A stretch of DNA of 64,000 nucleotides from Flavobacterium franklandianum (GTDB taxonomy: Bacteria > Bacteroidota > Bacteroidia > Flavobacteriales > Flavobacteriaceae): positions 62,001 to 126,000 of the forward strand of contig NZ_VJZR01000008.1 of assembly GCF_007097365.1 (NCBI RefSeq). The letters are read 5' to 3'. How positions within the stretch are numbered: the first letter of the stretch is position 1; each line of letters begins with the position of its first letter. The translations under genes were made by a program, and so were the position numbers. Positions 1-64,000 of this stretch are shown piece after piece. Below the pieces are notes generated by a model, which saw only the letters and a program-made list of their open reading frames with translations, ran no database searches and was not told where the DNA came from.

Positions 1-818
1 CTGTCTAAATCAATAATGATGGTGTTGATTCTTTTCAACGCATCGAAAAAAGCAGCAAAATGATCGTAATGTTCGATTTGTGTAGTCGGGAAGGAGTGGT
101 GTAATCCAAGAATTTCTTCCACGAAAGTACCACCAAATTTTCTCCAATCAATTTGTGGATAAGCCACGTGATGGGCATTGTAATTTCCGGTTGCGCCACC
201 AAATTTTGCTGCAAAAGGAATGTTAAACAACAAACGCATTTGCTCTTCTAGACGTTCTACAAAAACACCAATTTCTTTACCCAAACGTGTTGGCGAAGCC
301 GGTTGTCCGTGAGTTCTGGCTAGCATTGGAATGTCACGCCATTCGATACTCAAATCTTTTAATTTTGAGGTCAAAGTGATTAGTGATGGCATATATACTT
401 TCTCGAAAGCGTCTTTTGTCGAAAGTGGAATCGCTGTATTATTGATGTCTTGCGATGTTAATCCAAAGTGGATAAACTCTTTGTATTGTGATAAGCCTAA
501 TTTTTCGAAAGCATCTTTGATGAAATATTCTACCGCTTTTACATCGTGGTTGGTTACTTTTTCGGTTTCTTTTATCCAAAGTGCGTCTTCGGTAGAGAAG
601 TTTTTATAGATGTTGCGTAAACTTTCGAATAGATTTGGGTTTACGGCTGCAAGTTGAGGTAAAGGAATTTCGCAAAGCGCAATAAAGTATTCAATTTCAA
701 CCAATACACGGTATTTGATTAAAGCTTCTTCTGAGAAAAATTTTGAAAGTGAACTTGTTTTGCTTCTGTATCTCCCGTCGATTGGCGATACGGCGTTTAA
801 TTCGTTTAGTGTAGTCAT
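1..818 (-). CDS. purB: Adenylosuccinate lyase, C-terminus cut off by the window edge
   Basis: Purine synthesis enzyme that cleaves SAICAR and adenylosuccinate, releasing fumarate; cytosolic. The reading frame starts at an ATG at 818 with MTTLNELNAVSPIDGRYR, which carries the SPIDGRY signature of PurB, and stays open for 272 codons to the window start (last residues near EHYDHFAAFFDALKRI). The rest, including the SSxMPxKxNP loop, lies outside the window. A -7 box (TATTTTTG, complement of 842-849) sits 24-31 bases before the ATG and supports this start. The gene stands apart from cobB, 114 bases upstream. Identity is clear from the N-terminal motif and overall pattern; only completeness is unknown. 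Confidence 0.93.
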   Translation of the reverse strand, partial: MTTLNELNAVSPIDGRYRSKTSSLSKFFSEEALIKYRVLVEIEYFIALCEIPLPQLAAVNPNLFESLRNIYKNFSTEDALWIKETEKVTNHDVKAVEYFIKDAFEKLGLSQYKEFIHFGLTSQDINNTAIPLSTKDAFEKVYMPSLITLTSKLKDLSIEWRDIPMLARTHGQPASPTRLGKEIGVFVERLEEQMRLLFNIPFAAKFGGATGNYNAHHVAYPQIDWRKFGGTFVEEILGLHHSFPTTQIEHYDHFAAFFDALKRINTIIIDLD

Positions 819-841
819 TGTTGTTGGTTTTTTAGAAAGCG

Positions 842-849
842 CAAAAATA
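842..849 (-). promoter_or_regulatory. -7 promoter box of purB
   Basis: Minus-strand TATTTTTG fits the Bacteroidota -7 consensus TAnnTTTG. It lies about 25 bases before the purB ATG. No convincing -33 TTG was assigned. Confidence 0.5.
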
Positions 850-857
850 AGGAATAG

Positions 858-897
858 TGTTCAGTATTCAGTGTTTAGTGTTCAGTTTTTTAATTTA
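858..897. repeat. Degenerate tandem phrase between purB and cobB
   Basis: The words GTGTTCAGTATTCAGTGTTT and AGTGTTCAG form a short imperfect tandem repeat of about ten bases per unit. A similar phrase (AGTGTTCAGAACTCAG, then TGAGTATTCA) recurs near 8613-8640. No coding role is seen. Confidence 0.5.
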
Positions 898-932
898 AAT
901 TGATTTTGAAATTGCTATTGCCATTGAAATCG

Positions 933-1625
933 TTATTTCATTTTTTTAAGATCTTTTTGAATAATTTTCATTCCTTTTGAGCCTGTTGTAGCAATGATTT
1001 TGATGTCATTTGGCAAGTCATAAATGGGTACTGGTTTTGGGTCAATGTAAAACACTGGAATGCTTGGTTTGGCAAAATTCATTAAGCCTGCCGCGGGATA
1101 AACTTGTAGTGAAGTCCCAATAATAATAAGAATATCGGCTTTTTCGACAATAGTTACAGCTTCTTCCAAAGCGGGAACTTCCTCGCCAAACCAAACGATA
1201 TGTGGGCGCAATTGGTTTCCTTTATCATCAATATCGCCTGAATTTAAATCGGTTTCCCAGTCTAGAATATAGTTTTGGTTTGCTGTACTTCTTACTTTTA
1301 ACAGTTCACCGTGAAGATGCAGCACATTCGAACTTCCTGCTTTCGTGTGTAAATTATCTACGTTTTGGGTAATGATTGAAACTTCGAAATCCTTTTCTAA
1401 TTCTGCTAAGATTTGATGTCCAAGATTGGGTTGAACCTCGTGTAATTGTTTGCGTCTTTGATTGTAAAAGTCAAGCACCAATTCAGGATTTTTTTGCCAA
1501 CCCTCGGGCGTTGCCACATCCATCACATTATGACCTTCCCAAAGTCCGTCGGCATCACGAAATGTTTTGATTCCACTTTCGGCACTGATTCCTGCTCCAG
1601 TTAAAACGACTAGTTTCTTTTTCAT
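933..1625 (-). CDS. cobB: NAD-dependent deacylase, sirtuin family, zinc-less
   Basis: Sirtuin that removes acyl groups from lysine, using NAD and giving nicotinamide and O-acyl-ADP-ribose; cytosolic. Visible motifs: GAGISAESGI (10-19) for NAD binding, QNVD (87-90), catalytic His105 in HLHGEL, and GTSLQVYPA near the end. FYNQRR supplies Tyr54 and Arg57, matching the YxxR pair that in E. coli CobB and human SIRT5 favours succinyl or malonyl substrates, so a desuccinylase role is likely by inference. The four zinc cysteines expected between HGEL and the second Rossmann half are absent, and the protein has no cysteine at all. Length of 230 residues is normal for the small bacterial class. Starts at an ATG directly before KKKLVVLTGAG. 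Confidence 0.92.
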   Translation of the reverse strand: MKKKLVVLTGAGISAESGIKTFRDADGLWEGHNVMDVATPEGWQKNPELVLDFYNQRRKQLHEVQPNLGHQILAELEKDFEVSIITQNVDNLHTKAGSSNVLHLHGELLKVRSTANQNYILDWETDLNSGDIDDKGNQLRPHIVWFGEEVPALEEAVTIVEKADILIIIGTSLQVYPAAGLMNFAKPSIPVFYIDPKPVPIYDLPNDIKIIATTGSKGMKIIQKDLKKMK

Positions 1626-1636
1626 GTTTTTTTTTT

Positions 1637-1718
1637 ACCGCAGATGCGCAGATTTTTGGAATTATTTTTTAATAATCTGCGAACCGAACCATAGCGAATA
1701 GGCGAAGCAATCTGCGGT
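1637..1718. repeat. Nested palindromic element between cobB and trmH
   Basis: ACCGCAGAT (1637-1645) is complementary to ATCTGCGGT (1710-1718), and inside it CGCAGATT (1647-1654) is complementary to AATCTGCG (1674-1681). The element sits between divergent cobB and trmH. The word CGCAGAT recurs near 28866. It could act as a bidirectional transcription barrier, or be a dispersed repeat with no local role. Confidence 0.6.
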
Positions 1719-1800
1719 TATTTTTTTTCTTTTCTTTCAATTTTAAATTGGAAATAAAACTACTCTTTTTTAGTATTTTTACCAAAAATAATTATGCAAT

Positions 1801-2457
1801 ATGATTGACCTTGATTACCTTAATTTTCTCGAAAACATCCTGACCGAAAATAGAAAATCCAAGTTTTTGAAAGTATTAGAAAACAGAACCAAACATTTCA
1901 CAATTGTAGTTGAAGATGTTTTCCAAATGCACAATTCCAGTGCGGTAATGCGCAGTTGCGAGGTTTTTGGCATTCAGGAATTGAACGTTATTGAAGAGCG
2001 TTACGGAAAAAGTATCGACAAGGAAATTGCGATGGGTGCGCAAAAATGGGTGGATATTAACAAATTTGACAATGTGACTCATTGTGTAGATGCTTTAAAA
2101 AACCAAGGCTATCAAATTATTGCCACAACACCACATGAAAATGATTGTTTGTTGGAAGATTTTGACATTTCGAAACCTAGTGCTTTGTTTTTTGGAACAG
2201 AACGCGATGGATTGTCAAATGAGGTTTTGCAAAAAGCTGATGGATTTCTTAAAATTCCGATGGCGGGTTTTACCGAAAGTTTGAATGTTTCTGTTTCGGC
2301 TGCGATAATTATTCAAAACTTGACCAACAGATTACGACAGTCAGAAATTGATTGGCATTTATCCCAAGAAGAAATTTTGGAAAAGCGTTTGGCTTGGGCC
2401 AAGAGCTCGATAAAAGACATTAAGCGAATTGAGTCAAGGTATTTTTCAGAATTATAA
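1801..2457 (+). CDS. trmH: tRNA (guanosine-2'-O)-methyltransferase, SpoU/TrmH family
   Basis: Trefoil-knot SPOUT methyltransferase using S-adenosylmethionine. The substrate is probably Gm18 in the D-loop of tRNAs, as known for TrmH. Motif 1 appears as HNSSAVMRSCEVFG (about 43-56, with the N and R used in catalysis), motif 2 as FFGTERDGLS and motif 3 as IPMAGFTESLNVSVSAAI, which form the knot. The C-terminal tail (LSQEEILEKRLAWAKSSIKD) matches the TrmH-type extension rather than TrmL or RlmB. At 218 residues it has the usual TrmH length. The ATG at 1801 begins the conserved N-terminal helix. Divergent from cobB across the nested palindrome. Confidence 0.9.
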   Translation: MIDLDYLNFLENILTENRKSKFLKVLENRTKHFTIVVEDVFQMHNSSAVMRSCEVFGIQELNVIEERYGKSIDKEIAMGAQKWVDINKFDNVTHCVDALKNQGYQIIATTPHENDCLLEDFDISKPSALFFGTERDGLSNEVLQKADGFLKIPMAGFTESLNVSVSAAIIIQNLTNRLRQSEIDWHLSQEEILEKRLAWAKSSIKDIKRIESRYFSEL

Positions 2458-2567
2458 AAGTTGCTGTTATTTGGTCTATTTTTTATCGATAATCTACACG
2501 CTACTTGTAAATTAAAGAGTTTTTTGTCCTTTAAACGATTTTAATATTTTTAGTTAGCAATAGTTTA

Positions 2568-2575
2568 TACGTTTG
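2568..2575 (+). promoter_or_regulatory. -7 box for the gene at 2603
   Basis: TACGTTTG fits TAnnTTTG and lies 28 bases before the start codon. No clear -33 TTG at the expected distance. Confidence 0.5.
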
Positions 2576-2602
2576 TAAAGAAATCATAAAAGAAATCATT
2601 TC

Positions 2603-2989
2603 ATGAATACTAAAAATATTTTTACCATGTCTTATCGACAAGATTATTTTGATGGTTATTCAAATGGTCAAAATCCTTTTTTGCAGATAGATTGTAAAAA
2701 AAGCAGTGTTGCTTATATTTCTGGATTTAATTCGGGAAGAATGGATTATGAGGAAATGAATGAGCAAATTTCTAAGGGAATTCCTCAACGCATTGTTACG
2801 ATCAAAGTTTTGGAAGAATTTCTTCTAGCGGGTCTTCTAGGATTAAGTATCGAGGATGCTGATAATTATTCACTCTTCCAACTCAATATTATTGCAAAAT
2901 GGTATCAGAGTGGCATTGAGAAATACGATCCGAGCCATAGTACTTATCTTTTTGATTTTCTTGAGGATAACGGAATCCATGTTGATTAG
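2603..2989 (+). CDS. Conserved-looking small protein of unknown function
   Basis: A 128-residue soluble protein that I do not recognise. It has no signal peptide or membrane segment. The N-terminus is rich in Tyr, Asp and Gly (SYRQDYFDGYSNGQN), followed by mixed alpha/beta sequence and an acidic end (DFLEDNGIHVD). A second in-frame ATG at codon 9, before SYRQDYF, could be the true start. The -7 box TACGTTTG at 2568-2575 leaves room for either. It stands alone: trmH ends 145 bases before, and the next gene converges from the other strand. Base composition is like its neighbours. Confidence 0.7.
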   Translation: MNTKNIFTMSYRQDYFDGYSNGQNPFLQIDCKKSSVAYISGFNSGRMDYEEMNEQISKGIPQRIVTIKVLEEFLLAGLLGLSIEDADNYSLFQLNIIAKWYQSGIEKYDPSHSTYLFDFLEDNGIHVD

Positions 2990-3042
2990 TTTTTTAAATC
3001 AATAAATTCATTAATTACTTTTTCTGACTAAATTGTTAGAAT

Positions 3043-3810
3043 TTATTTCCTTTTCAATATTTTATATTCTTCATAGCAAGAGCTAATAGCATCTAGTATT
3101 TGAAGGTCGTTAGCTGTTTTTACAAATGATTCGGAATAATTACAACGTTCAAGAATTTCGGCAATTTCTTTTTTGTCCACGCCCAAAAGTGCTGCAATTG
3201 TTTCTCGATCATATTTAGTTTCCAAAAGATTTCGAACGGTATCGTCTTTCTTCATTTCTTTCAGCCTTTTGAGTTCATAAGGTTTTTTGCCAAAGAAATT
3301 ATAAAGGGCATCAGCAGGATTAAAGATGGAACCCATCACTTTTCCGAAAGCATTTGGCGAATATTCTCCGGCTTCATACCCTTCGGTCAGCCCTGAAATA
3401 CTATAACGATAATTTTCTTTTACAGGAATCAATTTTGAATCCACTTCGATATAGCCTGTTAAGTTGTAACGCCCAACGATTACTTCCTCTAGCGCATAAG
3501 CTTTTTCGGTCAGTTGGATTTTGGTGGTTTTGGTTTTTACCCAGTCGTTGGTCACTTTAATTCTCAAGGATTGGAATCCTATTATAGTAATGTGAAGTGT
3601 ATCATTTACGGAAACGGCTAGTTCAAAGTTGCCTTTTTCATCTGTAGTAGTTCCTCTTACTTTATTAATGTTGATGATATTTACATTGGGTAAAGGGAAT
3701 TTAGTGTTGTCATTGATAATGGTCCCAGTAACGGTTTGGGCTGGTTCAATAACTTGTGCGAAAGTTGTTGAGGAGAGTATTAAAAAAAAGAAAACTACAA
3801 AATATTTCAT
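3043..3810 (-). CDS. Exported protein with a CarboxypepD_reg-like domain
   Basis: A 255-residue exported protein with a signal peptide (hydrophobic FVVFFFLILSSTTFA, cleavage near 18-19). After it comes a carboxypeptidase-regulatory-like beta-sandwich (about 24-105: TVTGTIINDNTKFPLPNVNI, then GTTTDEKGNFEL and ITIIGFQS). This is the same fold found at the N-terminus of SusC-type receptors. The TonB plug and barrel are absent, so it is not a truncated transporter of normal build. The rest (about 110-255) is charged and helical, with an NLLETKYDRETIAALLG segment. In this phylum such proteins sit in the periplasm or on the inner face of the outer membrane. Substrate unknown. Confidence 0.75.
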   Translation of the reverse strand: MKYFVVFFFLILSSTTFAQVIEPAQTVTGTIINDNTKFPLPNVNIININKVRGTTTDEKGNFELAVSVNDTLHITIIGFQSLRIKVTNDWVKTKTTKIQLTEKAYALEEVIVGRYNLTGYIEVDSKLIPVKENYRYSISGLTEGYEAGEYSPNAFGKVMGSIFNPADALYNFFGKKPYELKRLKEMKKDDTVRNLLETKYDRETIAALLGVDKKEIAEILERCNYSESFVKTANDLQILDAISSCYEEYKILKRK

Positions 3811-3917
3811 AAACTGATTTAAAACTTTAAAAGTAATAAAACGGGATTAAATATTTTGTAGTTTCAGTATAATTATAAGAAAATTAACAAAATGAGTTAA
3901 TTTTCAATTCCCAAATT

Positions 3918-3938
3918 CCCCTCTCCTTTGGAGAGGGG
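3918..3938. terminator. Perfect 9-bp hairpin after the DEAD helicase gene
   Basis: CCCCTCTCC (3918-3926), loop TTT, GGAGAGGGG (3930-3938). It is followed on the plus strand by CTAGGGGTGAGG. It lies 15 bases past the helicase stop codon. There is no long T run, so a dispersed GC-rich palindrome that also stops transcription is as likely as a classical terminator. Confidence 0.55.
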
Positions 3939-3952
3939 CTAGGGGTGAGGAT

Positions 3953-5914
3953 TTAACTTCTTCTTGGTCTTTTTTCTCTTGGAGCATCACCAAAACTTTC
4001 AGAACGTCTTGCTGGTCTTTCTGAGGAACCGCCTTCACGTCTAGGAGCTTCTGAGGATCTAGGTGCTCTTTCAGAGTAGCCGCTAGTTCTTGGAGCTGCA
4101 GTACTTCTTGGTCCAAAACCACCTTCACGTGGAGCTGAACTTTTGTCGCTTCTAAATCCGCCACCAGAACCTTCACGTCTTGGAGCAAAACTTCCTTCTC
4201 TTCTTGGAGCTGAACTTCTTTCTCCACCTGAACGACTTCCGCCAAAACCACCTGAACTTCTTCCGTTGTGATCGCGTCTTCCGCCACCGTCGTTTTTAGA
4301 AATTTCAACATTGATACGACGACCTTCTAATTGTACGTTGTTCAATATTTCCATTACTTTATCTGTGTGTTCTGGGTCGGTGTTAAAGAAAGAGAAACCT
4401 TCTTTTACATCTACTTTGAAAACGTCATCACGACCTAAGTCTAATGTTTCTTTCAAGTAATCTTTCAATGACATCCAATCGAAATTATCTCTTGAACCAA
4501 TGTTCACGAAATATCTTGTAGCTCCGCCATTGTTGTTTTCTCTTTGAGCTCCGTCTCTATCATCACGCTCACGTCTTTCTGAACCTGAAGCTTGATTTGA
4601 AATGTCCCTGTTTTTCTTGTAGTAAGCAATAAAACGGTTGAATTCTACCGATACCATTTTCTTGATTAGTTCTTCTTTCGACAATCCTTCAAGAACGCTG
4701 TTTATAGCTGGAAGGTAGTTGTCAATTTCGTGATCTACTTCGGTATCCTTAATTTTGTTGGCAAGGTGCAACAATTGGATTTCGCAGATTTCGATTCCAG
4801 AAGGAATTGTTTTTTCTTCGAATTTCTGTTTGATGATTCTTTCGATAGAAGAAATCTTGCGGATTTCACTTTTGGTTACAATAACGATAGAAGTTCCTAA
4901 TTTCCCTGCACGACCGGTACGGCCGGAACGGTGATTGTAAGTTTCTATTTCGTCAGGTAATTGGTAGTTTACTACGTGAGTGATATTGTCAACGTCAATT
5001 CCACGAGCTGCAACGTCAGTAGCAACAAGCATTTGGATTTGGCGACCTCTAAAAGATTTCATTACACCGTCACGTTGTGCTTGAGATAAATCTCCGTGCA
5101 AAGCGGCAGCGCTATACCCATCTTCAATTAATTTTTCGGCAACAGCTTGTGTGTCACGTTTCGTTCTACAAAAAACTACCGAGAAAATGTCTGGATTGGC
5201 ATCGGCCAATCTTTTCAAAGCTTCATAACGGTCACGGGCATTTACCAAGTAAAATTCGTGAGAAACCGTCGCTGAACCTGAGTTTTTCGCTCCTACAGTA
5301 ATTTCTACTGGTTCACGCATAAATTGTTTTGCAATTCGTGCTACTTCTTGCGGCATTGTTGCCGAGAATAACCATGTGTTTTTTTCGTCAGGTGTTGTTG
5401 AAAGGATGTTTACGATATCTTCGTAGAAACCCATGTTCAACATTTCATCTGCTTCGTCAAGAATACAGTAATTAATCTGGGAAATGTTTACCAATCCCCT
5501 GTTAATCATGTCTTGCATTCTACCTGGAGTAGCCACAATAATTTGTGCGCCTCTTTTGATGTCCCTAGCTTGGTCAGTAATACTTGCACCACCGTAAACT
5601 GCAACTACATTGATACCTTTTTCGTATTTGGAGTAGTTTTTAATCTCGTTTGTAATCTGCAAACATAGTTCGCGGGTAGGTGATAAAATCAACGCCTGTG
5701 TATTTCTGTTGTTGGCATCAATTTTTTGGATGACTGGAAAACCGAAAGCTGCCGTTTTCCCTGTCCCTGTCTGAGCCAACGCAACTAAATCAATGTCTTG
5801 TTCCAATAATAGGGGAATCGCTTTCTCCTGTACTTCGGTCGGATTCTCAAATCCTAGATCGATAATCGCACGTTGTAGCGATTCACTCAATCCTAATTGT
5901 TCAAATTTGTTCAT
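3953..5914 (-). CDS. DEAD-box ATP-dependent RNA helicase with DbpA domain and RG-rich tail
   Basis: Unwinds or remodels RNA; family members act in ribosome assembly, RNA decay and cold adaptation. Motifs in order: Q motif (NPTEVQEKAIPLLL), Walker A AQTGTGKTAA, PTRELCLQ, TPGRMQDM, DEAD box ILDEADEMLNMG, SATMPQ, and HRSGRTGRAG. A DbpA-type RNA-binding domain follows (YFVNIGSRDNFDWMSLKDYL). The last 110 residues or so are a low-complexity tail rich in Arg, Gly, Ser and Pro with repeated PRREG words. The start is placed at the ATG at 5914. An upstream in-frame TTG at 5938 falls inside the -7 box CAAAAGTA (5936-5943) and so cannot be translated from that promoter. The general class is certain; a CsdA versus RhlE label is not. 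Confidence 0.93.
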   Translation of the reverse strand: MNKFEQLGLSESLQRAIIDLGFENPTEVQEKAIPLLLEQDIDLVALAQTGTGKTAAFGFPVIQKIDANNRNTQALILSPTRELCLQITNEIKNYSKYEKGINVVAVYGGASITDQARDIKRGAQIIVATPGRMQDMINRGLVNISQINYCILDEADEMLNMGFYEDIVNILSTTPDEKNTWLFSATMPQEVARIAKQFMREPVEITVGAKNSGSATVSHEFYLVNARDRYEALKRLADANPDIFSVVFCRTKRDTQAVAEKLIEDGYSAAALHGDLSQAQRDGVMKSFRGRQIQMLVATDVAARGIDVDNITHVVNYQLPDEIETYNHRSGRTGRAGKLGTSIVIVTKSEIRKISSIERIIKQKFEEKTIPSGIEICEIQLLHLANKIKDTEVDHEIDNYLPAINSVLEGLSKEELIKKMVSVEFNRFIAYYKKNRDISNQASGSERRERDDRDGAQRENNNGGATRYFVNIGSRDNFDWMSLKDYLKETLDLGRDDVFKVDVKEGFSFFNTDPEHTDKVMEILNNVQLEGRRINVEISKNDGGGRRDHNGRSSGGFGGSRSGGERSSAPRREGSFAPRREGSGGGFRSDKSSAPREGGFGPRSTAAPRTSGYSERAPRSSEAPRREGGSSERPARRSESFGDAPREKRPRRS

Positions 5915-5935
5915 ATGTATTTTTAAAATTTGCTG

Positions 5936-5943
5936 CAAAAGTA
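5936..5943 (-). promoter_or_regulatory. -7 box of the DEAD helicase gene
   Basis: Minus-strand TACTTTTG fits TAnnTTTG. It lies 22-29 bases before the ATG at 5914 and rules out the upstream TTG as start. Confidence 0.55.
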
Positions 5944-6014
5944 CTGCTAATAAATGAGAAAATCTAATGCAAATTCCAGATTTAATATTTTATTGTTATT
6001 TGAAAATCAATTAG

Positions 6015-6587
6015 TTAGTTTTTTAGGAACGCTATAAGTTGCTCTGTTGCCTTGCCACGATGGCTGATTGTACCTTTTTCTTCGAGCGAAAGTTGTGCAA
6101 AAGTCATCTTATAACCTTCGGGTTTGAAGATGGGATCATAGCCAAAACCCTGATTTCCTGTTTTTTCTAAAGTAATTTCGCCTTTGGAAATTCCTGTAAA
6201 AAGATGCTGTTTCCCATTTAAATTCAATGCAATTACTGTTTTAAACTGAGCTTTTCTATTGTTTTCATTGGATAAAGATTCTAATAATTTATTCATATTG
6301 TCCTCAGAATTACGTTGTTCTCCTGCGTAGCGAGCTGAGAAAACGCCAGGTTCACCGTTTAACGCTTCGACTTCTAGTCCTGTGTCATCTGCAAAGCAAT
6401 CGTAGCCGTATTTTTGGGTTACATAATCAGCTTTCATAATTGCGTTTTCTTCTATAGTATCAGCCGTTTCTGGAATTTCTTCAAAACAACCAATGCTTTC
6501 TAGACTTATAATTTCGATAGTTGAAGGAAGCATTTGTTGGACTTCAACTATTTTATTTTTGTTGTTTGTTGCAAATACGAGTTTCAT
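6015..6587 (-). CDS. rdgB: XTP/dITP diphosphatase (RdgB/HAM1 family)
   Basis: House-cleaning pyrophosphatase that converts dITP, dXTP and ITP to monophosphates, keeping deaminated purines out of DNA and RNA. Family motifs are present: FATNNKNKI at the N-terminus (usual TxNxxK), ADDTGLEVEALNGEPGVFSARYAG in the centre, and FGYDPIF and SHRGKA at the C-terminus. The ATG at 6587 gives the 190-residue length usual for the family. An upstream extension is rejected because the -7 box TATCTTTG (complement of 6614-6621) lies within it. Next to the helicase gene but with its own promoter. Confidence 0.95.
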   Translation of the reverse strand: MKLVFATNNKNKIVEVQQMLPSTIEIISLESIGCFEEIPETADTIEENAIMKADYVTQKYGYDCFADDTGLEVEALNGEPGVFSARYAGEQRNSEDNMNKLLESLSNENNRKAQFKTVIALNLNGKQHLFTGISKGEITLEKTGNQGFGYDPIFKPEGYKMTFAQLSLEEKGTISHRGKATEQLIAFLKN

Positions 6588-6613
6588 ATTTTTAGTTTTG
6601 ATTCGATATAATG

Positions 6614-6621
6614 CAAAGATA
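6614..6621 (-). promoter_or_regulatory. -7 box of rdgB
   Basis: Minus-strand TATCTTTG matches TAnnTTTG, 27 bases before the chosen ATG. Confidence 0.5.
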
Positions 6622-6769
6622 CACCGTTTTGAAAATGGTAATTTCATTTTTTGATTTTCATTTTTAGACTAGATATTACTTTCATCTCTATATCATAAGA
6701 TTAAACTTATGATCTGTTGGTATTTTGGGTAGATAAACAGACTTGCTTTTAGGTTTTATATTTTTTGAT

Positions 6770-6777
6770 TATTTTTG
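6770..6777 (+). promoter_or_regulatory. -7 box of the lipocalin-like lipoprotein gene
   Basis: TATTTTTG fits TAnnTTTG and lies 25 bases before the ATG at 6802. A TTG at 6743-6745 is a possible -33 element, with a slightly long 24-base spacer. Confidence 0.5.
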
Positions 6778-6801
6778 TACACTAACCAATATAATTATGT
6801 G

Positions 6802-7245
6802 ATGAAAAAATTAAATATTTTATTTGCTTCGGTATTAATTCTTGCAACAGTATTCACCTCTTGCACCAAAGATATTAGTGGACCTGTAGATATGGATTAT
6901 CTAGTAGGAAAATGGAATTTCAATAAATCAACTGCGTCATCTAGCGGTTTTACCATCCCTTACACAACTGATTATTTAAAAAATGAAGATGGATGTACTA
7001 AAGATTATGTCGAATTTATTGCTGGAGGTATTGTGAAATTTGGTGATTATAAACCAAATTGTGTATTTGAAGAAAAAATAGGGACTTGGTCTCAAAATGG
7101 AAATAGTATTATAATAAATGTGGTAGGTTCTAGTTTTAATGGCACTTTTGATGTTGCGAGCCTATCATCAATCGAGTTAATATTAAAAATTGACGGCAAT
7201 TACAACGGAAAATCGGGTACTTTAAACTTATATTTTACGAAGTAA
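6802..7245 (+). CDS. Lipocalin-like lipoprotein
   Basis: A 147-residue lipoprotein. Signal peptide MKKLNILFASVLILATVFTSC with the lipid-bearing Cys21. The mature part follows the pattern of small lipocalin-like proteins of Bacteroidota: YLVGKWNF near the N-terminus, a central region with two cysteines, GTWSQNGNSIII, and a final strand GTLNLYFTK. Ligand and role are unknown. The ATG at 6802 is chosen because it starts the signal peptide; earlier in-frame codons overlap the -7 box at 6770-6777. Monocistronic, followed by the two small RNA candidates. Confidence 0.75.
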   Translation: MKKLNILFASVLILATVFTSCTKDISGPVDMDYLVGKWNFNKSTASSSGFTIPYTTDYLKNEDGCTKDYVEFIAGGIVKFGDYKPNCVFEEKIGTWSQNGNSIIINVVGSSFNGTFDVASLSSIELILKIDGNYNGKSGTLNLYFTK

Positions 7246-7319
7246 TACTTTAGAAATTATCTGCTTCATAATATAATGTTAAAGTAATGAAAAGCAGTGT
7301 TTTGAATTAATTTTATTTG

Positions 7320-7327
7320 TACATTTG
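7320..7327 (+). promoter_or_regulatory. -7 box of candidate small RNA 1
   Basis: TACATTTG fits TAnnTTTG, with TTTG at 7301-7304 as a possible -33 element. The 32 bases from here to 7351 match 7630-7661 at 28 positions without gaps. Confidence 0.6.
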
Positions 7328-7333
7328 AGTGTA

Positions 7334-7483
7334 GTTTTGATTAATTACTTGAGCATATAATATCATAAATATTCTATATTAGAAAAAGTATCTCAATAGT
7401 CAGCTATACTGTTTACAGCATAAGTTAGATAATGATAAATCAAAACTTACAAATTGGAGGGCTATAAAAAGCCCTCCTTTTTT
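7334..7483 (+). ncRNA. Candidate small RNA 1 of a tandem pair
   Basis: About 150 nt between a -7 box (7320-7327) and an intrinsic terminator. The predicted 5' end starts at GTTTTGATTAATTACTTG. TTTTGATT (7335-7342) is complementary to AATCAAAA (7438-7445), so the ends can close into a stem just before the terminator. In between is AT-rich sequence with a small hairpin (7405-7411 with 7416-7422, loop TTTA). No open frame worth naming. The promoter, 5' end, closing stem and terminator words all recur in candidate 2. The plan (closing stem around a large open centre) recalls 6S RNA, and a 6S-Flavo family is known from Flavobacteria. The match is inferred, not computed. Confidence 0.6.
7456..7483 (+). 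terminator. Intrinsic terminator of small RNA 1
   Basis: GGAGGGC (7456-7462) pairs with GCCCTCC (7471-7477), followed by six T. Strong rho-independent form. Confidence 0.85.
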
Positions 7484-7629
7484 GTCCAAAATTTTCATGG
7501 AAAGAGTAGGTTTATTTATATTCTAATTTCAATTGTATCTGTTTTATTACAGTTTGAATTATTTCTAAAGCAGGCGAGTTAAATTGAAGTTAAAATATTG
7601 ATTTTTATATTATTGTAAAAATTAAAATG

Positions 7630-7637
7630 TAAATTTG
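7630..7637 (+). promoter_or_regulatory. -7 box of candidate small RNA 2
   Basis: TAAATTTG fits TAnnTTTG, with TTG at 7613-7615 as a possible -33 element. Same position relative to the RNA start as in candidate 1. Confidence 0.6.
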
Positions 7638-7643
7638 ATTATG

Positions 7644-7777
7644 GTTTTGATTAATTACTTGTTTGCTTAATCACCGAAATATGGAAGATTATTTATTAAT
7701 CAACTAAAGGGTAATTCGAAGTAAATAATTGTAAATCAAAATCAAAAAAAGGAGGACTGTAAAAGGCCTCCTTTTTT
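7644..7777 (+). ncRNA. Candidate small RNA 2 of a tandem pair
   Basis: About 134 nt with the same plan as candidate 1. The 5' end GTTTTGATTAATTACTTG is identical over 18 bases. TTTTGATT (7645-7652) pairs with AATCAAAA (7734-7741); a further TAC/GTA pairing is possible beyond a 3-base bulge. A central hairpin GATTA/TAATC (7687-7691 with 7697-7701) is present, then the terminator. The interior differs almost completely from candidate 1, so what is conserved is the promoter, 5' end, closing stem and terminator. Confidence 0.6.
7744..7777. terminator. Terminator of small RNA 2, probably bidirectional
   Basis: A run of seven A, GGAGG, an 11-base loop, CCTCC and six T. The A and T runs extend the stem to about eleven pairs and give a T run on either strand, so it can also serve the convergent NYN gene that ends at 7797. 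Confidence 0.8.
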
Positions 7778-7796
7778 GTGTTATATAAACAGATCA

Positions 7797-8603
7797 TTAA
7801 CTATAACGTAACCTCACAAAAACGTGCTTGATTCCTTTTTTGTCTGATTCTCTTTCGTCAATTTCTAGAATGTCGGTTAAGGATTTAAGCATAGGAGTCA
7901 GTTTTGAAAAACCGTAATTTCTAGGGTCGAATTCTGGTTTTTTCTTCACAATGAGATTTCCCACATCACCAAGGAAGGCCCAGCCATCTTCATCGCCAAT
8001 AGCATCTAGGGTATCTTCAATAAGTTCTATAGTTTGGCTGTCGATTTTGTTGGGTGTCGTCTCTTTTTCTGCAGGTTTTTTAGACTCTGCAACAGGAGCA
8101 GCAGTTTGTTTTGGAGACTTGCTTCGTCCGTTTGCTATTACTCGGGTCTTTTTGATGGCTCCGTCTAAAACTTCTATATAGATGAATCTATCGCAAGCAA
8201 CAATAAACGAATTGGGCGTTTTCTTTTCGCCAATGCCAATGACTTTCATTCCAGATTCTCTTAATCGAATGGCCAGTCGCGTGAAATCGCTGTCGCTGGA
8301 AACGATACAAAAACCATCCACTTTATCAGAGTACAACAAATCCATTGCATCGATAATCATCGCCGAATCCGAAGAGTTTTTCCCAACGGTATAACTGTAT
8401 TGTTGAATAGGAGTGATGGCGTGTTCCAATAAAACCGTTTTCCAACCGTTTGCATTTGGTTTTGTCCAATCGGCATAAATACGTTTTGTGGTTGGCGTTC
8501 CGTATTTGGCTATTTCTTCCATCATTCCTTTTACATTGCTGTAAGGAACATTGTCGGCATCAATAAGGACTGCGAGTTTTAATTCTTTGGTATCTTGTGA
8601 CAT
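7797..8603 (-). CDS. NYN-domain protein with C-terminal OST-HTH/LOTUS domain
   Basis: Predicted PIN-like RNase domain of the NYN (LabA/MARF1-type) family at residues 8-150. Conserved acidic positions lie in LAVLIDADNVP, near GKNSSDSAMIIDAMDLLYS, and in CIVSSDSDFTRLAIRLRESG, as expected for a metal-dependent nuclease. After a Pro/Lys linker (about 155-190), an OST-HTH/LOTUS-like winged helix runs from about 195 to 268 (GDVGNLIVKKKPEFDPRNYG and FSKLTPMLKSL), a fold linked to RNA binding. Cytosolic. Targets are unknown. Reads toward the small RNA pair and shares the bidirectional terminator. A -7 box lies at 8647-8654. Confidence 0.85.
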   Translation of the reverse strand: MSQDTKELKLAVLIDADNVPYSNVKGMMEEIAKYGTPTTKRIYADWTKPNANGWKTVLLEHAITPIQQYSYTVGKNSSDSAMIIDAMDLLYSDKVDGFCIVSSDSDFTRLAIRLRESGMKVIGIGEKKTPNSFIVACDRFIYIEVLDGAIKKTRVIANGRSKSPKQTAAPVAESKKPAEKETTPNKIDSQTIELIEDTLDAIGDEDGWAFLGDVGNLIVKKKPEFDPRNYGFSKLTPMLKSLTDILEIDERESDKKGIKHVFVRLRYS

Positions 8604-8646
8604 ATAAAAATAGTGTTCAGAACTCAGTAGTGAGTATTCAATTAAT

Positions 8647-8654
8647 CAAATATA
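8647..8654 (-). promoter_or_regulatory. -7 box of the NYN gene
   Basis: Minus-strand TATATTTG fits TAnnTTTG, 44 bases before the ATG at 8603. Confidence 0.45.
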
Positions 8655-8677
8655 CAAAGTTTATTGTAAAATCGAAT

Positions 8678-8834
8678 GCCTAGCCCAGATAGAAATGGAA
8701 ATCCTTTTTTTGAGAAAAGCTATTTTTTCCTGGTGTTGCAGAACGACTCCCGACGCTTCGGGAGAAGTTCCTGCAAGGCCTTGGAAAAAAGATTTTATTA
8801 AAAAAGATTGTAATGAACAGCTGGAAATTGCTCC
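8678..8834 (+). repeat. Structured interspersed element, copy 1
   Basis: Starts GCCTAGCCCAGATAGAAATG and ends AGCTGGAAATTGCTCC. The centre folds into one long hairpin: TTTTTTCC (8723-8730) with GGAAAAAA (8783-8790), TTGCAG (8736-8741) with CTGCAA (8771-8776), and CTCCCGA (8747-8753) with TCGGGAG (8758-8764), loop CGCT. A second copy with similar ends but a different hairpin lies at 44602-44742 on the other strand. A 71-codon frame across it is judged non-coding. It sits about 80 bases before the spt promoter. Confidence 0.65.
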
Positions 8835-8911
8835 AGATTTTTCCTATCGCCAAAATGACAATTATGATTTTTTTAAATATATTTATATTATGATAAGAAA
8901 GATTAAATAAT

Positions 8912-8919
8912 TAATTTTG
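8912..8919 (+). promoter_or_regulatory. -7 box of spt
   Basis: TAATTTTG fits TAnnTTTG, 33 bases before the ATG at 8953. Confidence 0.5.
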
Positions 8920-8952
8920 CAACTTCAAAAAAATATAATACTTCACTATATT

Positions 8953-10215
8953 ATGGTAAAAGATTTATTCGAAAGAATTCAAAACAATAAAGGACCATTG
9001 GGAAAATGGGCTTCACAAGCAGAAGGTTATTTTGTGTTTCCAAAATTAGAAGGAGATTTAGGACCAAGAATGAAATTTCAAGGAAAAGAGGTTTTAAACT
9101 GGAGTTTGAACGATTATTTAGGTCTAGCCAATCATCCCGAAGTGCGAAAAGCCGATGCTGATGCAGCTATCGAGTTTGGTGCAGCTGCTCCAATGGGAGC
9201 GAGAATGATGTCAGGTCACACCAAATATCACGAACAATTAGAGCAAGAATTGGCTGCTTTTGTCATGAAAGAATCGGCTTATTTGTTGAATTTTGGGTAC
9301 CAAGGAATGGTGTCTATTATTGATGCTTTGGTAACCAGAAACGATGTGATTGTTTACGATGTAGATGCTCACGCTTGTATTATTGACGGCGTTCGTTTGC
9401 ATAGCGGAAAACGTTTTACGTACAAGCACAACGACATTGAAAGTATGGAGAAAAACCTGCAACGTGCTACTAAATTGGCAACGGAACAAGGAGGAGGAAT
9501 TCTTTTTATTACCGAAGGTGTTTTCGGAATGCGAGGACAACAAGGAAAGTTGAAAGAGATTGTAGCGATGAAAGAAAAATACAATTTCCGTCTTTTGGTC
9601 GATGATGCACACGGTTTTGGAACCCTTGGGAAAACAGGTGCTGGAGCAGGTGAGGAGCAAGGTGTTCAGGATGAAATTGATGTTTACTTTTCTACTTTTG
9701 CCAAATCGATGGCGAATATTGGTGCTTTTGTGGCTGCCGACAAGGAAATTATTGATTATTTGAAATACAATTTGCGTTCACAAATGTTTGCCAAAGCGTT
9801 GCCGATGATTCAAACCATTGGTTCTTTGAAACGTTTGGAATTATTGCGTAATTCGTCTGAATTGAAAGATAAACTTTGGGAGAATGTAAATGCGTTGCAA
9901 GGTGGATTGAGAAGTAAAGGATTTAATATTGGAGATACCAATACTTGTGTAACACCAGTTTATCTTGAAGGAAGTGTCCCAGAAGCGATGGTAATGGTGA
10001 ATGATTTAAGAGAAAACTATGGTATTTTCTTGTCAATCGTAATTTATCCTGTTATTCCAAAAGGAATGATTTTATTGCGTGTTATTCCTACTGCACCACA
10101 CACATTAGACGATATTGACCAAACACTAACCGCTTTTGAAGCGATTCGTGAGAAATTAGTAAACGGTACTTATAAAGAAATTGCCAGCAGAACTAAAGTC
10201 GATTTGGACGCTTAG
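8953..10215 (+). CDS. spt: Serine palmitoyltransferase-type alpha-oxoamine synthase
   Basis: PLP enzyme that condenses serine with palmitoyl-CoA to 3-ketodihydrosphingosine, the first step of sphingolipid synthesis, common in Bacteroidota. Fold type I features are present: a substrate-entry region (SLNDYLGLANHPEVRKADA), FGYQGMVSIIDAL, the PLP-contacting VDDAHGFGTLG, and the PLP lysine Lys251 in STFAKS. The length of 420 residues fits soluble SPT. The relatives KBL, BioF and HemA have the same fold; the phylum and the SLNDYLGLANHPEV and FAKSMANIGAFVAA segments favour SPT. The ATG at 8953 is chosen over earlier frames that overlap the -7 box at 8912-8919. Converges with an acyltransferase gene across a strong terminator. 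Confidence 0.87.
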   Translation: MVKDLFERIQNNKGPLGKWASQAEGYFVFPKLEGDLGPRMKFQGKEVLNWSLNDYLGLANHPEVRKADADAAIEFGAAAPMGARMMSGHTKYHEQLEQELAAFVMKESAYLLNFGYQGMVSIIDALVTRNDVIVYDVDAHACIIDGVRLHSGKRFTYKHNDIESMEKNLQRATKLATEQGGGILFITEGVFGMRGQQGKLKEIVAMKEKYNFRLLVDDAHGFGTLGKTGAGAGEEQGVQDEIDVYFSTFAKSMANIGAFVAADKEIIDYLKYNLRSQMFAKALPMIQTIGSLKRLELLRNSSELKDKLWENVNALQGGLRSKGFNIGDTNTCVTPVYLEGSVPEAMVMVNDLRENYGIFLSIVIYPVIPKGMILLRVIPTAPHTLDDIDQTLTAFEAIREKLVNGTYKEIASRTKVDLDA

Positions 10216-10258
10216 TTTCAGATTTCAGATTAAGAATGTTAAATATCTGTATACAAAC

Positions 10259-10288
10259 GAAAACGCCTTGATTTCTCAAGGCGTTTTC
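10259..10288. terminator. Bidirectional terminator between spt and the GNAT gene
   Basis: GAAAACGCCTTGA (10259-10271), loop TTTC, TCAAGGCGTTTTC (10276-10288): a perfect 13-bp stem, followed by ATTTTTTT on the plus strand. Confidence 0.9.
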
Positions 10289-10299
10289 ATTTTTTTGTT

Positions 10300-10330
10300 A
10301 ACTTCCATCTTCCATCTTCCATCTTCCAAC
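10300..10330. repeat. Tandem TTCCATC phrase
   Basis: Three to four copies of the 7-mer TTCCATC just past the terminator and before the end of the GNAT gene. It is one of several such short degenerate arrays in the window. Confidence 0.6.
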
Positions 10331-10335
10331 TCTTC

Positions 10336-11454
10336 TCAAAGATTTTTAATAAACGTTTTTCTCTTACAGTGAATTCTTGGGTCGAAATTTTTCCATAAAT
10401 TATGAATAGCATGATTCTCTTCTAATTCAGGAGTTCTAATGCAATTGACAATTCCTTTTTCAGTAAAAGTTCTAAAATATTCGTCAAAAAGAATAGCTGT
10501 AACACCTTTGTTTTGGTATTCAGGATGAACGCCTATCAAGTAGAAAACAACATCTTTGCTGTGTTTTCTGGCTTTGAGTAAATGATAAAATCCAAAAGGG
10601 AAAAGTTTGCCTTTGGCTTTCTGCAACGCTTCTGAAAAACTAGGCATTACGATGCTGAAAGCTACAATATCATTATTTTTATCCATCACAAATTTGATGT
10701 ATTCTGGATTGATGAAACTGATGTATTTCTTCTTAAAATATTCTTTTTGAGCGTCGGTGATGGCCACAAACGAAGATAAATCAGCATATGAACTATTGAA
10801 CAAATCAAACATTTTGTCGACTAATGGCATAATATCTTTTGTTTTGGTAAAGGTCAAACTCGTTAGTTCATATCGTTTTTTGATTAAGGCTTGTGCTTTT
10901 ACAAAAAATTCCGGTTTCACATTCGAAAACGGAAAAATACTTTCGATATATTCTTTCTCTTTTACAAATCCGAGTTGCTCTAAATGTGTTGAAAAATAAG
11001 GGTGATTGTACCAAGTAATCATTGTTCCCATTTCGTCGAAACCTTCGGTGAGAACACCCACTTTGTCCAAGTTGGAGAAACCCATTGGGCCTTCGACGTG
11101 TTCCAAATTGTTTTTTCTTCCTAATTCATATGCTTTTTCCAATAACGCTTTGGTGACTTCAATATCGTCAATTACGTCGAACCAACCAAAACGCACTTTC
11201 TTTTTGTGTTGGTTATTGACTTCGCCCCAGTTGATAATAGCGGCTATTCTGCCTACAATTTGATTGTTTTTATAAGCCAAATAAAAATAGGCTTCGGCAC
11301 TTTCGAAAGCAGGATTTTTGGTTCGGTCAAAACTTTCCAATTCATCGGCAATTATGGGTGGAACCCAATATTTGTTGTCTTTGTATAAGGAGAAAGGAAA
11401 TTTGACGAACTCGGTCATTTCCTTTTTTGTAACGGCTTCTTTGATGGTAATCAT
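10336..11454 (-). CDS. GNAT-fold N-acyltransferase
   Basis: A 372-residue soluble protein with two acyl-CoA N-acyltransferase-like halves. The first spans about 20-190 (AYFYLAYKNNQIVGRIAAII, a central GNAT strand pair). The second spans about 200-372 and contains the cofactor region VVFYLIGVHPEYQNKGVTAI, where the QNKGVTA stretch matches the pyrophosphate-binding loop Q/RxxGxG/A. It faces spt across a shared terminator. A bacterial ceramide synthase of GNAT type has been described in Caulobacter, so N-acylation of a sphingoid base is a reasonable guess from context. The sequence alone shows only an acyltransferase fold. Confidence 0.78.
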   Translation of the reverse strand: MITIKEAVTKKEMTEFVKFPFSLYKDNKYWVPPIIADELESFDRTKNPAFESAEAYFYLAYKNNQIVGRIAAIINWGEVNNQHKKKVRFGWFDVIDDIEVTKALLEKAYELGRKNNLEHVEGPMGFSNLDKVGVLTEGFDEMGTMITWYNHPYFSTHLEQLGFVKEKEYIESIFPFSNVKPEFFVKAQALIKKRYELTSLTFTKTKDIMPLVDKMFDLFNSSYADLSSFVAITDAQKEYFKKKYISFINPEYIKFVMDKNNDIVAFSIVMPSFSEALQKAKGKLFPFGFYHLLKARKHSKDVVFYLIGVHPEYQNKGVTAILFDEYFRTFTEKGIVNCIRTPELEENHAIHNLWKNFDPRIHCKRKTFIKNL

Positions 11455-11478
11455 TAGTAATTATTAGGTGTTGTAAAT

Positions 11479-12414
11479 TTATCCTTTTTTAGTTTTTTTA
11501 GCTTTTCTTTTGGCTTTTTTATCTGAATCTCCGGTGTCCACTTTCATTCGTATTTCTTTGTAACCGGCATCATAACGCCAAGAAAATCCAATTCCACCAT
11601 AAAGTATTGAAGGTGTATCTTTCAAACTGGTACTTATCGAAGCATCAATTTGCAAATCATCGTGAATCAGATATGCGGCTCCACCACGAACAATCGCGTC
11701 ACTATAAAAATCACTCATATAACCTTGATTTTCGATAAAACCAGACCATTTTCGATTGAAACCTTTGGTTAGGGTAATGCCGTAACCATAACTCGGATAA
11801 TCTGTTCCAATGTAATCGGCAATAATATTGGTCACAAAAACCCAAGTTCCGTCACCAAAATGATTTTGGGTTATCAATGCTATTTTTGGAGAAATGGCCG
11901 CATCTGGCGAAAAATAATAAGGATTGTCAGCGAGAGTAATATTCGCCCCAGCAAAAACTGAAACCGCAGGAATAAATTGATGCCAATTAAAGGAATGATT
12001 GGCTTTCCAACTGAACACATTGATGTTTTTTTCGTAGTTTTTGAATGGGTCGTAAATCAAATATTTTGCACCCAAAACGGTTTGTTTGAAAGCTGATTTC
12101 TCTGGATAAGCTATGGCTGGATTTAAATATTCATATTGGTATTGCAAATCGGCAATCAATTCTAGTTTTTCCATGAGCAATCCCCATCTTAGTGTCATAT
12201 CAATACCAAATCCATTGGCATCATAATTCAGAATGCTATGATTTTCTTTGATGCCATAAATCCCAGATTCTACTTGAATAACCGATTTTCCAACGGCATA
12301 AGCCGACATGGTTTCGCCAGGCCTATTCGAATTGATTTGGTCAGTGTGTTGTCCATAATGAATCAAAGGGAACAAAAAAAATGTTGCAACGACAAGGTTT
12401 TTGATTTTGTACAT
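11479..12414 (-). CDS. Outer-membrane beta-barrel protein (phenol MetA-type transporter family)
   Basis: A 311-residue exported protein: signal peptide (LVVATFFLFPLIHYGQ), then alternating strands typical of a small beta-barrel, beginning with TDQINSNRPGETMSAYAVGK. The RPGETMS pattern after the signal is typical of the family annotated as transporter or MetA-pathway outer-membrane protein. The C-terminal 20 residues are lysine-rich (DKKAKRKAKKTKKG), unusual for a barrel end and presumably a periplasmic tail. A -7 box lies at 12450-12457. The stop is 24 bases before the GNAT start, so the two may be co-transcribed. Cargo unknown. Confidence 0.72.
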   Translation of the reverse strand: MYKIKNLVVATFFLFPLIHYGQHTDQINSNRPGETMSAYAVGKSVIQVESGIYGIKENHSILNYDANGFGIDMTLRWGLLMEKLELIADLQYQYEYLNPAIAYPEKSAFKQTVLGAKYLIYDPFKNYEKNINVFSWKANHSFNWHQFIPAVSVFAGANITLADNPYYFSPDAAISPKIALITQNHFGDGTWVFVTNIIADYIGTDYPSYGYGITLTKGFNRKWSGFIENQGYMSDFYSDAIVRGGAAYLIHDDLQIDASISTSLKDTPSILYGGIGFSWRYDAGYKEIRMKVDTGDSDKKAKRKAKKTKKG

Positions 12415-12449
12415 ATTATGTTATTTGGTTAAAAAGGGATAACGCATTT

Positions 12450-12457
12450 CAAATGTA
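12450..12457 (-). promoter_or_regulatory. -7 box of the outer-membrane protein gene
   Basis: Minus-strand TACATTTG fits TAnnTTTG, 36 bases before the ATG at 12414. Confidence 0.5.
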
Positions 12458-12512
12458 CTATATTTTATTATTTATTTAAGAATGATATTTTAATTTTGAA
12501 CCATGGAATTGT

Positions 12513-12520
12513 TAATTTTG
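12513..12520 (+). promoter_or_regulatory. -7 box of the DUF4834-type gene
   Basis: TAATTTTG fits TAnnTTTG, with TTG at 12496-12498 upstream, 18 bases before the ATG at 12538. Confidence 0.5.
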
Positions 12521-12537
12521 CCAAAAATTATTTAATT

Positions 12538-12819
12538 ATGCAAGAAGCATCATTTTCAGGATTTATAAGGACTTTAATTTATATCATTGCTATTTACTAT
12601 ATTATAAAGTTTTTAGCTAGAATTTTTTTGCCAGTATTAGTTAAAAAAGTAGTTCAAAAAGCGGGAGAAAATTTCCAAAAACAGCAGCAACAAGCACAAG
12701 GAAATTCTTGGCAAAAAACCGCAAATAAGGATGAAATTATTATTGATACTGCCAATGCTAAAAAACCTCGCGAAACCAAAAAAGTAGGGGAATATGTTGA
12801 TTACGAAGAAATAGATTAA
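12538..12819 (+). CDS. Small membrane-anchored protein, DUF4834 type
   Basis: A 93-residue protein with one N-terminal membrane helix (IRTLIYIIAIYYIIKFLARI), a Gln-rich stretch (FQKQQQQAQGNSWQK) and an acidic end, VGEYVDYEEID. This build matches the DUF4834 family of Bacteroidota; function unknown. The ATG at 12538 follows the -7 box by a short leader. It lies 40 bases before the YfhO-type gene and could be the first gene of that envelope operon. Confidence 0.7.
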   Translation: MQEASFSGFIRTLIYIIAIYYIIKFLARIFLPVLVKKVVQKAGENFQKQQQQAQGNSWQKTANKDEIIIDTANAKKPRETKKVGEYVDYEEID

Positions 12820-12859
12820 ATTTACCCAAAAGCATTAGACCAAACCATAAACCGATTCG

Positions 12860-15331
12860 ATGAAGCAACTTCAAAAGTTATATCCGCACGCCCTTGTCCT
12901 ACTTGGATTCGTATTAATTTCTCTTATTTATTTTTATCCAGTTTTACAAGGCAAACAAATTCTGCAATCGGATATTGCCCAATACACCGGAATGGCAAAG
13001 GAGCAAAACGACTTTAGAGCTTCAGATCATCAAGAACCTTTTTGGACCAATTCGGCTTTTGGAGGAATGCCAACCTATCAATTGGGAGCCAAATATCCGC
13101 ACGATTATATTGGAATGCTAGATGATGCCATTCGGTTTTTGCCTCGTCCTGCCGATTATTTATTCTTGTATTTTCTTGGTTTTTACGGCTTGCTTTTGGT
13201 TTTGAAAGTAGATCCGCTCAAAGCATTTTTTGGGGCGCTAGCCTTTGGGTTTTCTACTTATTTGATAATAATTTTAGGTGTTGGTCATAATGCCAAAGCA
13301 CACGCCATTGGGTATATGCCATTGGTTATTGCTGGTTTTATACTGGTTTTTCAAAAGAAATACATTTGGGGAGGATTGCTGACGATGTTTGCCGTTGCTT
13401 TGGAAATCAACGCCAATCACTTTCAAATGACCTATTATTTGTTGATTTTTTTGTTGGTACTTTCGGGGTATTTTATTTATTTGGCAATAAAAGAAAAAGA
13501 ATTTAAACCTCTTTTTACTTCCTTCGGAGTTTTGGCAATAGCTGGAATTTTTGCCATTGGAGCCAATGCTACGAATTTATTGGCCACAGCCGAATATGCA
13601 AAATTTAGTACTCGTGGAAAAAGTGAATTGACTTTAAATCCAGATGGCTCAAAAATAACAGGAAACAGTGCTCTGTCACGTGAATACATCACCGAATACA
13701 GTTACGGAATTGCCGAAAGTTTCAATTTGATTGCGCCACGACTTTTTGGAGGTGGAAACAGCGAAAAATTGAATACAGATTCGAGTGTTTATAAATTTAT
13801 GACGCAATATGGAGCATCTCCAGAAGAGGCTCAACAATTTACAGAAAACTATGGTTTTACTTATTGGGGGCAGCAACCTATAGTGGCAGCGCCGGCTTAT
13901 ATTGGAATTGTTGTTTTCTTTTTAGGTATTTTGGGATTGTATCATGACAACCGAAAAATTAAGTATGTTTTTCTTGCTGGAGCATTATTTTCCTTGGTGT
14001 TGTCTTGGGGTAAAAATTTATCTTCGGTTACCGATTTCTTTATAGATTTTGTTCCAATGTATGATAAGTTTAGAGCGGTTTCGTCCATACAAGTGATTTT
14101 GGAACTTTGTTTTCCAGTGCTGGCTATTATGGGTTTCCAATCATTTTTCACCCAAGACAAAGAAAAACAATGGCCAAGTTTATGGAAGGCATCAGCTACT
14201 GTATTTGGACTAATAATAGGATTATTTCTTCTCAGAAGTACTTTTGATTTTGTGGGTCAAATGGATTCTCAATTGTTGCAAATGTTCAGTCAAGGACAAG
14301 ACAAAGCTTTTGGAACAGGATTTATAGACGCTTTAAAAGAAGACAGAAAAAGTTTGTATGCGGCAGATTTATTGCGTTCAGGATTCTTTATTTTGATTGC
14401 GGCTGGTGTTTTATGGTTGTTTCTCAAAAATAAATTAGCACAAAATACAACCATAATTCTTGTGGGATTAGTAATGGTTTTCGATTTGGTTCTAGTAGAT
14501 AAAAATTATGTTGATGCCGATGGTTTTGTTAGCAAAAGAGAAGTAGAAGTTCCTTTTCAGGAAACGCCAGCCGATGTTCAGATTTTACAAGACAAGTCCC
14601 ATTACAGAGTTTTTGAGGTGGATGGAAATCTTTCCAGCGCCAGATCCTCTTATTTTCATAAATCGATTGGGGGTTATAGTGCCGTAAAACCTCGAAGAAT
14701 GCAACAATTATTTGATTATCAAATTGCCAAAAACAATATTGAGGTTTTGAATATGTTGAATGTAAAATACATTATTCAAACCGATTCAACGGGTGCTGCG
14801 TTTCCAGTTCAAAACCCGAATGCCAATGGAAATGCATGGTTTGTCAAAGAATTGAAAGCTGTTAATTCTGCTGATGCTGAGATTACCGCATTGGACAAGT
14901 TGGATTCTAAAAATGTGGCTGTATATAGCCCAGATGATACAGGACTGCTTATTTTAAAACGAATGCTTCTTAAAAATAAAAGCTTTGTAAAAGATTCTCT
15001 AGCATCAATTAAATTGGATTTTTATAAACCAAATCATTTAAATTATACATCAAATAATACTAATAATGGATTAGCAGTTTTTTCTGAGATGTATTATAGA
15101 AATGGTTGGAAAGTTACAATTGACGGTAAAACTGCTGGTATTTTTAGAGTAAATTACGTTTTGAGAGGAATGCAAATTCCAGCAGGAAAACATACTATAG
15201 AGTTCAAATTTGAACCTCAAGTTGTACAAACAGGAAGTATGATTACGCTTTTTAGTTTTATTGGAATGATGTTGTTATTAGTTGGAGGGATTTATGTTGA
15301 AAAGAAGAAAAGTTTAAACTTTAAATTTTAA
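12860..15331 (+). CDS. YfhO-family polytopic membrane protein, GT-C-like
   Basis: An 823-residue membrane protein with about 12-13 hydrophobic segments in its first 540 residues and a large soluble C-terminal domain. The first loop after the first membrane helix holds acidic residues (QSDIAQYTGMAKEQND), as in GT-C glycosyltransferases that use polyprenyl-phosphate sugars, and TNSAFGGMPTYQLGAKYP is typical of the YfhO family. In Firmicutes YfhO homologues glycosylate lipoteichoic acid; here the acceptor is unknown, with an envelope glycan inferred. Only two bases separate its stop from the next glycosyltransferase, so the two are surely co-transcribed. Confidence 0.83.
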   Translation: MKQLQKLYPHALVLLGFVLISLIYFYPVLQGKQILQSDIAQYTGMAKEQNDFRASDHQEPFWTNSAFGGMPTYQLGAKYPHDYIGMLDDAIRFLPRPADYLFLYFLGFYGLLLVLKVDPLKAFFGALAFGFSTYLIIILGVGHNAKAHAIGYMPLVIAGFILVFQKKYIWGGLLTMFAVALEINANHFQMTYYLLIFLLVLSGYFIYLAIKEKEFKPLFTSFGVLAIAGIFAIGANATNLLATAEYAKFSTRGKSELTLNPDGSKITGNSALSREYITEYSYGIAESFNLIAPRLFGGGNSEKLNTDSSVYKFMTQYGASPEEAQQFTENYGFTYWGQQPIVAAPAYIGIVVFFLGILGLYHDNRKIKYVFLAGALFSLVLSWGKNLSSVTDFFIDFVPMYDKFRAVSSIQVILELCFPVLAIMGFQSFFTQDKEKQWPSLWKASATVFGLIIGLFLLRSTFDFVGQMDSQLLQMFSQGQDKAFGTGFIDALKEDRKSLYAADLLRSGFFILIAAGVLWLFLKNKLAQNTTIILVGLVMVFDLVLVDKNYVDADGFVSKREVEVPFQETPADVQILQDKSHYRVFEVDGNLSSARSSYFHKSIGGYSAVKPRRMQQLFDYQIAKNNIEVLNMLNVKYIIQTDSTGAAFPVQNPNANGNAWFVKELKAVNSADAEITALDKLDSKNVAVYSPDDTGLLILKRMLLKNKSFVKDSLASIKLDFYKPNHLNYTSNNTNNGLAVFSEMYYRNGWKVTIDGKTAGIFRVNYVLRGMQIPAGKHTIEFKFEPQVVQTGSMITLFSFIGMMLLLVGGIYVEKKKSLNFKF

Positions 15332-15333
15332 AC

Positions 15334-16626
15334 TTGAAACCAGAAAAACTCCTCATCATAACTTATTATTGGCCTCCAGCTGGTGGGCCAGGCGTTCAGC
15401 GTTGGTTAAAATTCGTGAAATATTTACCCGATTTTGGTGTTCAGCCCATTGTTTATATTCCGGAGAATCCTACGTATCCTATTGTGGATGAAAACTTGAT
15501 AAAAGAAGTTTCAGACAAGGCTATTATTTTAAAACATAAAATCTTCGAACCCTATCAACTGGCTTCGTTTCTTTCGAAGAATAAAACCAAAAAAATGAAT
15601 TCGGGGATTATTCCAAATCAAAGAAAACAATCTTTTTTAGATAAATTATTGCTGTGGATTCGGGGCAATTTATTTATTCCTGATGCCCGTGTTTTTTGGG
15701 TAAAACCTTCGGTGAAATTTCTCGAAAAATACATTGTCGATAATAATATAGACACCATTGTCACTTCGGGACCACCACACAGTTTGCATCTTATTGGACT
15801 GGAATTAAAGCAGAAATTGAATGTCAAATGGTTTGCTGATTTCCGTGATCCTTGGACAACTATTGGCTATCATAAATCCTTGAGATTGTCTAGTTTTGCT
15901 GCCAAGAAACACAAATCATTGGAACATCAAGTTCTAAATTCTGCTGACACAATTATTGTAACCAGCAACACTACAAAAACCGAGTTTCAAGCCATTACAA
16001 CCAAACCAATTGCCGTAATCACGAATGGTTATGACACGGAAAATATTGCTAAAGAAGCTTTGGATACTAAATTTTCTTTGGCACACATTGGTTCTTTTCT
16101 TTCCGAAAGAAACCCAAAATTGCTCTGGGAAGTTTTAGTGGAATTGCTCCACGAAATTCCTGATTTTAAAATCCATTTAGAAATAAAATTAATAGGAGCA
16201 GTTAGTCAAGAGGTTTTAGAAACCATTTCTCAATTTGAATTGAATCCCTATTTGAATAATTTGGGATATGTTTCACATTCCGAGGCGATTGCGCATCAAA
16301 GGAAATCACAAGTTTTATTACTTATCGAAATTAATTCAGATGATACAAAAAGTATTATTCCAGGTAAATTGTTTGAATATATGGTTTCAGGAAGGCCCAT
16401 TATTGCAATTGGACCAAATGGATCCGACTTTGCCGAAATTATTACCAATACAAACACAGGCGTATTCTTTGATTATTCCGAGAAAATGAAACTAAAAAGT
16501 GTACTTTTGGGCCATTATAATCAATTTTTGGAAGGAAAACTACAATCGAATGGAGTTGGTTTACAACAATATTCAAGAAAAAGTTTGACCGAAAAATTAG
16601 TAAAACTTCTAACTTCCAGCTTCTAA
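15334..16626 (+). CDS. GT4-type glycosyltransferase
   Basis: A 430-residue cytosolic glycosyltransferase. The N-terminal half opens with LLIITYYWPPAGGPGVQRW, the glycine-rich loop of GT-B enzymes of the GT4 type. The C-terminal half has IPGKLFEYMVSGRPIIAIGP, with the usual E of the nucleotide-sugar site. The gene begins with TTG at 15334, two bases after the previous stop; no ATG is available before the glycine-rich loop, so the TTG start is well supported. Sugar and acceptor unknown. Middle gene of a YfhO-GT-flippase operon. Confidence 0.85.
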   Translation: MKPEKLLIITYYWPPAGGPGVQRWLKFVKYLPDFGVQPIVYIPENPTYPIVDENLIKEVSDKAIILKHKIFEPYQLASFLSKNKTKKMNSGIIPNQRKQSFLDKLLLWIRGNLFIPDARVFWVKPSVKFLEKYIVDNNIDTIVTSGPPHSLHLIGLELKQKLNVKWFADFRDPWTTIGYHKSLRLSSFAAKKHKSLEHQVLNSADTIIVTSNTTKTEFQAITTKPIAVITNGYDTENIAKEALDTKFSLAHIGSFLSERNPKLLWEVLVELLHEIPDFKIHLEIKLIGAVSQEVLETISQFELNPYLNNLGYVSHSEAIAHQRKSQVLLLIEINSDDTKSIIPGKLFEYMVSGRPIIAIGPNGSDFAEIITNTNTGVFFDYSEKMKLKSVLLGHYNQFLEGKLQSNGVGLQQYSRKSLTEKLVKLLTSSF

Positions 16627-16641
16627 CTTCTAATTTTTAAA

Positions 16642-18138
16642 ATGGGAATAGTATTAAATCAGTCTTTTAAAAACACAATAATAACGTACATAGGTTTTGC
16701 GATTGGGGGGATTAACACCATTTATTTGTATCCCGTTTTACTTGGGGCAACTTATTATGGACTTTCAAATTTTATACTTTCATTTGCCAATGTAATCATG
16801 CCTATTTTTGCCATTGGAATGCAAAATACTTTGGTAAAATTCTATTCTCAGTGTAAAACTAGCGAGGAGCGTTCCCGTTTTTTATCGTTTACTGTCTTAT
16901 TTCCTTTTGTAATAATAATACCATTTTTGTTACTTGGGTTGTTCTATTATGATGAAATTCTATTTTTCTTGTCCAAAAAAAATAAAATTGTAAAAAATTA
17001 TATTTGGCTAATCCCTTTAATAGGTTTGTGCATGGCTTATTTTGAGATTTTTTATGCTTGGTTGAGAGTTCATATGCATTCGGTTTTTGGAAATTTTATT
17101 AAAGAAGTGGGTTTGCGTTCGGCCTCACTACTATTATTAATTTGTGTTTATTTTGGTTGGTTGAGTGTAGCTGGGTTTATTTATGCCACAGCAGTTGTGT
17201 ATTTAATTGCTCTGATTGTAACTATGTTTTATGCTTTCAGTATTCAAAAACCAGTATTTCAGTTTACGATTCCAGGTAATGTAAAGGATGTATTGACTTA
17301 TACTTTTTATATTATTTTGTCAGGAAGTGTGGCTAATTTATTGTTAGATGGGGATAAAATTATTCTCAATCAATATATGAATATTGAAAATATCGCTTTT
17401 TATTCGGTGGCTACATACATTGCTTTGGTAATTTCTGTTCCAAGTCGTGCAATGCATCAAATTGTGTATCCCATTACTGCAAAATTGATGCACGAAAATA
17501 AACATGATGAAATGGATAATCTGTACAAAAAAACATCAATTAATTTACAAGTGGTAGGGGGTTATGTAATGCTTGGGATTTTTGTGAATATTAATATGTT
17601 GTATGAAATAATTATTCAGGGAATCAAAGATCCCGCGGAAAAAGAATTATATCTTGGCAGTATAATGGTAGTTTTTATGATAGGATTGTCAAAATATTTT
17701 GACTTGATTTTAGGGAATAATAACGCCATAATTTTTAATACCAAATATTACCGAACCGTCTTGTTGTTAGGAGTTCTTTTGGTGATTATGACCATTGGAT
17801 TGAATATGATTTTTATTCCAATTTATGGTATAATTGGCTCAGCATTTGCCACTTTATTATCAATAACTTTATATAGTTTGGCCAAATTGCTTTTTGTGGT
17901 AAAAAAGTTAGATTTGTATCCTTTTACCAAACAAACCTTGTATTCAATGGCTTTAACGCTTGTTTTGTTTGTTGCATTTTACTTTTGGGAGTTTCCTTTT
18001 AATCCTATTATTTCGATTGTACTAAAATCCGTGTTGTTGACAATCGCTTATGTTTATCTCAATTATCGTTTTGTTATTTCTATTGAAATCAACGAGGTAA
18101 TGGATAAGTATTTGAAGAAGCTTAAAATTATGAAGTAG
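16642..18138 (+). CDS. Polysaccharide flippase (Wzx/MOP superfamily)
   Basis: A 498-residue protein with about 14 predicted membrane helices and no large soluble domain, as in Wzx-type flippases that move lipid-linked oligosaccharide across the inner membrane. It begins GIVLNQSFKNTIITYIGFAI, the conserved N-terminal pattern of the group. The conserved central segment includes GDKIILNQYMNIENIAFYSV. The start is 15 bases after the glycosyltransferase stop; the leader has the phrase CTTCTAACTTC rather than a clear Shine-Dalgarno, as is usual in this phylum. A dispersed palindrome follows at 18183. Confidence 0.87.
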   Translation: MGIVLNQSFKNTIITYIGFAIGGINTIYLYPVLLGATYYGLSNFILSFANVIMPIFAIGMQNTLVKFYSQCKTSEERSRFLSFTVLFPFVIIIPFLLLGLFYYDEILFFLSKKNKIVKNYIWLIPLIGLCMAYFEIFYAWLRVHMHSVFGNFIKEVGLRSASLLLLICVYFGWLSVAGFIYATAVVYLIALIVTMFYAFSIQKPVFQFTIPGNVKDVLTYTFYIILSGSVANLLLDGDKIILNQYMNIENIAFYSVATYIALVISVPSRAMHQIVYPITAKLMHENKHDEMDNLYKKTSINLQVVGGYVMLGIFVNINMLYEIIIQGIKDPAEKELYLGSIMVVFMIGLSKYFDLILGNNNAIIFNTKYYRTVLLLGVLLVIMTIGLNMIFIPIYGIIGSAFATLLSITLYSLAKLLFVVKKLDLYPFTKQTLYSMALTLVLFVAFYFWEFPFNPIISIVLKSVLLTIAYVYLNYRFVISIEINEVMDKYLKKLKIMK

Positions 18139-18182
18139 TTTGATTTCAATATAATAGGTTCTTTTTTATAAAGTAAAAAAAA

Positions 18183-18243
18183 TAAACCATTAAGAAAATT
18201 AAGGTTCATTAATCATATAAATCTTAATTTTATTAATGGTTTA
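18183..18243. repeat. Dispersed palindrome, AAACCATTAAG type, copy 1
   Basis: AAACCATTAAGAAAATTAAG (18184-18203) and CTTAATTTTATTAATGGTTT (18223-18242) are complementary at 19 of 20 positions, with an outer T/A pair. It lies between the convergent flippase and E1 genes, so it may act as a bidirectional terminator. A sister copy lies at 53136-53203. Confidence 0.75.
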
Positions 18244-18266
18244 AAATATTATTCAAGAACTATTTT

Positions 18267-20675
18267 CTAATACAAAACTGGAAATTTTGAGGGGTTTACT
18301 TCATTCATCATAGCGTATATTTTTTCAAAAATATCTTCAATAGAGGGTTTCGAAAAATAATCACCATCCGTTCCGTAAGCAGGTCGATGTGCTTTGGCTG
18401 TCAAGGTTTGCGGCTTGCTATCCAAATAGTTATAGCCGTCTTGGTTTTCTATAATTTGTTGTAAAATATAGGCCGAAGCTCCGCCAGGAACATCTTCATC
18501 GATTATCAACAATCGATTTGTTTTGGCTATACTTTTCACAATATCGTGATTGACATCAAAAGGAAGCAAAGATTGGATATCAATTATTTCGCAATCGATA
18601 CCAATTCCCATTAGTTCTTTTACGGCTGCTTCTACTAATCTCAAAGTAGAACCATAAGAAACCAAAGTAATATCAGCTCCTTCTTTTATAGTCTCAACCA
18701 CACCAATTGGTGTTTTGAATTCACCATAATTCAACGGCATTTTTTCTTTCAATCGGTAACCATTGAGGCATTCTACCACAAGTGCTGGCTCGTCACATTG
18801 TAATAAAGTGTTATAAAATCCAGCGGCTTTGGTCATGTTTCTTGGGACTAATATATGAATTCCTCTTAGTGCATTTATCAGCATTCCCATTGGGGATCCT
18901 GAATGCCAAATTCCTTCTAATCGATGGCCACGAGTTCTAATGATAAGTGGTGCTTTTTGTTTGCCATTAGTTCGATATTGTAAAGTAGCCAAATCATCGC
19001 TCAAAATTTGAACACCATACAATAAATAATCTAAATATTGAATTTCTGCAATCGGACGAAGGCCTCGCAAAGCCATGCCAATTCCTTGACCGATTATCGA
19101 AGCTTCTCTGATGCCAACATCGGCAACACGGGTTTCTCCAAATTTTTCTTGTAATCCGACTAATCCTTGATTTACATCGCCAATGCTTCCTGCATCTTCA
19201 CCAAAAATTAAAACTTCTGGGTGTTTTGAAAAAAGCACATTAAAATTATCACGCAAAATCATTCGGCCATCAGTATCTTCTTTGACGTTATCTTCGTATT
19301 CTGGTAAAACTTCTTTTACTGAAAACACATTCAAATTAGATTCTGAAAATAAATTCTTGCTGAATTTTGGTTGGTTTAAATCGAAGTAATTAGTAATCCA
19401 ATTGGATAACTCAGGTTTTCCATTTTCATTGATTACTAATCGTAATGCTTTTCGAGCGGTGCTAAGAATTTCCTTTTTTAAGGGAGCTTTTATGTTGCTT
19501 AAATTCGTTTTAAGTTTAAGAATTTTATCGCTATTTTTGCTTGTAGGGGCGATTTTTTCTAACAATTGAACAAGCCTTTTTTGTTCCTCGATTATTGGAT
19601 TAAGAAATGCATTCCAAGCTAGTTTTTTGGCTTCAAATACTTCTTTTTTAGTGATTAAGTCAATTTCTTCAATTTCTTCTGAGGAAGCAATATTAATGGC
19701 AATCATCCATAGTTTCATTTGTCGAATGCAGTCAAAATCTCTTTCCCATTGCAATCTGTTGGCATCTTTGTATCTTTCGTGCGAACCTGAACTAGAGTGG
19801 CCTTGTGGTTGTGTGAGTTGGGTTACGTGAATTAAAACTGGAACGTGATGTTCACGAGCTAAATCGGATGCTTTTTCATAGGTTTCAATCAAACTTGGAT
19901 AATCCCAACCTTGTACTTTTAATATTTCGAAACCATTATGGTTTTCATCTCTTTGATATCCTTTCAAAATTTCCGAGATACTTTCTTTTGTGGTTTGGTG
20001 TTTTGCGTGAACAGAAATTCCGTATTCGTCATCCCAAACACTCAAAATAAGAGGTACTTGTAAAACTCCAGCGGCATTTATAGTTTCAAAAAATAAACCT
20101 TCTGATGTACTCGCATTTCCAATAGTTCCCCAAGAAATTTCATTTCCGCCTAACGAAAAATTTGATTTATCTGCAAGTTCTGGGATACTTCTGTAAATAT
20201 TTGATGCTTGGGCAAGTCCGAGCATTCTTGGCATTTGCGAAGCTGTAGGAGAAATATCAGCACTAGAATTTTTTTGTTTTGTCAAATCTTTCCAGCTACC
20301 ATCTTCATTGAGGCTGTGTGTTACAAAATGACCGCCCATTTGCCTTCCTGCTGACATAGGTTCTTGAGAAATATCAGTATGACCATAAAGTCCTGCAAAA
20401 AACTGTTGTGGAGTGAATTCGCCAATAGCCATCATAAAAGTTTGATCACGATAGTATCCTGAACGAAAATCACCGTCTTTAAAAAACTTTGCCATCGCTA
20501 GCTGAGGAACTTCTTTTCCGTCACCAAAAATGCCGAATTTAGCTTTGCCTGTTAATACTTCCTTACGTCCTAATAGGCTACATTCTCTGCTTGTTATGGC
20601 AATTTTGTAGTCTTTTAAAACTTCAGTTTTGAAGTCTTCAAAGGTTAGGGCAGAATTTATTTTCTCTTTTATCAT
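18267..20675 (-). CDS. 2-oxoacid dehydrogenase E1, alpha and beta subunits fused
   Basis: An 802-residue thiamine diphosphate enzyme that decarboxylates a 2-oxoacid and passes the acyl group to E2. The alpha-like half covers about 1-340 and the beta-like half about 470-800 (FGEDAGSIGDVNQGLVGLQ; DVGIREASIIGQGIGMALRG; LLIIDEDVPGGASAYILQQI). Branched-chain or pyruvate specificity cannot be told. The Mg-ThDP motif, normally GDG followed after about 26 residues by N(N), reads GNA (186-188) and DD (215-216). The ATG at 20675 is preceded by the -7 box TAAATTTG (20700-20707); a longer frame would overlap it. E2 and E3 genes are not nearby. Confidence 0.85.
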   Translation of the reverse strand: MIKEKINSALTFEDFKTEVLKDYKIAITSRECSLLGRKEVLTGKAKFGIFGDGKEVPQLAMAKFFKDGDFRSGYYRDQTFMMAIGEFTPQQFFAGLYGHTDISQEPMSAGRQMGGHFVTHSLNEDGSWKDLTKQKNSSADISPTASQMPRMLGLAQASNIYRSIPELADKSNFSLGGNEISWGTIGNASTSEGLFFETINAAGVLQVPLILSVWDDEYGISVHAKHQTTKESISEILKGYQRDENHNGFEILKVQGWDYPSLIETYEKASDLAREHHVPVLIHVTQLTQPQGHSSSGSHERYKDANRLQWERDFDCIRQMKLWMIAINIASSEEIEEIDLITKKEVFEAKKLAWNAFLNPIIEEQKRLVQLLEKIAPTSKNSDKILKLKTNLSNIKAPLKKEILSTARKALRLVINENGKPELSNWITNYFDLNQPKFSKNLFSESNLNVFSVKEVLPEYEDNVKEDTDGRMILRDNFNVLFSKHPEVLIFGEDAGSIGDVNQGLVGLQEKFGETRVADVGIREASIIGQGIGMALRGLRPIAEIQYLDYLLYGVQILSDDLATLQYRTNGKQKAPLIIRTRGHRLEGIWHSGSPMGMLINALRGIHILVPRNMTKAAGFYNTLLQCDEPALVVECLNGYRLKEKMPLNYGEFKTPIGVVETIKEGADITLVSYGSTLRLVEAAVKELMGIGIDCEIIDIQSLLPFDVNHDIVKSIAKTNRLLIIDEDVPGGASAYILQQIIENQDGYNYLDSKPQTLTAKAHRPAYGTDGDYFSKPSIEDIFEKIYAMMNEVNPSKFPVLY

Positions 20676-20699
20676 AATGCAAGAAGTATAACTTTGGTG

Positions 20700-20707
20700 C
20701 AAATTTA
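20700..20707 (-). promoter_or_regulatory. -7 box of the fused E1 gene
   Basis: Minus-strand TAAATTTG fits TAnnTTTG, 25 bases before the ATG at 20675. Confidence 0.5.
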
Positions 20708-20871
20708 CTCAAAAACTAATTATTTTCATCATTCATTATAAGAAATAGAATTAAATTTTTTCTAAATAAAATTTGATAATAGTCGTTTTTGTTGTAAAAT
20801 GTATATTTTTAATTAAATATCATTGATAATAATATAATTTTTAATTAATTTTTTTTAGTATTTTTATTCCA

Positions 20872-23700
20872 CTAAAACCATTTTCTTGTAAATAGTTGGA
20901 TAAATTTATCGGGATTCAGTGTTATGACAAATCGTATCTTTTCATTGTAATTGGGTTGCGAAATTTCCCATCCTTTATTGGAATAGATTGGAAAAAATAA
21001 CTCGAAATAATCGGTCAAAAGATTTAATCGGATACCACTATCGAAGAGGAATTTTTCTTTTTGATTCGTATTTTTTACAACTCCAATATCGCCATACGCT
21101 TCTATCCAATTCCAAATAGAATAACTTCCGTTCAGAGTTGCAATCCATTGATTGGCATAAGAGGGCGTCAACTTCGATTTAAAACCACCTTCGGCTAATA
21201 TAAACTCCTGACTTACAATGCCAGTTTCAGAAGATCTCCCTAGGTAAGCATAATCAAAAAGATAATCAGTTGGTCGGTCTAATGCAAAACTATAAAAATC
21301 CGAATTACTAGTGTTGTACGTAAAAGCTCCTGCGTACATTCGCAGATTAAGTTGGCGATTGTCTTCGAATAGTTTTCGATATTGTAATTCGGTAGAAATT
21401 TTACCAAATTCGCGTGAAAACTGAACGTCTCCTACAAAGCTGATATGATTTGTTAGCTCCGTTCTTGAGTTGATATATTTTGCATCAAAAACCGAATAAT
21501 CCTGAAGTGAACTATCAATAACTATCTCACTTTTTTCTCGATTTATGATTACTTGTCGAAAAAGCAGTAGTTGTTTTCTATTGTCTCTATAATCATCATT
21601 TCGAAATTGCATCAAAACCATTGGGTTTATTTTTAAGTAGGTTGCATCTGGAGCATAATGAAAATAGTTGCCACTTATAGAATATCTTACGCTAAACAAA
21701 CTATTGTCACGATAATCTTTATTCAACATGAAGATAGCTGAACCCGTTATCATGTTCGATTTTGTCGCAAAAGTAGGATTGATGTCATACACAAAAGGCC
21801 TGTTCAAAATAGCTCTGTTGTGGAATCGCATTCCCGGCGAAAGCCCGTCATATAAATTATAAGTGAGTATCGGAGCATAAATAATTTGATTGTAATAGGG
21901 ATCTTCTAAATCCTTTATAAAAGTAAATTTAAAAGGTCGACTATTAGGAAAAAAACCTTCTAATTTTTTCCAATTATTTCTTAAATTGAATTCAGGAACT
22001 TCATTTTTATAATTGATAATGATCTTGTTGGCCTGATTTCTTTCTAAGGTGTAAATGCTGTCATTTTTTTGGGGTTCTAACCATTTTTTGAAAACAATTG
22101 TATCGTTTTTTATACCATAAATTGATATTGGTACAAAAGTATTCGTCTTGTTCTTCAACGAAAATGAAACACTATCTTTGGTTTTTGTCACATTAGAAAA
22201 CTTGTAATCAATAATTTCTCTAGAATTAATAATAGTTTTAAAAAACCAATTAATATCTTTATTAGTACTCGATTTTATAATTGTTTCGAAATCATTTGCC
22301 CCACAAATCTTTTTAGTATTTAGGGCATTAAATTGCTGAATACTATTTGATACAGAACTGTTTCCAATAAAATTATCAAGATAGATTAAACTCAAACCAG
22401 CTCTATATTTACTGGCAATTTGCTCATTAAATTTTATCAAAGTATTTTTTGGCGAGCTTAGTGGTTGGTCTAAATTTTTTCGAGCCATAAGCAAATAAAA
22501 ATAACTGTATTGCTCGTTGAAATCAATATTTAAAAGATGGAACCCTTTGAATAATTTAAAAGTAGATATGCGTCCAGTCATTTTTAATTCAGGGTAGTAT
22601 TCGTCAATATATCGCATCATTGTATATACCTGAATGCCATCATAAATCCAGTTGTCTTTTCTGGGGTCTAACTTTAAATTATTTTTCAGATAATTGTTCA
22701 AATACGTTTTCAAAAATTTAATTTCAAAGAGAAATTCATCCTGAAACGGAACCAAAAAAGCAGGCATCTGATTTAGTCCATAGAAAGGATTTCGGTCGTA
22801 ATCAGCTTGGGCAACGATAATTTTTTCGTAATGGGTTTTTCCAACTAAATTGTGAGTAAAATTGACCACTTTATCGATCGCAATAGCTTTTTGAATCTCA
22901 TCAGCCTTATGCCCTCTGATATTAGTTAGAACCTCGACGGAGCTATTTTTGAAGTTGCGAAAACTAGATTTTGGTTCTAAAAAAATACTAAAATCGGTTC
23001 TGTTTTTTCCTTTCAATTTGTAAAAAGAAAAGCTTTCAAAAAGAGTAGTTTTCTCCTCATCCAAATCTGTAGTTAGCTCGAAATTTTTTGTAATTCTCAG
23101 AATAATATCAAAATCACAAACTGCATTTGCAATATCATCTAAATTTAAATTATTGTATTCAACAAAAGCATGATTTTCAAATCGCGCAGGGGTAAGAAAC
23201 CAGTTTCTAAGATACATTCCACTTCTTTCTGTGTAACCATAATGAGTAAAATCATCAATAGGTACTTTTACAATGTAGTTAAGGTGTAAAACAATTTTTT
23301 GATTAGGAGCCAATTTTTTATCCAATTTAACTGTAACTAAATCTGGATTTTTTTCGGTTCTTTCCCAAGAAAGTTTTGATTTATTGGCTGTCGAAATATT
23401 TAAATTATTCGTACTACCGCGCTCTTTTTCAGCTGCCAAATGAAAACCTCTATAAAATTCGTCCGAAAATCGTTTTGCCAAAGGAGTTGTTTTAGAAGAA
23501 TACGCATGGTTCCAATCATTCAAAACAATACTTGTCAAAGTATCTTCAGATTGATTAAAAAACTCGATTTCCTGTAAAACGGTCAACGTTTTTTGTTCCA
23601 TATTCACCTCAACATCTATTCGTGAATGATGCTGACCATATTGTTTTGCCGAAGCAAAAAAGAAAAGGATAAAAAATATAATTTTATGAAATGATTTCAA
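20872..23700 (-). CDS. M1-peptidase-like ectodomain joined to an outer-membrane barrel, zinc site missing
   Basis: A 942-residue exported protein: signal peptide (IIFFILFFFASAKQYG), an N-terminal beta domain and central helical region like M1 aminopeptidases (about 25-480), then a long series of amphipathic strands ending in Phe (about 560-942), as in an outer-membrane barrel. The M1 HExxH is not found. At its expected place the sequence reads DEFLFEIKFLKTYL, and the downstream partner region DNWIYDGIQVYTMMRY keeps the shape but not the usual zinc Glu context. It is therefore probably inactive as a protease. It begins with TTG at 23700: a stop lies two codons upstream and no other start precedes the signal peptide. 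LOG-type gene lies 41 bases upstream. Confidence 0.7.
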   Translation of the reverse strand: MKSFHKIIFFILFFFASAKQYGQHHSRIDVEVNMEQKTLTVLQEIEFFNQSEDTLTSIVLNDWNHAYSSKTTPLAKRFSDEFYRGFHLAAEKERGSTNNLNISTANKSKLSWERTEKNPDLVTVKLDKKLAPNQKIVLHLNYIVKVPIDDFTHYGYTERSGMYLRNWFLTPARFENHAFVEYNNLNLDDIANAVCDFDIILRITKNFELTTDLDEEKTTLFESFSFYKLKGKNRTDFSIFLEPKSSFRNFKNSSVEVLTNIRGHKADEIQKAIAIDKVVNFTHNLVGKTHYEKIIVAQADYDRNPFYGLNQMPAFLVPFQDEFLFEIKFLKTYLNNYLKNNLKLDPRKDNWIYDGIQVYTMMRYIDEYYPELKMTGRISTFKLFKGFHLLNIDFNEQYSYFYLLMARKNLDQPLSSPKNTLIKFNEQIASKYRAGLSLIYLDNFIGNSSVSNSIQQFNALNTKKICGANDFETIIKSSTNKDINWFFKTIINSREIIDYKFSNVTKTKDSVSFSLKNKTNTFVPISIYGIKNDTIVFKKWLEPQKNDSIYTLERNQANKIIINYKNEVPEFNLRNNWKKLEGFFPNSRPFKFTFIKDLEDPYYNQIIYAPILTYNLYDGLSPGMRFHNRAILNRPFVYDINPTFATKSNMITGSAIFMLNKDYRDNSLFSVRYSISGNYFHYAPDATYLKINPMVLMQFRNDDYRDNRKQLLLFRQVIINREKSEIVIDSSLQDYSVFDAKYINSRTELTNHISFVGDVQFSREFGKISTELQYRKLFEDNRQLNLRMYAGAFTYNTSNSDFYSFALDRPTDYLFDYAYLGRSSETGIVSQEFILAEGGFKSKLTPSYANQWIATLNGSYSIWNWIEAYGDIGVVKNTNQKEKFLFDSGIRLNLLTDYFELFFPIYSNKGWEISQPNYNEKIRFVITLNPDKFIQLFTRKWF

Positions 23701-23741
23701 AGTTTAGTTTTAAATTGAGATTTGGGTTTTTAAAATAATGC

Positions 23742-24470
23742 TTAGAAATTTGGCGATAAATCGTATTTTTTGTAGAATTTATCCAGTACTTCGACCACTT
23801 CATCTTCGTTATCCACAATTTTGAATAAATCCAAATCCGTAACATTAATGGTTTTTTCTTTTTCGACCATAACGGTTTTTATCCATTCTATTAAGCCAGA
23901 CCAAAATTCAGAACCAACCAATATTATGGGGAATTTTCCAATTTTCTTTGTTTGGATTAACGTCATCGCTTCGAACATTTCGTCAAGAGTGCCAAAACCG
24001 CCCGGCATTACCACAAATCCTTGCGAATATTTCACGAACATTACTTTTCTAACAAAGAAATAATCGAAATTCAAGTTTTTGTCGTGATCAATGTAGGGAT
24101 TAAAATGTTGCTCGAATGGCAATTCGATATTCAATCCCACCGAAATCCCGCCACCCAAATGCGCACCTTTGTTCCCCGCTTCCATAATGCCGGGACCACC
24201 ACCAGTGATTACTCCATATCCTGCTTTGCTAATTTTATAAGCTATTTTTTCGGCCAATAAATAATATTTATCCTCTGGTTTGATTCGTGCCGATCCAAAA
24301 ATAGTGACACAAGGACCTATCCGACCCATCGATTCATATCCGTTTACAAACTCAGACATAATCTTGAAAATCCCCCAACTATCATTGGTTCGAATCTCGT
24401 TCCAAGTTTTTCTTTTTAGTTTATCCTGAATAACTTTATCCTCATCGTTGTCAAAATCTTCTAGTCTCAT
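23742..24470 (-). CDS. LOG-family nucleoside monophosphate phosphoribohydrolase
   Basis: A 242-residue Rossmann-fold protein of the TIGR00730/LOG family. Both signatures are intact: GGGPGIMEAGNKGAHLGGG in the first half and PGGFGTLDEMFE (the PGGxGTxxE active site) in the second. Family members cleave the N-glycosidic bond of nucleoside 5'-monophosphates, and some activate cytokinins; the bacterial role is usually nucleotide salvage. The first 50 residues (DNDEDKVIQDKLKRKTWNEI) are a charged extension found in the longer subgroup. Starts at an ATG. Sits 41 bases before the protease-like gene, with no visible link in function. Confidence 0.88.
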   Translation of the reverse strand: MRLEDFDNDEDKVIQDKLKRKTWNEIRTNDSWGIFKIMSEFVNGYESMGRIGPCVTIFGSARIKPEDKYYLLAEKIAYKISKAGYGVITGGGPGIMEAGNKGAHLGGGISVGLNIELPFEQHFNPYIDHDKNLNFDYFFVRKVMFVKYSQGFVVMPGGFGTLDEMFEAMTLIQTKKIGKFPIILVGSEFWSGLIEWIKTVMVEKEKTINVTDLDLFKIVDNEDEVVEVLDKFYKKYDLSPNF

Positions 24471-25210
24471 TTTTGTGTTTTTTTGACTTTTATTATAGTT
24501 CCTTTTTCAAAGTCTAAAAATGGAGTTAATTATCTAAAGAAACCAGCATTTCAGACTTCTGTGCTAAAGTAATTCTTTTTTCAAAAAATGTGAAGCATTA
24601 CTTTTTTATTTCTATCATTTCTTTTCTTTATAGGTTGTATTGTTTATTGGTTTAGTAACAGTGAAAAATGCAAGAAGACTGAAGGTGTTTGAACCTTAAA
24701 TCTGGGAAATATTTTTGAGTTTACTACCTGAGATTTTTCAAGAGTATATTCAAAGCAAAATTTCAATTTTAACACCAAACAAACAAGAGATTGACCGCAG
24801 TTCCCAAAAAGCTTCTTGCTATTATTGAATTGTTATTAATTTTTGTTTTAAAAAAGCATTTTTTAAATATAATACTAATTATTAACAAAAATAGATATAT
24901 TAATTCAAGTAATTATGTTGATATTGATTGTTTGTTTTCCTGAAATAGACATTGAAATGAATAAAGAATAAAAATACATTTTAAGCAGAATTATTTCTTA
25001 TTTTTCTTGGATTGATGTTGTAATTAATTGTAAATTTGATAAAAAATTGACAATATTTACTTTTTGTTTTGCGACATATTCAAAATAATTGCTTTTTAGT
25101 GTTTATTTAATAAATTTAAGAGTGATTTAATTTTTGCATAAATGCTGATATTGAACATGATTTATATATATTATCAATAAATAAAAAATAACAATTTAAA
25201 AACAATACCC
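24471..25210. other. AT-rich intergenic region of 740 bases
   Basis: Lies between the diverging LOG and ankyrin genes. No open frame, RNA motif or strong hairpin was found. It is very AT-rich with several long A and T runs. A near-match to the -7 box (TAATTTTTG, one base too long) lies near 25130, before the ankyrin gene. Likely a promoter region plus decayed DNA. Confidence 0.5.
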
Positions 25211-25783
25211 ATGAAAAAAACAATCATTTATTTAGGAATTACTTTAATGGTTTTTTCTAGTTTGTCTTTTGCTTCCAATACTAATTTTATTGGTAATCAA
25301 AAAACACAAAATAACTTTAATGTATCTCCTGCTCCTTTAGTAGTAGCAATTAGTAAAGGGGAAATCGAAACAGTCAAAAAGTTTATTGAGGATGGCACAG
25401 ATGTTGATAAAAAATTTAATGGAATGACTCCTCTAATGTATGCAGCTCGCTATAATAAAGTCGAAATTATAAAATATTTATTGCTAAAAGGAGCTGATCG
25501 TAACATTAAAGATAGTCAAGGATTTACTGCATTAAAACATGCTGAGCTATCTAATGCTTATGAAGCTATTACTTTTTTGAAATCATTATCAATTAAGGAA
25601 CAAGTGAAAATTTCGTTTATTGATGACTCTGTTTTTTTGTATCCTGAACCAGTTTTATTTGTAAAATCTAGTAAAACAATCGATAGAATTATTGCTGAAA
25701 ACGATAAAATAATTGAAAGTACAGATTCCGATGAAATACAGACTTTAAATTTCACTGAAATTAATAAAAAACCTGTTTTATAA
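25211..25783 (+). CDS. Exported ankyrin-repeat protein
   Basis: A 190-residue protein with a signal peptide (IIYLGITLMVFSSLSFA, cleavage near 22) and about three ankyrin repeats at 45-130. The helix-turn-helix words are clear: VVAISKGEIETVKKFIEDG, then GMTPLMYAARYNKVEIIKYL and GFTALKHAELSNAYEAITFL. The last 60 residues are acidic and unlike known domains. Periplasmic ankyrin proteins of this size are usually protein-binding, sometimes linked to catalase or stress protection; no partner is evident here. Followed by a bidirectional terminator shared with uvrA. Confidence 0.85.
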   Translation: MKKTIIYLGITLMVFSSLSFASNTNFIGNQKTQNNFNVSPAPLVVAISKGEIETVKKFIEDGTDVDKKFNGMTPLMYAARYNKVEIIKYLLLKGADRNIKDSQGFTALKHAELSNAYEAITFLKSLSIKEQVKISFIDDSVFLYPEPVLFVKSSKTIDRIIAENDKIIESTDSDEIQTLNFTEINKKPVL

Positions 25784-25881
25784 AATAAGAGTAATTCTTA
25801 AGATGTCGTAGCATTATTTTAATTCGATTGTACTTATTATAAAATAGCGAATGGGCTTAGGGGAAGCCTCAATTTATCAAT

Positions 25882-25920
25882 AAAAAAGCACCATTATGGG
25901 TTATATAATGATGCTTTTTT
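25882..25920. terminator. Bidirectional terminator between ankyrin gene and uvrA
   Basis: AAAAAAGCA-C-CATTAT pairs with ATAATG-A-TGCTTTTTT around a 7-base loop: 15 pairs with one mismatch, with a T run on either strand. Confidence 0.85.
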
Positions 25921-25941
25921 TATGTTATTTTTTTTCAATAT

Positions 25942-28773
25942 TTAAACCAATTCCTTCTTCAAAAATTGTGCCGTATAGCTTTTCTTATTTTTGGCAACTT
26001 CTTCGGGAGTTCCTTTGGCAACGACTTCGCCACCGCCTTTTCCGCCTTCGGGACCAATGTCTATGATGTAATCGGCTAGTTTGATCACATCCATATTGTG
26101 TTCGATAATCAAAATCGTATTGCCTTTATCGACCAGTTTTTTTATCACCTCCATCAATACCCGAATGTCTTCGAAATGCAAGCCAGTGGTAGGTTCGTCC
26201 AATATATAAAACGTATTTCCAGTATCTTTTTTAGCTAATTCTCCAGCCAGTTTGATACGTTGTGCTTCACCACCAGAAAGTGTTGTACTTTGTTGTCCCA
26301 AGGTTATATAACCCAAACCAACATCTTGCAGGGTTTTGACCTTTCGATAAATCTTCGGAATCATTTCAAAGAAGGGAACAGCCTCGTCAATAGTCATATT
26401 CAAAATATCCGAAATGGATTTTCCTTTGTAACGAATCTCCAAAGTTTCTCTGTTGAAACGTTTCCCTTGACAGGTTTCACATTCTACATAAACATCGGGT
26501 AAGAAGTTCATTTCGATGGTTCGTACACCAGAACCTTCGCAGGTTTCACATCGTCCACCTTTTACGTTAAAACTAAAACGCCCTGCTTTATACCCCCGAA
26601 TCATACTTTCAGAAGTCATCGTGAACAGGTTTCTAATTTCGGTAAAAACCTCGGTGTATGTGGCAGGATTCGAACGTGGTGTTCTTCCAATCGGGCTTTG
26701 GTCAATATCAATCACTTTGTCAATGAATTCCAAACCCTCAATTTTCTTATACGGTTTTGGTTTTTTGACACCATTAAAATAAAAGGCATTCAAAATAGGG
26801 TAGAGGGTTTCATTGATCAAAGTTGATTTCCCGCTTCCCGAAACTCCGGTTACACAAATCATTTTGCCCAAAGGCAATTCTATCGAAACATTTTTCAAAT
26901 TGTTTCCTGTTGCACCCGTTAGTTTTAGGAAATTTCCGTTGCCTTCACGACGTTTTTTTGGAACTTCAATTTCCATTTCACCGTTCAAATAAGAAGCCGT
27001 CAAAGTATGGTCTTTCAAAATTTCGGCAGGAGTTCCTTTGCTGATGATTTCGCCACCGTGTTTTCCTGCTTTTGGACCAATATCAATCACATAATCGGCA
27101 CGCAGAATCATATCTTTATCGTGTTCGACAACAATAACCGAGTTGCCTATATCACGCAATTGTTCCAAGGAATGAATCAATTTATCGTTGTCTCTTTGGT
27201 GCAAACCAATGCTTGGTTCATCCAGAATATACAGAACACCAACCAACTGCGAGCCAATTTGTGTCGCCAATCGAATGCGTTGTGCTTCTCCTCCAGAAAG
27301 TGATTTCGAGCTTCGGCTTAAAGCCAAATAATCCAAGCCAACGTTCATCAAGAAAGCCAATCGATCCTTGATTTCCTTAATAACTTCCGTTGCGATCGTC
27401 TTTTGTTTATTGGATAAATGGTTGTCCAAATCCAGAAACCAAGCCGTCACATCCGAAATATCCATATTGCACAATTCGGCAATATTCTTCTCATTGATTT
27501 TGAAAAACAAAGCTTCTTTTTTCAATCTGGAACCTTCGCAAACCGGACATTTGACTTCATCCATAAATTCCTTTGCCCAACGTTTTATTGTGGTCGAACC
27601 GCTTTCGTCGTGTTGGTTTTTGATGAAATGCGAAATCCCTTCAAACTCAATTTTGTAGTCTTTGGTTACGCCCAAAACTTTCGATTCGACCGAGAATTTT
27701 TCTTTTCCACCATTCAAAATCATTTCCATAGCTTCCTCGGATATTTTTTCAATAGCATCGGTCAATTTGAAATCAAATTTCTCACCAATGATTTCCAATT
27801 GCTTGAACATCCAGCTGCTTTTATATTCGCCCAAAGGAGCAAAACCACCTTTGTTTATTGATAATTTTGGATTTGGGATAATTTTCTTTATGTTGATTTC
27901 ATTTACCGTTCCCAAACCTTTACAATGATCGCAAGCTCCTTTGGGTGAGTTGAACGAGAATAAATTAGGTTCCGGATTTTGATAGGAAATTCCGGTTGTC
28001 GGACACATTAAATTCCGACTGAAAAACCGAATTTCATCGGTATCTTGGTCTAAAATCATCAACACATTTTCGCCGTGATACATCGCTGTTTTGATGCTTT
28101 CGGTCAGGCGTTTTTCGTTATCTGGTGTGTTTTCGATAACCATTCTGTCTATCACGATTTCGATGTCGTGGGTTTTGTAACGGTCGAGTTTCATTCCTGT
28201 AGTGATGTCTTTGATATCGCCATTAATACGGACTTTTAGGAAACCTTGTTTGGCAATTTGCTGGAATAATTCGGCATAATGTCCTTTCCTAGCACGAATA
28301 ACGGGAGCCAAAATATTGATACGTTTACCTGCAAAATCTTGGGTAATTAACTCTTTGATTTGCTCGTCATCATAGGAAACCATTTTTTCACCCGTATTGT
28401 AGCTATAAGCATCTGCGGCACGCGCAAAAAGCAAGCGTAGGAAGTCATAAATTTCGGTAATGGTTCCAACGGTCGAGCGTGGACTCTTGCTGGTCGTTTT
28501 CTGCTCGATGGCAATAACGGGCGAAAGCCCATCAATTTTATCCACATCAGGTCGTTCCAAACCACCCAAAAATTGTCTGGCATAAGCCGAAAAAGTTTCT
28601 ACATAACGGCGTTGTCCTTCGGCATAAATCGTGTCGAAAGCCAAGGATGATTTTCCTGAACCCGAAAGTCCGGTAATCACGACCAGTTTCTCTCTTGGGA
28701 TTTTTACATCTATATTTTTTAGATTGTGTACTCGCGCACCCAATACTTCAATGTTGTTATCGTTTTCTAGCAT
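25942..28773 (-). CDS. uvrA: Excinuclease ABC subunit A, first paralogue
   Basis: DNA damage sensor of nucleotide excision repair. Two ABC ATPase halves: Walker [15 protein letters not shown] with signature [12 protein letters not shown] in the first, [14 protein letters not shown] with [12 protein letters not shown] in the second. Zinc modules are complete (CxxC pairs in [10 protein letters not shown] with [10 protein letters not shown], and [12 protein letters not shown] with [10 protein letters not shown]). The length of 943 residues is normal. The ATG at 28773 is used; the -7 box TAACTTTG lies at 28790-28797. A second full-length uvrA occurs 11 kb away at 39977. This one has standard spacing in all motifs and is the better candidate for the main repair enzyme, but that is inference. 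Confidence 0.95.
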
Positions 28774-28789
28774 AAATTTTGGCAAAACG

Positions 28790-28797
28790 CAAAGTTA
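28790..28797 (-). promoter_or_regulatory. -7 box of uvrA (first paralogue)
   Basis: Minus-strand TAACTTTG fits TAnnTTTG, 17 bases before the ATG. Confidence 0.5.
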
Positions 28798-28979
28798 CCA
28801 TTTTGATTTATTCTTTCATTACAACAGCACGGAAGTTTATATTAAAATTACATATAAAATTGGACGCAGATACAGCCGATTAGCTATCGCGAAAACGCGG
28901 ATAAAAACTGATGTATTTGTTTAACCAAGTTATGTTTTGAATATAAACTAATTGTAATCTTTGAATTAGATAAAATTTT

Positions 28980-28987
28980 TATATTTG
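28980..28987 (+). promoter_or_regulatory. -7 box of the gene at 29004
   Basis: TATATTTG fits TAnnTTTG, with TTG at 28961-28963 as a possible -33 element, 16 bases apart. Confidence 0.55.
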
Positions 28988-29003
28988 AATAAAAAATAGA
29001 AAG

Positions 29004-29525
29004 ATGAATATTTTAGGAATTGGCTCACGCATAAAACACCCAGAATTGGGACTTGGAGTTGTTACGAATGTAACTTCAAAGCATTATTGGGTTACTTTTA
29101 TTGAAAGCGGATTGGAAACTATCGAAATTGATAGTGAATTTGACATTATTGAAGCTGTTGAGGGAGAAGTTGATTCGGTTAGTTTTCACGATGTAGAAAA
29201 ATCTTTAAAAAATCTACTACAAAAATGGAGCGATGTTTCCCAAATAGTTCCCATCGCCGACAAATGGAAAGGTGGCAAAATCATTTTAGAACCAGGAACT
29301 GCCACGCAAAACAAGGAAGTTCTGATTGACACTTTTTTTCATAAAATCACGATGGTTCGCGATAGAATACGAGTGATGGAACAAAAGATTAATGCGAGCA
29401 ATCTTGACGAAGCCGAGAAAATTGATTTGCAGCAATACATCACCAGAATTTACGGCAGTTTGACCACATTTAATGTGTTGTTCAAAAATTCGAATGATTA
29501 TTTTGTAGGGGAAAAAACTAAATGA
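29004..29525 (+). CDS. Unknown protein with a CarD/Tudor-like N-terminal fold
   Basis: A 173-residue soluble protein that I cannot name. The first 50 residues (GSRIKHPELGLGVVTNVTSK, then YWVTFIESGLETIEID) follow the pattern of small SH3/Tudor-like beta domains such as those of CarD or the C-terminus of UvrD/PcrA: HPxxGxGxV followed by a strand that ends in a conserved hydrophobic. The rest is helical with a coiled-coil tendency (DRIRVMEQKINASNLDEAEK). Has its own promoter, divergent from uvrA. A nucleic-acid or polymerase-binding role is only a structural guess. Confidence 0.65.
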   Translation: MNILGIGSRIKHPELGLGVVTNVTSKHYWVTFIESGLETIEIDSEFDIIEAVEGEVDSVSFHDVEKSLKNLLQKWSDVSQIVPIADKWKGGKIILEPGTATQNKEVLIDTFFHKITMVRDRIRVMEQKINASNLDEAEKIDLQQYITRIYGSLTTFNVLFKNSNDYFVGEKTK

Positions 29526-29537
29526 TAAACACGCATC

Positions 29538-30080
29538 TTATTGATTATTCAGTTTAACGGTGTTTTTTTTATTATATTCCGCTTCGATTTCGTTTATTTC
29601 TTTAACAAGTCCTTTGTTTATCAATTGTTTCACACCACCTCTAGGAAAATAATCATAGGGAGCTGGATAAATTTCGTAAAATAGGGTATGTTGATTTTGT
29701 TCGTGAAATAGAATAACAGCATATCCTATAAACTTTTTAGATTTATTCATTTTTGTAAATTGATAAGCAATTACTTTATCATCATTCAAATACTTACCCT
29801 CTTTTAGTTTTTTTAAATACTTTTTACTTACTTCATCAATTATTAGTAATCGGTGTAATTTGTTTAGTTCCGGCGCATTTTGCCAAGCCTCTTTTGAAGA
29901 ATTAACAGAATTTTCTATATCAGTAATGACATTGTAATAATTAGATTCTTGGATTAAATCAACACGTTTAACCTCAAGATTGTCTTTTGATATTTTACTG
30001 ATTACTTCCTTTTTATCAATAGATTTGGAACACGACGCAATAATCAGTGTGACTAGTATGTAAAGATATTTTTTTATCAT
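29538..30080 (-). CDS. Small lipoprotein of unknown function
   Basis: A 180-residue lipoprotein: MIKKYLYILVTLIIASC gives the signal and lipid-bearing Cys17. The mature part is alpha/beta with many Lys and Asp residues and a recognisable segment GYAVILFHEQNQHTLFYEIY. No family recognised. The ATG at 30080 is preferred because it starts the signal peptide; an upstream in-frame extension of 29 residues has no such logic. Converges with the gene at 29004, 12 bases away. Confidence 0.6.
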   Translation of the reverse strand: MIKKYLYILVTLIIASCSKSIDKKEVISKISKDNLEVKRVDLIQESNYYNVITDIENSVNSSKEAWQNAPELNKLHRLLIIDEVSKKYLKKLKEGKYLNDDKVIAYQFTKMNKSKKFIGYAVILFHEQNQHTLFYEIYPAPYDYFPRGGVKQLINKGLVKEINEIEAEYNKKNTVKLNNQ

Positions 30081-30230
30081 ATTATAATTTTCAGGTTGAA
30101 AGATATAAATAAATTTTGATTGTAAGTTCGTGATGATTTTTTTAAAATGGTTTGCTTCAAGAAGCAAAACAATCTCGTATGCAACAAAACAGTCAATGGC
30201 AAGACCAAAATAGTTGAGATAACCACAAAA

Positions 30231-30257
30231 AAAACGCTAACTCAAAGCTAGCGTTTT
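30231..30257. terminator. Hairpin overlapping the end of the fic gene
   Basis: AAAACGCTA (30231-30239) pairs with TAGCGTTTT (30249-30257). The stop codon of fic is inside the right arm. Preceded by an A run, so it gives a T run for fic transcripts. Confidence 0.75.
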
Positions 30258-31201
30258 CTTTGTCTATTTTCGATATAATTGGCAACAGCTTCTTTGGTAG
30301 TGTACCAATTCCGACCTTCTTTGTAAGCATCAATTTTTCCTGTTCGAGCCAATAAACTTACGTATTCTTGACCGTAAGGGCTGCTTGGCTCACTGACAAT
30401 ATCTGAAATTTTTTGAAAATCATTATCGTTGTCAGGCATCGCATTCAAATAAATATTTAAGCTGCGTTCCAAGGCTTGACACATCAAAAGCATTAGTTTT
30501 TGATAATTGCCATTATTGGCTTGATTGAGTGCTTCATAGTATTTTTTTCTATCATTTTTGAGAATAATAGCGGGTGGAAAACCACAACGCATCAACAATA
30601 AATTCATTGCCAGTCGAACTGTTCTACCATTACCATCAAAGAAAGGATGAATCCAAACCATTTTATGATGGAAAACCGCAGCCAATTCTATATCGTTCAT
30701 TCCTAAAGGATTGGTATTAATAAAATCAATCAATTCATCCAGTAAATCCGAAACTTTATTGGCGTTAGGCGGAACAAAATTAGCGCCAGAAATACGAACA
30801 CCACCATTGCGTAAACGTCCTGCAAAATCCTCTTCGATGGAACGTAAAACTAGGCTATGTAAAGAAAGAATGTCAATACTTCGCAAAACATAATCATCAT
30901 TAATTATCGAAAATAAATAATCTATGGCTTTGTCGTGATTGTACGTTTCAAAATGTTCTCGCAAAGATTTTCCTTTTACTGTAATCCCTTCTTGAAGCAC
31001 CATTTGAGTTTCTCGTAACGTTAAAGAATTCCCTTCGATACTATTCGAATTATAAGTCCATTCTATAGATAAACTTTCTCTAATTTTGTTCAAAGCGATG
31101 TTGGGCAAAGGTCTGCTGGCTTGCAAATCTTGCTTTTTTTTGTACAATCTCTCGAAGGTTGATTGAAACTCTGTTCTATATCCTAAATCTATTTTCCACA
31201 T
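30248..31201 (-). CDS. Fic-family AMP-transferase, class II, with C-terminal DNA-binding domain
   Basis: A 317-residue Fic protein. The catalytic motif HPFFDGNGRTVR (185-196) is complete, with His185 as the active base, so transfer of AMP to a target hydroxyl is expected. The N-terminal inhibitory helix carries S52-N-S-I-E56-G57, matching the (S/T)xxxE(G/N) motif that blocks ATP in class II Fic proteins. The last 40 residues (GKIDAYKEGRNWYTTKEAVA) look like a small helix-turn-helix of the excisionase type. Its promoter has a -7 box (31209-31216), a TTG (31237-31239) 20 bases upstream, and a perfect 13-bp inverted repeat around the TTG, which suggests self-regulation. Divergent from the nuclease-like gene at 31417. 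Confidence 0.92.
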   Translation of the reverse strand: MWKIDLGYRTEFQSTFERLYKKKQDLQASRPLPNIALNKIRESLSIEWTYNSNSIEGNSLTLRETQMVLQEGITVKGKSLREHFETYNHDKAIDYLFSIINDDYVLRSIDILSLHSLVLRSIEEDFAGRLRNGGVRISGANFVPPNANKVSDLLDELIDFINTNPLGMNDIELAAVFHHKMVWIHPFFDGNGRTVRLAMNLLLMRCGFPPAIILKNDRKKYYEALNQANNGNYQKLMLLMCQALERSLNIYLNAMPDNDNDFQKISDIVSEPSSPYGQEYVSLLARTGKIDAYKEGRNWYTTKEAVANYIENRQRKR

Positions 31202-31208
31202 AACCCAA

Positions 31209-31216
31209 CAAAATTA
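31209..31216 (-). promoter_or_regulatory. -7 box of fic
   Basis: Minus-strand TAATTTTG, with TTG at 31237-31239 as the -33 element after a 20-base spacer. One of the best promoter matches in the window. Confidence 0.7.
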
Positions 31217-31219
31217 CAA

Positions 31220-31261
31220 TTAATATCGGATAAATACAATTTTTTTACTATCCGATATTAA
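31220..31261. promoter_or_regulatory. Operator-like perfect 13-bp inverted repeat in the fic promoter
   Basis: TTAATATCGGATA (31220-31232) and TATCCGATATTAA (31249-31261) are exact complements. One arm lies between the -7 and -33 boxes of fic, the other just upstream of the -33 box. The repeat lies in the gap between fic and the divergent nuclease-like gene. The placement is typical of a repressor site. Confidence 0.75.
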
Positions 31262-31311
31262 AATTTTATTCTTTAAATCAATTTTTTTCAGAGTTTGTAA
31301 TAAATTGTTTA

Positions 31312-31319
31312 TATATTTG
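31312..31319 (+). promoter_or_regulatory. -7 box of the nuclease-like gene
   Basis: TATATTTG fits TAnnTTTG, with TTTG at 31294-31297 upstream. It leaves a leader of about 90 bases before the ATG at 31417. Confidence 0.5.
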
Positions 31320-31416
31320 GAAGAGAATAAAATTGGAATATGAAATTTCAAAAGTTTGTAAATTTCAATTATTTTTTAGGTATCATTTTTTAAATTCTAA
31401 TATAAAAAATAATAAA

Positions 31417-32328
31417 ATGGCTCTATATAAAATTGAAAAAGATCTAACATATATTAAAGAGAATCCTTTTAAGTTAGAGAAAGAAATTCAAGAATTAACG
31501 GAACGTAATTTAAAAACTATATTGGGTTTGGATTTTGTAAAATCTGAGTTTTCTCTAAATAATTTTAGGATTGATACTTTAGCTTTTGATAAAGAAGCAA
31601 ATGCTTTTGTAATTATTGAGTATAAAAGAGATAAAAATTTCAGTGTAATTGACCAAGGATATGCATATTTGTCTTTAATGTTAAATAATAAAGCTGATTT
31701 TATTTTAGAATTCAATGAAAATCTTGATAAAACCTTAAAAAGGAACGACGTTGATTGGTCACAATCAAGAGTTTTATTCATATCACCATCTTTTACAAAT
31801 TATCAAAGAGAAGCTATAAATTTCAAAGATTTGCCAATTGAATTATGGGAAATTAAAAGATTTGAAAACAATACAGTTTCATTTGAGCACATCCAAAAAG
31901 CAGGTGCTCAAGAAAGTATTAAAACTATTTCTAAAACCGACATTACAATAGATAATGTTGCTAAAGAAATTAAAGTTTATACAGAGCAAGAACATTTAGA
32001 CAATGTTTCTGAGGAGATTAAAGAACTTTATGATAAGTTAAAAAATGGAATATTAAATCTTGATAATCTAGAAGTAAAACCAAAGAAAAAATATATAGCT
32101 TTTGTCTCTGGTAGAAACGTGATTGATATTCATCCGCAAAAAAAAGCTTTGAAAATGTGGATTAATATGAACAAAGGAGAACTTGAAGACACAAAAGGTT
32201 TAACAAGAGATGTTTCAGCTACAGGGCATTGGGGAAATGGAGAGTATGAATTACAAATTGATTCAGATGATAATTTAGAATATATTCTAAGTCTAGTGAA
32301 ACAGTCTATTAAAAAGAATAAAAAATAA
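31417..32328 (+). CDS. PD-(D/E)XK nuclease-like protein with C-terminal DUF5655 domain
   Basis: A 303-residue soluble protein. Residues about 30-90 hold a restriction-endonuclease-like core: LNNFRIDTLAFDKEANAFV with a conserved Asp, then VIIEYKR as the E-x-K strand, and a helix starting VIDQGYAYLSL. The last 115 residues match the DUF5655 type (KKYIAFVSGRNVIDIHPQKK; KALKMWINMNKGELED; GHWGNGEYELQID). Proteins of this build often lie in defence or mobile islets, but their activity has not been shown to my knowledge. The ATG at 31417 is chosen because the first 28 codons of a longer frame overlap the promoter leader. Divergent from fic across a perfect inverted repeat. Confidence 0.75.
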   Translation: MALYKIEKDLTYIKENPFKLEKEIQELTERNLKTILGLDFVKSEFSLNNFRIDTLAFDKEANAFVIIEYKRDKNFSVIDQGYAYLSLMLNNKADFILEFNENLDKTLKRNDVDWSQSRVLFISPSFTNYQREAINFKDLPIELWEIKRFENNTVSFEHIQKAGAQESIKTISKTDITIDNVAKEIKVYTEQEHLDNVSEEIKELYDKLKNGILNLDNLEVKPKKKYIAFVSGRNVIDIHPQKKALKMWINMNKGELEDTKGLTRDVSATGHWGNGEYELQIDSDDNLEYILSLVKQSIKKNKK

Positions 32329-32449
32329 GTTGAAAGGGTTAAATTTCGTGATAAAAGATGTCGGGTTTGTTAAGATAATTTAGTTCTTCAAAATGATTTT
32401 ACCACAACTTCTCCCTCAAATATTTCCCATAACTCACATTCAAACCACC

Positions 32450-34744
32450 CTAAAACGGATACCCAATCGCAATATTGAATATCAGGTTTTCTTTTCTCCA
32501 AGAGCCATTTCCAAAATCAATGTCATCAATCACCCATCTTTGTCCCTCTGTCAAATAAGGCTTTCTTAGCGGAAATGCCAAATCGGTTCTCAAGATTAAA
32601 AAAGAAAAATCGAAACGCAATCCAGCACCAGCTCCAACGGCTATTTCCTTCATAAAATCTTTCGAAATTTCTGCTCCAGCTTTGTCTGGATCGGCATTCA
32701 AGAGCCAAATGTTTCCGGCATCTACAAATAAAGCACCTTTCATTAAACCATAAATTTTCGCTCGGTATTCGGTGTTGAATTCTAATTTTAAATCAGCCGA
32801 TTGATCTGGCAAAAAGGAGTTAGAAGTTAGTGGTGCTTGGTAACTTCCAGGTCCGAGTGATCTTGCTCTAAAGGCACGAATACTATTGGTTCCACCCACG
32901 ACAAATTGCTTGGTTGTAGGCAATGTAATCGAATTTCCATAGGCAAAACCGGCACCAAGAATGATTCGGCTTGCCAATTCACCTTCTTTTCCTAGTTTTA
33001 AATAATGCCTAAAATCTGCTTTTATTTTTACATATTGGCTAAACGGAACATCAAATATTTTTATGGTATCGCCTTGTTTTGCATTTGCTCCCTTCAATAA
33101 ACCAGTGATATTTCCAGCCAAATCCACTTCTGTATTAAAATAGAAAGTATTTTTTTTACGTTTTTGCATCGTATTCGTGAAAGTATAGGAATAGGTTGGG
33201 CCAAAAATCAATTGTTTTTCGATTACTTTTCCCAAAGCAGCATCGGCATCAATATCCGCTTGATATTCTGCTGTAACATTATTCGGACTCACATAAGTAA
33301 TATCGACAACATTCAATTGATGTTCTTTTCGGATATTGCTTTTCCAGATGTATCCAAACGATGTTTTAAAGGAATTCAAAGCGTAAAGTTGTGTCCTGTT
33401 TTGGTATTCATAGCGCACAGTAGCTTTGGTTCTTGGGACAAATTCTTGGTCACTTTCGATAGTAAAAGGTGTAATCAATCTTGGCCAAGTCAAACTCGTT
33501 TCTGTTCCCAGTTTATAAATATTTTGCCCTTTATTTTCGCCCGAAAGTTGAAAATCGGCTCCGCCAAATACGGAAACAGTCAGCAATTCTGCACCACGAA
33601 ATACGTTTCGGTTGTTCCAGTTTACATTAATTTCAGAACCTGTAAATCCTGCTGAATTGGTTTTTCCTAACACTTCGACACGGATAAACTTTTTAGGCAA
33701 AAGCGTCAAATAATAATAAGCATCCAAAGTATTTTTCAAACTATCCGAAACCTTGAATTCATTTTTCACGAAGTTGAATGTGCCTAGATTTACAAAACGG
33801 TTCAAGGAAAGATTGTGATTTTTTCGGTTGTATAAATCCCCTTTTTTAAAATACAAAGCGCGGTCAAAAACTCTGGGTTTAAAAGTATTCGCTGAATCAA
33901 TAATTGTGAAATCTTTATACTGAACAATATCCTCTTTTTTATAAGTAACGCTATCTTTTGAAATCGAAAAATTGGGATAGACTACAATCTTGTTTATTTT
34001 ATAAGCAATGGCGGCTTTTTCGGGCGTTTCGTCTTTTATTTTTAATTTGATATTAACCTCATAATCTCCTTTGGTACTATCCACTTGAGCCAAAATATAA
34101 TCGGGATTAAAATAATAATACCCTTTTTCCTTGAGTCTAGCATCGATGCGTTCTCGCTCGAGTTTTATCACTTCCAAATTATACGGTTCGCCTTCTTTGA
34201 GTAGAGTTAGGCGATTGGTTTGGGCTATTGCTTTTCCTAAATCAGAAGAATCTGCTGGAAATTGCACATTTTTTATTTTGTATTGTCTTTTGGGCCAAAT
34301 GGTATATTCTGCCGTTGCTTTTTTGTTTTTGGCAGTCGAATCGGCGCTAACACGAGTTTTGAAATACCCTTTATTTTCCGTAAAATTTCTCAAAACAGCC
34401 ACGTTATAATCTAAATCGACTTTGCTGAATAATACTGGCGCTTCACCCACTTTAGTCCTTAACCAATGGCGAATTCCTTTTTCTTTTTTTGGTTCGCCAG
34501 CCAAATTATAAATCAATAGTTTAGGACGTAATCCAAATATTTTTTTATTGGGTTTTGGTCGCAGTAAAGTTTCCAATTCGTTCTCTAATGCTTTCTTTTC
34601 TTTCTTTTTTAGGACTGAATCTTTGACGGTTACGGAACTTCCTGTAAACAATAAATCGCCATCGGGCAAATATTTAGTGTTGCTGCATCCAAAAGCAAAA
34701 AACAAGGATAATGCTATAAAATATTTTATATATTTAGTTTTCAT
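32450..34744 (-). CDS. tamL: TamL: BamA/TamA-family outer-membrane lipoprotein
   Basis: A 764-residue member of the Omp85 family. Signal peptide with lipid-bearing Cys20 (LSLFFAFGCSNTKYLPDG), then POTRA-like periplasmic domains (about 30-370) and a 16-strand barrel (about 380-764) with the expected late motif region GTNSIRAFRARSLGPG, matching the conserved (V/I)RG(F/Y)-type loop of Omp85. Ends in an aromatic residue (IAIGYPF). The lipid anchor distinguishes the Bacteroidota form from proteobacterial TamA. Its start overlaps the tamB stop by four bases (ATGA), so the two are translationally coupled and should form one inner-to-outer membrane bridge. Confidence 0.9.
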   Translation of the reverse strand: MKTKYIKYFIALSLFFAFGCSNTKYLPDGDLLFTGSSVTVKDSVLKKKEKKALENELETLLRPKPNKKIFGLRPKLLIYNLAGEPKKEKGIRHWLRTKVGEAPVLFSKVDLDYNVAVLRNFTENKGYFKTRVSADSTAKNKKATAEYTIWPKRQYKIKNVQFPADSSDLGKAIAQTNRLTLLKEGEPYNLEVIKLERERIDARLKEKGYYYFNPDYILAQVDSTKGDYEVNIKLKIKDETPEKAAIAYKINKIVVYPNFSISKDSVTYKKEDIVQYKDFTIIDSANTFKPRVFDRALYFKKGDLYNRKNHNLSLNRFVNLGTFNFVKNEFKVSDSLKNTLDAYYYLTLLPKKFIRVEVLGKTNSAGFTGSEINVNWNNRNVFRGAELLTVSVFGGADFQLSGENKGQNIYKLGTETSLTWPRLITPFTIESDQEFVPRTKATVRYEYQNRTQLYALNSFKTSFGYIWKSNIRKEHQLNVVDITYVSPNNVTAEYQADIDADAALGKVIEKQLIFGPTYSYTFTNTMQKRKKNTFYFNTEVDLAGNITGLLKGANAKQGDTIKIFDVPFSQYVKIKADFRHYLKLGKEGELASRIILGAGFAYGNSITLPTTKQFVVGGTNSIRAFRARSLGPGSYQAPLTSNSFLPDQSADLKLEFNTEYRAKIYGLMKGALFVDAGNIWLLNADPDKAGAEISKDFMKEIAVGAGAGLRFDFSFLILRTDLAFPLRKPYLTEGQRWVIDDIDFGNGSWRKENLIFNIAIGYPF

Positions 34745-37700
34745 AGTTTGTTATCTTTTTCTTGTTTTTTGAGCTTTACTTTTTCCTTGAGAACTTTTTC
34801 TTTCTCGATCATCGCTTTATCTGTCTCACTTCGATGATACAATTCTCGGAATTTATTGTAACTCATCGTAAGAATAAAGGCAACTCCAGTCTCGACAACC
34901 TGTCCGGCGATGGCCACCTGATATTCGTTTTTTCGATAGGCGCGAATCCTATAGCGACCGTCTTTTGTGAGTTGATAATCTAGCGCAACATCGCCTGCAA
35001 TATTGGAAACATCTTCGTTCGCACGTTCTTGACCTTCCACACCAAAATTGCTTCCAACGGTTACTTTTATTCGATCATCAAATAGTTTTTTAGAAATGCC
35101 AACATTCAAATCGGTTCTATTTTGCAGCGTTCCAGAAGTATAATCTTCGGTTGATTCTAAATCAAATTCAAACTGGACTCCAGCAATTAAATCTCCAGCA
35201 AGATCATTCAATTGTTGCGAAAGAATTTTGCTCACACTTTGTCTAGCCAAGGATTCGGCATTGGTTCCGCCGCTTTCGCTGGCAAAAGGATTTTCGCCAA
35301 TAAAACGATTCAACAATAAAAGGGCAAAAACTTGCTTGTTCAATTCGGCCGGTTCTTGTCGCAATTGTTCCAACTTGGTTTGAGAAGCCGAAACAATATC
35401 TGACGAAACTCCATAATTTCCATCAGGAAGAATAATGTCAAAGGTAATTTCGGGTTTCATTAATTCGCCATCCATTTTTAAAATAGCTTGAAACGGAATT
35501 TTCTGTTTGTAGGTGTTTTTAACGGTTGGACTTACAGTTCCTAACTGATTTCCAAGCAAATCAATTGGCGCAGTGTTCACTTTATAAATCGCCTTGATGT
35601 TCAAATTCGCCATTGTGGGTTCGCCATTCCAAACAATATAACTTCCTTTTTGAATGTCGAATTTTCGTCGAATCATATTGAAATTCATCTCATAAGCACC
35701 TTCCGAAAATTCATATTTACCGGTCAAAGTCGTTTTTCCGGATGGATCAATGCCTCCTGTAAGTTGGGCCTCGCCTTTAAGGTTCAGGTAATCTCCATTT
35801 CCTTTGTCGATAACCAAAGTAAGTTCGGCTTCATTATCAATCGAAATGGCAACACTAACATCCATACCGATTAAGGCGGATTGATTGAGTTTTTTCTCCA
35901 TCGAAGCCGTTTGTTTCAGATACAAATCATCCTCATTTACAAACTCGACAATTCCTTCCCTGTCGGCGATGGAAGGATCGGATTGTGGTAAGACAATGGT
36001 GAATTTGGTTTCCTCTTTTATTTTAATAGTTCCTCCAACAATGGGATTATCAATAGTTCCTTGGATGTTTAATTTAGAGTCTAAAATTAAATCGCCATAA
36101 AACAAATCATTGTCGGTAGCTTTTGAGTGAATCGCTCTAAAGTCATTGGCAACAAGGGTTAGCCCGAAGTCAAAATTCCTGAAATCAGCTGATTTGATGG
36201 TTCCGCTTACGGTCAATTCATTGTTGTTTTCGTCGTATAAAGTAAATTTATCAAAGGCAATTATTTCATTCTCAAACTTGATTTTTTCATCCGTGATTTT
36301 AAAATAAGAGTTGAGTTCTGTGGTTCTGAAACCAGCATCATTAAAGTTTAATTCGCCATTTAATTTTGGTGCATCGGTATTTCCAGTAATCTTGAAATTC
36401 CCCGACAAATAGCCAGTTCCTTCCGTAATATGATCCATACTGAACCCTTGGATGCTTTTGATATTTAACTTTTTTAAATCTAAATTAAGGTCGAAAGAAC
36501 CGTCGTTAATTTTATAGGCTCCAAAGAGATTTACGTCATTTCCTTCTCCGCTAAGCACAACATCGGCAGCCAATACATTAGTAGTTTTGTTGTCTACTTT
36601 TATAGCAATGTCGCCAACAGGTTCTCCTTTGAAAGTAAATTTATCTATTTTTAAATCCGAGGTAAATGTTGGGTTTGTCATCGCGTTTTCCACCAATGCG
36701 GAGCCGTTTATCAAACCTTGCATCAACAATTTGTCTTTTTTGACCATATTCAAAATCGTCTCAATTTTGAAGTTTACAAAATCAACCTTCAATGGCGCAT
36801 TATTTTGATTGCCTAACGATTGAATTTTTAGTTCATTTCCAGAATGTTCCAAATAAAATTTATTGATGTAAAGCCTTTTATCGCTAAATTCAATTGCATT
36901 TTCGGTATTGATATTCCATTTGTCGTAATTGAGGACAAAATTTTTAGCATCAATTTTTAGTGTGTTTTTCGACTTGTCACGTAGCCATTCGCCGGCAATA
37001 AAATACTGTTGTTTCTTGCCTGTATCATTTACTTCAAGTGCATAAGTCACAATATTATTCTCAACTTTTCCGGATAAACTCGTAAATGGAATTTTAATTT
37101 CTCCGCTTTCGATAGTGGCGACGGAAACTTGATATTCCAAAGTGTTTCCTTTGGATTCTATATTTATTTTTCCATCGGAAATGGTGTTGTTGTCATACAC
37201 AATTCTCGGAATCGTTCCTTTTACTTCCAATGAATCGGCAACATTATTATATTTTCCTGTAATGTGAATAGGTTCCAAACCTGTTAGTTTTGGAATCAAT
37301 TTAAAAAGAATCGGATCGTTATCAACAGACAAATTAAAAGTTAATCTTTGTTCGTCTTGCGCTACATTGTTTTTTGGTTTTCCTAAATCTATATATTTCG
37401 ACAATGACTTTTTGACGGCTGCTGCCAAAGTGGTCAGCTTGAATTTTCCATCAACTTCGGCTTTCAGAAATTGCGAATTTATCTTAATGTTATTTTTTTT
37501 AGTGTTGGCGAAAGCCACAATTTTGATGGAATCCAAAACTATCGGATCAGTTTCCTGCAAAATTTGGATATTCGAAAGGAAAACTTCGCCGTTTAAAAAA
37601 TCAGGGTTACTATTGGCAATATCTGCATCGATATTTCCTCGCAATTTCATTGGACCGGCGTGAAGATTCAGTTTTTGAAGATCGGCAATATCCAGATTTA

Positions 37701-39792
37701 ATTTTAATTTGACCGATGGATATTTGTCTTTCGCATTTCCGTTGGCAACCAAATCAAAGCTCAAATTCGGGTCTTTCATTGCAGATTTTAAATCAAATAA
37801 TCCGTTTTTGATATTTCCTTTTAAGGCTAAATCGTGATACGTATATTTATTGAAAACTGCTTTTTGAACAATTCCATCCAATTCCGCCTGAGCCGTTTTT
37901 GGGTCTAATCCTTTGCCTTTTACTTTTGTTTTAATCGTAATTTTTCCTAATGAATCATTTTTTATGAAGCGGCCTAAATCAAAATCTAGCAAATACACTG
38001 TTGCTTCGTATTTCTCTTGATTTTTAATACGTTGATCAAACGAACCATCGATTTTGGCATTTCCAAAGTTGCTGTTTAAAGCCAAATTGGTCTTGAAATT
38101 CTGAACCGAACCTTTAAATTTCCCGCTCATATTAAACTGCGAAGGCAATTGAATAGTCTTTGGAATTGTTCCTGCCGGCACAAACGAAAGTGCGTCTTTG
38201 GCGGTGCTCGAAAATTTCTTTATGTCCAAATCGTAATACGCTTTTTGCACATCTGGAAGTCCTGTAATTTTTCCAGACATCGAAACTTGTGTGTTTCCAA
38301 TGCCACTCATTTCAAAAAGCGGAATATTCAGGTTTTTTATTTTTCCGTTCAAACGGGTATTCAAATACAAAACCGCATTGGGATTGTTTTTAAACAGTTC
38401 TTCTTTTTGCAAATAGGGAGCAAACAGCAAAACATCCTTAAACCCAACTTTTGATTGATTTAAATTGGCGTTCAAACTAAGATTTTCAATGTTTTTTTGA
38501 ATGGCAGCTATCGATGGATAAGCTACTTTAATATTATTTTGCAGCAGTGTTTGTGGTGTTTTTAAATACAAATTATTCAAATATGCATTTTTTGGACCAT
38601 AGAAAAAATCCGTTTTGAAGGACTGAATTTGCAAACCACTTTTTTCAATTCCAGTAAGCGATTTTATGTTTCCAGAAATGGTATCATTCGAATAATATAT
38701 TTTTTCAGCTTTAACATTAAATTTATCCAAATCGAGGTGACTGTAATCAATTCCTTTTGCGATGGGTTTTGATTGCATATCATCATACTTGAAAGCTATA
38801 TTTTGCAAATCGACAGCGTTCAATTTTACTTTCCATCCAGTTTGTTTGATTGTTGTCGAATCTAAATTGGGTGTTATAAGTTGTTTGTCATTTACACCCA
38901 ATCGTAAATTTCCTTTTAGATTTTTCAATTCAAAAGTATCAAAATCCAATAATTGTTTGTTCAAATCAATTTCGTTGACGGATAACTCCAAATTTCCTAA
39001 ATTGATTCCCGAACCTAATTTGGAATCCTTGTTATCATAAGAAACATCTATTTTCGAAAAACTGATTTTGCCTAGCTTTAAACTGAAATCTTTTCTCTTC
39101 GAAATCGTATCCAAGGTTTTTATGGTCACTTCGGCAATTTTTTCAACAATATCCTGATTCAAAACTAATTTTAAACCATCCAAATTGATATTAGGGACAT
39201 CAAAATCCATTTTGTCTAAATCAAACTTCTTGAATTTGGTGTCAAAGTGGACTAGTTGTACGCGAAGATCATTTTTGGAAAAATCATCCTTGAAACTAAA
39301 ATTGACGTTTTCGAGATTGATATTTTCGACAGATACTTTAAAAGGCTTACTATTTGGATCTACTGGTTCTTTGGATTCAAAGGCCTTGATAATATAATCG
39401 AAATTGAAAACGCCGTCCTTGTTTCTGTAGATATTTGCTAAAGTATTTTGGAGAGAAACCGAATTAATTTCCAATTCACTGCTTAGGAGTTTAAATAAAT
39501 CAATATCAGCTTCTAATCGTTTGCCAATTAATAAAGTATCTTTTTTTTGATCTTCAAAATAAAACCCTTCCAAAACAATTTCCTTTGGAAAATTAACGGC
39601 AATTCGGTCTAAAGAAACCCTGGTTTTGATTTTGTTTTGCAAATAAGAAACGGCTTTGTCTTTAGCATAATTTTGAACAGCGGGAATCTGAATTAAAACA
39701 ACAAGAAGTAGTAAAAGCGCTATTATCCAAGCGACGCACCAAAGTAGCACTCGCAGTGTTTTTTTTAGAAGATGAATTAGTTTTAGATTCAT
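34741..39792 (-). CDS. tamB: TamB: translocation and assembly module protein
   Basis: A 1683-residue inner-membrane-anchored protein. One N-terminal membrane helix (LLWCVAWIIALLLLLVVLIQ) is followed by about 1400 residues of repeating beta strands of AsmA/TamB type, and a C-terminal DUF490-like domain (about 1250-1650: GKYEFSEGAYEMNFNMIRRK; GNYGVSSDIVSASQ; FALLLLNRFIGENPF). Such proteins form a hydrophobic groove spanning the periplasm and are linked to phospholipid transport and outer-membrane protein assembly. The ATG at 39792 directly precedes the membrane helix; an in-frame GTG five codons earlier is less likely. Followed by tamL with a four-base overlap. Confidence 0.92.
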   Translation of the reverse strand: MNLKLIHLLKKTLRVLLWCVAWIIALLLLLVVLIQIPAVQNYAKDKAVSYLQNKIKTRVSLDRIAVNFPKEIVLEGFYFEDQKKDTLLIGKRLEADIDLFKLLSSELEINSVSLQNTLANIYRNKDGVFNFDYIIKAFESKEPVDPNSKPFKVSVENINLENVNFSFKDDFSKNDLRVQLVHFDTKFKKFDLDKMDFDVPNINLDGLKLVLNQDIVEKIAEVTIKTLDTISKRKDFSLKLGKISFSKIDVSYDNKDSKLGSGINLGNLELSVNEIDLNKQLLDFDTFELKNLKGNLRLGVNDKQLITPNLDSTTIKQTGWKVKLNAVDLQNIAFKYDDMQSKPIAKGIDYSHLDLDKFNVKAEKIYYSNDTISGNIKSLTGIEKSGLQIQSFKTDFFYGPKNAYLNNLYLKTPQTLLQNNIKVAYPSIAAIQKNIENLSLNANLNQSKVGFKDVLLFAPYLQKEELFKNNPNAVLYLNTRLNGKIKNLNIPLFEMSGIGNTQVSMSGKITGLPDVQKAYYDLDIKKFSSTAKDALSFVPAGTIPKTIQLPSQFNMSGKFKGSVQNFKTNLALNSNFGNAKIDGSFDQRIKNQEKYEATVYLLDFDLGRFIKNDSLGKITIKTKVKGKGLDPKTAQAELDGIVQKAVFNKYTYHDLALKGNIKNGLFDLKSAMKDPNLSFDLVANGNAKDKYPSVKLKLNLDIADLQKLNLHAGPMKLRGNIDADIANSNPDFLNGEVFLSNIQILQETDPIVLDSIKIVAFANTKKNNIKINSQFLKAEVDGKFKLTTLAAAVKKSLSKYIDLGKPKNNVAQDEQRLTFNLSVDNDPILFKLIPKLTGLEPIHITGKYNNVADSLEVKGTIPRIVYDNNTISDGKINIESKGNTLEYQVSVATIESGEIKIPFTSLSGKVENNIVTYALEVNDTGKKQQYFIAGEWLRDKSKNTLKIDAKNFVLNYDKWNINTENAIEFSDKRLYINKFYLEHSGNELKIQSLGNQNNAPLKVDFVNFKIETILNMVKKDKLLMQGLINGSALVENAMTNPTFTSDLKIDKFTFKGEPVGDIAIKVDNKTTNVLAADVVLSGEGNDVNLFGAYKINDGSFDLNLDLKKLNIKSIQGFSMDHITEGTGYLSGNFKITGNTDAPKLNGELNFNDAGFRTTELNSYFKITDEKIKFENEIIAFDKFTLYDENNNELTVSGTIKSADFRNFDFGLTLVANDFRAIHSKATDNDLFYGDLILDSKLNIQGTIDNPIVGGTIKIKEETKFTIVLPQSDPSIADREGIVEFVNEDDLYLKQTASMEKKLNQSALIGMDVSVAISIDNEAELTLVIDKGNGDYLNLKGEAQLTGGIDPSGKTTLTGKYEFSEGAYEMNFNMIRRKFDIQKGSYIVWNGEPTMANLNIKAIYKVNTAPIDLLGNQLGTVSPTVKNTYKQKIPFQAILKMDGELMKPEITFDIILPDGNYGVSSDIVSASQTKLEQLRQEPAELNKQVFALLLLNRFIGENPFASESGGTNAESLARQSVSKILSQQLNDLAGDLIAGVQFEFDLESTEDYTSGTLQNRTDLNVGISKKLFDDRIKVTVGSNFGVEGQERANEDVSNIAGDVALDYQLTKDGRYRIRAYRKNEYQVAIAGQVVETGVAFILTMSYNKFRELYHRSETDKAMIEKEKVLKEKVKLKKQEKDNKL

Positions 39793-39976
39793 ACGCAAAT
39801 AAAACACTTTTAGATTCCATCGGCAGTAATAGAATCGGAGGTCTTGTTCAACTTACAAAGTTGAAAAAAATACTACTTAATATTTTACATAATTACGCTT
39901 ATTTATTGTAAAATTCAATGTTGTAACTGTGTTTTTCTTACTTTAAATGAATTGCAAAAAAAAAGACTTCAAATTC

Positions 39977-42763
39977 TTATAATTTCTCTTTTAAATATTT
40001 TGCTGTAACCGATTTTTTCATTTTTACGATATCTTCAGGAGTTCCTTCGGCGAGTAATTGGCCACCATTTTCGCCACCTTCGGGACCTAAATCGATAATC
40101 CAGTCGGCACATTTTATTAAATCCAAATTATGTTCAATCACCAATATCGAATGTCCTTTGTCAATCAGTGCCTCAAACGAAGCCAAGAGTTTTTTGATGT
40201 CGTGAAAATGCAATCCGGTTGTAGGTTCGTCAAAGACAAAAAGTGCTTTTTCTTTGGTAGCTCCTTTAACCAGGAACGAAGCCAGTTTGATACGTTGGGC
40301 TTCGCCGCCAGAAAGGGTAGAAGAAGATTGTCCCAATTGTACATAACCCAAACCAACATCTTGTAGCGGTTGCAATTTTTGGATGATTTTAGTCTGTTTG
40401 TTGGCGGTAAAAAAAGCAATAGAATCATCAACAGTCATCGTCAGAATATCGTGAATGTTCTTTCCGTCGAATGTGACTTCCAAAACTTCTTTTTTGAATC
40501 GTTTGCCGTTGCAGGTTTCACAATGCAATTGTACATCGGCCATAAAAACCATTTCGACATTGATTGTTCCTTCGCCTTTGCAGGTTTCGCAACGACCACC
40601 ATCTACGTTAAACGAAAAATGTTTGGCTTGATATCCTCGAATTTTCGACAGCTTTTCTTTGGCAAACAATTCCCGAATATCATCATAGGCTTTGATATAA
40701 GTCACAGGATTCGAACGCGAACTTCTTCCAATCGGGTTTTGATCGACGTATTCGATATGCTGAATTTTGTGGTAATAGCCACGCATTTCGGTAAATTGTC
40801 CCGCTTTTTCGCCTACGCCATCCAACTTTTTCTGCATCGCGGGAAATAGGATTTTTTTGACCAAAGTACTTTTTCCGCTTCCTGAAACTCCGGTAATCAC
40901 AGTCAAACATTCCAAAGGAAATTTGACGTCTATATTTTGTAAATTATTTTCTCTTGCGCCTAAAATTTCAATGTAATTGCTCCATTTTCGTCTAATTCGA
41001 GGTGTTTTTATTTCTAATTCTCCGTTGAGGTATTTTGCTGTTAAAGAAGTTGATTTCAAGATTTCGTCGAAAGTGCCTTGAGCGACCAATTCGCCACCAA
41101 AAGTTCCTGCTTCGGGACCAATATCTATAATCATATCGGCAGCTTTCATAATGTCTTCGTCGTGTTCGACCACGATAACGGTGTTTCCTAAATCACGCAA
41201 AGATTGCAAAACTTTGATTAAACGTTCGGTGTCTTTTGGGTGCAAACCAATACTTGGCTCATCTAAAATATACATCGAACCAACCAAACTACTTCCTAAT
41301 GAAGTCGCCAAATTGATACGCTGTGATTCGCCGCCGGAAAGGGTTGCCGAGTTTCTATTTAAAGTCAAATAATCCAAACCAACTTCGGTCAAAAACGACA
41401 AGCGGTTGTTGATTTCCAATAATAATCGTTTGGCAATTTGTTTTTCATAAACATCCAAATCGATTTTTTCGAAAAAAGTGACCAAGTGTTTAATCGGTAA
41501 ATCAACCAAATCTGAAACGGTTTTGGAATTGATTTTTACATAAGAAGCTTCAATTCGCAAGCGTTTTCCTTTGCAGGAATGACATTTGGTTTTTCCACGA
41601 TAACGCGAAAGCATCACTCGATTTTGGATTTTATAATTTTTTTCTTCTAGTTCTTTGAAGAAGGCATTCAATCCTTGAAAATAGCTATTTCCTGTCCAAA
41701 TTAAATCTTTTTGTGCATCGGAAAGTTCGAAAAAAGGTTTGTGGATAGGAAAATCAAACTTGTAAGCGTTGTTTACCAATTCGTCCCGAAACCAGCCCAT
41801 ACTTTCGCCACGCCAAGGATAAATGGCATTTTCAAAAACAGACAAAGAAGTATTTGGGATAACCAATTCTTCGTCAATCCCAATAATATTTCCGTAGCCT
41901 TCGCAAACCGGACAAGCACCATACGGATTGTTGAAACTGAACAAATGAACATTGGGTTCCAGAAAAGTAATGCCGTCCAATTCAAAATTATTACTGTACG
42001 AAAAACGTTTGTGTGTGTTTAATTCCTGTAAATGACAAATTCCTTTTCCTTCATAAAAAGCAGTTTGCACCGCATCGGCAAGGCGGTTGTAAAATTCCTC
42101 TTCGTCTTTTACAACAATTCTATCAATGATAAGTAAAATGTCTTTATTGTCTAAAATATGACCATCAATTTCATCTAGACGAACGGTTTCATTATTGACC
42201 AATATTCTCGAAAATCCCTGATTGAGCAAGGCTTTCAATTTGTCTTCCAAAGCTCGACCGTGTTCCAAATGAATAGGAGCGAGGAGCAACCATTTGCTGT
42301 CAATTCCTATGTTTTTCACGTCGGTAATGACATCCGAAACGGTATTTTTTTTAACTTCTTGTCCAGAAATGGGTGAAAAAGTTCGACCAACTCTGGCGAA
42401 TAATAATTTGATATAATCGTAAATTTCGGTCGAAGTCCCAACGGTAGAGCGGGCATTGGTCGTATTGACTTTTTGCTCGATGGCAATGGCAGGTGCAATT
42501 CCTTTGATGTATTCTACCTTTGGTTTGTCTAATCTTCCAAGAAACTGTCTTGCATAAGAAGACAAACTTTCTACATAACGGCGTTGTCCTTCGGCATACA
42601 AAGTGTCGAAAGCTAAACTTGATTTTCCAGAGCCCGAAAGCCCGGTTATTACCACTAATTTGTTTCTAGGAATCGACACATCCACATTTTTTAGGTTGTG
42701 AACTTGTGCTCCTTTAATGATTATATTTTTCTTTGGATCTAATGTAGAAAGGTCAATTGACAT
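39977..42763 (-). CDS. Excinuclease ABC subunit A, second paralogue
   Basis: A 928-residue UvrA with both ATPase halves ([14 protein letters not shown] with [26 protein letters not shown] with [12 protein letters not shown]) and complete cysteine pairs ([40 protein letters not shown]). It shares the general design of the paralogue at 25942 but differs through most of the interior, for example LSGGESQR instead of LSGGEAQR in the first half. Secondary UvrA proteins can help repair or resistance to DNA-binding drugs; which applies is unknown. Starts at an ATG with the -7 box TACTTTTG at 42782-42789. Divergent from the ECF sigma gene. Confidence 0.93.
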
Positions 42764-42781
42764 ACAAAAATGGAATTTTCA

Positions 42782-42789
42782 CAAAAGTA
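42782..42789 (-). promoter_or_regulatory. -7 box of the second uvrA
   Basis: Minus-strand TACTTTTG fits TAnnTTTG, 19 bases before the ATG at 42763. Confidence 0.5.
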
Positions 42790-42996
42790 ATCATTTTTAA
42801 AATGAGAATTGGTATGGAAATAATCTCAAATTTTAAATTCTGAGGTTGTTTTTTAAAATTGAAATTGGATTAAAATTTCTGATTTTGGGGTTAATAAAAC
42901 GGTTTTATCGATGAAAAAGTATGCGGTTGTTGAATTGATTTTTCTGTTTTCTGTTAATTTTATTATTTTTACTTGTGTTTTAATATAATTATTAGT

Positions 42997-43004
42997 TAAA
43001 TTTG
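42997..43004 (+). promoter_or_regulatory. -7 box of the ECF sigma gene at 43100
   Basis: TAAATTTG fits TAnnTTTG, with TTG at 42973-42975 as the -33 element after 21 bases. It leaves a leader of about 90 bases. Confidence 0.6.
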
Positions 43005-43099
43005 ACCAATATTTATAACCACAAAAAACATTAGCCTATTTTATAGAATTACTTTTTAGAGAAAATTGCTCCAATTTTATTAAACTAAAATGTATTACT

Positions 43100-43684
43100 A
43101 TGGCTGATATTCAACTTCCAGACGCTTTATTGGTAAAGAAATACGTTGATGGCGATGAAAATGCCTTGACCGTATTAATCAATAGACATCAATCCAAAAT
43201 TTTTGGTTTTATTTATTCAAAAATATCTGATAGAGATATTTCGAATGATATTTTTCAAGACACATTTATTAAAGTTATTCGAACTTTAAAGTCAAAATCC
43301 TACAACGAAGAAGGTAAATTCCTACCTTGGGTAATGCGAATTGCTCACAATCTAATAATTGACCATTTTCGCAGAAACAAAAAAATGCCAATGTTCAGAG
43401 AAACAGAGGAATTTTCCATTTTTTCGATTATGTCTGATAATTCGCTTACCATAGAAAACAAGATAATTCAAGACCAAGTAGAAATTGACTTGCGAAAACT
43501 AATCGAGGAACTTCCAGCTGATCAAAAAGAAGTTTTGATTATGCGTATGTATCAAGATATGAGTTTCAAGGAAATCTCAGAATTGACAGGTGTTAGCATC
43601 AATACTGCTTTGGGAAGAATGCGTTACGCTTTGATGAATATGAGAAAAGTTATTGACAAACATCAAATAATTTTAACGAATTAA
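43100..43684 (+). CDS. ECF-type RNA polymerase sigma factor
   Basis: A 194-residue sigma-70 family factor with region 2 at about 25-95 (DISNDIFQDTFIKVIRTL; LPWVMRIAHNLIIDHFRR) and region 4 at about 130-185 (LPADQKEVLIMRMYQDMSFK; EISELTGVSINTALGRMRYA). No extra domains. No anti-sigma gene follows; instead a 47-residue basic protein starts 54 bases downstream. The promoter is of the ordinary TAnnTTTG type with a leader of about 90 bases. Target genes are unknown. Confidence 0.93.
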   Translation: MADIQLPDALLVKKYVDGDENALTVLINRHQSKIFGFIYSKISDRDISNDIFQDTFIKVIRTLKSKSYNEEGKFLPWVMRIAHNLIIDHFRRNKKMPMFRETEEFSIFSIMSDNSLTIENKIIQDQVEIDLRKLIEELPADQKEVLIMRMYQDMSFKEISELTGVSINTALGRMRYALMNMRKVIDKHQIILTN

Positions 43685-43737
43685 TACTAAATTGTAAATT
43701 CTTGCGTTGTAATATTAAACAAATACTTTATTACAAT

Positions 43738-43881
43738 ATGGCAAAAATTTACTCTAAAAAATCATTAGTTACCAATTCAATGAAACCCAAAAAAGAGACT
43801 ATTTCTTTTTTATTAAATTACTCAAAAGCGCTAAGCGTTCTAAATGTAAATAATAAATGTTTCGAAATTATAGCTAATTAA
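43738..43881 (+). CDS. 47-residue basic protein downstream of the ECF sigma gene
   Basis: ATG at 43738, stop TAA at 43879-43881. The product starts MAKIYSKKSLVTNSMKPKKE and ends NNKCFEIIAN: a basic N-terminus, a central hydrophobic helix (ISFLLNYSKALSVL), and no membrane span or signal. It lies 54 bases after the sigma gene, on the same strand, and ends three bases before the terminator, as expected for the last gene of a two-gene operon. Could be a regulator of the sigma factor, or unrelated. Reality is supported by placement and codon use, not by homology that I can prove. Confidence 0.6.
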   Translation: MAKIYSKKSLVTNSMKPKKETISFLLNYSKALSVLNVNNKCFEIIAN

Positions 43882-43883
43882 TC

Positions 43884-43914
43884 AAACGTCCCGAAATTAT
43901 CGGGACGTTTTTTT
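43884..43914. terminator. Bidirectional terminator, sigma operon and nth
   Basis: AAACGTCCCGA (43884-43894), loop AATTA, TCGGGACGTTT (43900-43910) and further T. A perfect 11-bp stem. The nth stop codon falls in its loop, so the last codons of nth are part of the hairpin. Confidence 0.9.
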
Positions 43915-44556
43915 GTGGTATTCTGATAAAACTGATTTTTTTCCAACAGTTCGGGTAATGATATCTTTCTCTAAATCCCAACCTCTTGCTGGTGAATATT
44001 CCCGTCCGTACCAAATCATTTGAAGGTGTAAATCATTCCAAATTTCCTCTGGAAAAAGCCGTTTTGCATCTTTTTCAGTTTGCACGACATTTTTTCCGTT
44101 GGATAAATTCCATCGGTACATCAATCGATGAATGTGTGTATCCACTGGAAAAGCAGGAACGCCAAAGGCTTGCGACATTACCACACTAGCTGTTTTGTGA
44201 CCTACAGCTGGTAATTCTTCTAAATATTCAAAACTTTGTGGCACTTCGCCACCGTGTTTATCAATCAAAATATGTGATAAACCGTGAATTCCTTTAGATT
44301 TCATTGGCGACAAGCCACAAGGACGAATGATTTCCTTGATTTCCTCAACACTCATTTTTATCATATCATACGGATTGTCAGCCTTCGCAAAAAGCAAAGG
44401 AGTGATTTGGTTCACCCGAACATCCGTGCATTGTGCCGAAAGCAAAACCGCTATCAACAGCGTGTAAGGATCCTTATGATTCAAAGGAATTGGAATCTCT
44501 GGATACAATTCTTTTAACGTATTTATAACAAATGTTACACGTTCTTGTTTGGTCAT
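43897..44556 (-). CDS. nth: Endonuclease III, iron-sulfur cysteines missing
   Basis: Base-excision repair glycosylase/AP lyase for oxidised pyrimidines. Helix-hairpin-helix LPAVGHKTASVV with catalytic Lys121 and Asp139 in PVDTHIHR are intact, as is LLSAQCTDVRVN. The C-terminal [4Fe-4S] motif Cx6Cx2Cx5C is gone: after YGREYSPARGWDLEKDIITR no cysteine remains. At 219 residues it is full length. The last codons and stop lie in the terminator hairpin shared with the sigma operon. Starts at an ATG. Activity is still likely because catalytic residues are present; clusterless members of the family are known. Confidence 0.93.
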   Translation of the reverse strand: MTKQERVTFVINTLKELYPEIPIPLNHKDPYTLLIAVLLSAQCTDVRVNQITPLLFAKADNPYDMIKMSVEEIKEIIRPCGLSPMKSKGIHGLSHILIDKHGGEVPQSFEYLEELPAVGHKTASVVMSQAFGVPAFPVDTHIHRLMYRWNLSNGKNVVQTEKDAKRLFPEEIWNDLHLQMIWYGREYSPARGWDLEKDIITRTVGKKSVLSEYHKKTSR

Positions 44557-44601
44557 TTTTTGTTAAATTTGAATTGTAAAATTACTATAATTTTTATAAT
44601 G

Positions 44602-44742
44602 TGCCTAATCCAGCTTTCCGTTTCAACTCCTCATTTTTGCAGCTTTTTTTCTAAGCAATAGCAAGAGCTTCCTTTGGTCGCTTTGCTATTTCAAGAAAAA
44701 ATTAGCCACAAAAACTCCGGGGTTTCCACTGCAATCTGGGGC
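44602..44742 (-). repeat. Structured interspersed element, copy 2
   Basis: On the minus strand it starts GCCCCAGATTGCAGTGGAAA and ends GGAAAGCTGGATTAGGC, resembling the ends of the element at 8678-8834 (GCCCAGATAGAAATGGAAAT and AGCTGGAAATTG). The centre is a different hairpin: AATAGCAA pairs with TTGCTATT, flanked by complementary A and T runs. Lies between nth and bcp. Confidence 0.6.
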
Positions 44743-44830
44743 AAAAAGAACAATATCAATAACGATGGCAATATCAAATTCAACAACAATTTAAAACTTC
44801 TAACCTCTAACTTCTAATCTCTAACTTCAA

Positions 44831-45283
44831 ATGACAACATTAAAAAAAGGCGACAAAGCTCCCAGTTTTTCAGGAATTGACCAAGACGGCCACGCTCACA
44901 AATTAGCCGATTATAAAGGAAAAAAATTAGTGGTTTTCTTTTATCCAAAAGCAAACACACCAGGTTGTACCGCCGAAGCTTGTGACTTGAGAGACAATTT
45001 CGAACGTTTTCAAGCCAATAATTATGCGCTTCTGGGAGTGAGTGCCGATGCTGCCAAAGCTCAAGCCAAGTTCAAAGAAAAATATGATTTTCCGTTTCCC
45101 TTATTGGCAGACGAAGATAAATCAGTTATTGAAGCTTTTGGAGTTTGGGGTCCCAAAAAGTTTATGGGACGTGAATACGATGGCATCCACAGAACCACCT
45201 TTGTCATTGACGAAAATGGAAACTTGGAAGACGTGATTTTAGATGTAAAAACGAAAGCTCATGCTGCACAGATTTTGAAGTAA
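44831..45283 (+). CDS. bcp: Thioredoxin-dependent thiol peroxidase (BCP/PrxQ type)
   Basis: A 150-residue peroxiredoxin that reduces hydrogen peroxide and organic hydroperoxides, using thioredoxin. Peroxidatic Cys46 and resolving Cys51 are in NTPGCTAEACDLRD, the spacing of BCP/PrxQ. FFYPKANTPGC is the family signature. Cytosolic. The leader has the phrase CTTCTAACCTCTAACTTC in place of a Shine-Dalgarno. A strong hairpin ends the gene at 45302-45338, after which the cassette-like array begins. Confidence 0.95.
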   Translation: MTTLKKGDKAPSFSGIDQDGHAHKLADYKGKKLVVFFYPKANTPGCTAEACDLRDNFERFQANNYALLGVSADAAKAQAKFKEKYDFPFPLLADEDKSVIEAFGVWGPKKFMGREYDGIHRTTFVIDENGNLEDVILDVKTKAHAAQILK

Positions 45284-45301
45284 CACTAGTTCATAGGATA
45301 T

Positions 45302-45338
45302 AAAAACACCAAGAAAATGTATTTTTCTTGGTGTTTTT
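45302..45338 (+). terminator. Terminator of bcp
   Basis: AAAAACACCAAGAAAA, loop TGTA, TTTTTCTTGGTGTTTTT: about 15-16 pairs with a T tail. Confidence 0.9.
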
Positions 45339-45435
45339 GTTGTTTGTTCGTCAGATTGTGAAAAAACCTCTACAATCCTCCCAACAAATATACTAAAATA
45401 CTTGTAAGAAAAATAAAGATTTTGTACATTTATAG

Positions 45436-45714
45436 GGGCAACACATCCAAGGAATATCTCACAATCAACTTTAGCTTAGCAGTCTAGAAGAAACCATCAG
45501 CCAAGACAATCCGGTTCGATTTATCGATGGATTTGTCAACAGTATCGATTTAGAAAAAATAGGATTTACTCCAAGAGTAGTAAAAGCTGAAGGTCGTCCG
45601 AGTTTTGATACCAAAGTTTTTCTAAAAATCTATCTATATGGCTATTTAAACGGCATTTGCAGTTCTCGAAAACTAGAAAAAGAAGCCTTTTTTACCCAAA
45701 TTTCCGTGTTGTAA
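45436..45714 (+). pseudogene. IS1182-like transposase, N-terminal fragment, copy 1
   Basis: Translation in one frame gives QHIQGISHNQL, an in-frame TAG at 45472-45474, then SLEETISQDNPVRFIDGFVN, GFTPRVVKAEGRPSFDTKVF and LKIYLYGYLNGICSSRKLEK before a TAA at 45712. This is the N-terminal (DUF772) region of IS1182-family transposases. The catalytic core is absent. The same stop is present in the other two copies, so the fragment was already dead before the element multiplied. Confidence 0.85.
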
Positions 45715-45967
45715 AATAGGTAATTTACACCGGATAGTGGTTTTTGATCACCGCGGTCCGCCAGCTTGGTATCTTGGCGATAGCCAAAGTTCCAATTTCT
45801 GTAAAAGCTAATTTAAGGGTAAGTTATTTTATGCCCAAAAGTGAAGGAAAACACCTAAAAACCAAGTTGACATTACTCCAAAAAAAAGAGGGCACTAAAT
45901 CCTCTTACTATTCTCTCTCAAAACTTTAGGATAACTCCATAGTGTTGACGGCAGGTACTCCGGTTTC

Positions 45968-46021
45968 GTTCAACACGGGTTTCATTGTTCGTGCAGCGCA
46001 CGCAACGAAACCCTAGCTGTT
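45968..46021. other. attC-like hairpin, copy 1
   Basis: GTTCAAC, then GGGTTTC-A-TTG-TT-CGTGC, loop AGC, GCACG-CAA-C-GAAACCC, then TGTT. The imperfect stem with unpaired bases on both arms is the shape of a folded attC site. Read on the minus strand the right box is GTTGAAC, which fits the integron core GTTRRRY. The opposite edge is only a partial match. Confidence 0.6.
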
Positions 46022-46033
46022 ATCGGACGGTTA
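46019..46033. repeat. Unit 1 terminal inverted repeat, left arm
   Basis: GTTATCGGACGGTTA matches the complement of TAACTGTCCGCTAAC (48065-48079) at 13 of 15 positions. It starts at the exact GTT where similarity among the border elements ends. Confidence 0.7.
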
Positions 46034-46061
46034 TTTTTTTTTTAGTTCTAAATATCAATGA

Positions 46062-46826
46062 TTATCTACTTAATAATGTTTTTAAATATATAGTGAAAAT
46101 TAATGAGACTATTAACACTGAAACTCGAATTACATTTTTTATTATTATGTTTTGAAATTGCAATGAAGGAAAGATTGTGTCAGATGAATACAAAAATTGT
46201 TTTAGTTTTTTGTAATCAGATAAAATTAGAAATAAAAGTCCAAAAGTTAATATAACCGACTGTAACAAAGCTCCCAAATTCATTTTGTAAAATATATTTA
46301 TCAATGTTAAATTAAGCATTAGTGAAAATAGTGTTAGTGAACCTACTAATACGGTTTTTCTATACAGAAGTAAAATTGATCCAAAAATTTGTATACTTGC
46401 GATTATTACACCAAACGTGTCTGAGTAACCAAAGTAAAACCAAGTTAGCCATTCTCCAGATTGCTGATTCATTGGAAGTATTGCAATTTCTGATGGAACT
46501 AAAAACTGAAGGCCAAATATTTTTTTCCATCCAAAACTTATCAAATTAATTGCAATCACAAATCTAACTAACGAATAAAGCAACCCAAATGTCTTATTGC
46601 TATCAATTTTTTGTTTATTTTCAAGTTTTTGCCAAATAATTGGAAATACTAACGATGTTAATAGTATTAATGCTACTAGTGGAAAAACTACTACTGGCGG
46701 AAACCAAATAATATTTCCACCATTACCGATTACTAAAATAAGCGCAGAAATTGTTAAACCAGAAATTAACGTGGTAACAATTTTTCTTGCAAATAAATTC
46801 TTTTTGTCAAAAACTAAATTTGTCAT
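46062..46826 (-). CDS. Polytopic membrane protein, possibly DoxX-like, in cassette unit 1
   Basis: A 254-residue inner-membrane protein with about seven hydrophobic segments and short loops. The region LVRFVIAINLISFGWKKIFG followed by QFLVPSE resembles the first helix of DoxX-type proteins, which have a conserved small residue and Lys at that place, but the match is weak. No catalytic motif seen. It follows the membrane-bound AraC regulator on the same strand after 83 bases, and the two may form an operon. Starts at an ATG. Confidence 0.6.
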   Translation of the reverse strand: MTNLVFDKKNLFARKIVTTLISGLTISALILVIGNGGNIIWFPPVVVFPLVALILLTSLVFPIIWQKLENKQKIDSNKTFGLLYSLVRFVIAINLISFGWKKIFGLQFLVPSEIAILPMNQQSGEWLTWFYFGYSDTFGVIIASIQIFGSILLLYRKTVLVGSLTLFSLMLNLTLINIFYKMNLGALLQSVILTFGLLFLILSDYKKLKQFLYSSDTIFPSLQFQNIIIKNVIRVSVLIVSLIFTIYLKTLLSR

Positions 46827-46909
46827 AAATCTTACATTTTAAATTATTAAAGTGCAAAATTGGAAATTTAAAAATTAGTAATGTTCCAAAGTGTAATTTG
46901 GAACATAAT

Positions 46910-48034
46910 TTATTTAATATTTTGATTATTTAATTTTAAAAAATCCGTTGGCGAAATTCCAGCAATTTTTTTGAACGTCGTATTAAAAGTTGTCTTTGAA
47001 TTAAATCCAGATTGATATGCAATTCCTACAATATTTAAATTTAAGTATTCGTCTGAAAGCAGTAATTTTTTTGCTTCGATGATTCTAAATTTATTTACAT
47101 AATTATTGAAGTTTTGCTTATGTAATTCATTTATTACAAAAGAAATTTCATTTGGCGTTGTATCTAATTTATTTGCTAATTTAACTAAATTCAAATCATT
47201 TTCGAGATAAAATTTTTCGGTTTCCATTAGTATAATCAATTTATTATTCAAAACTGAGGTTTGCTCTTCTGATAACCTTTTTTGTCTATTTGGCTCGTTA
47301 CTAGAAGTTACAATTTCATCCAATTTTTTAATTTCGTTTTCACCGTATTTGTAAACTTTATTTTGCCGCAATGCGAAATAGCCAACAAAAAAAATACTAA
47401 ATAAGTATAGTAATGGTGTGTATGTTTTCAATAATGTTATATCAAAAAATATTAAGTTAAACCATATTACAATGATCAATAAGATTATAAGCAAAAAATA
47501 ATTTAACCACTTAAGATTGATTTTTTCTGTTGATGATTCTACTTTACCAATATTCTCCGTATGTAATCGTAGGCGTAGAAAAGAAAGTGTCCAATAGAGA
47601 ATTGCTTGTATTGGAAGAAGAAGTTGCAGAATTAAAAAAACAATTTTTTCAATTATTGGTTCAAATTCTAAATTTTTTCCAGTTAAAAAGTATGGTATTC
47701 TAAAAATTAAAATAATTAAAAAAGGCAGAAAAGAGTAGAGATGTAAACGATTAAATCTTTGTTCAAGCGAAGTAAAGCAAAAAATTGATATATACAGCAA
47801 AGGTGCAACCAAATATCTACTGATACCAATTAATTCAAAATAATACGGAAAGTGTACGTTAAAATTTTCGTAAACCAACGAAATTTCTAATATTGATAAA
47901 CTTAAAAAAAATATAAATATACTAAGCCATCTATTTGCGTTTTTATTAATGTTTAAAGGATGATTATATAATAGAAAGCTTAAAAAGAAACCGCTACCAG
48001 CCGTTAAACTTGTTAGAATATTTATTTTCTCCAT
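46910..48034 (-). CDS. AraC-family regulator with N-terminal membrane domain, in cassette unit 1
   Basis: A 374-residue protein. Residues 1-225 hold six to seven membrane helices with short loops. After a charged linker, an AraC/XylS DNA-binding domain occupies about 270-370: LVKLANKLDTTPNEISFVIN (first helix-turn-helix) and IVGIAYQSGFNSKTTFNTTF with GISPTDFLK (second, with the family signature). It is therefore a membrane-anchored transcription factor that probably senses a signal in or across the inner membrane. The likely target is the adjacent membrane protein gene. Starts at an ATG about 45 bases inside the unit edge. Confidence 0.85.
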   Translation of the reverse strand: MEKINILTSLTAGSGFFLSFLLYNHPLNINKNANRWLSIFIFFLSLSILEISLVYENFNVHFPYYFELIGISRYLVAPLLYISIFCFTSLEQRFNRLHLYSFLPFLIILIFRIPYFLTGKNLEFEPIIEKIVFLILQLLLPIQAILYWTLSFLRLRLHTENIGKVESSTEKINLKWLNYFLLIILLIIVIWFNLIFFDITLLKTYTPLLYLFSIFFVGYFALRQNKVYKYGENEIKKLDEIVTSSNEPNRQKRLSEEQTSVLNNKLIILMETEKFYLENDLNLVKLANKLDTTPNEISFVINELHKQNFNNYVNKFRIIEAKKLLLSDEYLNLNIVGIAYQSGFNSKTTFNTTFKKIAGISPTDFLKLNNQNIK

Positions 48035-48064
48035 TTATGATATTTTATGTTCGGAATATGTGAT

Positions 48065-48079
48065 TAACTGTCCGCTAAC
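48065..48079. repeat. Unit 1 terminal inverted repeat, right arm
   Basis: TAACTGTCCGCTAAC, complementary at 13 of 15 positions to the left arm at 46019-46033. It ends at the AAC/CG where the next border element begins. Confidence 0.7.
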
Positions 48080-48165
48080 GTCAGATTGTGAAAAAACCTC
48101 TACAATCCTCCCAACAAATATACTAAAATACTTGTAAGAAAAATAAAGATTTTGTACATTTATAG

Positions 48166-48444
48166 GGGCAACACATCCAAGGAATATCTCACAATCAACT
48201 TTAGCTTAGCAGTCTAGAAGAAACCATCAGCCAAGACAATCCGGTTCGATTTATCGATGGATTTGTCAACAGTATCGATTTAGAAAAAATAGGATTTACT
48301 CCAAGAGTAGTAAAAGCTGAAGGTCGTCCGAGTTTTGATACCAAAGTTTTTCTAAAAATCTATCTATATGGCTATTTAAACGGCATTTGCAGTTCTCGAA
48401 AACTAGAAAAAGAAGCCTTTTTTACCCAAATTCCCGTGTTGTAA
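48166..48444 (+). pseudogene. IS1182-like transposase, N-terminal fragment, copy 2
   Basis: Same translation, same internal TAG and same final TAA as copy 1, with one change near the end (TQIPVL for TQISVL). No catalytic region. Confidence 0.85.
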
Positions 48445-48698
48445 AATAGGTAATTTACACCGGATAGTGGTTTTTGATCACCGCGGTCCGCGAGCTTGGT
48501 ATCTTGGCGATAGCCTAAGTTCCAATTTCTGTAAAAGCTAATTTAAGGGTAAGTTATTTTATGCCCAAAAGTGAAGGAAAACACCTAAAAACCAAGTTGA
48601 CATTACTCCAAAAAAAAAGAGGACACTAAATCCTCTTACTATTCTCTCTCAAAACTTTAGGATAACTCCATAGTGTTGACGGCAGGCACTCCGGTTCC

Positions 48699-48752
48699 GT
48701 TCAACCAGAGTTTCATTGTTCGTGCTGCGCAAGCGACGAAACTCAAACTGTT
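48699..48752. other. attC-like hairpin, copy 2
   Basis: GTTCAACCAGAGTTTC pairs with GAAACTC-AAA-CTGTT. GAG/CTC here replaces GGG/CCC of copy 1, a compensated change. Confidence 0.6.
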
Positions 48753-48767
48753 GTACGCTGCTTTTTC
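48750..48767. repeat. Unit 2 terminal inverted repeat, left arm
   Basis: GTTGTACGCTGCTTT matches the complement of AAAGTAGCATACAAC (50022-50036) at 13 of 15 positions. It starts in the GTT at the element edge and differs from the unit 1 repeat. Confidence 0.7.
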
Positions 48768-48768
48768 T

Positions 48769-49983
48769 CTATTTGTTCGATGTGAATTTGTGTAAAACAT
48801 ATTCTGACTGGTCTGGCGAACCATTTGTTAGCTGCACGGTCGGATTTTTTCCTAAAGTATAAATAACAGAGCAAAAAGTGAACAGGTCTTTGTCACTTTG
48901 ATAAGCGATACAAACAGGATATTTTTCACTGTCTTTGGAACTCAATGTTTCTTTTATCGTGTTGTCTGAAAAATCTTTATTGCTGATGTCAAGCCTATTT
49001 TTTATTGCTGTAAAACGAGTAACACTACCATAGCCATCAGTTTCTCCGGATAATATTTTTCTATTAAATTCTTTATACCAAGGCTTTATATCATCATTAC
49101 TCATGGTGTGATTGGTATGATAAACAACCGACGGATTATTTGCAAGGGGTATAAAACGAACCACTTTATTTGCGGAAGCTTCAAAGTCATACACATTGTC
49201 GCCAGCGCCAATGATATAATTTTGTCCAGAGGCATGCTTCACTTTTTGTAAAAAATCTAGGGCACTTTTCTTGTCCTTTTTTAATAGTATTCCTCTAACC
49301 ACGCAGGCAACTGGTAAACCGTCTGTACTTGCATTCAATTCCATTAGCGTATTAACAGTCACTCCAATTCCATTTGAATTCATCCCATTCATACCCACAC
49401 AGCCTGCTGAGCTTAAGACATACTGCTCTGGCTCATTTTTGTAGGCTTTAATGTGCAGTAAAACCTGGCTTCCATTCATAAAAGACTCGGCATCTAAATT
49501 TTGAGCAATGTAAGTGGGGTTTGAACCCTTAGCGGCAACACCTAAGCCACTGCAATGGTTTGCTTCCTTGTTTTCGATTTTATCAAGATAAACCCAAAAT
49601 TCGTCGGCCATTTGAAAGCAATAAACATCTTTAAAAGTTTGACCAGAACTTTCAGCAATTCCCTTTATTTCATCATATATTTCTGGTGTCCATTTTTTGA
49701 TAGCGGGTTCAAAATTGGTACTATGGAAAAAATTGTCAATTAGGGTGTCGGCATTTTGCTTTGTGTTAGTTTCAATGTCTTTTTTCCACTTTTTGAATAG
49801 CTCAGCAATTTCAGTTTTCATTAATTTGCCGTGTTGTAAGCCTCGTTGATAACCGTTTCCTTGTAATTCAATAACAGGTACATTTTTGGGAGTGCCGATT
49901 TTGACTGCGGGTTGTTGTGAATATGAATTACACCATACTGTTAGCAGGAAAGCGGCAAAAAAATATCTTTTTAAATGTTTCAT
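48769..49983 (-). CDS. C45-type autoproteolytic acyltransferase/hydrolase, in cassette unit 2
   Basis: A 404-residue exported Ntn hydrolase of the acyl-CoA:6-aminopenicillanate acyltransferase type. Signal peptide at 1-22 (YFFAAFLLTVWCNSYSQ). RGLQHGKLMKTEI and the probable self-cleavage site NHCSGLGV with Cys144 as nucleophile are in the expected order, followed by AQNLDAESF and SSAGCVGMNGMNSNGIGV. Known relatives acylate or deacylate amines such as 6-APA or ceramide-like amides; the substrate here is unknown. It is the only gene of unit 2, and its stop lies 16 bases from the border element. Confidence 0.82.
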   Translation of the reverse strand: MKHLKRYFFAAFLLTVWCNSYSQQPAVKIGTPKNVPVIELQGNGYQRGLQHGKLMKTEIAELFKKWKKDIETNTKQNADTLIDNFFHSTNFEPAIKKWTPEIYDEIKGIAESSGQTFKDVYCFQMADEFWVYLDKIENKEANHCSGLGVAAKGSNPTYIAQNLDAESFMNGSQVLLHIKAYKNEPEQYVLSSAGCVGMNGMNSNGIGVTVNTLMELNASTDGLPVACVVRGILLKKDKKSALDFLQKVKHASGQNYIIGAGDNVYDFEASANKVVRFIPLANNPSVVYHTNHTMSNDDIKPWYKEFNRKILSGETDGYGSVTRFTAIKNRLDISNKDFSDNTIKETLSSKDSEKYPVCIAYQSDKDLFTFCSVIYTLGKNPTVQLTNGSPDQSEYVLHKFTSNK

Positions 49984-50019
49984 AATAGTTTTTATTTTAT
50001 TTAAAGTTTAAGGTCGTTC

Positions 50020-50036
50020 GTAAAGTAGCATACAAC
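50020..50036. repeat. Unit 2 terminal inverted repeat, right arm
   Basis: GTAAAGTAGCATACAAC, complementary to the left arm at 48750. It ends at the AAC/CG edge of border element 3. Confidence 0.7.
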
Positions 50037-50122
50037 GTCAGATTGTGAAAAAATTTCTACAATCCTTACAACAAATATACTAAAATACTTGTAAGAAAAA
50101 TAAAGATTTTGTGTATTTAGTG

Positions 50123-50401
50123 ATGCAACACATCCAAGGAATATCTCGCAATCAACTTTAGCTTAGCAGTCTAGAAGACACCATCAGCCAGGACAATCCG
50201 GTTCGATTTATCGATGCATTTGTTAACAGTATAGATTTAAAAAAAACAGGATTTACTCCAAGAGTAGTAAAAGCTGAAGGTCGTCTGAGTATTTATACCA
50301 AAGTTTTTCTAAAAATCTATCTATATGACTATTTAAAGGGCATTCGCAGTTCTCGAAGAATAGAAAAAGAAGCCTTTCTTACCCAAATGCACGTGTTATA
50401 A
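50123..50401 (+). pseudogene. IS1182-like transposase, N-terminal fragment, copy 3
   Basis: QGISRNQL, the same TAG, then SLEDTISQDNPVRFIDAFVN and LKIYLYDYLKGIRSSRRIEK, ending at TAA 50399-50401. The wording here (SRNQL, FIDAFVN, GIRSSR) is nearer to active IS1182 transposases, so copy 3 is probably closest to the ancestor. Confidence 0.82.
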
Positions 50402-50654
50402 AACAGGTAATTTGCACCGGATAGCGGTTTTTGATCAGCGCGGTTCGCCAGCTTGGTATCTTGGCGATAGCCAAAGTTCCAATTTCTGTAAAAGCTAATT
50501 TAAGGGTAAGTTATTTTATGCCCAAAAGTGAAAGAAAACACTACAAAACGACTTTGGAATCACTCCAAAAAAAAAGAGGTTCGCTTACCTCTTGTATCTC
50601 TCTCTTAAATCTTTACGATAAGTGCATAGTGTTGACGGCAGGTACTCCGGTTCC

Positions 50655-50708
50655 GTTCAACAGGAGTTTCATTGTTCGTGCTGCGCACGCAACGAATCTC
50701 CAGCTGTT
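50655..50708. other. attC-like hairpin, copy 3
   Basis: GTTCAACAGGAGTTTC pairs with GAATCTCCAGCTGTTG: GGAG/CTCC replaces the GGG/CCC and GAG/CTC pairs of copies 1 and 2, and CAACAG pairs with CTGTTG. Confidence 0.6.
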
Positions 50709-50718
50709 GGCGGCTGTT

Positions 50719-51098
50719 TTATTTTATTTTAATAAGTTTTGCACCATAAATAGTCATCGCATCTTCATATTTTTCATATACTTTTCTCGTGCGAAAATAA
50801 ATTGTATCAAAAAGTTTATAAGTTTCTCCGTCCATTTCCACTTCTAATTCCAAACCATTATCTTTTATTATATATAGTTTACCGAATTTTAGTTTTGCTC
50901 TTCTATTTTGTCTTTTCTCTTTGGCCCATTACTAAGTTTTTTTTTATATAACTTGTCTTTTATTTTAATTACGCAATTTTCTGAAGTATATTGAGCTTCA
51001 TATTCCATTCTGTATTTGCCTTCAAGTTTTATCTCTTGAGGTTTCTTCTGGGCGTTTACAAATGTTGAAAACAGTAATATAAAAAGCAGATGTTTCAT
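50719..51098 (-). pseudogene. Small exported protein gene with a frameshift, in cassette unit 3
   Basis: The first frame starts at an ATG at 51098 (KHLLFILLFSTFVNAQ, a signal peptide), continues with QEIKLEGKYRMEYEAQYTSE, and stops at 50889 after 69 codons. A second minus-strand frame picks up at about 50930 (WAKEKRQNRRAKLKFGKLYI; then VEMDGETYKLFDTIYFRTRK) and ends with a TAA at 50719. Joined with a one-base correction near 50930 they form one beta-rich protein of about 125 residues. Either a real frameshift or a sequencing error. Family unknown. It fills the third unit right up to the border element. Confidence 0.6.
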
Positions 51099-51355
51099 TT
51101 TTATAGGGGTTTTAAAATTGCTGGTAACTTATATATATGTATGACAAAACCATACAAAGCCACCAAATTTTGGTAGATATGTATGACCTGCATCATATTT
51201 ATTTTTCATATCAAATATATAAATAATAATTTTATTACAAATCATCAAATGGACTTTTGATGTAGAATTTATTTACGGCAAAATTGCGGTGTTTGTTTTG
51301 TTTTTTCACCGCAAAGGAGCAAGATGTTTTTTTGCGTAAGCTTGCCCAAAAAAAA

Positions 51356-51907
51356 CTACCGCTTATCCTGAATAATTTCGGCCAATAATTTCTTGGCGCG
51401 AAGTAGTTTTATTTTGACGTTGCTTAGGGGTTCGTCAATTTTGTTAGCAATTTCCTGATAACTCATTTCCTGAAAATAACGCAGCTGTATTACTTCCTGA
51501 TAATGTGGTTTGAGTTCTTTGATGAATTGCAGTAACTGCGAAAGATTTTGCTCGGTAATCAATTCATCTTCCGCCGATGGAGTAGTGTCGGCAATGTTGT
51601 AAGCTTGCTGGTCTTCGTCATCGGTGATTTCGATAAAAAGACTCGTTTTCTTTTTGCGTAATAAATCAATGTGGACATTTTTGGCAATAGCAATCAGCCA
51701 AGTATTGAACTGAAATTCAGGATTGTAAAGCGCAATTTTATCAAAAGCTTTAGAGAAAGTTTCAATGGTAATATCTTCGGCGTTGGTTTCGTTTTCGGTG
51801 CGTTTGAGCATAAAACCATAGACCTCATTCCAGTAATAATCCAATAGAAAAGTGAAGGCTACTTGATCGCCCTTTTTCGCTTTTTCTATCTGTAGATTTA
51901 TTTCCAA
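51356..51907 (-). CDS. ECF-type sigma factor following a glycosyltransferase gene
   Basis: A 183-residue sigma-70 family factor: region 2 at about 20-90 (NAEDITIETFSKAFDKIALY; FNTWLIAIAKNVHIDLLRKK) and region 4 at about 125-180 (LKPHYQEVIQLRYFQEMSYQ; EIANKIDEPLSNVKIKLLRA). It begins with TTG at 51907, inside the last codons of the upstream GT2 gene, a 10-base overlap that implies translational coupling. No anti-sigma gene follows. The overlap suggests a role tied to envelope glycan synthesis. Confidence 0.9.
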   Translation of the reverse strand: MEINLQIEKAKKGDQVAFTFLLDYYWNEVYGFMLKRTENETNAEDITIETFSKAFDKIALYNPEFQFNTWLIAIAKNVHIDLLRKKKTSLFIEITDDEDQQAYNIADTTPSAEDELITEQNLSQLLQFIKELKPHYQEVIQLRYFQEMSYQEIANKIDEPLSNVKIKLLRAKKLLAEIIQDKR

Positions 51908-53004
51908 TGTACTGGTTTTGAAAAAAGATTGGTAATGAAGATATTCAATTGTGTGAAGATAAGAACTATTTCAATAATTGGAAACCAATACATCACATCT
52001 TTTTCTTTTAATTTTCCTGCCGAAAATCCTAAGGTGATCCAAGTGAATAAATAACGGAACCCTACCAAGCTTAAAACGATAATCCATTGGTACTGGAACG
52101 CCAATAAAACCAAGGATAAAATCAAAAATAACAACTGCGAAACATAAAAAAGTCCTAATTGAATTTTGTCAAAAGGTTTGTACAATTGTGCAGTAGAAAC
52201 GTGCCTTCTTTTTTGTGTAAACCAATCTTTGAATTTTATTTTTGGCTCAGAAAAAGTGAAACTGTCTGGTGAATAGCAAATCGCTGTATTTTTTTTTGTT
52301 GCTACTTGGTTGATGAATAAATCATCATCTCCTGAACGAACCTGAATGTGACTAATAAAACCGTTTACATTGAAAAACTCGTCTTTTTTATAGGCCAAAT
52401 TGCGACCAATTCCCATATATGGTTTTCCTATTTTTGCCCAAGAAAAGTATTGAACTGCGGTTAATAGTGTTTCAAAACGAATGATTTTGTTCAAGAAAGA
52501 ATTGGCCACTTTTTCATACCCTCCGTACCCCAAAACGATTGTTTTTTGCATCGTAAATTGCGAACTCATAGTGGTAATCCAATCTTTTGAAGCAGGATAA
52601 CAATCGGCATCCGTGAAAAGCAAATAGTCTTTTTTAGAAGCTTTTATGCCTAGGGTCAGCGCATATTTTTTGTTTCCCCAAAAGGCTTCGTTGTTTTTTA
52701 CTTTTACCAATCTCACATTGGAATATTGTTTTTCGAATTCTTCAAAAATATCCAAAGTATTGTCACTCGAAGCATCATCAATCAAGATGATTTCATAATC
52801 GGGATACTCCTGTTCGGCAAGTAATGGTATATATTTCGCCACATTTTCGCCCTCATTTTTGGCGCAAACAATAACAGAAATAGAGATTCTTTTTGGATTT
52901 GATTTCTGAAGTTTGGCGAAAGCAAATTTTCCAAAAACAATCAGATAATAAGCAAGTTGAACGGCAATAACAACAATAAATAAGTATAAAGTAATGAGTA
53001 ACAT
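51898..53004 (-). CDS. Membrane-bound GT2 glycosyltransferase
   Basis: A 368-residue GT-A enzyme. One N-terminal membrane helix (MLLITLYLFIVVIAVQLAYY), then the GT2 domain: ISVIVCAKNEGENVAKYIPL, YEIILIDDASSDNT, DYLLFTDADCYPASKDW with the DxD-like TDADC, and the acceptor-site region RSGDDDLFINQ. KRRHVSTA is the QxxRW-like segment. Two to three membrane helices follow at the C-terminus. Build resembles processive or polyprenyl-linked GT2 enzymes. The start is placed at the ATG at 53004, directly before the membrane helix; a longer frame upstream has no such feature. Confidence 0.87.
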   Translation of the reverse strand: MLLITLYLFIVVIAVQLAYYLIVFGKFAFAKLQKSNPKRISISVIVCAKNEGENVAKYIPLLAEQEYPDYEIILIDDASSDNTLDIFEEFEKQYSNVRLVKVKNNEAFWGNKKYALTLGIKASKKDYLLFTDADCYPASKDWITTMSSQFTMQKTIVLGYGGYEKVANSFLNKIIRFETLLTAVQYFSWAKIGKPYMGIGRNLAYKKDEFFNVNGFISHIQVRSGDDDLFINQVATKKNTAICYSPDSFTFSEPKIKFKDWFTQKRRHVSTAQLYKPFDKIQLGLFYVSQLLFLILSLVLLAFQYQWIIVLSLVGFRYLFTWITLGFSAGKLKEKDVMYWFPIIEIVLIFTQLNIFITNLFSKPVHWK

Positions 53005-53135
53005 ATAGGCTTGGCTTCTTTTAGAATGGGTACAAAGGTAATTATCAATTATCAATAAACCATCGATACACGGCAATTAGTTTCCGGATTATTTATTCAA
53101 AAGGTTATAAAGGTATTTGTGTAAGAGACAAAACA

Positions 53136-53203
53136 TTTAAACCATTAAGAAAATTAAGATTTGCAGTGTTCTTAACCTCCTTAATTTCCTTAATAGTTTA
53201 AAA
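53136..53203. repeat. Dispersed palindrome, AAACCATTAAG type, copy 2
   Basis: TTTAAACCATTAAGAAAATT (53136-53155, continuing AAG) is complementary to CTTAATTTCCTTAATAGTTT (53180-53199, continuing AAA) apart from two positions. The left arm is identical to that of the copy at 18183. It lies between murB and the GT2 gene, both on the minus strand. Confidence 0.75.
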
Positions 53204-53256
53204 AAAATGTTCAAAACATTTACAGTAGAACTATTCAAAAATCTAAAATTTTGACC

Positions 53257-54270
53257 TTAAATTACGTTCACTTCAGCTTCTATATGAATTCCGAAAGTCT
53301 TATAAATTGTGTTTTGAATAGTTTTTGAAAGATCCAGAATTTCCTGCCCCGTTGCGTTACCATAATTTACTAATACTAAGGCTTGGTTCTTGTGAATTCC
53401 TGCATCACCAAAACGTTTTCCCTTGAAACCAGCTTGCTCTATGAGCCAACCCGCGGGAACTTTGACTTCGGTTTCAGAAATTTCATAGTATTTCATTTCT
53501 GGAAATTGCTGATGAATTTTCTCGAAATCAGATTTTAAAAGGATTGGGTTTTTAAAGAAACTGCCGCTATTTCCCAATTCTTTTGGGTCGGGTAATTTGC
53601 TTTGTCGAATGGCAATCACAGCATTGCTCACTTCTTTTAAAGTTGGATTTGTGATGTTGTTATTGGACAATTCACCACTAATGTCACCATACGAAATGTT
53701 GATTTTATGGTTGCGTTTCGTCAGTTTGAAAACCACCGAAGTAATAATGTATTGGTCTTTTGCTTCGTTTTTGAAAACACTTTCTCTGTAATCAAAATGA
53801 CATTCTGCTTTGGTAAAGGTTCTCATTTCTAGATTTTCGATTGTCATTGCTTCGCAAGAATCGAAAGTGTCTTTGATTTCTGTGCCATAAGCACCAATGT
53901 TTTGTACTGGAGTCGTGCCCACATTCCCCGGAATTAAGGACATATTTTCCAATCCACCCAAGTTTTGATCGATGGTCCAAAGCACAAATTTGTGCCAGTT
54001 TTCGCCGGCTTGACTTTGGACCCAAACAAAATCGTCGTTTTTCTTGATGATTTTTTTGCCTTTCAAATCAACGTGAATCACCAATGCGTCAAGGTCTTGG
54101 GTCAAAAGCATATTGCTTCCTCCACCCAAAACAAACTTTTTTTTGGATTTGTTTTGTTCTAAAATGGTTCTTAATTCTGTGGTATTGTGAACAGCAACGA
54201 ATTGTTTTGCTTTGGCTTCAATGCCAAAAGTATTGTAATTTTTTAAAGAAAAATTAGTTTGTATTTCCAT
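53257..54270 (-). CDS. murB: UDP-N-acetylenolpyruvoylglucosamine reductase
   Basis: Peptidoglycan precursor enzyme: reduces UDP-GlcNAc-enolpyruvate to UDP-MurNAc with NADPH and FAD. FAD-binding motifs are VLGGGSNMLL and LIPGNVGTTPVQNIGAYG; the catalytic serine is in NSGSFFKNP and the C-terminal substrate region is AGWLIEQAGFKGKRFGDAGI. The 337 residues and the extra loop mark a type I (E. coli-like) MurB. The ATG at 54270 gives the usual N-terminus MEIQTNFSLKNYNTFGIEAK. Its first codons overlap the end of the unknown gene at 54254 by 17 bases. Confidence 0.95.
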   Translation of the reverse strand: MEIQTNFSLKNYNTFGIEAKAKQFVAVHNTTELRTILEQNKSKKKFVLGGGSNMLLTQDLDALVIHVDLKGKKIIKKNDDFVWVQSQAGENWHKFVLWTIDQNLGGLENMSLIPGNVGTTPVQNIGAYGTEIKDTFDSCEAMTIENLEMRTFTKAECHFDYRESVFKNEAKDQYIITSVVFKLTKRNHKINISYGDISGELSNNNITNPTLKEVSNAVIAIRQSKLPDPKELGNSGSFFKNPILLKSDFEKIHQQFPEMKYYEISETEVKVPAGWLIEQAGFKGKRFGDAGIHKNQALVLVNYGNATGQEILDLSKTIQNTIYKTFGIHIEAEVNVI

Positions 54271-54970
54271 AAAGGGAATGCGTTTTTGTTTGTTTATACA
54301 ATAGTTCAATCAAATTTGATTTGCTCCCATTGTATAAATCAAAAAAGTCATCAATATTGTTTGAAATTTTTTTAACTTTTTCTAAATGTTCGTGATTTAG
54401 TCGATACACTTTTTCATTTTTATCAACAGCTATGTAATTTCCATTTTCCATATTCAAAATCGTATAGTAGAAATTATCATTACATTCAATTTCTATAGCA
54501 TCTTCTATTTCTAATTGATTTAATTTGTCTTTTGATACGTTTTTCAGAATATCCCGAGCAATTTTTGTGTCTAGATTTTCAAAAGAAATTGGTTTTGTTT
54601 TAAGTTCACCAATTTGCATTTTAGTGTAATCATAGGTTTTGTGAAATTTTTCAGGTTTTTCTATTTCAATAAGCGACAGTAAGTTATCTCTAAAAAATAA
54701 AGTTATATCTTCATATTCTTTACGTTTTTTATTGAATACTTTCAGTCCATACAAATCGAAATTGTTTTTTTGCGATCGAAGAATTTCCTCATTAAAAGCA
54801 CGTGACAAACATATTCCGCTAGGTTTTTTAGAAAATTGTATAGAATAAATTTTTGATGATAATTCTAACGCTTCCCTAATTTCTGGGAAATCAATCTTTA
54901 AAATTTCTGCAACATGGTGTTCAAAAATTTCAATTTGACTTTTTGTGGGTTTAAAATTGAATACACTCAT
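54254..54970 (-). CDS. Unknown protein coupled to murB
   Basis: A 238-residue soluble protein that I do not recognise. It begins MSVFNFKPTKSQIEIFEHHV and is charged throughout, mixed alpha/beta, with IEIECNDNFYYTILNMENGN and YIAVDKNEKVYRLNHEH near the end, reminiscent of a small beta sheet. No signal or membrane segment. It overlaps the murB start by 17 bases, so the pair is translationally linked. The ATG at 54970 is used; a longer frame to 54994 would start with TTG. Sits between murB and asnB, inside an envelope-related gene run. Confidence 0.6.
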   Translation of the reverse strand: MSVFNFKPTKSQIEIFEHHVAEILKIDFPEIREALELSSKIYSIQFSKKPSGICLSRAFNEEILRSQKNNFDLYGLKVFNKKRKEYEDITLFFRDNLLSLIEIEKPEKFHKTYDYTKMQIGELKTKPISFENLDTKIARDILKNVSKDKLNQLEIEDAIEIECNDNFYYTILNMENGNYIAVDKNEKVYRLNHEHLEKVKKISNNIDDFFDLYNGSKSNLIELLYKQTKTHSLYGNTN

Positions 54971-55017
54971 TCGATTTTTTGTTAAATTAGGCAAACTTGG
55001 GTTAACAAAAATACGAA

Positions 55018-56865
55018 TTAAAATTTATTAGTGTATGTTTTTTGCCAAATATACATCATAAATAGAGGCATAATGTAAGGAATCATCTTGGTTTCCCCTT
55101 TTTGTAAATTTTGTACGAGCTTTTTGACGTCAATATTTTCGAAATACGGCATCTTGAACAAATCACTTTTCGAAAAGGATTCCAGTTCTTCGATGAATCC
55201 GGGACTTTTGATTAAGTAATCTCCCCAAGGAACGCTCAATCCTACTTTTTTGAAATTCAGAATTTCTTCAGGCAAACGAGATGCCATCGCCGATTTCAAA
55301 ATAAATTTCCATTTCTTGCCCGTAAAAAGCCATTTGTCTTCTAATGAACCTAATCCCGCAATGAGTCTTTGGTCTAAAAATGGTTCCCTACATTCGATAG
55401 AAGCTCCCATTGTGCAACGGTCATTTCGGTCGAGTAGCGAGCATAAATAAGTGTGCTGGTCGAAAAAAAGTGCTTGTCTTCTCAGATTATTGGGATACAA
55501 TGATTTTGCGTCTGCTAAAATTTGATTTCTGTACTCATTTTTCGGAGGATTAGTAATCCCAAAAGTCATAGCAATGTCATTAGGATAAATATTGCAACTG
55601 TTATAAAGTACTAAATCATCCGGCTTATTTATTTGCGAATACCGAGCCAGTTTTTCGTATCGAGGTCTGGTTGTGAAATAATCCATATGACCAATTGTTG
55701 CAATTGTACTGAGCAATGAAGGGTATTTTAATGCTTTGTATCGCACGTAACCGCCCATCAATTCATCGGCACCTTCGCCGGAAAGCAACACTTTTACCGA
55801 TGGTTTTGCCATTTGCGAAAGCGCCAAAATATGTGGTTCGCTCAAGTGCATAATAGGTTCGTCTTGAAAATAAGTGGAACTGACTAGCTTTTCGAAAAGA
55901 GCATTGTCTTCTAATTGCATCGTGTGAAATCCATAACCAAATTTATCCGACATCATTTTGGCCAAGTGTGATTCATTATGCTCTTTTTCTTTAAAACCAA
56001 TGTTGAATGTTTGTATATCCTTGAAATTTTGGTGGTTTAGCGAAGCCAAAATCGAGGAGGAATCAAGTCCGCCACTCAATAAAACGCCCACAGGAACATC
56101 GCTCACCATTCGTAGTTTTATAGAATCGTCAAAAGTTTCTCGAAACCATTCTACTGGATTTTGTATTTTGGGTTGATTTTGGATTTCAGCTTTCAAATCC
56201 CACCATTTTTCATTGGTTGTTTTTCCGCTTTCGTGAATTGTCAAAATGTGTCCGGGAAGAATTTTTTTAATATTCTCATACAACGTATTTTCTCCAGCTA
56301 CAAACCGGTTGAAAATATATTCTTCCATTCCGTCTTTCGCTATTTTTAGTGGAACTCCAGCTGTAAAAAGCGCTTTTTGTTCAGAAGCAAAATAGAAGGT
56401 TTCGTTGTAAAATGAATAATACAAAGGTTTCACACCCATTCTGTCACGAACAGCTATTAGTTTTCGTTCTTTTTTATCCCAAATCACAAAGGCAAACATT
56501 CCGTTGAGGCGATTTAGCATTTTCAAACCATGAAGTTGGAATAACTGTATTAAAACTTCCGTATCGGAACTGGTTTTGGGGTCAAATCCGTTGTTTTTCA
56601 GTTCGGGATAAAAGTCTTTGAAATTGTATATTTCGCCATTATAAACCATCACGTAACGACCGTCATCCGAAAAAAACGGTTGGTGTCCAGCCGCAGAAAC
56701 ATCTAAAATAGAAAGTCTTCGGTGGCCTAAACCAATATTTTTTTCGATAAATAACCCTTTGTCGTCGGGTCCGCGATGTTCGAGTGAATCACGCATTTTT
56801 TTCAAAAGGTGCTCGTCTATCTTTTTTTGTGTTTGCAAATGCAATATTCCATTAATTCCACACAT
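55018..56865 (-). CDS. asnB: Asparagine synthase, glutamine-hydrolysing (AsnB type)
   Basis: A 615-residue amidotransferase. The N-terminal glutaminase (class II) has Cys2 in MCGINGIL and conserved EHRGPDDKG, LGHRRLSILD and YNGEIYNF. The synthetase half starts at about 220 with the ATP pyrophosphate loop VLLSGGLDSSSI and ends near MYIWQKTY. Two such enzymes are common in Bacteroidota: one for free asparagine, the other for amidation in surface polysaccharides. The position between a GT4 enzyme (two bases away) and murB suggests the latter by context. Starts at an ATG, as Cys2 must be exposed. Confidence 0.92.
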   Translation of the reverse strand: MCGINGILHLQTQKKIDEHLLKKMRDSLEHRGPDDKGLFIEKNIGLGHRRLSILDVSAAGHQPFFSDDGRYVMVYNGEIYNFKDFYPELKNNGFDPKTSSDTEVLIQLFQLHGLKMLNRLNGMFAFVIWDKKERKLIAVRDRMGVKPLYYSFYNETFYFASEQKALFTAGVPLKIAKDGMEEYIFNRFVAGENTLYENIKKILPGHILTIHESGKTTNEKWWDLKAEIQNQPKIQNPVEWFRETFDDSIKLRMVSDVPVGVLLSGGLDSSSILASLNHQNFKDIQTFNIGFKEKEHNESHLAKMMSDKFGYGFHTMQLEDNALFEKLVSSTYFQDEPIMHLSEPHILALSQMAKPSVKVLLSGEGADELMGGYVRYKALKYPSLLSTIATIGHMDYFTTRPRYEKLARYSQINKPDDLVLYNSCNIYPNDIAMTFGITNPPKNEYRNQILADAKSLYPNNLRRQALFFDQHTYLCSLLDRNDRCTMGASIECREPFLDQRLIAGLGSLEDKWLFTGKKWKFILKSAMASRLPEEILNFKKVGLSVPWGDYLIKSPGFIEELESFSKSDLFKMPYFENIDVKKLVQNLQKGETKMIPYIMPLFMMYIWQKTYTNKF

Positions 56866-56867
56866 AA

Positions 56868-57938
56868 TTAATTGTTTTTTAATGTGTTAATTAATTCGTG
56901 ATACTTGGTTGCAATAATTTTCATATTGGTTATGTAATTTGCATTATCTTCCACAAATTTTCTGTTTTTTAAAACGGCAGCGATTTGATAGTCCTTATTT
57001 TCGAATGCCCAAAGAAGTTCATTGGCTAGCATTTCAGTATCATCAATGGGTATCAATTGACCATTTTCGCGGTGTTTGATCCAACTTTGATTTCCTGGAA
57101 TGTCGGTCACAACGGGGTAACAATTAGAAGCCATAGCTTCAAATAAAGACGCAGAAACGCCTTCAGTTATGGGCATACTGATATAAAAATTAGCTTGCTG
57201 TAACAGCTCTGGTATTTTTGTATTTGGAATTTGACCCGTAAAATTCACCTTGTTTTCTATATTCATTTTCGTTGCTAATTCTCTTAACTGCGGTAGCAAT
57301 TTTCCATCTCCAACAATAGTCAATTCAAAATCAATTCCTCTTTGGTTTAAAATCCAAAAGGCTTTTAGAATTACATCGTGGCGGTATTCCGGCATTAGCG
57401 AACGAGTTACAATAGCCCTTAATTTTTCAGAGGAAGTGTTTTTAGTGTTTTTAAATTGCTTCAAATCAATTCCTTTTGGCAAAACCAACACCTTTTTCAT
57501 ATCGACATTGGCAACTCGCATCGAAACGGTCATTACAGGTCCCCAAGCGTGAATCAAGTCGGCTTTTTCGAAAGCGTAATTTTGGATAATTTTTTTGAGT
57601 GGCAACAAAAAGGATTTTTCGGGCCACAAATCGGTTCTGCCTTGTTGTGCAATCGCCACAGGTTTTACGCCCGATAATGCAGCAAGAAAACCGTAACTTG
57701 TGGTTCTTTCGGCAATGACCATATCGGGTTGCTGCAATTTTATCAGTTTCTTAATTTGGAAAAGTCCTGTACAATACTCTAAAATTCTAAAAGAACGGTT
57801 GAAAAAACTATGGTTTGGTGTTTTTAATTCCCAAGTGACAATTTCAAAATCGCCAAATTCTTTCAGACCATTCATCCACGTTATAGCGTCAGCTCTGTAA
57901 GTTTCTCCGAGAAAAAGTATTTTTTTTCTTTTTGCCAT
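56868..57938 (-). CDS. GT4-type glycosyltransferase
   Basis: A 356-residue GT-B enzyme. N-terminal domain: KILFLGETYRADAITWMNGL and a typical acceptor site. C-terminal domain: VNFTGQIPNTKIPELLQQAN followed by SMPITEGVSASLFEAMASNC, with the conserved E-x7-E of GT4 enzymes. Cytosolic or membrane-peripheral. Only two bases separate it from asnB, and eight from the DUF2461 gene upstream, so these belong to one transcript. Sugar unknown. Confidence 0.88.
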   Translation of the reverse strand: MAKRKKILFLGETYRADAITWMNGLKEFGDFEIVTWELKTPNHSFFNRSFRILEYCTGLFQIKKLIKLQQPDMVIAERTTSYGFLAALSGVKPVAIAQQGRTDLWPEKSFLLPLKKIIQNYAFEKADLIHAWGPVMTVSMRVANVDMKKVLVLPKGIDLKQFKNTKNTSSEKLRAIVTRSLMPEYRHDVILKAFWILNQRGIDFELTIVGDGKLLPQLRELATKMNIENKVNFTGQIPNTKIPELLQQANFYISMPITEGVSASLFEAMASNCYPVVTDIPGNQSWIKHRENGQLIPIDDTEMLANELLWAFENKDYQIAAVLKNRKFVEDNANYITNMKIIATKYHELINTLKNN

Positions 57939-57946
57939 GTATTGTA

Positions 57947-58621
57947 TTATTCTTCTGAGGTTAAGGCTCGATTGATAAAATCGTTCAGAGGTTTCAAGAC
58001 AATTAATTTTTTGGTCATTTTGGATACAAAATCTTCATCGGTAACTTCATTAATGTCGAATTTCTGAGAAGTTTCGAAACTTTTTAATTTAAGGAATTCT
58101 ATGGCAGGATGGTCTTTTTCGTATCCTCTGGGCGGATTTTTTAATAAGTTTTTTTCGTTTCTATCAAAATCAGTATACTCTTTTTTGAAACTTTTATTTT
58201 TGATAATTTCCTCTAAATCTTCGTAGAAATAAGCAATTTCTTTGCGCACTTTTTTCAAATCATCGGCTTCGGGACAGTAGAATCCTCCGGCAATGAAACT
58301 ACCTGCTCGGGCAATGTGAACATAATAACCAGAACGGTTTTTTCCTTTCGCACCACTCGATAACCAAACGCCAATATGGTCTTTGTAAGGTGATTTGTCT
58401 TTCGAAAATCGGATGTCACGATTGATTCTAAAAGTACAATTTTTTATTTCAAGCATTTCAAGCGAAGGGTCGAGTGGTTTCATCGCATCCAGAAAATCAC
58501 CAACTAATTGTTGATAGTCTTTTTTGAAAACTTCATAACGTTTTTTATTATCCAAAAACCAATCTCGATTGTTATTGGCTTTTAAATCATCAAGAAACTG
58601 TAAACTGTCTTTTGAAAGCAT
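57947..58621 (-). CDS. DUF2461 family protein
   Basis: A 224-residue soluble protein of the DUF2461 (TIGR02453) family, recognised by LDDLKANNNRDWFLDNKKRY near the start, NRDIRFSKDKSPYKDHIGVW, and GYYVHIARAGSFIAGGFYCP. The family is widespread; its function has not been established as far as I know. Starts at an ATG. Eight bases separate it from the GT4 gene and eight from the rhodanese-thioredoxin gene. Confidence 0.9.
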   Translation of the reverse strand: MLSKDSLQFLDDLKANNNRDWFLDNKKRYEVFKKDYQQLVGDFLDAMKPLDPSLEMLEIKNCTFRINRDIRFSKDKSPYKDHIGVWLSSGAKGKNRSGYYVHIARAGSFIAGGFYCPEADDLKKVRKEIAYFYEDLEEIIKNKSFKKEYTDFDRNEKNLLKNPPRGYEKDHPAIEFLKLKSFETSQKFDINEVTDEDFVSKMTKKLIVLKPLNDFINRALTSEE

Positions 58622-58629
58622 TTTTTAGA

Positions 58630-59331
58630 TTATTGCAGTTGTTTTTTTAAATTTTCTTCACTAATAAAACCAGAATTTTTCCATTTCAATTCCTTGTTTT
58701 CATATAAAAGGAGGGCAGGTAGTTCCTCGATTTTCATTTCTTTTATCAAAGTTTTATTTTCATCTGCATCTAAACGGATGATAACCACTTTGTCTGCCAT
58801 CTCTTTTTGCATTTTCAGGAGATAAGGAGCCATTTTTTTGCAAGGAGCACACCATTTGGCATAAAAATCAACTAATACTTTTTTATCTGTGTTTAATAAT
58901 TCTGCATATTCATGTCTGGAAATTCCAATGATTTGATCGCTTGGTTTTGATAAACCAGTTGCATTCCATTTCATCATTCCGCCTTCTAGGTTGTAGATTT
59001 TTTTGAATCCTAATTCTTCTAATTTTGCTGCGGCTTTGGCGCTTCTTCCACCGCTTTTGCAATAGAGGAAAACGGGTTTTGATTTGTCTATTTTTTTAAT
59101 ATTTGTGGCAAAATCATTGCTAAGCCAATTTATGTTTATGGCATTGTCAATATGTTCCGAATCAAATTCTTCGGGAGTTCTTACGTCTAAAATCTGAGGT
59201 TTTGGAGTCTCCTTTATTTTTTTGGCGAAAGTCTCAGCGGCAATAGTTTCGATATTTTTCGTAGGTTGACTGTTGCAAGATAAAATCGTGCTAAATGTGA
59301 ACAGAAAAACGAAAAGGGAACGAAACTTCAT
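58630..59331 (-). CDS. Lipoprotein with rhodanese and thioredoxin domains fused
   Basis: A 233-residue lipoprotein. Signal peptide with lipid-bearing Cys19 (TFSTILSCNSQ). A rhodanese domain at about 30-130 has the active-site loop FLYCKSGGRSAKAA (catalytic Cys) and ILDVRTPEEFDSEHI. A thioredoxin domain at about 135-233 has WCAPCKK and the cis-Pro region ELPALLLYENK. It should be anchored in the periplasm or outer membrane, handling sulfur transfer or disulfide reduction. The fusion lets a persulfide on the rhodanese be resolved by the thioredoxin on the same chain. Downstream of recF, 84 bases away. Confidence 0.88.
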   Translation of the reverse strand: MKFRSLFVFLFTFSTILSCNSQPTKNIETIAAETFAKKIKETPKPQILDVRTPEEFDSEHIDNAININWLSNDFATNIKKIDKSKPVFLYCKSGGRSAKAAAKLEELGFKKIYNLEGGMMKWNATGLSKPSDQIIGISRHEYAELLNTDKKVLVDFYAKWCAPCKKMAPYLLKMQKEMADKVVIIRLDADENKTLIKEMKIEELPALLLYENKELKWKNSGFISEENLKKQLQ

Positions 59332-59415
59332 ATTAGTTTGAATTTAATATTAAAGAGGCTAAAATAAGTAATTTCTTTCTCAGATTTTGAATCTAAAAGT
59401 TAAAATATTTGGAAT

Positions 59416-60495
59416 TTACAGATTGAAAATTTTATACGTTTGATGGGTCGATTTGACAATTTTTTCTGTCCGTTCAGGATGTGTGTCCGAAATAAATAGC
59501 TGACCAAAAGTATCACTGTTTACCATTTCAACAATTTTGGCTACTCGGCTTTCGTCTAATTTGTCGAAAATGTCATCGAATAATAAAATGGGTTTCAAAC
59601 CGCTTTGTGTTTTTAGAAATTCAAATTGTGCTAGCTTTAATGCAATCAAAAAAGATTTTTGTTGGCCTTGCGATCCAAATTTCTTAATAGGATAATTATC
59701 AATTTCAAATGATAAATCGTCCTTGTGAATTCCAACACTGGTATAATGCAAAGCCCTGTCTTTGTTGATATTTTCTTGTAAAAGTGTCAACAAATCATTT
59801 TCAAATAAATGACTTTCGTACACCAACTGAACCGTTTCCTGAGAATCCGTAATGCCTTGATGATGTGTATTGAAAATAGGAATGAATTGTTCGATAAAGT
59901 TTTTCCGTTTTTCAAAAATATATTTCCCAAAAGCGTCGAGTTGTTCATTATAAATAGAAAGTGTGTCGTTGTCGAAAACAAAATTCAATGCAAAATATTT
60001 CAACAATGCATTGCGTTGACTCATCACTTTTTGGTATTGAATGAGTTGTTTCAGGTATTGAGAATCCAATTGCGAAATAACGCTGTCCATAAATTTACGG
60101 CGTGTTTCGCTGCCCTCTACAATTAAATCTCGGTCGGCAGGAGAAATAATTACCAGAGGGATGAAGCCAACGTGTTCCGAAAATTTATCATAGATTTTTC
60201 CGTTGCGTTTCAATATTTTTTTCTGTCCTTTTTTGAGACTGCAAATGATTTGTTCGTTTCTATCGTTGATTTCAAATTCGCCATCGATGACAAAAAATTC
60301 TTCTCCGTGTTTGATATTTTGAACAGCTAGCGGATTGAAATAACTTTTTCCGTAAGACAAATGGTAAATTGCATCCAGAACATTGGTTTTTCCAATTCCG
60401 TTTTTGCCGACAAAACAATTTATTTTGCCCACAAATTCGAAATCTGCTTCCGAAAAATTTTTGTAATTGAATAATGAAATTTTTTTTAAATACAT
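59416..60495 (-). CDS. recF: DNA replication and repair protein RecF
   Basis: SMC-like ABC ATPase that loads RecA at gaps together with RecO and RecR. Walker [17 protein letters not shown], signature [18 protein letters not shown], and Walker [16 protein letters not shown] with D-loop and a late H-loop ([12 protein letters not shown]) are in order. The length of 359 residues is normal. Starts at an ATG. Not beside dnaA or dnaN here, as is common in this phylum. Confidence 0.95.
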
Positions 60496-60706
60496 TTTGG
60501 GTCTTGCTGGAATAGAAAATTTAGCGCTTTAAGATGGTCTTTTAAGAGGGTGCAAATTATTGAAAAATATCGATAAAAATTACTTTTAGACATTTTCAAA
60601 TGCTAAATATTTTTCAACCGCAAAGAAAGGAACACTTAAATAAAGGATAATGTAATTTTATTTAAATATAAACCCAATTTTTTTATGACGATACGAATAA
60701 AAATTT

Positions 60707-60714
60707 TATTTTTG
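60707..60714 (+). promoter_or_regulatory. -7 box of the TPR gene
   Basis: TATTTTTG fits TAnnTTTG, 24 bases before the ATG at 60738. Confidence 0.5.
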
Positions 60715-60737
60715 CGGCTCACTAAATTAAAATTTAA

Positions 60738-61511
60738 ATGGCTACTTATAATAAAAGAGGATATAAACCAGTAAAAGAAAAAGAAGTTAACGAAGTAACA
60801 GAAGATATCTCTGTATTAGAAAAAAATAGTACAACTGCTGAAGTTTTCTCTACATTGGATGCTACGGCATCAAAAACTGAAGATTTTGTAGCCAAAAATC
60901 AAAAAATTATTATTGGATTTGTTGGTGCTATTGCCATATTTACTGTTGGATATTTGGCCTATCAAAAATTTGTTGCTGCACCAAAACAAGATGAGGCCGC
61001 AACCGAAATGTTTGTTGCACAACAAAATTTTGACAAAGCAACTCAAGGAGTTGCTAGCGATTCGTTATATAAATTGTCATTGAATGGTTCTGAAGGTAAA
61101 TTTGGATTTATAAAAATTGCGGACGAATATTCAGGAACAGATGCTGGAAATTTGGCTAATTATTATGCAGGTGTTGCGTATTTAAACACTGGAAAATATA
61201 CTGAAGCGATTGAGTATTTAGGAAAATTCAAATCTGAAGATATGATTTTGGGTGCTATGGCACAAGGAGCAATAGGAGACGCATATTCTCAAAAAAATCA
61301 GCCAAAAGAAGCTTTAGAAAATTATGTAAAAGCAGCAGAATCTAATAAAAATGATTTTACCACGCCACGTTTCTTGTTGAAAGCAGGAAAAACAGCATTG
61401 GCTTTAGGAAATAAAGAAGAAGCGTTGAAATATTTTACCGATATTAAAGACAATTTTGATGCTTCTCCAGAAGCAGCTACAATTGATGTATTAATTGGAT
61501 TAGCACAATAA
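60738..61511 (+). CDS. Membrane-anchored TPR protein, YfgM-like
   Basis: A 257-residue protein with a charged cytosolic N-terminus (about 50 residues), one membrane helix (KIIIGFVGAIAIFTVGYLAY), then a periplasmic tetratricopeptide region at about 110-255: LANYYAGVAYLNTGKYTEAI, GAMAQGAIGDAYSQKNQPKE, and FLLKAGKTALALGNKEEALK. Build resembles YfgM, which works with the SecYEG translocon and PpiD on exported proteins. Starts at an ATG. Sits before ribH in the same direction, 70 bases apart, separated by a tandem 7-mer repeat. Confidence 0.82.
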   Translation: MATYNKRGYKPVKEKEVNEVTEDISVLEKNSTTAEVFSTLDATASKTEDFVAKNQKIIIGFVGAIAIFTVGYLAYQKFVAAPKQDEAATEMFVAQQNFDKATQGVASDSLYKLSLNGSEGKFGFIKIADEYSGTDAGNLANYYAGVAYLNTGKYTEAIEYLGKFKSEDMILGAMAQGAIGDAYSQKNQPKEALENYVKAAESNKNDFTTPRFLLKAGKTALALGNKEEALKYFTDIKDNFDASPEAATIDVLIGLAQ

Positions 61512-61542
61512 ATCCAGAGGGCAGTTTCCAGAGGACAGTTTT

Positions 61543-61573
61543 TCTGCAATCTGCAATCTGCAATCTGCAATCT
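61543..61573 (+). repeat. Tandem TCTGCAA repeat, four copies
   Basis: Four perfect copies of the 7-mer TCTGCAA (61543-61570) plus TCT, between the TPR gene and ribH and ending nine bases before the ribH ATG. A slippage-prone array this close to a start could alter spacing. Confidence 0.85.
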
Positions 61574-61581
61574 TAAATAAG

Positions 61582-62148
61582 ATGGCAACTATAAATAAAA
61601 ATTTATCTGAATACGATAAAAACACAATCCCAGACGCGAAAAATTTTCGGTTTGGGATTGTTGTTTCAGAATGGAACGACACCATAACCGAAGGACTTTG
61701 CTTTGGAGCGGTTAAAGGGCTTTTAGAAAACGAAGTGCCATCGGAACACATCATTCGATGGAATGTTCCCGGGAGTTTTGAACTCATTTATGGGGCGAAA
61801 AAAATGTTGCAAACCCAGAATGTCGATGCTGTAATCGCCATTGGTTGTGTTATTCAGGGGGAAACCAAACATTTTGATTTTGTGTGCGAAGCGGTTTCAC
61901 AAGGGATAAAAGACTTGAATGTAGAAACTGATATTCCAGTAATTTTTTGCGTTTTGACCGATAATACGATGCAACAATCCATTGATAGAAGCGGAGGAAA
62001 ACACGGAAATAAAGGAACCGAAGCAGCTGTTGCCGCTATAAAAATGGCGTATTTGAGACATCAAGCCTCGTTTAATCACCATAAAAATCACCAGTTATTA
62101 TCCACAGGACCTTTGCAAATCGAAGGTTTGACGATGATTGAAGAATAA
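61582..62148 (+). CDS. ribH: 6,7-dimethyl-8-ribityllumazine synthase
   Basis: Penultimate riboflavin enzyme; condenses 5-amino-6-ribitylamino-uracil with dihydroxybutanone phosphate. FGIVVSEWNDTITEGL holds the Trp that stacks on the substrate; the catalytic His is in IGCVIQGETKHFDFVCEAVS, and PVIFCVLTDNTMQQSIDRSG is typical. The length of 188 residues includes a C-terminal extension (HKNHQLLSTGPLQIEGLTMI) past the usual end. Starts at an ATG. No other rib genes nearby. Followed by a good terminator. Confidence 0.94.
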   Translation: MATINKNLSEYDKNTIPDAKNFRFGIVVSEWNDTITEGLCFGAVKGLLENEVPSEHIIRWNVPGSFELIYGAKKMLQTQNVDAVIAIGCVIQGETKHFDFVCEAVSQGIKDLNVETDIPVIFCVLTDNTMQQSIDRSGGKHGNKGTEAAVAAIKMAYLRHQASFNHHKNHQLLSTGPLQIEGLTMIEE

Positions 62149-62167
62149 AAGTAAATTTATAATTCTT

Positions 62168-62205
62168 AAAACCTATACTATTCTATTAATGGTATAGGTT
62201 TTTTG
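62168..62205 (+). terminator. Terminator of ribH
   Basis: AAAACCTATAC pairs with GTATAGGTTTT around a 13-base loop, followed by more T. Confidence 0.85.
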
Positions 62206-62249
62206 TTTTTTTATGATTTATTTAGGTAGTAATCCCAATAGAAAATCCT

Positions 62250-62257
62250 TAAATTTG
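62250..62257 (+). promoter_or_regulatory. -7 box of mutL
   Basis: TAAATTTG fits TAnnTTTG, 50 bases before the ATG at 62307. Confidence 0.5.
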
Positions 62258-62306
62258 TGAACTTTGGGTTTAAATCTTAAACCTTAAACTTTAAACCATT
62301 TTTTTA

Positions 62307-64000
62307 ATGCCGAGTATTATTCAATTGCTTCCCGATCACGTTGCTAATCAAATTGCTGCTGGAGAAGTCGTTCAGCGACCTGCTTCGGTAGTCAAAGAAT
62401 TGCTCGAAAATGCAGTAGATGCTGGTGCAAGCGATATCAAATTGATTATAAAAGACGCTGGGAAATCATTGGTTCAAGTGATCGATAACGGAAAAGGAAT
62501 GAGCGTCACCGATGCACGTATGTGTTTTGAACGTCACGCCACTTCCAAAATTCGTCAAGCCGAAGATTTATTTTCATTGCATACCAAAGGGTTTCGTGGC
62601 GAAGCATTAGCATCGATTGCTGCCATTGCTCACGTTGAAATGAAAACCAAGCAAGATCAAGAAGAACTAGGAACTCATATCGTTATCGAAGGTAGTAAAT
62701 TTGTGTCCCAAGATGTGGCCGTTTTACCAAAGGGAACTTCGTTTGGAGTCAAAAATTTGTTTTTTAATATACCAGCTCGTCGCAATTTTTTGAAGTCAGA
62801 TACGGTGGAATACCGCCATATCATTGATGAATTTCAGAGAGTTGCATTGGCTCATCCCAAAATATATTTTACTTTTTTTCACAACGGAAGCGAAATGTTC
62901 AATTTGCCTCCATCGAGTTTGAGGCAACGCATAGTTAACGTTTTTTCGGGTAAAACCAATGAAAAGTTGGTTCCTGTTAATGAAGAAACGGAGATTGTAA
63001 ACATACAAGGTTTTGTTTGCAAACCTGAATTTGCTAAAAAAAATCGGGGTGAGCAGTTCTTCTTTGTCAATGACCGGTTTATAAAAAGTGGGTATTTGCA
63101 TCACGCTGTAATGGCTGCTTATGATGGTTTGCTCAAAGATGGCGCACAACCGAGTTATTTTATTTACCTTCAAGTGCCACCAAATACGATAGATATTAAC
63201 ATTCATCCCACTAAAACGGAGATTAAATTTGACGATGAGTCGGCTTTGTACGCTATTTTGCGAGCTTCGATAAAACACAGTTTAGGACAGTTTAATGTGG
63301 CGCCAGTTTTGGATTTTGAACGCGATGCCAATTTGGATACTCCCTATCATTACAAAGATTTAGAAGGAGCAACGCCTACAATTCAAGTGGATGGTAGTTT
63401 TAATCCTTTTTCGGAAGAGGAGAAACCCAACAAACATTTTACAAATACGAATTCCAGTTACAGGAGACCAGAGTCGACTTCAAATTGGGAAAGTTTGTAT
63501 TTAGGTTTAAAACAGGATTCTGAGGAAATTGATACGATGACTTTCGAAAATGAAACTGTAACTTCTTCTTTATTCAACAATGATGAAGTAGAACAAGCGG
63601 TTCATAAAACCTACCAAATTCACAAAAAATATATCGTAAATCCAATAAAATCCGGAATGATAATTGTCGATCAACAACGTGCGCATCAACGTATTTTGTA
63701 TGAACAATTTCTGACCAATATTACGGTTCATTTGGCCTCAAGCCAGCAGTTGTTGTTTCCCTTGCATTTGTATTTTTCGAATGATGAAATGCAGTTAATT
63801 TCCGAATTGAAACCTTCATTGACCAATACAGGTTTTGTTTTTGAAGAAACCAACGATGATAGCGTGGTCATTTCAGGATTACCTGTCAATGTTTCCGAAA
63901 GTGAAGCTTCGATAGTTTTGGAACAACTTTTGAGTGATTTGCATAACGGAATTCCCGAAAGTAGTTTTAGTCAGAATGATACCATTGCCAAATCGATGGC
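62307..64000 (+). CDS. mutL: DNA mismatch repair protein MutL, C-terminus cut off by the window edge
   Basis: Mismatch repair ATPase that links MutS to downstream nucleases. The N-terminal GHKL ATPase is complete: IAAGEVVQRPASVVKELLEN, DNGKGM, TKGFRGEALASIAAI and GTSFGVKNLFFNIPAR. The C-terminal part is partly present. The endonuclease motif, normally DQHAxxExxxxE, reads DQQRAHQRILYE (455-466): the metal-binding His and first Glu are both Gln. So latent nicking activity is doubtful. 564 codons are in view, with no stop before the window end. Starts at ATG 62307 after the -7 box at 62250. Confidence 0.95.
   Translation, partial: MPSIIQLLPDHVANQIAAGEVVQRPASVVKELLENAVDAGASDIKLIIKDAGKSLVQVIDNGKGMSVTDARMCFERHATSKIRQAEDLFSLHTKGFRGEALASIAAIAHVEMKTKQDQEELGTHIVIEGSKFVSQDVAVLPKGTSFGVKNLFFNIPARRNFLKSDTVEYRHIIDEFQRVALAHPKIYFTFFHNGSEMFNLPPSSLRQRIVNVFSGKTNEKLVPVNEETEIVNIQGFVCKPEFAKKNRGEQFFFVNDRFIKSGYLHHAVMAAYDGLLKDGAQPSYFIYLQVPPNTIDINIHPTKTEIKFDDESALYAILRASIKHSLGQFNVAPVLDFERDANLDTPYHYKDLEGATPTIQVDGSFNPFSEEEKPNKHFTNTNSSYRRPESTSNWESLYLGLKQDSEEIDTMTFENETVTSSLFNNDEVEQAVHKTYQIHKKYIVNPIKSGMIIVDQQRAHQRILYEQFLTNITVHLASSQQLLFPLHLYFSNDEMQLISELKPSLTNTGFVFEETNDDSVVISGLPVNVSESEASIVLEQLLSDLHNGIPESSFSQNDTIAKSM

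Follow-up and report, generated by a model that had tools for sequence, protein, structure and literature searches.

The 64,000-nucleotide stretch of the Flavobacterium franklandianum genome analysed here (the window) carries, next to bcp, three near-identical elements alternating with unrelated genes. This arrangement raises the question of whether the locus is a gene-capture array and, if so, which recombinase would have built it. The original prediction proposed a gene-capture array, either related to integrons or independent of them. The evidence fits an integron-like system that does not depend on the integron integrase IntI; judged from sequence comparisons, the window very probably holds an array of such a system from which the recombinase gene, here called REC, was deleted. 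This reading follows from a REC scar at the array start, the non-IntI nature of REC, and the recurrence of such units elsewhere. The features of the locus are:

45349–46021, minus strand: border element E1, a site that follows the last cassette in gene orientation, with a decayed DDE transposase N-terminus and a terminal 15-pair hairpin
46019–48079, minus strand: cassette unit 1 (GTT..AAC), whose two ends pair with each other at 10 of 12 free positions
46062–46826, minus strand: predicted gene of 254 aa without a Pfam match at 1e-3
46910–48034, minus strand: predicted AraC-type regulator, 374 aa (Pfam HTH_18)
48079–48752, minus strand: border element E2, from sequence comparison
48750–50036, minus strand: cassette unit 2 (GTT..AAC), whose two ends pair with each other at 10 of 12 free positions
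48769–49983, minus strand: predicted acyltransferase-like protein, 404 aa (Pfam AAT)
50036–50708, minus strand: border element E3, from sequence comparison
50706–51128, minus strand: cassette unit 3, the array's first in gene orientation, weak end complementarity (7 of 12)
50889–51098, minus strand: predicted small protein of 69 aa without a Pfam match at 1e-3
51128–51187, minus strand: attI-like site ..TCATACATATATATAA/GTT, from comparison with locus L072
51212–51219, minus strand: promoter-like box TATATTTG (TAnnTTTG), placed as beside intact REC genes
51235–51261, minus strand: scar IKSPFDDL plus stop, the last eight codons and stop of a REC gene, from C-terminus comparison

The three elements of about 673 bp occupy exactly the predicted coordinates; the two later copies are 98% and 90% identical to the first (positions 1–673), and the similarity ends as sharply as described, at ..CTG/TT on one side and ..AA/CGTCAG on the other. 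Likewise as predicted, E1 adjoins the terminator-like inverted repeat of bcp, beginning 66 bp past the last bcp base, and the genes between the elements are unrelated, with every long open reading frame of the units on the minus strand. Additional copies of the element exist, and the units are not copies of each other, which argues against tandem duplication of one segment. The proposed extent (45349–51098) holds as far as it goes, while the feature continues to the right up to 51261. The attI-like site, promoter-like box and recombinase scar (51128–51261) had escaped the first reading, as had the decayed insertion sequence. Conservation of the same units in the same order among relatives is not seen, the array being present at bcp in none of 10 congeners examined. 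The hairpin model described below gave no matches in the 190 kb surrounding bcp in these 10 congeners, where other genes follow bcp. The sigma-factor side was sought in the bcp regions of these congeners and not found; consequently, the pre-insertion (empty-site) junction was not recovered.

As in integron cassettes, the ends of units 1 and 2 are complementary to their own partner (P = 3.8e-5 each at equal base frequencies) and not to their neighbours, with cross pairings between the two units scoring only 4 and 3. Unit 3 follows weakly (P = 0.014), and its left end also scores 7 against the right end of unit 2. Over 19 units, delimited by us from a listing of element ends, own-end matches amounted to 167 of 285, compared with a mean of 103 for shuffled partners (sd 7.8, highest value 141 among 20,000 shuffles). 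These data bear on the suggestion that the border elements are mere non-autonomous insertion sequence copies among ordinary genes, with no cassette system involved. Such a view draws on a match of element positions 73–342 in each copy to residues 2–91 of an intact DDE transposase (69%), and on a left end that equals the terminal repeat of the matching insertion sequence. An intact relative encodes a transposase with DUF772 and DDE_Tnp_1_6, and the terminal repeat reads GTCAG.CTGTGAAA; both traits are shared with IS1182-like insertion sequences. An IS1182-like element has an intact transposase between two terminal inverted repeats, whereas the window holds a remnant that kept one terminal repeat and residues 2–91 and is fused to a separate hairpin. 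This right-end hairpin is distinct from the terminal repeat and covaries, with changes on both sides in 7 of its 15 pairs (alignment of 21 of the 38 listed right ends). As the complementarity sits in the ends of the units and not in those of the elements, we reject the insertion-sequence reading as very unlikely; units of this kind are also bounded by short hairpins free of any insertion sequence, and an attI-like site with a REC scar marks the array start. An open reading frame within the C23 element had raised the idea of a RAYT or IS200-like mechanism, which was discarded because it gives no reason to expect unit ends that pair with each other.

When the complement of a cassette's own start is sought downstream, cassette ends come up and then other short hairpin sites, which border units of this kind without an insertion sequence. 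In intact arrays, same-strand cassettes are separated by covarying hairpins of about 120 nt. Of 72 sites found, 53 were kept (length 115–131, AACA after the first base, GTT plus one at the end, energy ≤ −28, distinct), and 38 of these were aligned for a model whose structure we drew from single folds. The A after AAC in 53/53 sites is a product of this selection, which did not bear on the T at position 10 or the A at position 18 (53/53 each). Changes on both sides occur in 16 of 18 pairs, and 89.3% of cells are paired versus 59.7% in shuffled and 33–46% in slid alignments. Across 396 kb of array regions of our choosing, the model matched 355 times at E 0.01. In the window, hairpin model R1 found nothing above noise (best E 0.16); thus the border elements are not canonical sites. 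They would instead be sites of an unusual kind, made longer by an insertion sequence that has since decayed. Like IntI integrons, these arrays combine same-strand cassettes bounded by AA/C and G/TT with hairpin sites that contain an unpaired spacer, and cassette ends that are complementary to each other. The attC fine structure, as outlined in PMC2727003, comprises a spacer of about 5 nt per arm and extrahelical bases on one arm; by comparison, the spacer here is 1 nt and a bulge near the 11th pair occurs in some sites only.

The integrase had been expected elsewhere, and a REC gene on contig C15 of the same genome is a fitting candidate. Here the order is REC, attI-like site, a McrBC cassette, a hairpin site, a second cassette and a second site. 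REC is a tyrosine recombinase of about 345 aa with an N-terminal addition of about 70 residues, for which a Pfam search run up to E 10 gave no family at its cut-off. Many congeners likewise have a full-length REC, typically some 100 bp ahead of an attI-like site. In the window, the peptide IKSPFDDL plus stop equals the C-terminus of many REC relatives, and the rest of the gene is gone. Aligned with the site next to REC in locus L072, the attI-like site of the window and the stretch upstream of it agree in 84 of 111 columns. A TATA-containing stretch before GTT[AG] lies 92–153 bp past the REC stop in 24/28 loci (22/26 distinct, as two genes were counted twice; the rule was set after viewing the loci and has no chance control). 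The motif TAnnTTTG stands beside the REC stop in 25/30 rows (22/27 distinct, three genes being listed twice; likewise without chance control). TATATA sequences at array starts had initially passed for a third site type; the discovery of REC led us to interpret them as attI-like sites.

At strict thresholds, a cassette begins at the attI-like site in 10 of 19 REC regions, nine of them beyond the REC 3′ end and one (L084) beyond the 5′ end, pointing away; in three further regions (L069, L078, L083) the cassettes lie farther off. An insertion site adjoining the tyrosine recombinase gene is again a feature of IntI integrons, and the promoter-like box before the first cassette may correspond to their promoter Pc, which drives the first cassettes. 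Conversely, the 3′ end of REC faces attI in most loci, an orientation that differs from the class 1 integron layout. The layout of L084 is deviant in that the array sits on the REC 5′ side. The association of REC with the arrays is suggested by position and by a co-occurrence test that ignores ancestry. At least 10 sites were counted in 22 of 100 genomes without REC (1e-40), and zero sites in 5 of 149 genomes with REC; in the site-rich genomes lacking REC another recombinase may therefore act, or the arrays may be remnants. Four of the 80 named loci that contain a REC relative, in many cases a distant Xer-like protein, have chained cassettes, in one case about 4 kb away, as evaluated against shuffles that preserve single-base content only. 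In F. aciduliphilum, the closest relative, no chained cassettes appeared.

An ordinary IntI integron that lost its integrase (CALIN) and is mobilised by IntI from elsewhere would share the cassette anatomy, the hairpin sites and the same-strand genes, and the window does hold sites and cassettes without an integrase gene. CALINs are moreover common according to the survey PMC9024848. Still, a CALIN is defined by at least two attC sites of IntI integrons, recognised by the standard attC covariance model, with no IntI close by, whereas REC-bearing arrays exist elsewhere and a different recombinase adjoins attI. Classical IntI was absent above cut-off from the F. franklandianum genome, and at 1e-40 from all 249 Flavobacterium genomes. 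In our sample of the broader phylum IntI is common, with 84 of 296 genomes scoring above the cut-off of that profile, but 85 of 86 IntI-bearing genomes fall outside the class of F. franklandianum. Across the 296 genomes, hairpin model and IntI rarely coincide: 23 have both, 94 the model only and 63 IntI only. On these grounds a CALIN is very improbable.

The properties of REC itself point the same way. Its TIGR02249 score is 202.5 bits, below the cut-off of 265, and the match falls into two stretches that leave out the insertion region; REC residues 254–273 align to residues 185–247 of the 2a3v chain, so that the IntI additional domain is missing. That domain serves as a criterion for integron integrases in PMC2426708 and PMC8138268. 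In a tree of 110 of the 117 proteins extracted without internal stops (five rows, namely copies and the C32 protein, and two sequences below 230 aa were dropped), 10 IntI rows group with five other rows (100/100) and no REC row falls inside; this support applies to the group itself rather than to the deeper branches between REC and IntI. REC does pass NF040815 (archaeal XerA / Xer) with 228.6 bits over a cut-off of 220, and 5hxy is its best sequence and fold match, but the archaeal rows branch apart from REC. XerA / Xer enzymes serve chromosome dimer resolution and are not known to have cassette arrays.

We detected 256 cassettes in 11 genomes (median 590 bp, overlapping candidates resolved by score), with up to about 40 in a 40-kb stretch; the cargo of such arrays includes McrBC defence and, as in IntI integrons, toxin-antitoxin genes. 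Between genomes, none of 17 similar cassette pairs shares a neighbour. Within genomes, identical units of cassette plus hairpin recur in different places; one of them is 100% identical over 623 bp between a copy at attI and a copy 12 kb away, with a match that begins at GTT and extends 6 bases beyond the G that opens the following GTT. Alternatively, duplication and homologous recombination between repeats might have shaped the locus without site-specific recombination, and the 98% identity of E1 and E2 does make homologous exchange between these two possible. Against this stand the unrelated units between the repeats, the differing first bases of the first cassette among loci, and the within-genome pairs (14, taken from list tops), where the match stops 2–6 bases past the predicted crossover base in 10 of 11 inspected. 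We thus hold duplication and homologous recombination without a site-specific process to be very unlikely. Class 1 integron cassettes keep their hairpin sites; unlike these, hairpins here do not track cassettes between species, as similar bodies carry different hairpins (98% body and 78% site identity in one case, 93% and 71% in another).

For the favoured integron-like system, the following scheme would apply. In the intact order, REC is followed by the promoter-like box and by an attI-like ..ATATACTA/GTT usually about 100 bp past the REC stop; from there, cassettes (GTT-gene-AAC) run away from REC, each with a hairpin of about 120 nt ending at the next GTT, an arrangement seen in many loci. 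REC may recombine the folded hairpin with attI or another site at AA/C and G/TT, and cassettes would thereby be excised and re-inserted near the promoter. In the window, an insertion sequence presumably entered a site just after AAC and decayed, giving rise to the border elements, and the altered site may later have spread between cassettes.

IntI is the defining feature in integron surveys. In the present case, arrays with tens of cassettes go together with a non-IntI recombinase, and the genus concerned is a common environmental one. For Bacteroidetes, the survey PMC9024848 records earlier only cassette-less integrases and then one complete integron, in Salinibacter. Arrays of the present kind turn up in many Flavobacterium genomes and apparently use the non-IntI recombinase. 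In the genus, the hairpin model matches 221 of 249 genomes at E 1e-3; at 1e-6, it matches 160 of 236 sampled genera of the family and 68 of 139 sampled genera of the phylum, the counts outside the genus referring to model matches only. A literature search for an IntI-independent integron-like system of this kind listed no report. If REC is active, the arrays would constitute a big unmined pool of mobile genes, among them McrBC defence and toxin-antitoxin cassettes. They would also offer a second test case for the origin of single-stranded hairpin recombination from Xer-like enzymes.

A tentative and rather doubtful extension is that the system forms an ancient IntI-independent integron lineage across Bacteroidota that recombines at either hairpin end, with gene bodies (GTT..AAC, each with complementary ends of its own) and hairpins exchanged separately. 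Either-end recombination, if true, would explain why species have hairpin types of their own despite changing cassettes, as well as the near-identical border elements between unrelated genes in the window.

The three border elements of the array were confirmed in place, the second and third copies being 98% and 90% identical to the first, with edges reading CTG/TT on one side and AA/CGTCAG on the other. The genes between them are, as the original prediction noted, mutually unrelated and on one strand, the minus strand.

Features of the window array
45349-46021, minus strand, border element E1, adjoined by bcp
48079-48752, minus strand, border element E2
50036-50708, minus strand, border element E3
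minus strand, gene for a 254-aa protein, no Pfam match
minus strand, gene for an AraC-type regulator
minus strand, gene for an acyltransferase-like protein
minus strand, gene for a 69-aa protein

In integrons, the GTT start of a cassette pairs with its AAC end in the circular form. In the window, units 1 and 2 each have ends that complement one another at 10 of 12 free positions, against 3–4 positions when the two units are cross-paired; unit 3 reaches only 7 of 12. Across several genomes, 19 units together had more own-end matches than any of 20,000 re-pairings. Used as a query, the complement of a unit's own start locates the unit end even before sites unlike those of the window, and exposes short hairpin sites of about 80–125 bp.

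A hairpin model was built from 38 such sites, and 16 of its 18 pairs show changes on both sides. Read in gene orientation, a site opens with AAC and a single unpaired base; a 13-nt arm, an A and a variable loop come next, then the second arm, about five unpaired bases and GTT. The A after the first arm is present in 53/53 sites. The box sequences of integron cassette sites are given in PMC2727003. At E 0.01 the model returned 355 matches across the 396 kb of array regions (a count that includes region overlaps of about 100 bp), and at E 0.1 it returned 22 from the own genome, of which 20 reach 1e-5. It found nothing above noise in the window, and the bcp regions (190 kb) gave no match at E 0.01. 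Matches occur in 221 of 249 genomes of the genus (E 1e-3, at most 14 scored per genome) and, at 1e-6, in 191 of 299 family genomes (160/236 genera) and 117 of 296 phylum genomes (68/139 genera). Among the open-access papers listed by literature searches, no title or abstract beginning describes such arrays in Flavobacterium; an earlier description is possible.

At E 1e-8 the own genome holds four phage-integrase-family genes: two the size of Xer, one of 409 aa, and a tyrosine recombinase of about 345 aa on contig C15, here REC. REC scores above the cut-off of NF040815 and below that of TIGR02249. Its alignment to the integron integrase 2a3v falls into two pieces, with about 61 residues of 2a3v opposite 18 of REC, and it is here that classical integron integrases (IntI) carry the extra domain used as their criterion (PMC2426708 and PMC8138268). 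In a tree of 110 proteins the ten IntI rows and five others form a group of their own; the REC rows fall into several Bacteroidota groups, and the tree settles no order relative to IntI. The predicted structure of REC (pLDDT 79.5, pTM 0.52, poor at residues 320–334) has XerA and IntI as best PDB matches. The predicted catalytic residues R, H, R, H and Y are invariant across 26 relatives, and the closest named relative is from Flavobacterium aciduliphilum (81%). IntI was absent at 1e-40 from all 249 genomes of the genus, own included; the search is able to detect IntI, since 84 of the 296 phylum genomes exceed the cut-off of this profile. IntI is also present in 23 of the 117 model-positive phylum genomes.

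Residues 1–70 of REC (L040:8164-8373, the C15 locus) form an N-terminal addition with conserved tryptophans, a predicted beta-beta-alpha-beta-beta-alpha order and no Pfam match, which might bind folded DNA. Congeners hold another set of REC-like recombinases, whose open frames span about 590–618 aa (e.g. G165, G136, G090 and G178), some placed near contig starts. Near-full-length REC relatives also occur at L113, L124 and L128; their contigs carry the labels Spirochaetota, Undinarchaeales and Firmicutes, and all come from MAGs, where misbinning or transfer may be involved.

At 1e-40, 149 of the 249 genus genomes contain REC relatives; among the matches listed, at least 22 begin less than 1 kb from the first base of a contig. 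The median number of hairpin sites is at least 14 in genomes with REC versus 4 in those without, and 10 or more sites occur in 101/149 versus 22/100, counts that ignore kinship. A TATA-containing stretch ending A/GTT lies 92–153 bp past the REC stop in 24 of 28 loci, and a TAnnTTTG box adjoins the stop in 25 of 30 rows, both counts being without a chance control. Under strict thresholds, cassettes begin at this attI-like site in 10 of 19 REC regions, nine times on the 3′ side of REC and once, in L084, on the 5′ side. In L084 (genome G022) the REC is 41% identical and its cassettes point away, the reverse of the other loci seen. On C15, an attI-like site follows REC, and two cassettes come after it, each trailed by a hairpin site; the first is a two-gene McrBC cassette, and the second hairpin site lies close to the contig end. 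At least six other REC loci have upstream genes in common with this one. The McrBC restriction (defence) genes, at G000:C15:17198-20380 (L040), are thus the first cassette after REC and the one nearest the promoter-like box. A ParD/ParE toxin–antitoxin cassette lies in the C23 array (L038:3597-4141), and a ParE gene also adjoins a site in L047.

Of 80 named loci outside the genus, many of which hold distant Xer-like proteins, 4 contain chained cassettes. In three (Flavobacteriaceae S0862 and two MAGs, one of Sphingobacteriales and one of Bacteroidetes) the chain lies no more than about 220 bp from the REC match; in the fourth, Seonamhaeicola, it is about 4 kb away. No chain was found in 3 × 80 shuffled loci, nor beside the nearest REC relative among the 80.

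Signs of cassette movement were sought among 256 cassettes of 11 genomes, which yielded 45 similar pairs within genomes and 17 between genomes (26 cassettes), the latter sharing no neighbours. Fourteen pairs were inspected, 11 of them within genomes. In ten of these 11 the match runs 2–6 bases beyond the G of the following GTT, and in the remaining one 20 bases; it starts at most 29 bases from the unit's GTT in seven and extends back through the preceding hairpin in four. One unit at an attI-like site has a copy 12 kb away with zero differences across 623 bp. In the three between-genome pairs inspected the match ends near the cassette's AAC. Cassette bodies that are 98% identical between genomes can have hairpins that are 78% identical, and in 17/17 between-genome pairs at least one hairpin is better matched elsewhere in the partner's genome. 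The hairpins after similar cassettes are thus not conserved with them between genomes; this and the match ends near AAC count against a simple picture.

Further copies or parts of the border element were found on contigs C23 and C38 of the own genome and in 12 of 59 relatives, every one of the same genus. Element positions 73–342 align to residues 2–91 of an intact DDE transposase (69%), and the right end is a separate 15-pair hairpin; across 20 distinct sequences, seven of its pairs show changes on both sides. Elsewhere, complete or partial copies of the same kind of insertion sequence lie directly after the AAC of hairpin sites.

Insertion sequences placed after AAC
C23 array of the own genome (L038), 4240-5293, copy, followed by a model-matching hairpin site at 5290-5409
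L053, 2348-4061, copy
L056, 7024-8748, copy
L041, short relative

The repeated exact placement suggests that the DDE insertion sequence targets hairpin sites. Given the transposase remnant, these insertions and the separate right-end hairpin, the border elements of the window are best read as altered sites. Two ORF pieces inside a border element on C23 (L038:438-1060) carry a motif that may mark them as parts of a Y1 (REP-associated) transposase.

In gene orientation the first feature of the window array, at 51128, is an attI-like site, which together with its upstream stretch is identical to its counterpart in L072 at 84 of 111 aligned columns. Upstream of it come TATATTTG, a promoter-like box, and IKSPFDDL*, which is the end of a REC gene. 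As the REC of C15 ends in INPFDM, the gene lost from the window was probably of the other subgroup. Among 10 congeners, 6 have a gene of about 486 aa immediately after bcp and 3 have it one ORF further on; its absence from this place in the window (45283-51356) marks a synteny break at the array. Judged by gene order, the window array sits at a rearrangement or insertion missing from the ten congeners examined, since bcp is without a neighbouring array in 10/10.
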